Shown here piece after piece: positions 1 through 32,254 of a stretch of 32,254 nucleotides of DNA. Position 1 is the stretch's first letter, and each line of letters begins with the position of its first letter. A program made the translations under genes and the position numbers. A model generated the notes under the pieces. It worked only from the letters and a program-made list of their open reading frames with translations. It was not told the origin of the DNA and ran no database searches. The DNA is taken from assembly GCA_030592845.1 (NCBI GenBank), contig JAUVII010000017.1, forward strand, positions 1-32,254. The letters are read 5' to 3'. This DNA comes from Candidatus Krumholzibacteriia bacterium. GTDB lineage: Bacteria; Krumholzibacteriota; Krumholzibacteriia; LZORAL124-64-63.

Positions 1-1492
1 CGGTTCCTTCAGGAGCGCTGGGCGTACCCGCATGGAAGGTGAACGATCCCGCGTCACCCTTTTTCTGGTTGTGTGTCCAGTTACCCCACGGCTGAGGCTG
101 GGAAGCAAGAGGAGCCCCCGCCTGGCCGCCGAAGGTATAATCGTTGTAGCCACCGTCACCGTAGAAGAATTCATCGTTGCCGCCACCGGTCATCCGGCAG
201 CCCACATCTTCCACTACCGGCATGAAGATACCCGCGTCCCAGGTAAGATCAGTTTCACCGGGATCGAGGGTCGTGCAAGCAGCAATACCGGTCTGGGTAT
301 CAGCATCGCTGTCCTTGGCCGGGTCGCTGCCCATGTTCTGCGGGCTGAACACATATCCGGCCGGCAGCATGAACCTGACGTTGTAATTGCCCGGCTCCAG
401 GTCGCAGAACAGGTACAAGCCGGCCGCATCGGTGGCCGTGTTGTCGAGTTCGTTGCCCTGGCAATCCTCCAGATAGACGGTCACACCTTCGACTCCGGGT
501 TCGCCGTCGTCCTGGATGCCGTCCTCGTTCAGGTCGTGCCAGACGAAATCACCGAGACAGGCCAGGGGCGGGGTAACGGGAATGGAGAATCCCGCGCCGA
601 CCCAGGCCATCGAAGCTCCGCGATCCTCGACGGGATCGAGTTCGGTGATGGTGGAGATCAACTCGACCGTGACCGAGGTATCACCCGCGGGAATGAGGAT
701 GTCCGTCAGGCACAGGGTATCCCACAACAGACCGTCGTCGCTGCCCAGGAGATCCATCCGCACATCGTCACCCGCCGAAGTGGTGAATTTGATGGCGTTC
801 GGACGACCCAAACCGACACTGCCGGCGAAGATCACCATACGGCCCATCCGGTCCACAGGCTCGGCTCCGAAGGTGAAGGTCTGCGGTACGGTCGCGTCCA
901 GGGTGGGTTCGAAATCGAAATAGGCCATGTCCAGACCGTCGAGGACCGAGATCTCGGCCAGCAAGCCGTCATCGTAGATGACCATCATGCCGATGCCGTT
1001 GTTCTCGTCCAGCGATCCGCCGGAATAGTCAAAATCGAATTCGCTGATGGTGAAGTTGTTGACTCCGTTGGCCACGATGCCCATGGCCGTGATGTCCGCC
1101 CGGTAGGCGGAGAACCAGTAGTTGGAGAAGAAATTGGTCGGCCCGCCGATCAATTCGCCGGTCACGTCCGCGCCGTCGATCTTGATGATGTCGTCACCGG
1201 GTGCTCCGGTGGTGCCGCCGGCCCAGTAAAGCAGGACCTGGTTGATGGTCGAGCCCATGGGCACGTCGATGGTGATGATTCCTTCATCCACTCCCACCAT
1301 GCCGACGCCGCCCTGGGCAAAACAGCTGCCCGAGGCAATGGCGATCGTGGGTGTGCCGAGTGTTTCGGTACCGTTCTTGTCGTAATGGTACTGGGTCTGG
1401 GTTTGTGGTGCAGTCATCTCAGGTTCCTGGCTGCAACCCACAGCCAGAAGCCCGATGGACAGCAATAGCGCGAGAATGCGAATGCTCTTCAT
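1..1492 (-). CDS. Surface lipoprotein with SdrD_B-like domain (3' end outside window)
   Basis: Read leftwards from an ATG at 1492 with AGGAGG 8 nt upstream; the frame stays open to base 1, so the C-terminus is missing. The N-terminus is a lipoprotein signal peptide with lipobox LAVGC (Cys20). A beta-rich domain (residues about 40-300, with LLYWAGG and many Gly, Asp and Asn) follows. Residues about 310-415 match the SdrD_B fold: GDFVWHDLNEDGIQDDGEPG, then a YLFCDLEPGNYNVRF strand and a DSDADTQTG segment. After it comes a Cys-Arg-Met-Thr-Gly-Gly-Gly motif and a YTFGG/GSFTFHAG region, resembling modules that close large extracellular proteins. Probably exported and lipid-anchored, acting in adhesion or the cell envelope. 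The function is not known. A strong promoter lies at 1595-1623. The long antisense reading frame on the plus strand is a composition artefact. Confidence 0.85.
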   Translation of the reverse strand, partial: MKSIRILALLLSIGLLAVGCSQEPEMTAPQTQTQYHYDKNGTETLGTPTIAIASGSCFAQGGVGMVGVDEGIITIDVPMGSTINQVLLYWAGGTTGAPGDDIIKIDGADVTGELIGGPTNFFSNYWFSAYRADITAMGIVANGVNNFTISEFDFDYSGGSLDENNGIGMMVIYDDGLLAEISVLDGLDMAYFDFEPTLDATVPQTFTFGAEPVDRMGRMVIFAGSVGLGRPNAIKFTTSAGDDVRMDLLGSDDGLLWDTLCLTDILIPAGDTSVTVELISTITELDPVEDRGASMAWVGAGFSIPVTPPLACLGDFVWHDLNEDGIQDDGEPGVEGVTVYLEDCQGNELDNTATDAAGLYLFCDLEPGNYNVRFMLPAGYVFSPQNMGSDPAKDSDADTQTGIAACTTLDPGETDLTWDAGIFMPVVEDVGCRMTGGGNDEFFYGDGGYNDYTFGGQAGAPLASQPQPWGNWTHNQKKGDAGSFTFHAGTPSAPEGT

Positions 1493-1594
1493 CCTTCGTC
1501 CTCCTACAAATGGATTTCGTGTGACGTTGATTTGATTATTTCGGTGTACTCAAGCAATTCGCCCAGGAACCGAGCGAAAGCTTCCCCCACGAAT

Positions 1595-1623
1595 ATTATC
1601 CCAGAACTGTGGAGATTTGTCAA
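1595..1623 (-). promoter_or_regulatory. Sigma70-type promoter of the surface lipoprotein
   Basis: On the minus strand a perfect -35 TTGACA (1623-1618), a 17-nt spacer and a -10 GATAAT (1600-1595) lie about 100 nt upstream of the lipoprotein ATG at 1492. The rest of the 1493-1753 gap is AT-rich (about 1620-1700) with no gene. It is one of the most consensus-like promoters in the window and implies substantial expression. Confidence 0.75.
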
Positions 1624-1753
1624 CGGAGAAGCATAATTATCCGACATAAATGATAAATTTAAACCAACGACTCTATTTTATTTAATTTATAACACTATTG
1701 ACTGATTGACCGAGAGGGACAAAATCACCAGAGGTCGCCCGGTTCCGGATCCC

Positions 1754-2644
1754 CTATTTCCCCAGCTGGTCCCAGACAGCGCCCATGTTCATTCCACCCG
1801 CTTCGGCGATACGGGCGTGCTTGCGGGCATCCTTGCCGTTGTCCAGGTAACTGCAGGCGATACCCAGATAGGCGTGGGCCACCAGATTGTCCCTGTCAAG
1901 GGCCAGCGCCATGCGGCAACTGGCTTCCGCCGCGTCGAACTGACCGAAACGACAGAACAACCTTCCCTGACGGGCATGGGCCTCCGCTTCGGTGGGATCG
2001 AGGGTCAGAACCTGTCCATAGGTGGTGAAGGCTTCCCGGTTCTTGCCCTGTTTTTCAAAGGAACGCCCCAGGGCCAGCCACAAATCGGGGTTGTCGGGAT
2101 CGGTGGAAATGAACTGCAGACAGAGATCCTCGGCTTCAAGGGTTTCACCGATATCCATCAGGCCATTGACCAGGCGAACCCTGGGCAAGGCATCCTCGGG
2201 CGAAAGTTCCCAGGCGCGGCGATAGGAGGCCACCCCCGCCTTTTTGGATCGCGTCCGGAAATGAATCTCACCCAGAATTAAATGGGCTCTCATATTCCCG
2301 GGACCCAGGGCTACGGCATCACGGGCCGCCGCCTCGGCTTGGGACATCTTTTCACGGGCTTCGTAGACCCTCGCAAGTTCGACCAGTAGATTGGAGGAAG
2401 GGTTGGCCTTATTCTTCCCGGTTACCAGTATTTCCTGCGCTTCCTTCAGTTCCCCCATCTTCATCAGAAAACGACTGAAATGGATGTAGGAGGCCGGATC
2501 CAACGGGTTTTCCGCAATCAAACCGCGGCCTTCGACCCTGGAGGTCACTTCCGCGATGGAAACTGCCGGAAGGATCAGGGCAGCCAGGACAAGCATGACG
2601 AAAAAGCTGAAAATGAAAGGACGGACAGGAGTGAATCCATGCAT
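1754..2644 (-). CDS. Exported TPR protein
   Basis: 296 residues from ATG 2644, with GGAGA upstream. A hydrophobic N-terminus (PFIFSFFVMLVLAALILPA, then VSIAE) looks like a signal peptide or a single membrane anchor, with no lipobox Cys. The rest is a run of about six TPR-like helical pairs: ENPLDPASYIHFSRFLMKMG, a repeat around LVELARVYEAREKMSQAEAAA, then LILGEIHFRTRSK, LWLALGRSFEKQGKNREAF and AHAYLGIACSYLDNGKDA. Such repeats mediate protein contacts, usually in periplasmic or envelope assemblies. No enzymatic motif is visible. It is separated from the flavoprotein gene upstream (stop 2812) by 167 nt and from the lipoprotein gene by 261 nt, so it may be monocistronic. The partner is unknown. 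Confidence 0.85.
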   Translation of the reverse strand: MHGFTPVRPFIFSFFVMLVLAALILPAVSIAEVTSRVEGRGLIAENPLDPASYIHFSRFLMKMGELKEAQEILVTGKNKANPSSNLLVELARVYEAREKMSQAEAAARDAVALGPGNMRAHLILGEIHFRTRSKKAGVASYRRAWELSPEDALPRVRLVNGLMDIGETLEAEDLCLQFISTDPDNPDLWLALGRSFEKQGKNREAFTTYGQVLTLDPTEAEAHARQGRLFCRFGQFDAAEASCRMALALDRDNLVAHAYLGIACSYLDNGKDARKHARIAEAGGMNMGAVWDQLGK

Positions 2645-2811
2645 CGCGGGTTCTCCGATGGGTCGAAAGACCTGATTTCGTTGCTACGGCCCGGCCCCAC
2701 CCGCCTGTGGCGAGGGCAGGGGCCCAGCACACCTAACAAGTTTGATGCCAACAGGAACCCCGGTTCCGAAACCCTGCAAAAAACCTGGAATCCATGGTTG
2801 GATACCCGGGA

Positions 2812-3855
2812 TTAAACACCCAACCGCTGCCTGACCTCGGACAGACCCAAATCTGCTTCATTTACCATATCCTGCAGGATATCGCGCAGGGGCTGGACCT
2901 TGTCGAGGATGCCGACGGACTGCCCGGCCATGAGGGAACCGTGTTCCACATCGCCGTCCACCGCGGCGTTCCGCAAGGACCCGACCCAATACTCTTCCAC
3001 CTTGAACTGGGCTTCCTTGCGATTGATTTTGCCATCCTTCAGCTGGGACAACAGGTCAAATTGCAATTCCCCGAAATGGTCCATGGCGTGATTGTTCAGG
3101 GCCCGCACCGACACCACGGGAAGCTTAGCACTGTACTGGGGAGTGGAAATGGCTTCCCTTGCCCTGGCCCGGATGAACACGTCCTTGAACTTGTCATGGG
3201 CGTTGCATTCCTCGGCCATGACGAATTTGGTGCCCATTTGTGCCCCCGCGGCCCCCATCAGGGTCAAATGGGTGATCATCCGTCCGGTGGCAATGCCGCC
3301 GGCCACAAAAATGGGGACTTCAGGGAAGTTGAAGAGGATTTCCTGCAAAAGCACGATGGTCGAAACATGGCCGATGTGACCACCGGCTTCACTGCCCTCC
3401 AGAATGAGGCCGTCCGCCCCGTAGCTGATCATCCGTTTGGCGATACTGCTGGTCGAGGCGAAACAAAGCACCTTGGCACCGCTCTGTTTGGCCTGCGCCA
3501 CTTCCGACCCGCGAGGCAGCGATCCGGCAAAAACGATGTGCCCGACCTTCTCCTGACAAAGAATGTCGAGATGAGCCTGATAGTTGGGCGCGATGGTAAT
3601 CACGTTTCCGCCGAAGGGACGGTCGGTCAACTTCCGGGTCTCGGCGACGTACTCGGAGAACAGTTCGGGCGGCATGTTACCCGCCGCCAGGACACCGAAG
3701 GCACCCAGGTTGCTCATCAGCGAGACCAGTTTGGGATCACTGATCCAGGTCATGGCGCCGCACATGATGGGCAACTCGGAACCGAGAAATTCTTTCCCTC
3801 GGCTCCAGATCCGGTCGAGGTTTTCGGTGGACCGAACGGGGTTCGGTGCGCTCAT
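2812..3855 (-). CDS. FabK / nitronate monooxygenase family FMN protein
   Basis: 347 residues from ATG 3855, chosen because AGGAGG sits 6 nt upstream; an ATG at 3861 is too close, and a longer reading to 3912 has no ribosome site. It is a TIM-barrel flavoprotein of the 2-nitropropane dioxygenase / enoyl-ACP reductase II (FabK) superfamily. It shows the PIMCGAMTWISDPKLV substrate strand, a GADGLILEGSEAGGHIGH phosphate- and FMN-binding motif, VPIFVAGGIATGRM, and GAAGAQMGTKFVMAEE. The EAGGHIG motif is shared by FabK and class I nitronate monooxygenases, so the reaction (NAD(P)H-dependent enoyl reduction or nitronate oxidation) cannot be decided from motifs. Its neighbour upstream on the same strand is a FadF-type Fe-S oxidoreductase, which favours a role in fatty-acid or acyl metabolism (inference). 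The intergenic hairpin at 3931-3975 separates the two. Confidence 0.85.
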   Translation of the reverse strand: MSAPNPVRSTENLDRIWSRGKEFLGSELPIMCGAMTWISDPKLVSLMSNLGAFGVLAAGNMPPELFSEYVAETRKLTDRPFGGNVITIAPNYQAHLDILCQEKVGHIVFAGSLPRGSEVAQAKQSGAKVLCFASTSSIAKRMISYGADGLILEGSEAGGHIGHVSTIVLLQEILFNFPEVPIFVAGGIATGRMITHLTLMGAAGAQMGTKFVMAEECNAHDKFKDVFIRARAREAISTPQYSAKLPVVSVRALNNHAMDHFGELQFDLLSQLKDGKINRKEAQFKVEEYWVGSLRNAAVDGDVEHGSLMAGQSVGILDKVQPLRDILQDMVNEADLGLSEVRQRLGV

Positions 3856-3930
3856 GGTCATCCTCCTGAGGCGGAATAATCGGATAGGCCAGTGTATAAC
3901 AAGTTTGCTCAATCATCCCATGTAATAGCA

Positions 3931-3975
3931 GAAGAACCGGGGTTTTGCAACCAATGGCCAAATCCCCGGTTCTTC
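3931..3975 (-). terminator. Long intergenic hairpin after the Fe-S oxidoreductase gene
   Basis: A perfect 12-bp inverted repeat (GAAGAACCGGGG at 3931-3942 with CCCCGGTTCTTC at 3964-3975) encloses 21 nt, of which four further base pairs can form after one T-T mismatch. It begins 15 nt after the stop codon at 3991 in the minus direction. There is no T-run on either side, so it is either a factor-assisted terminator or a 3' RNA-stabilising stem. Confidence 0.5.
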
Positions 3976-3990
3976 GTATTTACGGCCTGA

Positions 3991-6000
3991 TCAGGCTAAA
4001 TTATCCAGCATCACTTCGGCGATGTCACGCGCCCGCATGGTTTCGCCGCGATCGGTTTCCTTGATGGCGTCGCCGAGCATAGTCAGACAGAACGGGCAGG
4101 CGGTGCACACTTCGGCCGCCCCCGTGGATGCGGCTTCATCGATCCGGTTGTGGTTGATACGGGTGCCCAGGTCTTCCTCCATGAACATCCGCCCGCCACC
4201 GGCCCCGCAGCAGAATCCCTCACGGCGGTTCCGGGGCATTTCGCGCTGCTCGATACCGTCGATGGCGCCCAGGATTTCCCGCGGAGCATCGTAGATGTTG
4301 TTGTGACGCCCGAGGTAACAGGAATCGTGGTAGGTGACGGCCAACGCTTCGCCACCCTTCAATTTCAGCCTTCCAGCGGCAATCAGTTCCGCCAGAAGCT
4401 GTCCATGATGGATGACTTCCACATCCTGCAGCCCGAAGTCCGGGTATTCGTTGGCGATCATGTTGAAGCAGTGCGGACACGCGGTCAGAACCTTGCCCAC
4501 CTTGTATTTCTGGAAGGTGGTGATGTTGGCCGGGGCCTGCATCTGGAAAAGATATTCGTGCCCCACCCGGCGGGCGGGATCGCCGCAGCAGAGTTCCTCG
4601 GTGCCGAGCACCGCGTAATCCACGCCCGCGGTATTCAGCAGCGTGCACAGAGCTCGCAGCACATCGGAATTGCGGCTGTCGAAACTGCCGGCGCAACCGA
4701 CAAAAAGCAGATAGTCGGCCTGACCCTTGTCCCTCATGCGCGGAACGTCCAGTTCGCCGATCCAGTCCTCGCGCCCCGCGGCGCTGACGTTCCAGGGATT
4801 ACTGTTGTTCTCCAAACCCTTCAACGCACCCTGCAGGACGGCGGGCACTTTGGCCTCCATCATGACCAGGTGGCGCCGCTGGTCGATGATGTTGGGGATG
4901 TGATCGATCATGACCGGACAGGCATCCACGCACCAGCCGCAGGTCGTGCAGGCCCAGATGGCCTCTTCGTCATTGACCTCGCCGATCAAGGCGGGGCGGG
5001 TCATCGCTTCGACGGCGGCGGCGGCTTCGGCCATCTTTCCCTGGGCCTTCAGCTTGCCGACGGCGATCAGGTGCTCGGCCATCCCGTAGGCCTGGTCCCG
5101 TTCGTCGACGATGATGGAACGCGGCTTCAGGGGTTTGTCCGTGAGATTGGCCGGACACATCTCGTCGCACCGGCCGCACTCGGTGCAGGTGTACATGTCC
5201 AGGAAGCGGCGCCAGGAAAAGTCCTCCAGACGGCCCACCCCGAAGACTTCGCGACCTTCGAAATCCATCTTTTCCAGGGCACCGCTGGGGGTCAGGCGCC
5301 GCAGGTAAACCGCAGGTAGGGCGGTGATGACGTGGAAATGCTTGCCAAAGGGCAGGAAGTTCAAAAAGGCCAGCAGCAAGACCACATGAATCCAGAACAT
5401 ACCTTGCCACCAGGCCGTGACCACCGCTTCGGACTGGCCTTCAAAGACCCCCACGGTCAGGGTCGATACCCAGGCCCACCCCTTTTCCGCGTGGTCTGGC
5501 TGCAAGGTGAACATGGCCGCGTCGGCCAGGAAATCCGTCACCATCAGGGCGGCGATCCACACCAGGACAAACAGGGCTTCGAGACTCAGGTGAAGGCGGC
5601 TGGGCTTGACGACGAGCCGGCGCCAGATGGCGTACATGATCGCCAGCAGGACCAGGACCGCGAAGGTGTCCTTGAACAGGGCATAGACCAGACCCAGGTT
5701 CCCGCCCAGCAACGGGAGGTGGAAATCGGGAGAAAAGCCCCTGCCGACCAAAGTCGCCGTCCGGGTGAATATCACCAGAAAGCCGAAGAAGATGGTCGCG
5801 TGCATCAGACCGGCCCAGCGTTTGTACAGCAACCGCTGCTGGCCGAAGCCGATGATCATGAGGGATTTGAATCTTTCCCAGGGCCGGTCGTTCATGTTCT
5901 GGTTTTCGCCGGCACGCATCAGCCAGAAACGGTCGGCCAATGTTCCGATGAACATGGACATGGAAAGGAACAGGAGGATGGTCATGAAAACCGGATTCAC
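3991..6000 (-). CDS. FadF/HdrD-type membrane iron-sulfur oxidoreductase
   Basis: 669 residues from GTG 6000, with AAGGAAGGGG upstream. The N-terminal third is a NarI-like (nitrate reductase gamma) membrane domain with about five helices and His residues in MHATIFFGF, FWIHVVLLLAF and GKHFHV positioned as haem b ligands. Next come two 4Fe-4S clusters (CTECGRCDEMCP near residue 273, CTTCGWCVDACP near 350). Two CCG domains follow as in heterodisulfide reductase HdrD/B: CAGSFDSRN...CCGDPARR...CPHCFNM, then YHDSCYLGRHNN...CCGAGGG...CTACPFC. Length and architecture match Bacillus FadF (YwjF), thought to pass electrons from acyl-CoA dehydrogenase/ETF to quinone. No ETF genes are in the window. A palindrome at 6058-6075 lies upstream as a likely operator. 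The role in beta-oxidation is inference from architecture. Confidence 0.9.
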   Translation of the reverse strand: MNPVFMTILLFLSMSMFIGTLADRFWLMRAGENQNMNDRPWERFKSLMIIGFGQQRLLYKRWAGLMHATIFFGFLVIFTRTATLVGRGFSPDFHLPLLGGNLGLVYALFKDTFAVLVLLAIMYAIWRRLVVKPSRLHLSLEALFVLVWIAALMVTDFLADAAMFTLQPDHAEKGWAWVSTLTVGVFEGQSEAVVTAWWQGMFWIHVVLLLAFLNFLPFGKHFHVITALPAVYLRRLTPSGALEKMDFEGREVFGVGRLEDFSWRRFLDMYTCTECGRCDEMCPANLTDKPLKPRSIIVDERDQAYGMAEHLIAVGKLKAQGKMAEAAAAVEAMTRPALIGEVNDEEAIWACTTCGWCVDACPVMIDHIPNIIDQRRHLVMMEAKVPAVLQGALKGLENNSNPWNVSAAGREDWIGELDVPRMRDKGQADYLLFVGCAGSFDSRNSDVLRALCTLLNTAGVDYAVLGTEELCCGDPARRVGHEYLFQMQAPANITTFQKYKVGKVLTACPHCFNMIANEYPDFGLQDVEVIHHGQLLAELIAAGRLKLKGGEALAVTYHDSCYLGRHNNIYDAPREILGAIDGIEQREMPRNRREGFCCGAGGGRMFMEEDLGTRINHNRIDEAASTGAAEVCTACPFCLTMLGDAIKETDRGETMRARDIAEVMLDNLA

Positions 6001-6057
6001 GGGAACCCCTTCCTTTTACACACATCTCGGGCGCTGCATACCGCACCCTCAACCTTA

Positions 6058-6075
6058 ACTGAATGCTTATTCAGT
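6058..6075. promoter_or_regulatory. TetR/FadR-like operator palindrome
   Basis: ACTGAAT-GCTT-ATTCAGT is a perfect 7-bp inverted repeat with a 4-nt spacer, centred about 66 nt upstream of the GTG start of the FadF-type gene and 41 nt past the stop codon of the cohesin gene. Size and TGAAT/ATTCA halves resemble the TetR-family FadR box of Bacillus (TGAATGA-N4-TCATTCA, from memory). No regulator gene is nearby. Confidence 0.5.
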
Positions 6076-6115
6076 GAGGATAAAGCATGGGTCCCCTGAA
6101 TCCCAGAAAAATGTC

Positions 6116-6667
6116 TTACCGAAAAAGGGCCTTCAGATTACCAAAGGAAGTTTGGCTGACGGGGATGGCGGAGTCGATCAGGATCAGGTCACCGATACTG
6201 TTGGCAAACCCCAGATCCAAATTGTCGGGACCACGAACATCCACATCCTGGAAGATCAGGGGAGTGGAACCGAAATCAAGGGCCGTGAAATGACAGACGG
6301 CGATGGTCAGCGATTGGTCGTTGGCTCCATCGAGGACGGAGCTGGAGAAATGGATGATGCCCTGGGGATCGACGGTCGTATAATCGAAGAAGAAGTAATC
6401 CTGGCCGGTTCCGGTATACCACGGTCCCGCCTCTATGTTATCGAGTTGCAGCAGGAAGGGGTCAAAGGCCAGAATGACCTCCACCCCCTTGACGGCCTGC
6501 CCGTTGCAATCGATGGCGATATCCACCGTAAAAACCAATTCCGTGGGCAGACTGAGCGTGGGATCGACAAACACTTCCTGGGCGACGGCCGCTTGTATCA
6601 GGGCAAACGGAAGAATTCCCGATACCACCAGGACCAGGCTGAAGAAACAAATACGGGAACGAACCAT
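6116..6667 (-). CDS. Secreted cohesin-like domain protein with LFR tail
   Basis: 183 residues from ATG 6667, with AGGGGAG upstream; a longer in-frame reading to 6724 lacks a ribosome site. It has a typical signal peptide (SRICFFSLVLVVSG, cleavage probably after AAVAQ). The single beta domain (about residues 35-150) resembles cohesin: VDIAIDCNGQAVKGVEVILA, FDPFLLQLDNIEAGPW, GIIHFSSSVLDGAN and a closing beta strand with LTIAVCHFTAL. The protein ends in SFGNLKALFR, a tail nearly repeated in the unrelated cytochrome at 19161-19535. Cohesin folds bind dockerins or serve as general extracellular beta modules; a dockerin-like protein is encoded at 22845-23498. No catalytic domain is present. A promoter candidate lies at 6761-6789. 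Confidence 0.8.
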   Translation of the reverse strand: MVRSRICFFSLVLVVSGILPFALIQAAVAQEVFVDPTLSLPTELVFTVDIAIDCNGQAVKGVEVILAFDPFLLQLDNIEAGPWYTGTGQDYFFFDYTTVDPQGIIHFSSSVLDGANDQSLTIAVCHFTALDFGSTPLIFQDVDVRGPDNLDLGFANSIGDLILIDSAIPVSQTSFGNLKALFR

Positions 6668-6760
6668 GAAAATCTCCCCTAATCCCCCGACTGCTCGCCA
6701 GAAGTTCGGCATAAAGGAATCCAACTACATTTTTTTGGGGCGAGTCTTGATCCATTACGA

Positions 6761-6789
6761 ATTCTATCCTAATCCTCATGATTTTTAAA
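6761..6789 (-). promoter_or_regulatory. Candidate promoter of the cohesin-like gene
   Basis: Minus strand TTTAAA (6789-6784), 17-nt spacer, TAGAAT (6766-6761), in the AT-rich part of the 274-nt divergent gap 6668-6941. The -35 is weak. Confidence 0.4.
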
Positions 6790-6846
6790 GCGAATAATTC
6801 AATTATGAATATTTTTTTTGTATGAACCTCCCTCAATTCTCCCTTG

Positions 6847-6875
6847 TTTACAAGCAGGCTCCGGGAAGATAGATT
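6847..6875 (+). promoter_or_regulatory. Candidate promoter of the nucleotide-sugar operon
   Basis: Plus strand TTTACA (6847-6852), 17-nt spacer, TAGATT (6870-6875), about 66 nt before the first start codon at 6942. Both boxes differ from consensus at one or two positions. Confidence 0.45.
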
Positions 6876-6941
6876 TTTGGAGAGCTTATTGAAGAACAGG
6901 TTCGGGTGCACCGGGACAGGTGGATCCAGGAAGGACGACTC

Positions 6942-7376
6942 ATGAACAAGAGCCAGAGCCCCAGCAATCCCTCCGACGAGAAAATCCGCGAGATCCTCGG
7001 CGCCATGAAGTGCGTGGCCGTCGTGGGAGTTTCGGCCAAACCCGACCGGGCCAGCCACGGCATCGCCCGATTCCTGGTTGGCCAGGGGTTTGATGTCGTC
7101 GGAGTCAATCCCGTCCTCAAGGAAGAAGTCCTGGGCATCAAGGTCTATGAGTCATTGACCGATGTTCCCGGGTCCATCGACGTGGTGAACGTCTTCCGGC
7201 GGAGCGAAACCGTGCCGCCGGTCGTGGACGGAGCCATCGCCATCAAGGCCAAGGTCGTGTGGATGCAGGAGGAGGTCGTTCATGAAGAAGCCGCGGCCAA
7301 GGCCCGCGACGCAGGCCTCGAGGTCATCCAGGACCGCTGCCTCTACAAAGAGTGGCTGCGGCTGATGAACGGCTGA
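6942..7376 (+). CDS. CoA-binding (YccU-type) Rossmann protein
   Basis: 144 residues from ATG 6942, with AGGAAGG 8 nt upstream; an in-frame ATG at 6906 has no such site. It is a stand-alone CoA_binding domain: an N-terminal Rossmann strand CVAVVGVSAKPDRASHGIARFL, then GFDVVGVNPVLKEEVLGIKVYESL, VPGSIDVVNVFRRSETVP and VVWMQEEVVHEEAAAKARDAG. These match the small YccU/YneT family related to the CoA-binding domain of succinyl-CoA synthetase, whose cellular role is unclear. First gene of a plus-strand operon; the SDR gene starts 4 nt after its stop. Nothing links it functionally to nucleotide sugars beyond co-transcription. Confidence 0.9.
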   Translation: MNKSQSPSNPSDEKIREILGAMKCVAVVGVSAKPDRASHGIARFLVGQGFDVVGVNPVLKEEVLGIKVYESLTDVPGSIDVVNVFRRSETVPPVVDGAIAIKAKVVWMQEEVVHEEAAAKARDAGLEVIQDRCLYKEWLRLMNG

Positions 7377-7380
7377 CCGG

Positions 7381-8439
7381 ATGAACGACTTCAAGGCCAA
7401 CGAGTTTTTCCACCGTCCGTGCAACCTGGTCACCGGGGCCCTTGGTTTTGTGGGCGGACACCTGGTTCGCAGCCTGGTGATGGCCGGCCATCCGGTGGTG
7501 GGGCTGGACCGTTACACCGGGGACAACAACCTCCCGAAGACCGTCGGGCCCTTCGCTCTGTCCGGGCCGGCGGCCGACTGGCCGGGGGCCATGGTCTACA
7601 CCGCGGACTTCGGCAGTTTTTTCTATGTGCCCTGCCCCCTCGAGGATCCGGATCCGGTGGCGGTGTTGCTGGACCGCCTCCGCCCCACAATGGTCTACCA
7701 CCTGGCAGCCCAGAGTTCCGCCGCCGTTTCCTACCGCGATCCCGCCGGCACTTTTTCCGCCAACGTGCAAGGCACCCTGAATCTTCTCGAAGCGGTGCGC
7801 GCCATCCCCGACGTGGAACGGCCGGTGGTATTGTCGATCGGCTCCTGCGAGGAATACGGCCCCCAGCCTGAAGATGCCTACCCGCTGCGGGAGGACACCG
7901 CCCTGAATCCGGTATCCCCCTACGGCGTGAGCAAAGTCGCCCAGACACTTCTTTGCCGGCAATATGTCCGTTCGTATGATCTGCCCGTGGTCATGACGCG
8001 TTCCTTCAGCCACACCGGCCCGGGTCACGATACCCGGTTCGCCTTCCCCAGTTTCGCCCGCCAGATCGCCGCGGCCGAAGCGGGCACAGGGCCTGCTGAA
8101 ATCGTTACGGGCGATCTATCGCCGGTGCGGGATTTTCTCGATGTCCGCGACGTCGTGGCCGCCTACCGCCTTTTGCTCAAGGAAGGGCGCCCGGGAGAAA
8201 TTTATCACGTAAGTTCAGGGATTCCTTTGACGATAAGCCAAGGACTCGAGATATTGGTGGGCAGCGCGAAATGCCCCATATCCATCCGCCGTGATCCTGG
8301 GCTTTGCCGGCCCTCGGATACTCCGTTCATGGTGGGTGACAGTTCCAAATTGCGACGGGATACCGGGTGGGAACCCGAGTGGGAAATAAAGAACACACTC
8401 ATTGAGCTGCTGGACGCGGCCCGAAAGGAATTTCAATGA
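7381..8439 (+). CDS. NAD-dependent nucleotide-sugar epimerase/dehydratase (RMD/GMD-like SDR)
   Basis: 352 residues. It is an extended short-chain dehydrogenase with the Rossmann motif GALGFVGGH (residues 19-27), YHLAAQSS, the catalytic Tyr181-x3-Lys185 (YGVSK), and a Ser in LSIGSCEEYG. The C-terminal half (SFSHTGPGHDTRFAFPSFARQ, GDLSPVRDFLDVRDVVAAY, GEIYHVSSG) most resembles GDP-4-keto-6-deoxy-mannose reductases and GDP-mannose 4,6-dehydratases, so a GDP- or UDP-sugar substrate is likely, but it could be another NDP-hexose reductase. The start is 4 nt after the upstream stop, with no strong ribosome site, which suggests translational coupling. It overlaps the UDP-glucose dehydrogenase gene by ATGA. 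Likely supplies a sugar for surface glycans. Confidence 0.85.
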   Translation: MNDFKANEFFHRPCNLVTGALGFVGGHLVRSLVMAGHPVVGLDRYTGDNNLPKTVGPFALSGPAADWPGAMVYTADFGSFFYVPCPLEDPDPVAVLLDRLRPTMVYHLAAQSSAAVSYRDPAGTFSANVQGTLNLLEAVRAIPDVERPVVLSIGSCEEYGPQPEDAYPLREDTALNPVSPYGVSKVAQTLLCRQYVRSYDLPVVMTRSFSHTGPGHDTRFAFPSFARQIAAAEAGTGPAEIVTGDLSPVRDFLDVRDVVAAYRLLLKEGRPGEIYHVSSGIPLTISQGLEILVGSAKCPISIRRDPGLCRPSDTPFMVGDSSKLRRDTGWEPEWEIKNTLIELLDAARKEFQ

Positions 8440-9761
8440 TTCGAATCTGCATGGTGGGCACCGGATACGTCGGCCTGGTATCAGGGGCGTGCATGGCCGA
8501 CTTCGGCCACCGCGTGACCTGCGTGGACATCAACGAGGAACGCATCAAGGGCCTGGTCAAGGGTGTCATCCCCTTTTACGAGCCGGGTCTTGATCGTTTG
8601 GTCCTGAAGAACGTCGAAGAACAGAGACTGTTTTTCACCACCGACCTGGCGGAAGGCATGAAAGACGCCGACATCGTTTTCATCGCCGTCCAGACCCCCA
8701 TGTCCGAGTCAGGGGAAGCGGACCTGAAGTACGTCATGAAGGTCGGCGAGGAAATCGGTGAACTTCTCGACCGCTACATGGTGGTCGTCACAAAAAGTAC
8801 CGTTCCGGTCGGGACCAACCGCACTCTCCAGAAAGTCATCGCCTCCAGGCTGAAGGCCGACGTGGAGTTCGACATGGCCAGCAATCCCGAATTTCTGAGG
8901 GAAGGCTCCAGCATCGAGGATTTCATGCGCCCCGACCGTGTGGTCATCGGTGTCGAGACGGACCGTTCCGAGGAATTGATGCGTGAGATCTACCGGCCGC
9001 TGTACCTGAGCGACACCCCAATGGTCAGGACCGGCATCGAAACCGCCGAACTGGTCAAATACGCTTCCAACAGCTTCCTGGCCGTGAAGATCTCCTTCAT
9101 CAACGAGATCGCGAAACTGGCCGAGGCCGTGGGCGCCGACGTTTTCGACGTGGCCAAGGCCATGGGGCTGGACAAACGCATCGGCCGCAAGTTCCTGCAT
9201 CCGGGCCTTGGTTTCGGCGGCAGCTGCCTGCCCAAGGACACCAACGCCATCGTCCACATCGCCCAGGAGGCCGGCAGCGAAATGTCCATCGTCAAAGCGG
9301 CCATCGAGGTCAACCGGGACATCCCCGGACGGGCCATCGCCAAGGCCGAAAGGCTGGTTGGGGACCTGTCGGGGAAAAACGTGGCTCTGCTGGGTCTTGC
9401 ATTCAAACCCAACACCGACGATATCCGCTCTGCCGCCAGCCTCGACCTGGTCGACCTCCTGAAGGCCAAAGGCTGCCGTCTGACGGCCCACGACCCGGCC
9501 GCCATGGAGAACTTCAAGCAGGTTCATCCTGACCTCGGTTACTGCCAATCACCTTACGAAGCCTGTGAGGGCGCCGACCTGGCCATCCTGGTTACCGAAT
9601 GGAACCAGTACCGCCAGCTCGACTTCAACTGGCTGGCCGAGGCCATGGCAGGAAAAGCTTTTCTGGACTGCCGAAACGTGTATGATCGTCCGCATCTGGA
9701 AAAATTCGGTTTCAAGTACGACTGTTTCGGCCGGGCGGATCACTCCTCCCCCGCCAGTTGA
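8436..9761 (+). CDS. ugd: UDP-glucose 6-dehydrogenase
   Basis: 441 residues, the usual length. It oxidises UDP-glucose to UDP-glucuronate with two NAD+. Visible are the dinucleotide motif GTGYVGLVSGACMADFGH, STVPVGT, NPEFLREGSSIEDFMRPDRVV, the ELVKYASNSFLAVKISFINE helix (Lys208), and the active-site loop GFGGSCLPKD with catalytic Cys264. The C-terminal UDP-binding domain carries GLAFKPNTDDIRSA. The start overlaps the SDR stop as ATGA, and the aminotransferase starts 7 nt after the stop, so the three are co-translated. UDP-glucuronate is a precursor for uronic-acid capsules, exopolysaccharides or amino-uronates. Confidence 0.96.
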   Translation: MIRICMVGTGYVGLVSGACMADFGHRVTCVDINEERIKGLVKGVIPFYEPGLDRLVLKNVEEQRLFFTTDLAEGMKDADIVFIAVQTPMSESGEADLKYVMKVGEEIGELLDRYMVVVTKSTVPVGTNRTLQKVIASRLKADVEFDMASNPEFLREGSSIEDFMRPDRVVIGVETDRSEELMREIYRPLYLSDTPMVRTGIETAELVKYASNSFLAVKISFINEIAKLAEAVGADVFDVAKAMGLDKRIGRKFLHPGLGFGGSCLPKDTNAIVHIAQEAGSEMSIVKAAIEVNRDIPGRAIAKAERLVGDLSGKNVALLGLAFKPNTDDIRSAASLDLVDLLKAKGCRLTAHDPAAMENFKQVHPDLGYCQSPYEACEGADLAILVTEWNQYRQLDFNWLAEAMAGKAFLDCRNVYDRPHLEKFGFKYDCFGRADHSSPAS

Positions 9762-9768
9762 GGAAATC

Positions 9769-10911
9769 ATGTCTGCAAAAAACGACAAGCGGGTTGGCCG
9801 CTACGACCTGATCACGCCCATGCTGCCCTGCAAGGACGAGATCATGGAAAAATTCGAGAAGTTTCTCATGTCCGGGAATTACATCCTGGGCGAGGAAGTG
9901 CGTCTGCTCGAGGAAGAGCTGGCAGCGGCCTGCGACGTGGTCGATGCCGTTGGCGTCGCCTCGGGATCCTCGGCCCTGTTCGTCGCCCTGGCCATGGCCG
10001 GCGTCCGTCCGGGCCACGAGGTCATCACCACTCCGTACACTTTCGACGCCACCATGGAAGCCATCATCCTGCTGGACGCGGTTCCGGTTTTCGTGGACAT
10101 CCGTCCCGAGGACCTGAACATCGATCCCGGCCTGATCGAGGCGGCCATTACCCCCAAGACGAGGGCCATCATGCCGGTGCCCATCTTCGGGGCTCCGTGC
10201 GACATGGATCCCATCAACGAGATTGCCGCCAAACACGGCCTGGAAGTGGTCGTGGACATGGCCCAAGGCTACGGCACCCTGTACAAAGGCCAGGCCATGG
10301 GCTCCTTCGGCCGCATGAGCACCCTGAGTTTCTACCCGACAAAAAACCTGCCCGGCATCGGAGACGGCGGCATGGTCCTGTGCCGCGATCAGCGGGACGC
10401 CGACCGGATCCGGAAAATCCGCGCCCACAAGGCCGTCCGGGCCAACGACCGTCTCTACACCGGCTGGAACAGCCGGCTTGACGAAATCCAGGCCATGGTC
10501 ATCCGGATCCGTCACGGCCGCTTCAACGAAGAGCAGGGCGACCGCGACCAGGTGGCGGCCATCTATGACAGCTACATCCCCGAGGCCCATCGCCTGCAGT
10601 ACCCCATTGGAAAAGAGGGCATGAAAGTGACCCATCACCAATACTGGGTCCGGTGTACGCAACGCGACAAGCTGCGGGACCTGCTGGATGATAACGGGAT
10701 CGACACGGCCATCTTCTACGATCCTCCCCTGCACCGTCATGAACTGGCGGAGTACGTTCGCACCGGCAGCGACATGACCGAAGCCGAACGGGCCGGCCGG
10801 GAGGTTCTGATCCTCCCCGTCCATGCCGCCCTTCCCTTCGAGGACGCCCACCGCGTCGGAAAAATCGTTCAGGATTTTTTGGCGGTTGAAGAAAAAACCG
10901 CCAGCAACTAG
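9769..10911 (+). CDS. DegT/DnrJ/EryC1-family sugar aminotransferase
   Basis: 380 residues from ATG 9769 preceded by GAGGAA; a longer in-frame reading from 9565 runs antiparallel in coding sense over ugd and has no support. It is a PLP-dependent transaminase of nucleotide keto-sugars: GNYILGEEVRLLEEELA, GVASGSSALFVAL, HEVITTPYTFDAT, then VVDMAQGYG (Asp163, Gln166) and STLSFYPTKNLPGIGDGGM, where Lys192 should form the PLP Schiff base. The C-terminal domain has YWVRCT and FYDPPLHRHE. With the SDR and ugd it suggests an amino-sugar or amino-uronate for a surface glycan. The exact sugar cannot be read from sequence. Confidence 0.93.
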   Translation: MSAKNDKRVGRYDLITPMLPCKDEIMEKFEKFLMSGNYILGEEVRLLEEELAAACDVVDAVGVASGSSALFVALAMAGVRPGHEVITTPYTFDATMEAIILLDAVPVFVDIRPEDLNIDPGLIEAAITPKTRAIMPVPIFGAPCDMDPINEIAAKHGLEVVVDMAQGYGTLYKGQAMGSFGRMSTLSFYPTKNLPGIGDGGMVLCRDQRDADRIRKIRAHKAVRANDRLYTGWNSRLDEIQAMVIRIRHGRFNEEQGDRDQVAAIYDSYIPEAHRLQYPIGKEGMKVTHHQYWVRCTQRDKLRDLLDDNGIDTAIFYDPPLHRHELAEYVRTGSDMTEAERAGREVLILPVHAALPFEDAHRVGKIVQDFLAVEEKTASN

Positions 10912-10929
10912 GAAAAAGCGAGGTTCGGT

Positions 10930-12054
10930 TTGAAGTCCAGGGTCATCAGTTTCGGCAGTCTTGCTTCTCCCCTTGCCAGAAACCAGACCCAGGCCGTCAT
11001 CGATCGCATCCAGGAGCGCCAGCCCCGCCTGACCTGCCAGTTGAACATCTGGGATTCGCCTATCAGCAAGGTGGCCAAGGCCGACGAACCGTTTGTCGCG
11101 GCCAGCCGTGGTGAAATGGAATTCCTGGAGCAGCAACTGGTCAACGAACAGGCCCGCCTCGTGGTGGTTGAAGCCGCCGACATGGTCCTGCCACTTCCCG
11201 AGGGCATCGCGGTCATGTGCGTACCTGACCGGGCAACCCCTTTTGACGCCTACCTCAACCGCCAGGGCCTAATCATGGACGAAATGGACCCGGGCTGCTG
11301 CGTCGGTGTCCTTTCCATGCGGTCGCGGTCCCAGATGCGATCGCGGTGGCCGGACATCTCCTTTCGGATACTCCGCGGAGGTGTTGACCAGGCCATGGAA
11401 ATCCATATGCGGCTGTCCGAAATCGATGGCCTTGTTCTGCCCGCCGCGGTCACCGAACATCTCGGCATCCAGGGAATCGTCGCTGAAATCTTCGCCCCCG
11501 AATTCATTCTGCCGGGACCGGGACAAGGCACCCTGGTGGTCCTGGGCCGCAGCAACGACATGGAGGCCAGGGAACTATTGGCCGATCTCCATTCAGCGGA
11601 CACGGCGGTCGAGCTGGAAACCGAGCAGGCCTTTTGCCGGCGCATGATTTCCGACCAGGACCTTCCCGTCGGCGCCCTGGCGCGGGTTGCGGATGACGAA
11701 GTCGTCATCACCGGCACCACCGGACCGGGAACCAAACGCATCGCCGTCAACGGGGAAATCCATGAGGCGGAGGCCGTGGGCAGCGGTCTCGCCGAGCAGA
11801 TTCTCTCCCGCGGAGAATCCTTCGCCGATCTTCTGGAAGCTGATTTCCCCGACGGGCTGCCCGACGAAAACAATGAGGACGTCTCCATCCTCGAGGAAGT
11901 CCCCGGGGATTCCGACGACACCGACGACGACTGGGATCTGGACGAACTTGAAAACCTGAAAAAGCTGGAAGATCTGGCAGGCATCGAGAAAAAACCCGCC
12001 GGGGCCGATGACGAGGATGACGAAGATATCGATTACTTCAACAACGAAGATTGA
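10930..12054 (+). CDS. Degenerate HemC (hydroxymethylbilane synthase) homologue with acidic tail
   Basis: 374 residues from TTG 10930 with GCGAGG upstream; no ATG gives full domain 1. Residues 1-300 align by eye across all three domains of porphobilinogen deaminase: ASPLARNQTQAVIDRI, DSPISK, LVVVEAADMVLPLPEG, GCCVGVLSMRSRSQM, FRILRGGVD, VLPAAVTEHLGI, ILPGPGQGTLVVLGR, TEQAFCRRM and LPVGALARV. Using E. coli numbering, Asp84, Arg131 and Arg149 are kept. Arg11, Lys59, Lys83, Arg132, Arg155 and Arg176 are replaced. The dipyrromethane cofactor Cys242 falls on Gln243 (SDQDLPVG). An Asp/Glu-rich tail (about 305-374) is added. So it should not make hydroxymethylbilane; a binding or regulatory role is possible but unknown. 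Last gene of the nucleotide-sugar operon, 18 nt after degT, convergent with pyrD across 6 nt. Confidence 0.75.
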   Translation: MKSRVISFGSLASPLARNQTQAVIDRIQERQPRLTCQLNIWDSPISKVAKADEPFVAASRGEMEFLEQQLVNEQARLVVVEAADMVLPLPEGIAVMCVPDRATPFDAYLNRQGLIMDEMDPGCCVGVLSMRSRSQMRSRWPDISFRILRGGVDQAMEIHMRLSEIDGLVLPAAVTEHLGIQGIVAEIFAPEFILPGPGQGTLVVLGRSNDMEARELLADLHSADTAVELETEQAFCRRMISDQDLPVGALARVADDEVVITGTTGPGTKRIAVNGEIHEAEAVGSGLAEQILSRGESFADLLEADFPDGLPDENNEDVSILEEVPGDSDDTDDDWDLDELENLKKLEDLAGIEKKPAGADDEDDEDIDYFNNED

Positions 12055-12060
12055 TCCGGA

Positions 12061-12978
12061 TCACACACCCGCCAAATCTTTCGCGATGCGCGCCGCAGTG
12101 AAGGGATCACGCATCTGGGCCGTGCCCACCTGGACGGCAACAGCTCCGAGCGCAAAAAATTTCAAGGCGTCCCGGTCATTTCCGATTCCCCCCACCCCGA
12201 CCACCGGAACCTTCGCCCGGGTAATGATTTCATCAACCTTTGCCAGGGCAATGGGGCGGATCGCGGGTCCCGAATACCCCCCGAATCTTCGGGGCAGGAC
12301 AGGCCTTCCCGATTTCAGATCCACTTCCAGCCCGACCACCGTATTGATGGCGCTGACCGCATCAACCCCGGCGGCGGCCGCGGCCGTGGCCAAGCCGCTG
12401 ATGTCGGTAACATTCGGGGTCAGCTTGGCCAACAGGGCGCGGTCGGGAAGGTATTCCCTGGCGGCCCGGACACAAGCGGCCACCGTGTCGGGATCCCTGC
12501 CGAAATCGTGCCCGCCCTCGGCAACATTGGGGCAACTGAGATTGATCTCCACCCCATGCCAGTGGACAAAGCCCACCGCGGCCTGGTGCAACCGGGATAC
12601 CATGTCTCCGAATTCTTCCGGACGCGTAGCGGCAAGACTGACCACCGTGGGAACACCCATCTCTTCCAGAGCGGGCAGGGTTTTGGCCAGAAACTCCTCG
12701 AAACCCACATTTTCCAGACCGATGCTGTTCAGGGCCCCTTCGTTGGTTTCCACCAGGCGCGGCATGGGATTGCCCGGGCGGGCCTGCGGTGTCACGGTCT
12801 TGGTGACCACGGCCCCGACACCCTGATAGGGCGATGAAAATCCCTCGGCTTTCATCTCGTGGCCGGTCAACCCGTAGGCAAAACATCCGGACGCTGTCCA
12901 GATGCGTCCGGGAAATTGACGTGGCCCCAGAGTGAAGGGTTCGGTGGGGTCGATGGTCCACCAGCCAGGAAGTGACAA
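12061..12978 (-). CDS. pyrD: Dihydroorotate dehydrogenase, catalytic subunit (class 1B)
   Basis: 305 residues from TTG 12978, with AGAGGAA 7 nt upstream; no ATG is available nearby. FMN-dependent oxidation of dihydroorotate to orotate, with NAD+ as acceptor when partnered with PyrK. Motifs: ASGCFAYG, GVGAVVTKTVTPQARPGN, ETNEGALNSIGLEN, HGVEINLSCPN, KLTPNVTDI, INTVVGLEVDLKSG, FGGYSGPAIRPIAL, VPVVGVGGI and AVQVGTAQM. The pyrK gene lies 32 nt upstream on the same strand, which is diagnostic of the heterotetrameric class 1B enzyme. Last gene of the pyr operon; it meets the HemC-like gene tail to tail with no terminator between them. Confidence 0.96.
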   Translation of the reverse strand: MSLPGWWTIDPTEPFTLGPRQFPGRIWTASGCFAYGLTGHEMKAEGFSSPYQGVGAVVTKTVTPQARPGNPMPRLVETNEGALNSIGLENVGFEEFLAKTLPALEEMGVPTVVSLAATRPEEFGDMVSRLHQAAVGFVHWHGVEINLSCPNVAEGGHDFGRDPDTVAACVRAAREYLPDRALLAKLTPNVTDISGLATAAAAAGVDAVSAINTVVGLEVDLKSGRPVLPRRFGGYSGPAIRPIALAKVDEIITRAKVPVVGVGGIGNDRDALKFFALGAVAVQVGTAQMRDPFTAARIAKDLAGV

Positions 12979-13010
12979 GGTGATTCCTCTTCGGTTAGTG
13001 GTTGCTTCGA

Positions 13011-13868
13011 TCAGTCCTGCCAGGCCAAATCAGCTGCGTTGAATACCGGCCCCTCCGTGCAACAGGTGGCGTTGCGCACGTGGCCGGGACCCCCGGACGC
13101 ATCATGCACCGGCACGACACACCCCTTGCAGACACCGTAGCCGCACCCCATGTGCTCCTCCAGGGAGAGCCAGCAGGTCCAGCCCCGCGCCGAGGCAAGC
13201 CTGGAAGCCGCTTTCAAAAGGGGGGTTGGACCACAGGCCAGGACCATTCTGTCTTTCCGGTTCCCAAGGTCCTGGCGCGAGGCAACCAGGTCCGTAACCA
13301 GCCCCTGCCACCCCTGGCGACCCGCCGGAAGGTCCTTCAGGGAATCCAGGCTGATATTCCATCTGTCCCCCAACAGGTCCCAGGGCACGTCGCCGCCATC
13401 CCGCGCGCCAAAAAAGGCGTCGATTTCCCCGGCATGGCGCCCAGCCTGGCGGTCCAACCATGCGGCCAGGGGGGGAAGCCCCACACCGCCGGCGATCAGA
13501 ACAACCGGCTGGTCCGGATCAGGTTGAGGGAAGGGCCGGCCCAGAGGACCCAGAAATACCAGGGCGGCCCCTGGCTCGAGGGCGTTCAGCGCGCGGGTTC
13601 CCCGTCCCACCACCCGGTACAGAAACGACATCCGGCGGTCTTTCGCCTCGTAGATTGAAAAAGGACGGCTGAAAACCAGGGCGCTGTCACCAGCCAGATT
13701 GAGCATGGCGAATTGTCCCGGCTGAAACGTGACCGGGGAATCAAATTCCACCACAAGCTGGAGAAGACCGCTGGAAACCGGAACGTTGGCCACCACCACG
13801 CCCTCACAGCTGGCGGCCGGCATCACGGGCAGGTCAATCATGGTCCGGGGCCCATCCGGCGGTTGCAT
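13011..13868 (-). CDS. pyrK: Dihydroorotate dehydrogenase electron-transfer subunit
   Basis: About 285 residues from ATG 13868, 5 nt after the stop of the TPR lipoprotein; the start is uncertain (TTG 13877 overlapping that stop, or ATG 13841). It carries FAD and a 2Fe-2S cluster and passes electrons from PyrD to NAD+. FAD-binding RPFSIYEAKDRRMSFLYRVVG, the NAD pocket VVLIAGGVGLPPLAAWL and CGPTPLLKA, and the cluster ligands CGYGVCKGC...CC near the C-terminus are all present. The N-terminus is about 15-20 residues longer than needed for the first beta strand (CEGVVVANVPVSSGLLQLVV), hence the doubt about the start. Co-transcribed with pyrD. Confidence 0.94.
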   Translation of the reverse strand: MQPPDGPRTMIDLPVMPAASCEGVVVANVPVSSGLLQLVVEFDSPVTFQPGQFAMLNLAGDSALVFSRPFSIYEAKDRRMSFLYRVVGRGTRALNALEPGAALVFLGPLGRPFPQPDPDQPVVLIAGGVGLPPLAAWLDRQAGRHAGEIDAFFGARDGGDVPWDLLGDRWNISLDSLKDLPAGRQGWQGLVTDLVASRQDLGNRKDRMVLACGPTPLLKAASRLASARGWTCWLSLEEHMGCGYGVCKGCVVPVHDASGGPGHVRNATCCTEGPVFNAADLAWQD

Positions 13869-13873
13869 CAGGC

Positions 13874-15883
13874 TCAACGGAGGAAATCCCAGTTCTCATC
13901 CTTTTTCTTCTTCTTTTCATCCTCTTCCTTTTCTTCTTCCTCTTTTTTCTTTTCCGCATCCTCGTCCGTCGTCCCGTCAACAACCTCTTCCGGGGCTCCC
14001 TCCGGTCCCGCCCCGGTACCGGCGGCCCCCATATTTTCATCCGTGATGACAGGCGGGGCTCCATCGGGCAAATTCTCGGTTCCCGCACCGGTCACCGCCC
14101 GCAGGGAATCAGCCGTGGCCTGGGCCTCCAGGTCCTTGACTGCCGCCTCAAATGCCTGAGTCTGCCTGGTCTGGGCGGCCTGGACAGCCATTTGAGGCGG
14201 TTCGAACAGGATATTCGCCCGGCGTGACAGATAGACCATGCGCCGGCGGACACCGGCCATCTCCTGGGTCATGCCGACCAGGGAAGAGCTGAAATCGGTT
14301 TTCTCGATGAGAGCCTCCCTCTCTTCGGGAGTGAGGTTCGAGTACCGTTCCAACTGCTCGGCTTCCTGCCGGGCCAGCAGATATCCCAGAAGGTTGCTGT
14401 CCTGGTTGGTCCGGATCTCGAAGGCCTGGGGAGACCCGGGAAATCTTTCTTCCAGTTCCCTGGAGAAGATTGCCGCCGAATCGGGTTTTTCAAGATACCG
14501 GTCATAGGTGATGTAAGCGCCGTACAGGGCGCGGGCGGCCGCCGTACTGTCGGCCGCGGTATCGGCGGCCGCCCGGACATAGAGATGGACGGCAACCGCG
14601 GGTTTCTCGAAACCAAACAGCATGGCGTTTGCCTGGAGGATCAACAGGCCGGGGATCCGTTCGGGGCTGGCATCGGGCAGTGCGATGTCCGCCGCGAGAT
14701 AGTCCTTGAGGTTGTCATTGAGGCGCCTGGTACGGTCCTCATCGTCAAGCTCATCACGTCTGAGAATGGCTGTCTGGAATTTGGCCCTGGCCTCTTCCAA
14801 TTCTCCGCGTTCGATGTAGAGGTAACCGAGCAGATCCGATGCGCGGGCCTTGACCGCGGGAGTCTCCCATTCGGTCGGCATACTCTCCAGCAAAGGTGAC
14901 GCATCGTCACCTTTTCCCTGGGAAATCAGGCTTTCCGCCTCTACCAGGAGGACCTCTCCCTGGGACTTGTAAATCCCTGCCTGATCCCTCAGCTCCACCA
15001 GCAGAAGGTCGGCCATCTCGAAGTCCCCCATGCGCACGTGCACCCGGGCCCTGAGCAGCTTTGCCTGGAAACCCAAATCCGCGCTTGATGTTTTGTCGCT
15101 GACCTCCTGGAGAACCTCCGCCGCGACCGGATAATCCTCCATTTCCCAATAGCACTCCGCCAGCTTCAAGCCGATCCGGTCCCTTTCCTCGATATCGGAA
15201 TCAAGCTCCAGATAGGCGCGGTAGTTTTCCGCCGCCACCTCCCAGTCCTCCAGGGCAAAGGAGTTGTCGCCGCTCACCTTCCGCGTTTCGGCCTGGTAAC
15301 CGCTTTCCGGATAGAGTTTCGCCAGACGATCGAGGTATTCCTGGCTGCGGCCCAGAGCTCCGATCAGGAGGTAATCCAGGGCGGTCAGGTACAGGGCTTC
15401 TTCGAGATAGGGAGTCTGGGGAAAGTTGGTGAACAGCAGGTCGAACTTGCGAATGGACATCCGGTACGATTCAAGCCGGAAGTAGGCTTTCGCCTGGAGA
15501 AACAGGGCGTCATCGGTGAGGTCGTGGCCCGGATATTCGTCCAGGACCTTCTGGGCTTTCTTGATGGCGCTTTCGTATTCCGCCTTCTGGGTACCGACCG
15601 GTGTGGGCGGATCCTTATGCTGGCGGATGGCCTCCTCCCTGACATGTTCCGCGCTGTCGAAGTTTTTCTGGGCGTTGTAAAACGTATTGTATTTGGCGCA
15701 GCCGACCAGAAACACGATCAGGACCAGCGCTCCCGTGGGCCACAACAGCCGGGGCGTCCTGTTTCGCGGACGGATTGACCCCTTCAGGCAGGTGGTTTCC
15801 GGCACCCTCCGGCCTCCATCAGGCAAACCCGCATCCTCAAGGGAGGAAGTCCTGGAATTGTAACTATTCTGAGAATTCACCAC
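13874..15883 (-). CDS. Large TPR lipoprotein inside the pyr operon
   Basis: 669 residues from GTG 15883, with GAAGG upstream. About 45 polar residues precede the hydrophobic segment LVLIVFLVGC; the lipobox Cys is near residue 62, so this is a lipoprotein with an unusually long n-region, or the true start is downstream. After CAKYNTFYNAQKNFDSAE it contains at least eight BamD/YbgF-like helical repeats to about residue 520: EYPGHDLTDDALFLQAKAYFR, LFTNFPQTPYLEEALYL, a LALGRS-like series, YLELDSDIEERDRIGLKLAE and so on. The last 70 residues are low-complexity Glu/Lys ending in NWDFLR. Probably an outer-membrane-anchored periplasmic scaffold. It lies 101 nt after pyrC and 5 nt before pyrK, an unexpected place for it. 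The function is unknown. Confidence 0.85.
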   Translation of the reverse strand: MVNSQNSYNSRTSSLEDAGLPDGGRRVPETTCLKGSIRPRNRTPRLLWPTGALVLIVFLVGCAKYNTFYNAQKNFDSAEHVREEAIRQHKDPPTPVGTQKAEYESAIKKAQKVLDEYPGHDLTDDALFLQAKAYFRLESYRMSIRKFDLLFTNFPQTPYLEEALYLTALDYLLIGALGRSQEYLDRLAKLYPESGYQAETRKVSGDNSFALEDWEVAAENYRAYLELDSDIEERDRIGLKLAECYWEMEDYPVAAEVLQEVSDKTSSADLGFQAKLLRARVHVRMGDFEMADLLLVELRDQAGIYKSQGEVLLVEAESLISQGKGDDASPLLESMPTEWETPAVKARASDLLGYLYIERGELEEARAKFQTAILRRDELDDEDRTRRLNDNLKDYLAADIALPDASPERIPGLLILQANAMLFGFEKPAVAVHLYVRAAADTAADSTAAARALYGAYITYDRYLEKPDSAAIFSRELEERFPGSPQAFEIRTNQDSNLLGYLLARQEAEQLERYSNLTPEEREALIEKTDFSSSLVGMTQEMAGVRRRMVYLSRRANILFEPPQMAVQAAQTRQTQAFEAAVKDLEAQATADSLRAVTGAGTENLPDGAPPVITDENMGAAGTGAGPEGAPEEVVDGTTDEDAEKKKEEEEKEEDEKKKKKDENWDFLR

Positions 15884-15984
15884 TTACCTTCACCCGGACG
15901 ATTGTCAAAACCCGGCCCCGAGGACCAACATCCCTTTGCAACTGCAATATCCGTTCCGGTCGAACCGCCGGCGCTGGCAGGCTG

Positions 15985-17295
15985 TTAATCCTGGTCACGC
16001 CAGGTCAGACGCCCACCCAGGAAAGTCGCCGTCACCCGGCCGGTCAGTGTCTCCCCGAGAAAAGAGGAGTTGTGGCTGAGCGACTGGAAATCATCCTTGG
16101 CAACCACCCATTGGCGCTCCGGATCGAACAGGACAAAATCGGCTTCCGCCCCCTCTTCCAACCGGCCCGCCGGCAGGTTGAAAATGCGCGCGGGAGTTTC
16201 GCTCATGCACTGGATCAGCTTGCCCATATCCATGATTCCCGTATTGACAAGATACGTGATTCCCACTCCGAGAGCCGTCTCCAGACCCGTAACACCAAAG
16301 GGGGCCTGGTCAAACTGGTATTCCTTTTCGGTATCGGTGTGGGGCGCATGGTCCGTGGCGAGGCAATCGATGGTCCCGTCGGCGAGACCCTCGGCCACCG
16401 CGTTGACGTCGTCGGCTTCCCTCAAGGGAGGATTCATCTTGAACAGCGGGGAATAATCGCGGCATCGTGAATGATCCAGGCTGATGTGGTGCGGTGTGGC
16501 CTCGGCCGTGATGCGCAGCCCTTCGGCTTTCGCCCGGCGAATGATTTCCACCGCCCCTTTGGTGGACACATGCGCAACGTGGAGGTGGGCGCCGGAGGAG
16601 CGGGCGAGTTCGACATCCCGGAAGACCGCGACGTCTTCTCCGGCCCTGGCCATGCCGACCAGACCCAGGCGGGCGGACCAATATCCGCCATGCATGCAGC
16701 CCTTGCCCACGATGGATTTGTCTTCGGCGTGGGTGATGATCGGCACACCCAGGACATCGGCGTACTTGAGGGCGTTTGACATCAGGCCACCGTTTTCCAC
16801 AGGCATCCCGTCGTCCGTGAATCCGACCGCCCCGGCGTTCACCATGTCGCCGAATTCGGTCATGCCCTGGCCTTTCAGACCCGGGCTGACCGATCCGGTG
16901 GGATGGATCCGGCACAGGCCGGCCTCCCGCCCGCGGTCGATGAGATAGCGGATCATCCCGGAATTGTCGATGGCCGGATCCGTGTTCGGCATGGTGACGA
17001 CGGAAGTATATCCACCCTTGGCGGCCGCCTTGCAGCCCGAGGCAATGGTCTCTTTTTCTTCGTGGCCGGGTTCACGGAAATGCGCGTGCAGATCCACAAA
17101 ACCGGGAGCGCAGATCAACCCTTCACCGTCCAGGGCGGGAACACCCTCGACTTTGGGAATACCTACGCCCAGACCCTCGATCCTGCCCTTGCGGACATGC
17201 AGAAATCCCTTGCGCTTGCCGAGTTTTCCCCGGCGGCAGAGTTTGACGCCGGTCACAAGGAATTCCGAGGGAATGCGCTGCCAGCTCCATTCCAT
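15985..17295 (-). CDS. pyrC: Dihydroorotase (class I)
   Basis: 436 residues from ATG 17295, with AAAGAGG upstream. Zinc amidohydrolase that closes carbamoyl-aspartate to dihydroorotate. Metal ligands are visible: HAHFREPG (His-x-His), a His in VPIITHAED, HVAHVST, and Asp in CLATDHAPHT; TPHHISL supplies another His. It also carries GGYTSVVTMPNTDPAID and FKMNPPLRE. The length and motifs fit the multifunctional-type (CAD-like, AllB-related) class I enzyme. In E. coli this step is done by a shorter class II enzyme. Follows pyrB with a 30-nt gap. Confidence 0.95.
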   Translation of the reverse strand: MEWSWQRIPSEFLVTGVKLCRRGKLGKRKGFLHVRKGRIEGLGVGIPKVEGVPALDGEGLICAPGFVDLHAHFREPGHEEKETIASGCKAAAKGGYTSVVTMPNTDPAIDNSGMIRYLIDRGREAGLCRIHPTGSVSPGLKGQGMTEFGDMVNAGAVGFTDDGMPVENGGLMSNALKYADVLGVPIITHAEDKSIVGKGCMHGGYWSARLGLVGMARAGEDVAVFRDVELARSSGAHLHVAHVSTKGAVEIIRRAKAEGLRITAEATPHHISLDHSRCRDYSPLFKMNPPLREADDVNAVAEGLADGTIDCLATDHAPHTDTEKEYQFDQAPFGVTGLETALGVGITYLVNTGIMDMGKLIQCMSETPARIFNLPAGRLEEGAEADFVLFDPERQWVVAKDDFQSLSHNSSFLGETLTGRVTATFLGGRLTWRDQD

Positions 17296-17325
17296 TTCCG
17301 AACCTCTTTCCGATTAACCCAATAA

Positions 17326-18273
17326 TTATTCCTGCGCCGGGGACAGCGCCCCCGGATCACCGCCGGACAGCAGATAGATCAGGGCCATGCGCACGGCCAC
17401 GCCGTTGGCTACCTGATCGAGAATGACCTGGCGGGGCCCATCGGCCACGGTGCTGGAAATCTCCACGTCCCTGTTCATCGGGCCCGGATGCATGACGAAG
17501 GCTTCGGGCTTAAGGGTCCGCACAACATCTTCGGTAATACCGTACATGCGGTGGTATTCCCGATTGCTGGGGAAGGACGCGCTGGAATGCCGCTCCAGCT
17601 GAATGCGAAGCACGTTCAGCACATCGGCGTCGGCCACCGCTTTTTTCAGGTCGTACTCGATATTGACACCCAGACGGGCCAGGCCTCCGGGAACCATGGT
17701 CGGCGGGCCGCACAGGGTAACTTCCGCACCCAGCTTGTGCAGACCCCAGATATTGGACCGGGCCACCCGGCTGTGACTGATGTCCCCGATAATGGTGACT
17801 TTTTTGCCCCGCAGATCACCCAACCTCTGCCGCATGGTCATGATGTCCAGCAACCCCTGGGTGGGATGCTCGTGGGCCCCGTCCCCCGCGTTGATGACCG
17901 AACACTCCAGAACCTTGGCCAGGTACTGCGCCGCGCCGGCTGAGTTGTGCCGGATGATCAGCATATCGATCTTCATGGCGGCGAGGTTTTCCGCTGTATC
18001 GCGAAGGGTTTCACCCTTGGTGAAGCTGCTGGTGGCCGAACTGAAGTTGATGATGTCCGCAGACAGGCGTTTCTCAGCCAGTTCGAAGCTGATGCGGGTG
18101 CGGGTGCTGGGCTCGTGGAAGAAATTGACCACCGTGCGGCCGCGCATGATCGGAACGCTGCGAACCGGCCGGTCGAACACTGCCCGGAAACGGGAGGCCA
18201 TTTCCAGGACGCCCAGGATTTCCTCGGCCGATATTTCCTCCAGGCCGAGCACATCCTTGTTTTTCAGGATCAT
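17326..18273 (-). CDS. pyrB: Aspartate carbamoyltransferase catalytic chain
   Basis: 315 residues, the usual length. It joins carbamoyl phosphate and aspartate in the first committed step of pyrimidine synthesis. Motifs: [17 protein letters not shown] (carbamoyl-phosphate loop), [12 protein letters not shown] (the flexible Ser-Lys loop), [14 protein letters not shown], and the aspartate-binding [18 protein letters not shown]. Its ATG at 18273 overlaps the pyrR stop by 4 nt (ATGA). No pyrI regulatory chain is present, which is consistent with an enzyme controlled by PyrR rather than by a PyrI allosteric subunit. Confidence 0.97.
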
Positions 18274-18821
18274 TCCGCGGCGACCTCCCCGACCACGACT
18301 TCGGCCTTGTCGTCGAATTCAAGAACCTTGACCTTGATGATCTCGCGCTGGGAAGTCGGCACGTTCTTGCCCACGAAGTCGGGGCGAATGGGCAGTTCGC
18401 GGTGACCCCTGTCCACCAATACCGACAGACGGATGGCCTCGGGCCGACCCCAGTCCATGATCACGTCCAGGGCCGCCCGCACCGTGCGGCCGGTGTAGAG
18501 CACATCGTCCACCAGGATGATGATTTTCCCAGTCACGTCGAAGGGCATTTCCGTGCTGGCCACCTGGGGCGTCGGTCCGAGGGTGGACAAGTCGTCCCGG
18601 TAGAAGGTGATGTCCAGGGCCCCCTGCGGAACCTCGCTGCCCTCGACGGCCTTGATGGCCTCGCCCAGCATCCTGGCCAGGGGCACCCCGCGCCGCTGCA
18701 CACCCAGCAACACCAGGTTATCAATGCCCTTGTTGGCCTCGATGATCTCGTGGGCCATGCGTTTGATCGCCCGATTCATCTCGCTGGCGTTCATGATCAC
18801 GGCTTTTTCGGCAAATTTCAT
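18270..18821 (-). CDS. pyrR: PyrR bifunctional regulator / uracil phosphoribosyltransferase
   Basis: 183 residues from ATG 18821, with AAGGAA 5 nt upstream; the frame is open back to a TTG at 18962, but that stretch holds the leader terminator and is probably not translated. PyrR binds UMP/UTP and the pyr mRNA leader to promote early termination; in some species it also has uracil phosphoribosyltransferase activity. The PRPP-binding loop [20 protein letters not shown] is intact, as are [15 protein letters not shown], the basic RDD region of [39 protein letters not shown] and a C-terminal [14 protein letters not shown]. First gene of the operon, immediately after the candidate attenuator. Confidence 0.94.
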
Positions 18822-18872
18822 GGCGATTCCTTCATGATGGATACTTCCCTGATGAATACTCCGCCGGCAGGC

Positions 18873-18901
18873 AAAAAAAAGCATGGCCGTCTTGGTCATG
18901 C
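18873..18901 (-). terminator. Leader terminator (candidate PyrR attenuator) upstream of pyrR
   Basis: On the minus strand GCATGACC-AAGAC-GGCCATGC (18901-18881) forms an 8-bp stem with one A-C mismatch and a 5-nt loop, followed directly by eight T residues (18880-18873). It lies 52 nt before the pyrR start codon, in the position expected for transcription attenuation. Confidence 0.7.
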
Positions 18902-18927
18902 GTGTCTTTGCCGGAGCCTCCTTCACG
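18901..18927 (-). promoter_or_regulatory. Candidate PyrR-binding RNA hairpin
   Basis: Minus-strand CGTG (18927-18924) and CACG (18904-18901) can close a stem-loop containing AAGGAGGCTCCGGCAAAG, which resembles the purine-rich GAGAGGCU of known PyrR-binding loops. It abuts the terminator so that only one structure may form fully. Similarity is by eye; no covariance model was run. Confidence 0.4.
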
Positions 18928-19063
18928 GATTCATGCAGGTTTGCTTCGCCGGAACTTAACAATCACTCCTGCAGCCAGCAAGGGGATTCTGGGCCTGAAA
19001 AATATTCTTGGCCCCCGCCTGAGCCATTAGCCGGTAACGCGCTGTAAATAAATACATTGTATG

Positions 19064-19090
19064 ATTATAGAATTGATTGTCATTTGTCTT
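19064..19090 (-). promoter_or_regulatory. Candidate pyr operon promoter
   Basis: Minus-strand TATAAT (19069-19064) with a weak AAGACA -35 (19090-19085, spacer 15 nt). It would give a leader of about 235 nt containing a GGGCC...GGCCC hairpin (18991-19014), the candidate PyrR loop and the terminator. The 18822-19160 gap contains no gene. Confidence 0.35.
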
Positions 19091-19100
19091 TTTTTATAAT
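19073..19100 (+). promoter_or_regulatory. Sigma70-type promoter of the small cytochrome gene
   Basis: Plus-strand TTGATT (19073-19078), 16-nt spacer, perfect TATAAT (19095-19100), about 60 nt before the ATG at 19161. It overlaps the candidate divergent pyr promoter, so the two may compete. Confidence 0.6.
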
Positions 19101-19160
19101 GGGGAATGATCCTTGCATTTCCCACTCTATTAATGGGATTTTACCTGTAGGAGGTTAAAA

Positions 19161-19535
19161 ATGAAACTGCACAGCCTGATCAAATTCAGCCTGGTTTTGT
19201 GCTTTGTCGGCATCACGGCTTCACAAGGCATGGCTTTCACCAACATCGGCGATAATTGGCGCAGCAACTACCCGGATGCCTGCCAGGAGTTGCAAGACGC
19301 CACCACCAACGCCCAGAATTGCATTCTCTGCCACACGTCCGGATTCGGATTCAATCCGTACGGCGATGATTTGAAGGAAGCCAACAATGATTTCGCCCTT
19401 ATCGAATCGATGGATTCGGACGGGGACGGCCGGACCAACGGGGAAGAAATCAACGAGGATTGCACCTTGCCCGGGGACCCGATTTCACCTGTGGAATTCG
19501 ACAGTTGGGGCAGCATCAAGGTTCTTTTCAGGTAA
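19161..19535 (+). CDS. Small secreted mono-haem c-type cytochrome with Ca-binding-like motif and LFR tail
   Basis: 124 residues from ATG 19161 with TAGGAGGT upstream. Signal peptide KFSLVLCFVGITASQGMA. One covalent haem motif, CILCH (Cys54, Cys57, His58), is followed by TSGFGFNPYGDDLKEA. Residues 85-96, DSDGDGRTNGEE, are a thrombospondin type-3/EF-hand-like Ca2+ loop. It ends in SWGSIKVLFR. Small haem proteins with this C-x2-CH...NPYG...DSDGDG layout are known from environmental genomes as uncharacterised exported cytochromes; the partner and redox role are unknown. The gene stands alone, divergent from pyrR and convergent with the ABC ATPase gene (stop codons 6 nt apart). Confidence 0.85.
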   Translation: MKLHSLIKFSLVLCFVGITASQGMAFTNIGDNWRSNYPDACQELQDATTNAQNCILCHTSGFGFNPYGDDLKEANNDFALIESMDSDGDGRTNGEEINEDCTLPGDPISPVEFDSWGSIKVLFR

Positions 19536-19541
19536 TTTGGT

Positions 19542-20897
19542 TCATTCCGGCTGGATGACGGTTCCGGCTGGGGTCAGGCCCCCCGGGCCCAGGTTTTCGA
19601 TGCGGCAACCCGCCGCCTCGAGGAATTCCCGGTTGTGCGAAGCGATGACCAGCGCGGTCCCGGCGGACACCTGATCCAGCATTTCCAGAACCAGATCCCT
19701 ACCCTTCCGGTCCAAGGCAGCGGTCGGCTCGTCAAGCAACAGGACGGGCCGGCCGGAAAAAATGACCATCCCCAAAGCCAGACGACGCCTCTGCCCACTG
19801 CTCAAATCGTGAGGATTCCGGTTGGCCAGGCTTTCCGAAAGTCCCAAACCCGCGAGAAATTCCTCCGTATCCCGCGAGGCCAGGTTCGGGTCCAACCGGA
19901 TCTCCTGCCGCGCGGTCGAACAGGTGAACATGTATTCCGGAAACTGGGGAGCAATCATGGCGAGTCCGTGATCCAGTTCCCGGTCTTTCCGAACATACAG
20001 CCTCCTCCCCCGCAAGTTGACCGACCCCGCATCGGGCCTCCGCATTCCCGCGCAGGCCGACAGTAAGGTGCTCTTGCCGCATCCGTTGAAACCGGTGATG
20101 CCGATCCTCTGGCCTGGGCCCACATCCAGATCCACGTTGCTGAATCCACTTCCGGGGCCGGTAAAACGGCAGCCGAGACCACTGACTTCCAGGAGAGCAG
20201 GCCGTTCGGTAGGCGAAGAACGGACCGGCGGCGCGGAACGACTGTTTCCACCGCCCAGGAGTTCATGGACCTCCGGAGAATCAAGCAACTCACAGGTGGG
20301 GCCCTGGCGAATGATTCTCCCGGCCGCCAACACAACCATCCAATCACTCCGGGCGGCCTCGAGACGGTCACAGGTGGCCGTAACCAGAGCGCCACCGGTC
20401 TCCTTCAGCCAGCCTTCCAGCCGGTCCAGAACCCAAAGTGTTTGCCGGGTATCCTGGAGAGCCGTGGGTTCGTCGCAAAGAAGAACCCGGGGACCTGCCG
20501 CCATCGCCACCGCCAGCACCAGCCGCTGCTTTTGTCCCGCGGACAGCAGCCGGGGATCCATTTCCTCCAGGTCGGCCAACCCGAATTCCCGGAGGATCCG
20601 ACCGGTTTGCATGGCGGGCCTGCCAAGGGAGATTTCCCGGGCGACACTGGCCGCAAAAATCTGTTCGTCGGGATCCTGGAACATGATCGAAGCGGATTCG
20701 GCCAGGGGTGACTCTTCCGAAGCCAGGTACTTCAGGAGGGATGATTTGCCGGAACCGTTGGCGCCCAGAACGGCCAGCCATTGGCCGGGGCGGATATCCA
20801 GATCGATCCGGTCGAGGATGGTGTTTTCGCCACCCGGGACCCTGCGGACAAGGGACCAGTCCCGCAACGAGAGCACGGGGTCGCTAGTCACCTTCAT
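19542..20897 (-). CDS. Tandem ECF-type ABC ATPase (two nucleotide-binding domains)
   Basis: 451 residues from ATG 20897. Two complete ABC cassettes are fused. Domain 1 (about 8-210): Walker A GANGSGKSS, Q-loop MFQDPDEQIFAASVAREI, signature LSAGQKQRL, Walker B VLLCDEPTAL. Domain 2 (about 235-445): GFNGCGKST, a Q-loop region APQFPEYMFTCSTARQEI, LSSGQRRRL, VLLLDEPTAALD and a switch His in ASHNRE. The Q-loop style is that of CbiO/EcfA ATPases of energy-coupling factor importers, here a fused EcfA-EcfA'. No EcfT membrane coupling protein or S component is in the window, so the substrate (vitamin or metal) cannot be told. In domain 1 the usual switch His after Walker B is replaced by Cys-Asp (TATCDRLE). 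The start overlaps the upstream LysM-TPR gene by 14 nt. Confidence 0.9.
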   Translation of the reverse strand: MKVTSDPVLSLRDWSLVRRVPGGENTILDRIDLDIRPGQWLAVLGANGSGKSSLLKYLASEESPLAESASIMFQDPDEQIFAASVAREISLGRPAMQTGRILREFGLADLEEMDPRLLSAGQKQRLVLAVAMAAGPRVLLCDEPTALQDTRQTLWVLDRLEGWLKETGGALVTATCDRLEAARSDWMVVLAAGRIIRQGPTCELLDSPEVHELLGGGNSRSAPPVRSSPTERPALLEVSGLGCRFTGPGSGFSNVDLDVGPGQRIGITGFNGCGKSTLLSACAGMRRPDAGSVNLRGRRLYVRKDRELDHGLAMIAPQFPEYMFTCSTARQEIRLDPNLASRDTEEFLAGLGLSESLANRNPHDLSSGQRRRLALGMVIFSGRPVLLLDEPTAALDRKGRDLVLEMLDQVSAGTALVIASHNREFLEAAGCRIENLGPGGLTPAGTVIQPE

Positions 20898-21705
20898 CCT
20901 GCAGCGTCTTAAGGTGTCGGCGGGCGGCCGCGGCCCAACTCGAGGTGCCGTCCAGCTCGAGATAATGTTGCCAGGCGGCGATGGCCTGCTCGGGGTGCTG
21001 TCCTTCCTGAAGACTTCTGGCCAGGCCGAAAGCCGCTCTCTTGAGCCCGGGATCTATATCGAGGGCGGCCTGGAACTGAACGGCCGCATCATCGAAGCGG
21101 GTACTTTGAAACAGGGCGTTCCCCCTGGCGAACAGGAAGTCGGTGTCCCCCGGCCTCAGGGCGGTCAGTTCCTCCAGATGAACCAGGGCCTGATCCGCTT
21201 TCCCGCGTTTCAGAAGAACCAGGGCCAGATTGTATTTGGCGGCGACCAGGTCGGGCGCGGTTTCCAGGGCCAGGCGGAACTGTTTTTCGGCCTCGGCCAG
21301 ACGCTCGTTACCCAACAGGTCGACACCCTTGTTGTAGGGAACCAGCGCGGCTGACCTTTTGCGGGCCGACTCCCACTCGTTCTTGTTGAACCAGAGCCGC
21401 AACACCGAACCGGGAATGACCCGGTCGGGGTCGGACAATTTGTTGTCGCGGGCGATGCGGTCCGCCAGGGATGGATCGCCGTAATAGTTATCGGCCACCT
21501 GGGCCAGGCTTTCCCCGTCGGCCACCGTGTGGTCGATGAATTGGGACCCGGCAGGCTTATGCGGCTCGTCACCGACCGGAGTGGTGACCTTCTTGGCGCA
21601 ACCGGCCATCAACATCAGTCCGAGCAGCCCGGCCGCTAAGATGGCAACGGAAACACGTTTTGTATTTTTCATTCCCGTCCTGTGCATGGTCGTTTTCCTC
21701 ATCAT
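20884..21705 (-). CDS. LysM-TPR lipoprotein
   Basis: 273 residues from ATG 21705, overlapping the dusB-like stop; ATG 21672 (MKNTKRVS) with AGGA upstream is an equally good start. Lipobox LMAGC follows a hydrophobic signal segment. Residues about 57-105 form a LysM domain (HTVADGESLAQVADNYYGDP, then a DNKLSDPDRVIPGSVLRL end) expected to bind peptidoglycan glycan strands. Residues about 120-270 are four TPR units (YNKGVDLLGNERLAEAEKQF, AKYNLALVLLKRGKADQALV, FLFARGNALFQSTRFDDAAV, AAFGLARSLQEGQHPEQAIA). Likely an envelope scaffold. It is translationally linked to dusB-like and to the ABC ATPase. Confidence 0.88.
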   Translation of the reverse strand: MMRKTTMHRTGMKNTKRVSVAILAAGLLGLMLMAGCAKKVTTPVGDEPHKPAGSQFIDHTVADGESLAQVADNYYGDPSLADRIARDNKLSDPDRVIPGSVLRLWFNKNEWESARKRSAALVPYNKGVDLLGNERLAEAEKQFRLALETAPDLVAAKYNLALVLLKRGKADQALVHLEELTALRPGDTDFLFARGNALFQSTRFDDAAVQFQAALDIDPGLKRAAFGLARSLQEGQHPEQAIAAWQHYLELDGTSSWAAAARRHLKTLQDEGD

Positions 21706-22718
21706 GGCTGTACCACCCGGGGGTCCCCCCGGCGGGCAGCGTCTTCCAGAATGTTGATCATTTCATCGATCTGCTGGGTGGCATAGAGTTTTCTTCGCAG
21801 CATGGCCGCGCCCGGATATCCCTTGAAGCACTTGGCGATGTGCTTGCGGACGACCAGGCATCCCTGGTCCTCCCCCCGCATGGCGACTTCGCCGCGGATG
21901 TGGTCGATGGTAACCCGGCACATCTCGGTGAACTCCACCACGGGTTCATCCCGTCCTTCGTCCACCGCTTTCATCCGGGAGAAAATCCAGGGGTTGCCGA
22001 TGGCGCCGCGGCCGATCATCACCGCGTGGCAGCGGGTGTGCTCCACCATGCGCCGATACGATGCGCCGTCCACCACGTCCCCGTTTCCGATGACCGGAAT
22101 ATCCAGCGTCTCGACCAGCCTCGCGATGCGATCCCAATCGGCCTCGCCGCTGAATTTCTGGGATCGGGTGCGACCGTGCATGGTGACCCAGGGAACGCCC
22201 AACTCCTGCAGGAGAAGCCCGACTTCCTGGTAGTTGACCGACTCCTCGTCCCAGCCCGTGCGTATCTTGGCGGTTACCGGAACCAGTGATTCGGCTATGA
22301 CGCTGCGGGTGATCTTCTCCAACAAAGGCAAGTCGGCAAGCAGCGCGCTCCCCCCGCACTTCTTGACCACCTTCTTGGCGGGGCAACCGAAGTTGATGTC
22401 CAGCACGTCCATGCGGCGGCCCGAAAGCAACCGCGCGGCCGAAGCCATGTGCTCCGGGTCCGATCCGAAAATCTGGATGCCCACCAGTCCCTCTTCGCCT
22501 TCGGTGTCGACCAGTTTCCAGGTGGCCTCGCCACCGTAGGTCAGTCCGCTGGCCGAAGCGAATTCGCAAAAGCCCATGTCGGCGCCGAGGCCGCGACAGA
22601 TTTCCCGAAAGGGGCGGTCCGTGACCCCGGCCATGGGCGACAGCATATTGCGTACACCCGGCAACCAGGGCAGGCGGGGATCGAAACGGACTTCCTTGCG
22701 TGGCAACTGGGCGGGCAC
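21702..22718 (-). CDS. dusB: tRNA-dihydrouridine synthase (DusB-like)
   Basis: 338 residues from GTG 22718, with AAAGG about 11 nt upstream. FMN enzyme that reduces specific uridines in tRNA to dihydrouridine. Motifs: LSPMAGVTDRPFREICR, VGIQIFGSDPEHM, DINFGCPAKKVVKKCGGSALL with the catalytic Cys in GCPA, VTAKIRTGWDEES, VTMHGRTRSQKFSGEADWD, IPVIGNGDVVDG and VMIGRGAIGNPWIF. The helical C-terminal domain is complete. The stop overlaps the LysM-TPR lipoprotein start. B versus A/C subfamily is assigned by general resemblance. Confidence 0.93.
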   Translation of the reverse strand: MPAQLPRKEVRFDPRLPWLPGVRNMLSPMAGVTDRPFREICRGLGADMGFCEFASASGLTYGGEATWKLVDTEGEEGLVGIQIFGSDPEHMASAARLLSGRRMDVLDINFGCPAKKVVKKCGGSALLADLPLLEKITRSVIAESLVPVTAKIRTGWDEESVNYQEVGLLLQELGVPWVTMHGRTRSQKFSGEADWDRIARLVETLDIPVIGNGDVVDGASYRRMVEHTRCHAVMIGRGAIGNPWIFSRMKAVDEGRDEPVVEFTEMCRVTIDHIRGEVAMRGEDQGCLVVRKHIAKCFKGYPGAAMLRRKLYATQQIDEMINILEDAARRGDPRVVQP

Positions 22719-22844
22719 CGGTTGGGAGCCTTTCGGATTGAGGGGGACTTCGCTGAAAGGAATTAAAGGGACAGGGGCAAATTAAGCTCCGGCACCCCGG
22801 TTGGCAATGCGCCCGGTGGGAAGGTCAGGGTCGTCCGGCGATCT

Positions 22845-23498
22845 TCAGGGGCACGAGGTGCCCAAAGAGGCCGCCAGAAGGGCCACGTCCGACAGATTCA
22901 CGACCCCATCCCAGCGAAAATCGCTGGCGTAACCATAAAGGCCATAGTAACTCTCCGAAAAACTGGCGACATCGGTCAGGTTGACCACCAAGTCGCCGTT
23001 CATGTCCGCGCTGTTGATCCGCAATTCCTCGAGCCCGGCGCTTTCGAGGATCCAGCCACTGACAAAAAATGCCAGCCGGTTGACGCCGTCCGGCTCCACC
23101 CAGCCGCCGGTGAACATGGGGTGCGACCAGGAAGTCACGCCGTCGGCATCGGTGTTGGCGTCGGGAATTGTCCCCTCGGTGCAAGGGACCAGGTCTCCGG
23201 TCAGATCCACCAAAAAGATGTCTTCCCGGGGATAGAACGGCACCGGAACCCCCCAGGGCGGAGTGTCGTTGTAGAGTATGATGGTGAGGGTTCCGTCGAC
23301 AAACTGCCCGGTCGGGTCAAAGGCCTGGTTGAAAGCGTACCCCGAACCGTCCGGGGCGCTGAATACAGACAAGGGACCCTCGGTGGCAAAAGATACCTCG
23401 ATATAGGGAACGGTGGGAATATCCGCGGACCATGCCGTCCGGGGCACCGCCAGCATCACCAGGAATAAAAACGCGATGAAATATTTATGGCCGGCCAT
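22845..23498 (-). CDS. Secreted protein with C-terminal dockerin-like domain
   Basis: 217 residues from ATG 23498, with GGGGGA upstream. Signal peptide YFIAFLFLVMLAVPRTAWSA. The body (about 25-155) is beta-rich (VPYIEVSFATEGPLSVFS, FVDGTLTIILYND) and of unknown function. The C-terminal 57 residues form a type-I dockerin: two Ca-loop repeats, DMNGDLVVNLTDVASF and SDFRWDGVVNLSDVALL, joined by a Tyr-rich linker and ending LGTSCP. Dockerins bind cohesins; a cohesin-like protein is encoded at 6116-6667, but nothing proves the two pair. No carbohydrate-active module is present. The gap to dusB (126 nt) shows no obvious terminator. Confidence 0.82.
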   Translation of the reverse strand: MAGHKYFIAFLFLVMLAVPRTAWSADIPTVPYIEVSFATEGPLSVFSAPDGSGYAFNQAFDPTGQFVDGTLTIILYNDTPPWGVPVPFYPREDIFLVDLTGDLVPCTEGTIPDANTDADGVTSWSHPMFTGGWVEPDGVNRLAFFVSGWILESAGLEELRINSADMNGDLVVNLTDVASFSESYYGLYGYASDFRWDGVVNLSDVALLAASLGTSCP

Positions 23499-23588
23499 GA
23501 CTTTCCCCCAATGAGCTGGCGTCCGCGGGGCGCCCCCGATATAGTGACCGGGGCGGGAAACTTTTTCCCCTGAATGCGGACGGACCTG

Positions 23589-24692
23589 ATGTCATTATAT
23601 CGAATAACCTTTGTCGATTCAATACGCACCTGGGGCGGAGCCGAGGTGTGGGTGCTGGAAACCGCCATCGCCCTGCGGAACCTGGGCTTCCAGGCCGATA
23701 TCGTGGCCCAGCCGGGGTCGGAGCTGCTGCGACGCGCCCGCCTGGCGCAGGTCCCGGCGGCAGCCATCCCCATCCGGTTCGACGCCGCGCCGTGGACCCT
23801 GGCCAAACTCGTCCGTCACTTTCGCGGCACCGGAACCACCGCCATCTGGGCCAACCTGACCAAGGACCTCAAGGCCGCGTCGGTGGCCGGACGGATGGCC
23901 GGGGTGGACACCATCCTTGCCTCACGGGAAAGTGACTTCCCGCTCAAGAGCAAATTCTACTACAAGTGGTACTTCAACAGGCTGGCCACCGGGGTTCTGG
24001 TCAACTCCGAGGCCACCGGCCGGACCGTTCTTTCCAGCGCGCCCTGGCTTCACCCGGACCGGGTCCACCTCCTGTACAAGGGAATCGATATTGACCGGTT
24101 CCACCCCCCCGCCAATGTTCCGGTCTCCCCCGTGGTGGGCTTCGTGGGCCAGTTGATCGAACGCAAGGGACTTGGGGATATCATGGCTGCCTGGGGAGAA
24201 ATCGACAGGACCGACCGGGATGACCGTCCCCTTCTGCGCCTGGCCGGCGAGGGCCCGCTGCGGGAAGAAATCCTGATCTGGCGCAGTACCCTTAAACATC
24301 CCGAAAGAGTTGAACTGCGGGGATTCGTGGAGGAGGTGGAAGCCTTCCACCAAGGCCTGAGCCTGCTGGTCATGCCTTCGTTGGCTGAAGGATTCGGCCT
24401 GGCCGCCGCCGAAGCGTCCGCCTGCGGAGTGCCGGTCGTTGCCACGGACGCGAGCAGTCTGCCGGAAATCGTCCGCCACGAGAAAACCGGACTTCTGGTT
24501 CCGCCGAACGACCCTGAAAACCTGGCCAAAGCCATCACCCGGCTGCTCGGCGATCCCGATTTGGGCCGCAGGCTCGGCGGGGCCGGACGTGAACGGATCG
24601 TGGCCAGGTTTTCACGACACCGGACCCTGAGCCGCCTTCTGGAGCTGACAGGTGGACCGACGCTTCCACCCGAGAAAGGACAACCCGAATGA
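23589..24692 (+). CDS. Glycosyltransferase, GT4-type
   Basis: 367 residues from ATG 23589 (GGACGG upstream; ATG 23574 is possible). GT-B fold: N-terminal acceptor domain opening with FVDSIRTWGGAEVWVLETAIAL, and C-terminal donor domain with VVGFVGQLIERKGLGDIM, LRLAGEGPLREE, VELRGFVEEVEAFHQGL and the nucleotide-sugar motif PSLAEGFGLAAAEASACGVPVV (E-x7-E). It probably transfers a hexose from an NDP-sugar in polysaccharide or lipopolysaccharide assembly. The stop overlaps the hydrolase start by ATGA. Acceptor and donor unknown. Confidence 0.9.
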   Translation: MSLYRITFVDSIRTWGGAEVWVLETAIALRNLGFQADIVAQPGSELLRRARLAQVPAAAIPIRFDAAPWTLAKLVRHFRGTGTTAIWANLTKDLKAASVAGRMAGVDTILASRESDFPLKSKFYYKWYFNRLATGVLVNSEATGRTVLSSAPWLHPDRVHLLYKGIDIDRFHPPANVPVSPVVGFVGQLIERKGLGDIMAAWGEIDRTDRDDRPLLRLAGEGPLREEILIWRSTLKHPERVELRGFVEEVEAFHQGLSLLVMPSLAEGFGLAAAEASACGVPVVATDASSLPEIVRHEKTGLLVPPNDPENLAKAITRLLGDPDLGRRLGGAGRERIVARFSRHRTLSRLLELTGGPTLPPEKGQPE

Positions 24693-25492
24693 AGAGCCTG
24701 ACCGTCGCCGCCATCCAGACCCATCCCGTTTTCGGTGACATGAAAAAGAATCTGGCCGTGGCCCTGGAGCTTGTACCGAGAAAATGCGACCTGGCCGTTC
24801 TGCCCGAACTGTTCAGCACGGGTTACCAGTTCACTTCCCGCGCCGACGCGGTCGGCCTGGCCGAAAACCTCCGGGAGGAACCGGCCGCGGGGTCGGTGTG
24901 CCGCGCCCTGACCGAAGCGGCCGCGGAATCGGGAACCACGATCGTGGCCGGCCTGGCGGAAAAGGACGGCGACCGGCTGTTCAATTCATCGGTCCTGTTC
25001 AGGCCCGACGGTAGCCGGGAAATCTACCGCAAGGTCCACCTTTTCCTGGACGAAAAATCCATCTTCGATCCGGGGGATCTCGGCTTTCCCGTTTTCGAAG
25101 CCTGTGGAACGACCATCGGGATGATGATCTGTTTCGACTGGATCTTCCCCGAAGCGGCCCGCAGCCTGGCGCTGGCTGGCGCGGAAATCATCTGCCATCC
25201 GTCCAACCTGCTTTTGCCCTGGTGCCAGGCGGCCATGATCACCCGCTGCCAGGAAAACATGGTGCACGCCATTACCAGCAACCGCGTGGGCACCGAAAAC
25301 CGAACGGGCACGGCGCTTACTTTCAGCGGTCGCAGTCAGGTGGTATCAAGGGTGGGAGAACGCCTGGCGGGACTGGACAAGGACGAGACAGGAGCCGCGA
25401 CCGCGACCCTGACCCTCATCGAAAAGGACAAGCTGTTCACGCCGCGCAACGACCTGTGGCAAGACCGGCGGCCCGAGTCCTACCGTTCCTGA
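24689..25492 (+). CDS. Carbon-nitrogen hydrolase (nitrilase superfamily)
   Basis: 267 residues. The Glu-Lys-Cys triad is intact: Glu40 in LAVLPELF, Lys115 in YRKVHLF, Cys148 in MMICFDW. Flanking motifs RLFNSSVLF, HPSNLLLPWC and the SNRVGTENRTGTALTFSGRS region match amidases of the omega-amidase and N-carbamoylputrescine amidase branch. It hydrolyses an amide or a related carbon-nitrogen bond; the substrate cannot be assigned. Translationally coupled to the glycosyltransferase, and its last 13 nt overlap the convergent glgC end, leaving no room for a terminator. Confidence 0.9.
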   Translation: MKSLTVAAIQTHPVFGDMKKNLAVALELVPRKCDLAVLPELFSTGYQFTSRADAVGLAENLREEPAAGSVCRALTEAAAESGTTIVAGLAEKDGDRLFNSSVLFRPDGSREIYRKVHLFLDEKSIFDPGDLGFPVFEACGTTIGMMICFDWIFPEAARSLALAGAEIICHPSNLLLPWCQAAMITRCQENMVHAITSNRVGTENRTGTALTFSGRSQVVSRVGERLAGLDKDETGAATATLTLIEKDKLFTPRNDLWQDRRPESYRS

Positions 25493-26766
25493 TCCGACAG
25501 GTCCATTCCCTTGGGCACGACCACGATGCCGCCGGCCGAGACATTGAACAGGCGGCGGTCCTTTTCCAGGTCGAAGCCCAATTCAAAGCCCTCGGGAATG
25601 ACGACGTTCTTGTCGATGATGCAGCGTTGGACCTTGGCGTACCGCCCGATCTCCACGTTGTCCATCACGATACTGTCGGCCACGTTGCTGTAGGAATTGA
25701 CCCGGACGCCGCGGCCGAGAATGGACCGTTCCACTCGTCCCCCCGAAATAACCGCCCCGCCACCGACAATACTGTCCTCCACGATGCCGGGCAGGGTGCC
25801 GTCCTCGGTAAAGCCGTGCACGGATTTGCAGGGAGGAACGGGCGGCTGCCAGGCCCGGAACAGCCAGGACGAGTCATAGAGGTCGAAGCTGGGCCGGCGG
25901 CTGACCAGATCCATGTTGGCCGCGTAATAGCTGTCAAGGGTTCCGATGTCACGCCAGTACAGGGATTCCCCAGTTTCCTCGTCCCGGAAGGGATAGGCGT
26001 AGACTTCCCCGCAGTTCACCAGTTCCGGAATGATGTCCCGGCCGAAATCATGCCGGGAATCCTGCCGTTTGACATCATTGGACAATTCCCGCACCAGATT
26101 TTCCGTATCGAAAATATAGACGCCCATGTTGACCAGGCAGTGATCCGGATCACCGGGGATGGTTTTCGGGTTCTCCGGTTTTTCCTCGAATCCGATCACG
26201 CGCCAGGATTCATCCACCTCGAGAATCCCGAACTCGTTGGCCCCTTCGCGGGGAACAACCGCGGCGCTCAGGGTCATGCAGCCATCGGTCCCGGAGTGAA
26301 ACCTCAGCAACTCGCCGTAGTCCATGCGGTAGATATGATCCCCCGACAGAATGAGCACATGGGCGGGCCGCCGGTTTTCCAGCAGGTAGATGTTCTGGTA
26401 AACCGCATCGGCGGTGCCCTGGTACCACTTCTGTCCCACCCGGTGCTGGGGCGGAATGCGGTACATGAATTCGCCGGCTTCATAGCTGAAGATGTTCCAG
26501 CCCCGCTGCAGATGCTTGTCCATCGAATACGATTTGTACTGGGTCAGGACATAGATCTGGCGCAGACCGCTGTTGATGCAATTGGAGAGGGTGAAATCGA
26601 TGATGCGGTAGGCGCTGCCGAAGGGGACCGCGGGTTTGGACCGGTCCCTGGTCAATGGGTAGAGTCTTTCGCCCTGACCGCCGGCCAGAACCAGGGTCAG
26701 TGTTTCGCGGACAAGTTGTCGGACACTCAATTTCACACTCCGCCGGTCAGCGGACACGCGGCCCAC
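25480..26766 (-). CDS. glgC: Glucose-1-phosphate adenylyltransferase
   Basis: 428 residues if started at GTG 26766; GTG 26736 with GGCGGA upstream is an alternative. It makes ADP-glucose from glucose-1-phosphate and ATP. N-terminal nucleotidyltransferase: LVLAGGQGERLYPLTRDRSKPAVPFG, RIIDFTLSNCINSG, WYQGTADAVYQN, ILSGDHIYRMDY, the substrate loop VIGFEEKPE and YWRDIGTLDSYYAAN. C-terminal left-handed beta-helix with VEDSIVGGGAVISG and SILGRGVRV. Last gene of the minus-strand glycogen block. Allosteric type cannot be told. Confidence 0.96.
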   Translation of the reverse strand: MGRVSADRRSVKLSVRQLVRETLTLVLAGGQGERLYPLTRDRSKPAVPFGSAYRIIDFTLSNCINSGLRQIYVLTQYKSYSMDKHLQRGWNIFSYEAGEFMYRIPPQHRVGQKWYQGTADAVYQNIYLLENRRPAHVLILSGDHIYRMDYGELLRFHSGTDGCMTLSAAVVPREGANEFGILEVDESWRVIGFEEKPENPKTIPGDPDHCLVNMGVYIFDTENLVRELSNDVKRQDSRHDFGRDIIPELVNCGEVYAYPFRDEETGESLYWRDIGTLDSYYAANMDLVSRRPSFDLYDSSWLFRAWQPPVPPCKSVHGFTEDGTLPGIVEDSIVGGGAVISGGRVERSILGRGVRVNSYSNVADSIVMDNVEIGRYAKVQRCIIDKNVVIPEGFELGFDLEKDRRLFNVSAGGIVVVPKGMDLSDQER

Positions 26767-26788
26767 TTACCGAAAACCGGCGGGTGGA

Positions 26789-27160
26789 TCAGTTTCTGGC
26801 GGCCGCCCGGGTTTCCACCAGGCCCTTGACCGTATCCAGAAGTTCCGAGACATCCGACGACTTCGTCACGTAGGCATCCGCGGCCCAGGTCAGATAGTTG
26901 TCTTTGTAACTGGAATAGGCGGTGTTCAAAACCACCGGCACCGAATTGTCGCGTTCCAGGATGCGTTGCAAGGCTTCGATGCCGTCCATACCCGCCATCC
27001 TGATATCCAGGATAACAAGATCCGGCTTCATGGTCTCTACAAATTCCAGACCCTGGGCCGCATTGCAGGCCGTCATGGTCTCGAATCCTGCCCGGCGCAG
27101 TTCCGTTTCATACAGCAGTCTGAGGTGGGGTTCATCATCGACAATCAATACTTTGCTCAC
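26789..27160 (-). CDS. Receiver-only response regulator
   Basis: 123 residues from GTG 27160, chosen because AAAGGAGG lies 6 nt upstream; a longer reading to 27199 has no such site. A single REC domain with no output domain: VLIVDDEP (Asp9, Asp10), phosphoacceptor Asp52 in VILDIRMAGMDG, switch Thr80 in VVLNTAYS, and Lys100 in AYVTKSSD. It must act through a partner protein, as CheY or Spo0F do. It lies after the sensor kinase gene and before glgC, so it is probably the partner of that kinase, with glycogen metabolism as a possible target (inference). Confidence 0.92.
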   Translation of the reverse strand: MSKVLIVDDEPHLRLLYETELRRAGFETMTACNAAQGLEFVETMKPDLVILDIRMAGMDGIEALQRILERDNSVPVVLNTAYSSYKDNYLTWAADAYVTKSSDVSELLDTVKGLVETRAAARN

Positions 27161-27181
27161 GACCGGCCTCCTTTGCCCATT

Positions 27182-27205
27182 TTCCAGGTGAGTGGGCACC
27201 TGGAA
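27182..27205 (-). promoter_or_regulatory. Intercistronic hairpin before the response regulator
   Basis: TTCCAGGTG-agtggg-CACCTGGAA is a perfect 9-bp stem with a 6-nt loop, 7 nt upstream of the regulator's ribosome site in the 102-nt gap after the kinase. No T-run follows. It could adjust mRNA stability or translation. Confidence 0.35.
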
Positions 27206-27262
27206 TCCCCGTCCCTAGGGTTTATTCTATATCATCCCCGTCAAAGCCGCCACCAGACCATT

Positions 27263-29077
27263 CTAGGTTCCCGGATCATTTCTGGGAAGTGGTAATATGA
27301 AGGAAAATACCGCACCGCCATCCGGCTGATTTTCCGCCCCCGTTACCCCGCCGTGGGACTTGATGATCTGGGCGCAGATGGTCAAGCCCAGACCCGAACC
27401 CGTGGTTTTGGTGGAGAAAAACGGTGAATACAGCTTGTCTCCGACTTCTTTAGCAAATCCCGGGCCATCGTCCCTGACCTCGACCTTGACCCCGCCATCC
27501 ACCAAAAGGGAACAGACTTCGATCCGGCCCCCATCGGGTTGGGCCTGCATGGCGTTGATGATGTAGTTCTGCAAAATCTGCTGGATTTCCCCCGGATGCA
27601 CGGCCAGGGCGATTCCATTTGTCTGCAGGTTCATCTCCAGGCGGATGCCCTTGTCGTTCAGTTCCTCCTGAAATTTATCAGCGGTCTCGCCCACGATCCG
27701 GTCGATGACCACCTCCTTGCGCAGCCGTTTTTTGGGCCTGATGAAATCCAGCAGGTCATGGATGATGGTTTCCATGCGCGCGACCTCGCTGGAGATGATG
27801 TCCGCGTACTGCCGGTTGGGATCGCCCTCCTCCAGGTTGCGCATGAGCGTGCGCGCAAATCCCCCGATGGCCACCAACGGGTTCCGGAGTTCGTGGGCGA
27901 CGATGGCCGAGGTCTCCCCCATGACGCTCAACCTCTCCATGCGCATCAGGGTCACCTGGTTGTCCTTCTGTTTCTGATGCGCCTTGCGCAGATCGATCAA
28001 CCTCTGCTCGAGTTCGGAATAGAGCCGGCTGTTTTCGATGGCGCCGGCGCTCTGGTTGGCGAACATCTGCAGAAACTCGAGGTCCAGATCGCTGATTTCC
28101 GTCCCACTGATGGCATTGTCCGCCACGATGACCCCGATGGACCCCGCCCGTGTTGTCAGGGGGGCCACAGCGAATTCCTCGCAGCCCAGCCAACGGCGGA
28201 CCGTTTCAACCCCGGGAATGGTGGTGGCGCCGATCACGCGCAGGACATGGCGGTCGGCCATCACCCTGATCAGGATATGATCCTGATCCTCCATGGGAAC
28301 GGACATATGATTGACAATTTCGTTGACGGCAACATCGGTCTGCTTGATCGACTGGTCGTAGCTGGTCATCATCTCGAACAGGTCGCCGGGCTGATCGGCA
28401 AGATCCTTCCAGATACGGGAGGCCTCTTCGGCATTGCTGGGTCCGATGGCGATTTCACCCTGCAAATGGTCGCCGGTTTCGTTGATCAGCAACAGGAAAG
28501 CCCGGTTGAACCGCAGTCCCTGGCCCGCGGTCATGCAGATGAGAACCGCTTCGAGAATCTGGTCGAGGGACAGGTTGGCCCCGTAAAGGGCTTCGCTGAC
28601 CTGGTTCAACAGGGAGAGCTTGGCCAGGCGGGCGGCCCGCATCTGGTCTTCATGATCCCGCTTGCGGATGTCCGCCAGCAGCATGAGACAATGATTGTTC
28701 CTCTGGGGATCCTCACCGGGTTCAACCCCTTCGTAATGGGCCACGAAGGGCGAACACTGGACCTCGACCGGGATGATGTCTCCCTTGGCGTGGCGCACCT
28801 GGAGCTGACGCAACACGCTGGAACCGCAATGGCCCTCTTCCCCGCAATGCGCCACACTGGACGCGGGCACGAACAGATGTTCCAGGGACAGCCCCACAAG
28901 ATCCCGGTTATCCATGCCCAGCATAATCCCGACGCCCTTGCTGGCCACCGCGATTTCGCCGTCCGGGCCGATGACCAGCATGGGCGATTCGGCCGCCTCG
29001 AAACCAGCCGTGGCAAGATCCGCCCTGCGTCGCAGAAAACCCCGGTTGTTCACTTCACTTTCCTTGTCCGGTGACAT
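27263..29077 (-). CDS. PAS-GAF sensor histidine kinase
   Basis: 604 residues from ATG 29077; GTG 29053, with AAGGAA upstream, is a good alternative. No membrane segments, so it is cytosolic. Order: PAS (about 25-140, ESPMLVIGPDGEIAVASKGVG), GAF (about 165-345), coiled coil (LYSELEQRLIDLRKAHQKQKDNQ), HisKA with His395 in VAHELRNPLVAIGG, and HATPase with N-box LQNYIINAM, DDGPGF and TTGSGLGL. Two Cys in the PAS (HCGEEGHCGSS) and three conserved His could hold a metal or redox centre, but this is not shown. The gene follows glgA by 3 nt, placing a kinase within a glycogen operon. Signal unknown; the regulator at 26789-27160 is the likely target. Confidence 0.93.
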   Translation of the reverse strand: MSPDKESEVNNRGFLRRRADLATAGFEAAESPMLVIGPDGEIAVASKGVGIMLGMDNRDLVGLSLEHLFVPASSVAHCGEEGHCGSSVLRQLQVRHAKGDIIPVEVQCSPFVAHYEGVEPGEDPQRNNHCLMLLADIRKRDHEDQMRAARLAKLSLLNQVSEALYGANLSLDQILEAVLICMTAGQGLRFNRAFLLLINETGDHLQGEIAIGPSNAEEASRIWKDLADQPGDLFEMMTSYDQSIKQTDVAVNEIVNHMSVPMEDQDHILIRVMADRHVLRVIGATTIPGVETVRRWLGCEEFAVAPLTTRAGSIGVIVADNAISGTEISDLDLEFLQMFANQSAGAIENSRLYSELEQRLIDLRKAHQKQKDNQVTLMRMERLSVMGETSAIVAHELRNPLVAIGGFARTLMRNLEEGDPNRQYADIISSEVARMETIIHDLLDFIRPKKRLRKEVVIDRIVGETADKFQEELNDKGIRLEMNLQTNGIALAVHPGEIQQILQNYIINAMQAQPDGGRIEVCSLLVDGGVKVEVRDDGPGFAKEVGDKLYSPFFSTKTTGSGLGLTICAQIIKSHGGVTGAENQPDGGAVFSFILPLPRNDPGT

Positions 29078-29080
29078 CGG

Positions 29081-30550
29081 TTAACGACCCCTGGTTCGGC
29101 CGACGGCCCGATAAAGTTTTTCGTACCTGGCCGCGGATTGGGACCAGCTGAAATCACATTTCATTCCCCGTTCCTGCAGCTTGCGCCATTTTTGGGGAGA
29201 CTCCCACCAGCCTTCCGCGGTTCGCAGGGCGGCCAGCAGATCCTCCGGCGTCGGGTCATCGAATACGAACCCGGTGCCGTTCTTTTTCGAGGCGTCGACG
29301 ATGGTGTCGGCCAGACCCCCGGTCCGGCGCACCACCGGCAGGGTCCCATAGCGCAGGGAGTACATCTGGGACAGGCCGCAGGGTTCGAAAACACTGGGCA
29401 TGAGAAACAGGTCACTGCCCGCGTAGATCCGGTGCGCCAGGGACTCATCGAAGGCCCCGACAAAAGCCACCCTGTCCGGATGGCGGGCCGCGGCCTTGCG
29501 CGTTTCGTCTTCGAGGGCCTTGTCCCCGGTACCCAGCAACGCGAAAGTGAATCCGTCTTCAGCCAGACGGTTCAGCAGGGGCAGGAGCAGGTCCAGGCCC
29601 TTCTGGTGCACCAGACGCCCCACGAAACCGCACAGGGGCTTATCCGCGACGGACTTCAGCCCCAGTTCCTTGAGGAGTTCCCGCCGGCAGGTTTCCTTGC
29701 CGGACAGGTCGGCCGGACCAAAATCCTCCGGCAGCGCCTTGTCCTTGCGGGGGTCCCAGGTCGTGTAATCGGCTCCGTTCAGGATACCGGAATATGATTT
29801 TTCCCTGCCCGACAGAATGCCTTCCAAACCGCAGCCGAAATCAGGATCGGTAATGGTCTCGACGGCGTAGGTCGGGCTGACGGTGTTCACCCGGTCCGCC
29901 GCCAGGATTCCCGCCTTCAGGAGATTGACGTTGCCGTTGAATTCGAGCAGTCCCGGATACGACGCCATGGACCGGGGCAATCCCAGGGTATCCGCGCCGG
30001 CTGCCGGATGAATTTCCTGGTGGGCCAGGTTGTGGATGGTCAACAGGGTGCCCGCGGGTCCGGGCAATCCCCGGCCCGCATACCACTTTTGCCTGTAGAC
30101 AATGGCGGGAGCCGCTTCGGCGTCATGGGCATGGATCACATCCACGGGCCATTCCAGCAGGCGGGCCAGCAGCAGGGCCGCCTGTCCGTGCAAAGAAGCG
30201 CGCGCCAGGCCGTCGGTGAAGGTGGCGCCGTCCTTGCCGGCATAAACTCCTTCCCGATCAAAAAGCGAGGGGCATTCGACCAGGTAGACCTTGACCGCGG
30301 ACCGGGGCGAACCGCGCATATGAAAACGGATGTCGTGCACTTCCTGGCCCACCCGCACCGAAAGGGGCGGAAGCTTGGCCAAAGGCCTGATTTTTTCACG
30401 TTCCCGATCCAGATGCCCATACAGGGGCAGAACAACGCGGACATCGTGTTTGCGGGCGGCCATCGCCGCCGACAGGGCCGCCACGACATCGGCCAGGCCC
30501 CCGACCTTGGCGAAGGGAGCCATTTCGGCGCTGACCATCAGCACGTTCAC
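29081..30550 (-). CDS. glgA: Glycogen (starch) synthase, GT5
   Basis: 489 residues from GTG 30550, with GGAGGA 7 nt upstream. It extends alpha-1,4-glucan from ADP-glucose. Motifs: MVSAEMAPFAKVGGLADV (ADP-glucose-binding Lys15-Val-Gly-Gly), DVIHAHDAEAAPA, TLLTIHNLAHQ, AADRVNTVSPTYA, GCGLEGIL, ILNGADYTTWDP, GFVGRLVHQKGLDLL and PSVFEPCGLSQMYSLRYGTLPVVRRTGGLADTI. Length fits bacterial GT5. Its start is 4 nt after the galT-like stop. Confidence 0.97.
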   Translation of the reverse strand: MNVLMVSAEMAPFAKVGGLADVVAALSAAMAARKHDVRVVLPLYGHLDREREKIRPLAKLPPLSVRVGQEVHDIRFHMRGSPRSAVKVYLVECPSLFDREGVYAGKDGATFTDGLARASLHGQAALLLARLLEWPVDVIHAHDAEAAPAIVYRQKWYAGRGLPGPAGTLLTIHNLAHQEIHPAAGADTLGLPRSMASYPGLLEFNGNVNLLKAGILAADRVNTVSPTYAVETITDPDFGCGLEGILSGREKSYSGILNGADYTTWDPRKDKALPEDFGPADLSGKETCRRELLKELGLKSVADKPLCGFVGRLVHQKGLDLLLPLLNRLAEDGFTFALLGTGDKALEDETRKAAARHPDRVAFVGAFDESLAHRIYAGSDLFLMPSVFEPCGLSQMYSLRYGTLPVVRRTGGLADTIVDASKKNGTGFVFDDPTPEDLLAALRTAEGWWESPQKWRKLQERGMKCDFSWSQSAARYEKLYRAVGRTRGR

Positions 30551-30554
30551 GTCA

Positions 30555-31622
30555 TCATCCTCCGGTGCGGAGCCTTCGCGCCGCTGTTTCGGGAATCACC
30601 GAATTGATGGTGAACCCCGTCCCCACCTCGAAACCGGCAGGGCGGCTCAGGCGGGGCATGATCTCCAGATGCCAATGAAAATCCTCTGCCGGCGAGTATG
30701 CCAGCTCATCCAGCCTTTGGTCACCAAACTCTTCACCGGCCGGCGGCGTCAACGGGGCGCTGTGGACCACCAGGTTCAGCGAAAGATCCCCGTGAATGGC
30801 TGACAGGCTTCGTAAACAAAAGGAAAGAACTTCCGCCAGGGCCTTCAGGTTTTCATCGTCGGCATCCGTCAGGTAGGCCATGTGATCCGTGGGGACCAGA
30901 AGCATTTCCCAGGGAAAACGGCTGGCCCAGGGCGTCAGGGCGGTCCACTGGTCGTTACTTCGCACCACCCTTTCGGCGGCACTTTGTTCGGTGGACAGAA
31001 GATCGCACAGAAGGCACTGGCCGGTCCGGGACCGATAGTCCGCCATCCTGACCGCCTTGTCGACCACCAGGGAGGGGATTTCGGGGGTGCCGATGATCTG
31101 CATGTGGGGATGGGCCAAGGTGGCCCCCGCCTCGGGACCGTGGTTGCAGAAGGGTGAGATGTAACGGTGGCCCGGCAGGCGCGAAAGAACATCGGAACGG
31201 CCGCGCAAAACCTTCAGCAGTTCGAACAGGTCGGTTTCCGTCAAAGAAGCCAGACCCGCCGCGTGATCCGGGGAATACACGATCACTTCGTGCGACCCCA
31301 CTCCCGGCCGCCGGGGGAACAGATCCCGAATCCGATCCGTGGGCCTGGTTTCTTCCGGCATGGAAACCTGGGGTTGGAGGGCAGGAAACTTGTTGGGGAA
31401 AACCCGCATGCGCCAACCCGGTCCATCGGCCGGTGCGCCGGTTTCCCGTCCCAGGGCCAGGATCTCCGGCGTGGTGCGATGTTCGTTGCCGGGACAGAAA
31501 GGGCAGTTGTCTCCGGCCTCCGTGTCCCGGCGCATCAGACGAAATTCGTTGGGCCGGTCACCCCTGCCCGCGGCCATGATCACCCAGCGCCCGGTCAGGG
31601 GGTCCTGGCGAAGCGTCGACAT
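30555..31622 (-). CDS. galT: GalT-family nucleotidyltransferase (HIT superfamily)
   Basis: 355 residues from ATG 31622, with GGAAGGAA upstream; a longer reading to 31691 has no ribosome site. GalT swaps UDP-glucose and galactose-1-phosphate. It shows DPLTGRWVIMAAGRGDRP, zinc-binding C-x2-C (Cys40, Cys43: CPFCPGNE), FPNKFPAL, SHEVIVYSPDH, the active site AHPHMQIIG (His171, nucleophile His173), and FHWHLEIMPRL with GTGFTINSVIPE at the C-terminus. The HPHxQ motif usually has Ser or Gly where Met172-like Met174 stands. First in the glycogen block, so an ADP-glucose phosphorylase role, as in the plant GalT-like enzyme, is possible. Confidence 0.88.
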   Translation of the reverse strand: MSTLRQDPLTGRWVIMAAGRGDRPNEFRLMRRDTEAGDNCPFCPGNEHRTTPEILALGRETGAPADGPGWRMRVFPNKFPALQPQVSMPEETRPTDRIRDLFPRRPGVGSHEVIVYSPDHAAGLASLTETDLFELLKVLRGRSDVLSRLPGHRYISPFCNHGPEAGATLAHPHMQIIGTPEIPSLVVDKAVRMADYRSRTGQCLLCDLLSTEQSAAERVVRSNDQWTALTPWASRFPWEMLLVPTDHMAYLTDADDENLKALAEVLSFCLRSLSAIHGDLSLNLVVHSAPLTPPAGEEFGDQRLDELAYSPAEDFHWHLEIMPRLSRPAGFEVGTGFTINSVIPETAARRLRTGG

Positions 31623-31777
31623 TTTTTCAGGTTCCTTCCAAAAAAATTCCCATCCGGTGGAACTTCTCGCCCGCGGGTCCGTAGAATACATCGTGACGAA
31701 GATTTTACCAGACGCAACCCCCTTTCGGGTGCACCTCCTTCGGCCACGGCGAACATTGACAAGGCGAGACGAGACAG

Positions 31778-31820
31778 GGAAACGGACCCCAGGGCGAAGG
31801 GTCCGTTTCCTTTTCTTCTT
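31778..31820 (+). terminator. Orphan plus-strand rho-independent terminator
   Basis: A perfect 12-bp stem (GGAAACGGACCC 31778-31789, GGGTCCGTTTCC 31799-31810) with a 9-nt loop is followed by TTTTCTTCTT. The T-run is only on the plus side. No plus-strand gene lies to its left; galT-like is on the minus strand. It therefore implies an unannotated plus-strand RNA, or it is a relic. Confidence 0.7.
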
Positions 31821-31838
31821 ATATATATACCCTACCGG

Positions 31839-31847
31839 TAACTATTC
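31839..31847. repeat. Target-site duplication, left copy
   Basis: TAACTATTC immediately outside the left inverted repeat, identical to 32236-32244. Confidence 0.85.
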
Positions 31848-31933
31848 GGTTGTGCCTCTGAAATTGTGTCTGACCAGACCACCGCCTTTTCGACGGTTCC
31901 AGGCCCGCTGGAATATTGGATATCAATTCAGGA

Positions 31934-31951
31934 AAACCCGCCAGCGGGTTT
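31934..31951. repeat. Hairpin inside the MITE-like element
   Basis: AAACCCG-CCAG-CGGGTTT, a 7-bp stem with a tetraloop. Confidence 0.6.
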
Positions 31952-31986
31952 GTACGCATGGATAATAGATATCATTGCAAAAAAGG

Positions 31987-31998
31987 CCCCCCGGGGGG
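31987..31998. repeat. C6G6 palindrome inside the element
   Basis: CCCCCCGGGGGG, flanked by AAAAGG and TCCCCTT that pair imperfectly. Confidence 0.6.
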
Positions 31999-32006
31999 TC
32001 CCCTTG

Positions 32007-32058
32007 TGACAATATATATGTTGTCAGAATCTTCTATTTGACAATATATATGTTGTCA
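32007..32058. promoter_or_regulatory. Two identical operator-like sites around a candidate promoter
   Basis: TGACAATATATATGTTGTCA occurs twice, at 32007-32026 and 32039-32058, 32 bp apart (about three helical turns). Each is a near-palindrome with TGACAA/TTGTCA arms. TTGTCA of the first (32021-32026), 18 nt, and TATATA of the second (32045-32050) would make a plus-strand promoter blocked by a bound repressor. No regulator gene is inside the element. Confidence 0.6.
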
Positions 32059-32118
32059 TTAATGCAGGAGTAACCCAATTGAAATTTTAATATGTTGAAA
32101 ACAAATAACATAGCTCAT

Positions 32119-32142
32119 AAAAGTGCCCCCGGGGGCACTTTT
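32119..32142. repeat. 24-bp perfect palindrome (terminator-like)
   Basis: AAAAGTGCCCCC (32119-32130) followed by its exact complement (32131-32142). Either strand would fold into a stem with a CCGG loop ended by T residues, as in a bidirectional terminator. It lies about 60-90 nt past the twin operators. Confidence 0.65.
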
Positions 32143-32235
32143 GAAAAATGTAAGTTATTAATAACAATTGAGATAAAGATCTGAAAGTCCAACCAAGGGA
32201 TAAAACCGACTAAACACAATTTCAGAGGCACAACC

Positions 32236-32244
32236 TAACTATTC
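32236..32244. repeat. Target-site duplication, right copy
   Basis: TAACTATTC immediately outside the right inverted repeat. It runs into a TTCAGG-A-CCTGAA palindrome (32242-32254) that ends the window, so the element seems to have landed beside a palindromic site. Confidence 0.85.
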
Positions 32245-32254
32245 AGGACCTGAA

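Follow-up and report, generated by a model that had tools for sequence, protein, structure and literature searches.

HemC, the hydroxymethylbilane synthase, generally serves as an indicator that an organism makes tetrapyrroles. Its cofactor Cys carries a covalently bound dipyrromethane primer (PMC3945110, PMC8561815), and its residues 100-104 and 194-199 form the interdomain hinges (PMC3945110). In the human enzyme, R116 and E250 (E. coli R101 and E231) are joined by a salt bridge, which also holds Gln217 (E. coli Q198) in place, and Q198 of the E. coli protein adjoins the loop containing site 180 (PMC10577081). A literature search of open-licence PMC papers found no HemC pseudoenzyme or relevant HemC paralogue. 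Inactive paralogues that control metabolic enzymes have been described in other systems, including the trypanosomatid prozyme of AdoMetDC (PMC5201418) and a dead deoxyhypusine synthase paralogue (PMC3663545).

The window analysed here, a stretch of 32,254 nucleotides from a Candidatus Krumholzibacteriia bacterium, contains a gene for a HemC-like protein, named HemCp in this work. Like HemC (TIGR00212, PF01379/PF03900), HemCp has a three-domain fold and the hinge residues R101, P194, G199 and E231 (E. coli numbering), as well as Asp84 in the family of the window (f1). It differs from HemC in lacking the cofactor Cys and most cationic substrate-binding residues, in its sub-cut-off TIGR00212 score, in its glycan-operon context and occurrence without a detected haem pathway, and in having an acidic tail and a new E176/Q181/E186/E228 signature. 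HemCp resembles the dead regulatory paralogues in being an apparently inactive paralogue under selection. However, those paralogues regulate their own active homologue (PMC5201418, PMC3663545), whereas HemCp persists also in genomes left without an active HemC. Domains 1-2 of HemCp share the topology of the type II periplasmic-binding-protein (PBP) fold, which is found in substrate-binding proteins, regulator effector domains and Thi5, although the match is weak and HemCp has the extra HemC domain 3. Unlike periplasmic binding proteins, HemCp has no apparent signal peptide, and its first strand begins at residue 5.

The HemC-like gene and its operon

HemCp lies at the end of an operon that includes nucleotide-sugar genes, with the following features in and around it:

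6906..7376, + strand: CoA-binding domain protein (PF13380), operon member upstream of HemCp
7381..8439, + strand: NAD-dependent nucleotide-sugar epimerase/dehydratase (GDP_Man_Dehyd family)
8436..9761, + strand: UDP-glucose/GDP-mannose dehydrogenase (Ugd)
9763..10911, + strand: DegT/DnrJ/EryC1/StrS aminotransferase, directly upstream of HemCp with an 18-nt gap
10920..10923, + strand: GAGG, possible ribosome-binding site 6 nt 5' of the HemCp TTG (from sequence)
10930..12054, + strand: HemCp, encoding a putative HemC-like pseudoenzyme of 374 aa, with a TTG start
11227..11247, + strand: HemCp residues 100-106, first hinge between domains, R101 and P104 invariant across the class (alignment; hinge limits from PMC3945110)
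11455..11487, + strand: HemCp residues 176-186, class-wide new signature E176-x4-Q181-x4-E186, unconserved in canonical HemC
11611..11625, + strand: HemCp residues 228-232, E228-x3-E232, first domain-3 helix (alignment; PMC10577081)
11650..11661, + strand: lost dipyrromethane-cofactor Cys site, E. coli C242 replaced by Gln in an SDQD turn, residues 241-244
11827..11862, + strand: DLLEADFPDGLP motif, HemCp residues 300-311, conserved in f1 only
11863..12051, + strand: acidic C-terminal tail of HemCp, residues 312-374, mostly disordered, predicted helix 337-349
12061..12978, - strand: pyrD, convergent with HemCp, marks the operon end; conserved in f1

No alternative in-frame start for HemCp occurs across 37 codons.

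A sequence-only reading of this DNA had proposed that the protein covers the full three-domain HemC fold, and structure prediction bears this out. When an AlphaFold2 model of window HemCp (mean pLDDT 89.8, pTM 0.81) was compared using Foldseek, the best 32 PDB matches were all HemC, with a target TM of about 0.75-0.89. After a gap came type II PBP-fold proteins, at E about 4e-8. Matches to this fold, Thi5 among them, were weak (E about 1e-8 to 1e-10), and its two-lobed hinge form is present in domains 1-2 of the predicted structure. The model of a distant f6 HemCp (pLDDT 93.3, pTM 0.91) likewise matched HemC, with a TM of about 0.9. By sequence, PF01379 scored 91.6 bits over residues 7-214 of window HemCp (cut-off 22.1), the C-terminal domain PF03900 was sub-threshold at 17.8 (cut-off 26), and the matching PDB chains were HemC, led by 1PDA at 2.9e-30.

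Against the NCBIfam equivalog TIGR00212, window HemCp reaches 131.8 bits, below the cut-off of 164. Two Cys-less HemCp narrowly pass this cut-off, namely L102:6933-7853 (165.9 bits) and L084:6499-7398 (170.3 bits), the second of which belongs to f4, a family that yielded no haem-pathway gene. Automatic annotation would therefore call such members hydroxymethylbilane synthase, and will credit haem synthesis to organisms without it.

Lost chemistry and independence from haem synthesis

Residues were compared in an alignment of E. coli 1PDA, 29 canonical Krumholzibacteriota HemCs and 61 HemCp. The Cys at site 242 is present in 29/29 canonical HemC and in 0/61 HemCp, so that no homologue with an intact cofactor Cys came to light within the family. 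Without this Cys, HemCp cannot hold the covalent dipyrromethane primer. In E. coli numbering, window HemCp has lost Cys242, Arg11, Lys59, Lys83, Arg132, Arg155 and Arg176 and keeps Asp84, Arg131 and Arg149; the alignment agrees on every one of these positions with the sequence-only reading, and adds the loss of Lys55 and Arg232, which that reading had not listed. Within f1, conservation is 34/34 for Asp84, 33/34 for Arg131 and 17/34 for Arg149. Retention of Arg149 was accordingly rejected as a diagnostic, and its presence in window HemCp is non-diagnostic. Outside f1, site 84 is D/E in 18/27 copies, including all f4 and f5, and in 0/7 of f6 and f8; Asp84 was therefore rejected as a class-wide catalytic residue.

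Ten cationic catalytic sites were also scored (R11, K55, K59, K83, R131, R132, R149, R155, R176 and R232). The mean number occupied by K/R is 9.1 in canonical HemC, 5.8 in f4, 3.7 in f6 and f8 together, 2.6 in f3, 2.0 in f5 and 1.7 in f1. The f4 copies (e.g. L084:6499-7398) keep 4-8/10 of these sites, lack the Cys and occur with no detected haem pathway; of all HemCp they may lie nearest to the pseudoenzyme as it first arose.

As to whether the host has a second, intact hemC, another contig in the MAG of the window encodes a canonical HemC, which scores 233 bits against PF01379 and heads a separate hemC-hemD-hemB cluster. HemA, HemB, HemD and canonical HemC were not found in any f3, f4, f7 or f8 genome searched, nor in G050 (f5) or G021 (f1), the sole HemD-family match in G021 being below the cut-off. 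The genomes without the haem pathway are MAGs, but the pathway is missing consistently from family to family, also in MAGs of at least 95% completeness. Twenty-three of the genomes with no detected HemA, HemB, HemD or canonical HemC retain HemCp. This persistence indicates that the job of HemCp is not tetrapyrrole making, and its retention without canonical HemC excludes acting as a HemC regulator or partner as the conserved function. One f6 genome (G047; L117, L118) has two canonical HemC in addition to HemCp, together with two HemB and two HemA.

By these comparisons, HemCp belongs to the HemC superfamily without being a hydroxymethylbilane synthase: it has neither the cofactor Cys nor the full cationic set, its score stays under the equivalog cut-off, and it occurs also where the haem pathway was not found. 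It has the hallmarks expected of a pseudoenzyme, namely homology to an enzyme, loss of an essential catalytic residue and a reading frame under selection.

Distribution, gene order and new constraints

A PF01379 search of 80 Candidatus Krumholzibacteriota genomes in eight families identified HemCp in 68/80 genomes and in seven of the eight families (f1 37/38, f3 15/20, f4 4/4, f5 4/4, f6 6/6, f7 1/5, f8 1/1, f2 0/2). These counts cover Krumholzibacteriota, and a contig scan with the window protein reaches close relatives only. In f2, a Ugd-Epi-WecB-WecA cluster is present without HemCp. Clean losses in G044, G073 and G063 left WecA and SerS adjacent; four f3 genomes (G061, G064, G067 and G071) were rejected as true losses, as their contigs end at SerS and the absences may be assembly gaps. 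In the tree, a single branch (100/100) splits 59 HemCp from 27 canonical HemC and E. coli. The dN/dS of close HemCp pairs is about 0.07-0.33, the same range as canonical HemC, and the intact reading frame claimed for the window protein holds across dozens of independent assemblies. A candidate DegT-HemCp fusion in G003 (730-aa ORF) was discarded because about 360 residues at its start come from reading through in the wrong frame, with DegT in another frame just upstream.

The position of HemCp among sugar genes is conserved, with neighbours that vary between families. In f1, the order is CoA-binding protein, epimerase, Ugd, DegT and HemCp, then convergent pyrD, with DegT immediately upstream in 28/28 loci. 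In f3, f5, f6, f7 and f8, a WecA-type glycosyltransferase is directly upstream in 23/23 loci, usually preceded by Wzx, WecB, epimerase and Ugd. In f4, WecB or Ugd lies upstream in 3/4. On the 3' side, HemCp in f3, f4, f6, f7 and f8 is followed by SerS, a histidine kinase, a receiver-PglZ (PorX-like) protein and TsaE; SerS begins 5-85 bp after HemCp in 21/23 of these loci, and the other two are contig edges. This SerS-HK-PorX block is elsewhere in f1 and f5, where HemCp remains with the sugar genes, so what every family shares is the sugar-nucleotide/glycan-initiation side.

Near-invariant across the class are R101, P104, P195, G200 and E232, which are shared or nearly so with HemC, E232 corresponding to the residue with which R101 forms its salt bridge in HemC (alignment, PMC10577081). 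Near-invariant too are residues unconserved in canonical HemC, namely E176 (61/61), Q181 (58/61), E186 (61/61) and E228 (58/61). Hinge positions are conserved above the rest in f1, in f3, in f4, in f6 and f8 taken together, and in all non-f1 copies pooled. The near-invariance of hinge and signature places the constraint on the hinge and its surroundings, and by analogy with published HemC structures E176, Q181, E186, E228 and E232 would form one surface with the hinge. The old substrate-contact positions, taken from a published list, exceed the rest in conservation in f1, f4 and f5, with letters that differ from HemC; in f1 the new fixed letters include N151G, R155A, A170P and G241D. These positions are not above the rest in f3 or in f6 and f8 together. 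Such a pattern would fit a pocket re-specified lineage by lineage, but the f1 signal (p 0.014) is of modest size, and a new active site would account for it equally.

The C-terminal Asp/Glu-rich segment noticed in the window protein is real, and is conserved in kind in f1 and f5 only. HemCp of f1 has DLLEADFPDGLP, then a disordered acidic tail (44% D/E, 4% K/R, median 58 aa in the alignment), and f5 has an acidic tail of its own with 36% D/E. The tail is absent in f3, f4, f6 and f8, where the proteins end soon after domain 3. This restriction indicates that the tail was added there and was not part of the ancestral HemCp function. Ugd and DegT of the window are not unusually acidic. A short tail helix motif (LExxAG-like) was rejected as a class-wide feature, with only 8 f1 members matching. 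Elsewhere in the window, positions 13874-15883 (minus strand) encode a large tetratricopeptide-like protein with a long alternating Lys/Glu tail at its end.

Possible functions

The sequence-only reading had proposed a repurposed binding protein rather than decay. Judging by orthology, selection, context and haem-less retention, the repurposing is strongly supported: HemCp forms a class-wide orthologous family under purifying selection, its place in the operon is conserved, and genomes with no detected haem pathway retain it. None of the three findings that the reading had named as counting against it turned up, since the predicted fold is HemC, no family member has the cofactor Cys, and a second, intact HemC is present. 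The binding part of that proposal is better put as a suggestion. Recent decay of a hemC, an emerging pseudogene or an error of assembly would explain the lost catalytic residues, but is scarcely credible given the intact frame in so many assemblies, the low dN/dS, the single ancient origin and the new invariant residues.

We give about an even chance to HemCp being an ancient HemC paralogue that has lost its chemistry and become a non-catalytic accessory protein for surface-glycan precursor synthesis, of a sensor or adaptor type. Its molecular role, we infer, would be that of a ligand-sensing or adaptor protein resembling a periplasmic binding protein placed in the cytosol. Domains 1 and 2 may close around a small ligand that differs between lineages, most likely an intermediate of the sugar-nucleotide or polyprenyl-sugar type, and the hinge and its surroundings (R101, E176, Q181, E186, E228 and E232) would relay the ligand state to a neighbouring enzyme, putatively DegT/Ugd in f1 and WecA elsewhere, with the acidic tail joining in this relay in f1 and f5. 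The clean losses, with WecA and SerS left side by side, are easier to square with an accessory function than with one essential to the pathway. Against the glycan reading, gene-order conservation can outlive functional linkage, and HemCp is equally close to SerS in f3, f4, f6, f7 and f8.

The main rival is a new enzyme, in which the HemC/PBP-type cleft would be re-engineered for a nucleotide-sugar or glycan reaction with Asp84 still serving as catalytic acid/base. Several PBP-II-fold proteins are enzymes, which lends this idea some weight, as do Thi5 among the next fold matches, the invariance of Asp84 in f1 with D/E at 18/27 elsewhere (all f4 and f5 included), and the above-average conservation and new fixed letters of the contact positions in f1, f4 and f5. 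However, the lack of D/E at site 84 in f6 and f8 (0/7) and the clean gene losses from otherwise intact operons in G044, G073 and G063 together tilt against an indispensable catalytic step, and contact positions do not exceed the rest in f3 or in f6 and f8 together. We rate a new enzyme as rather unlikely, if a serious contender. HemCp might instead merely sit in a conserved housekeeping superoperon, with a role tied to SerS, the HK/PorX-like regulator or general physiology. The short distance to SerS in 21/23 loci, with the HK-PorX block behind it, speaks for this, but in f1 and f5 that block moved away while HemCp stayed by the sugar genes, and the upstream neighbour in f1 switched to DegT, again a sugar-nucleotide gene; we consider it decidedly improbable. 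Lower still is our estimate for HemCp binding haem, a porphyrin or a precursor and tuning tetrapyrrole supply, for example as a HemC decoy. Its HemC ancestry and the 4-8/10 cationic sites kept in f4 would suit this very unlikely role, but most carboxylate-binding residues are gone, HemCp adjoins hem genes in none of the loci examined, and it is retained in the 23 genomes without a detected haem pathway. HemCp could still conceivably bind imported haem.

HemCp is probably the first HemC-derived family with a non-tetrapyrrole function, ancestral to most Krumholzibacteriota, whether as a sugar-nucleotide-to-WecA glycan-initiation sensor/adaptor or as a wholly new enzyme. A fold that has left haem metabolism and is tied to envelope-glycan genes through most of the class, even in lineages that yielded no haem-pathway genes, is a good subject for work on how enzyme folds are re-used.

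A separate observation concerns a class-conserved block of SerS, histidine kinase, receiver-PglZ (PorX-like), TsaE, TsaB and RimI, often followed by a PNP-family protein. This block, found at L102:7886-14694 and also in L108, L168, L174-L177 and L181, joins a T9SS-type regulator with tRNA-modification genes.
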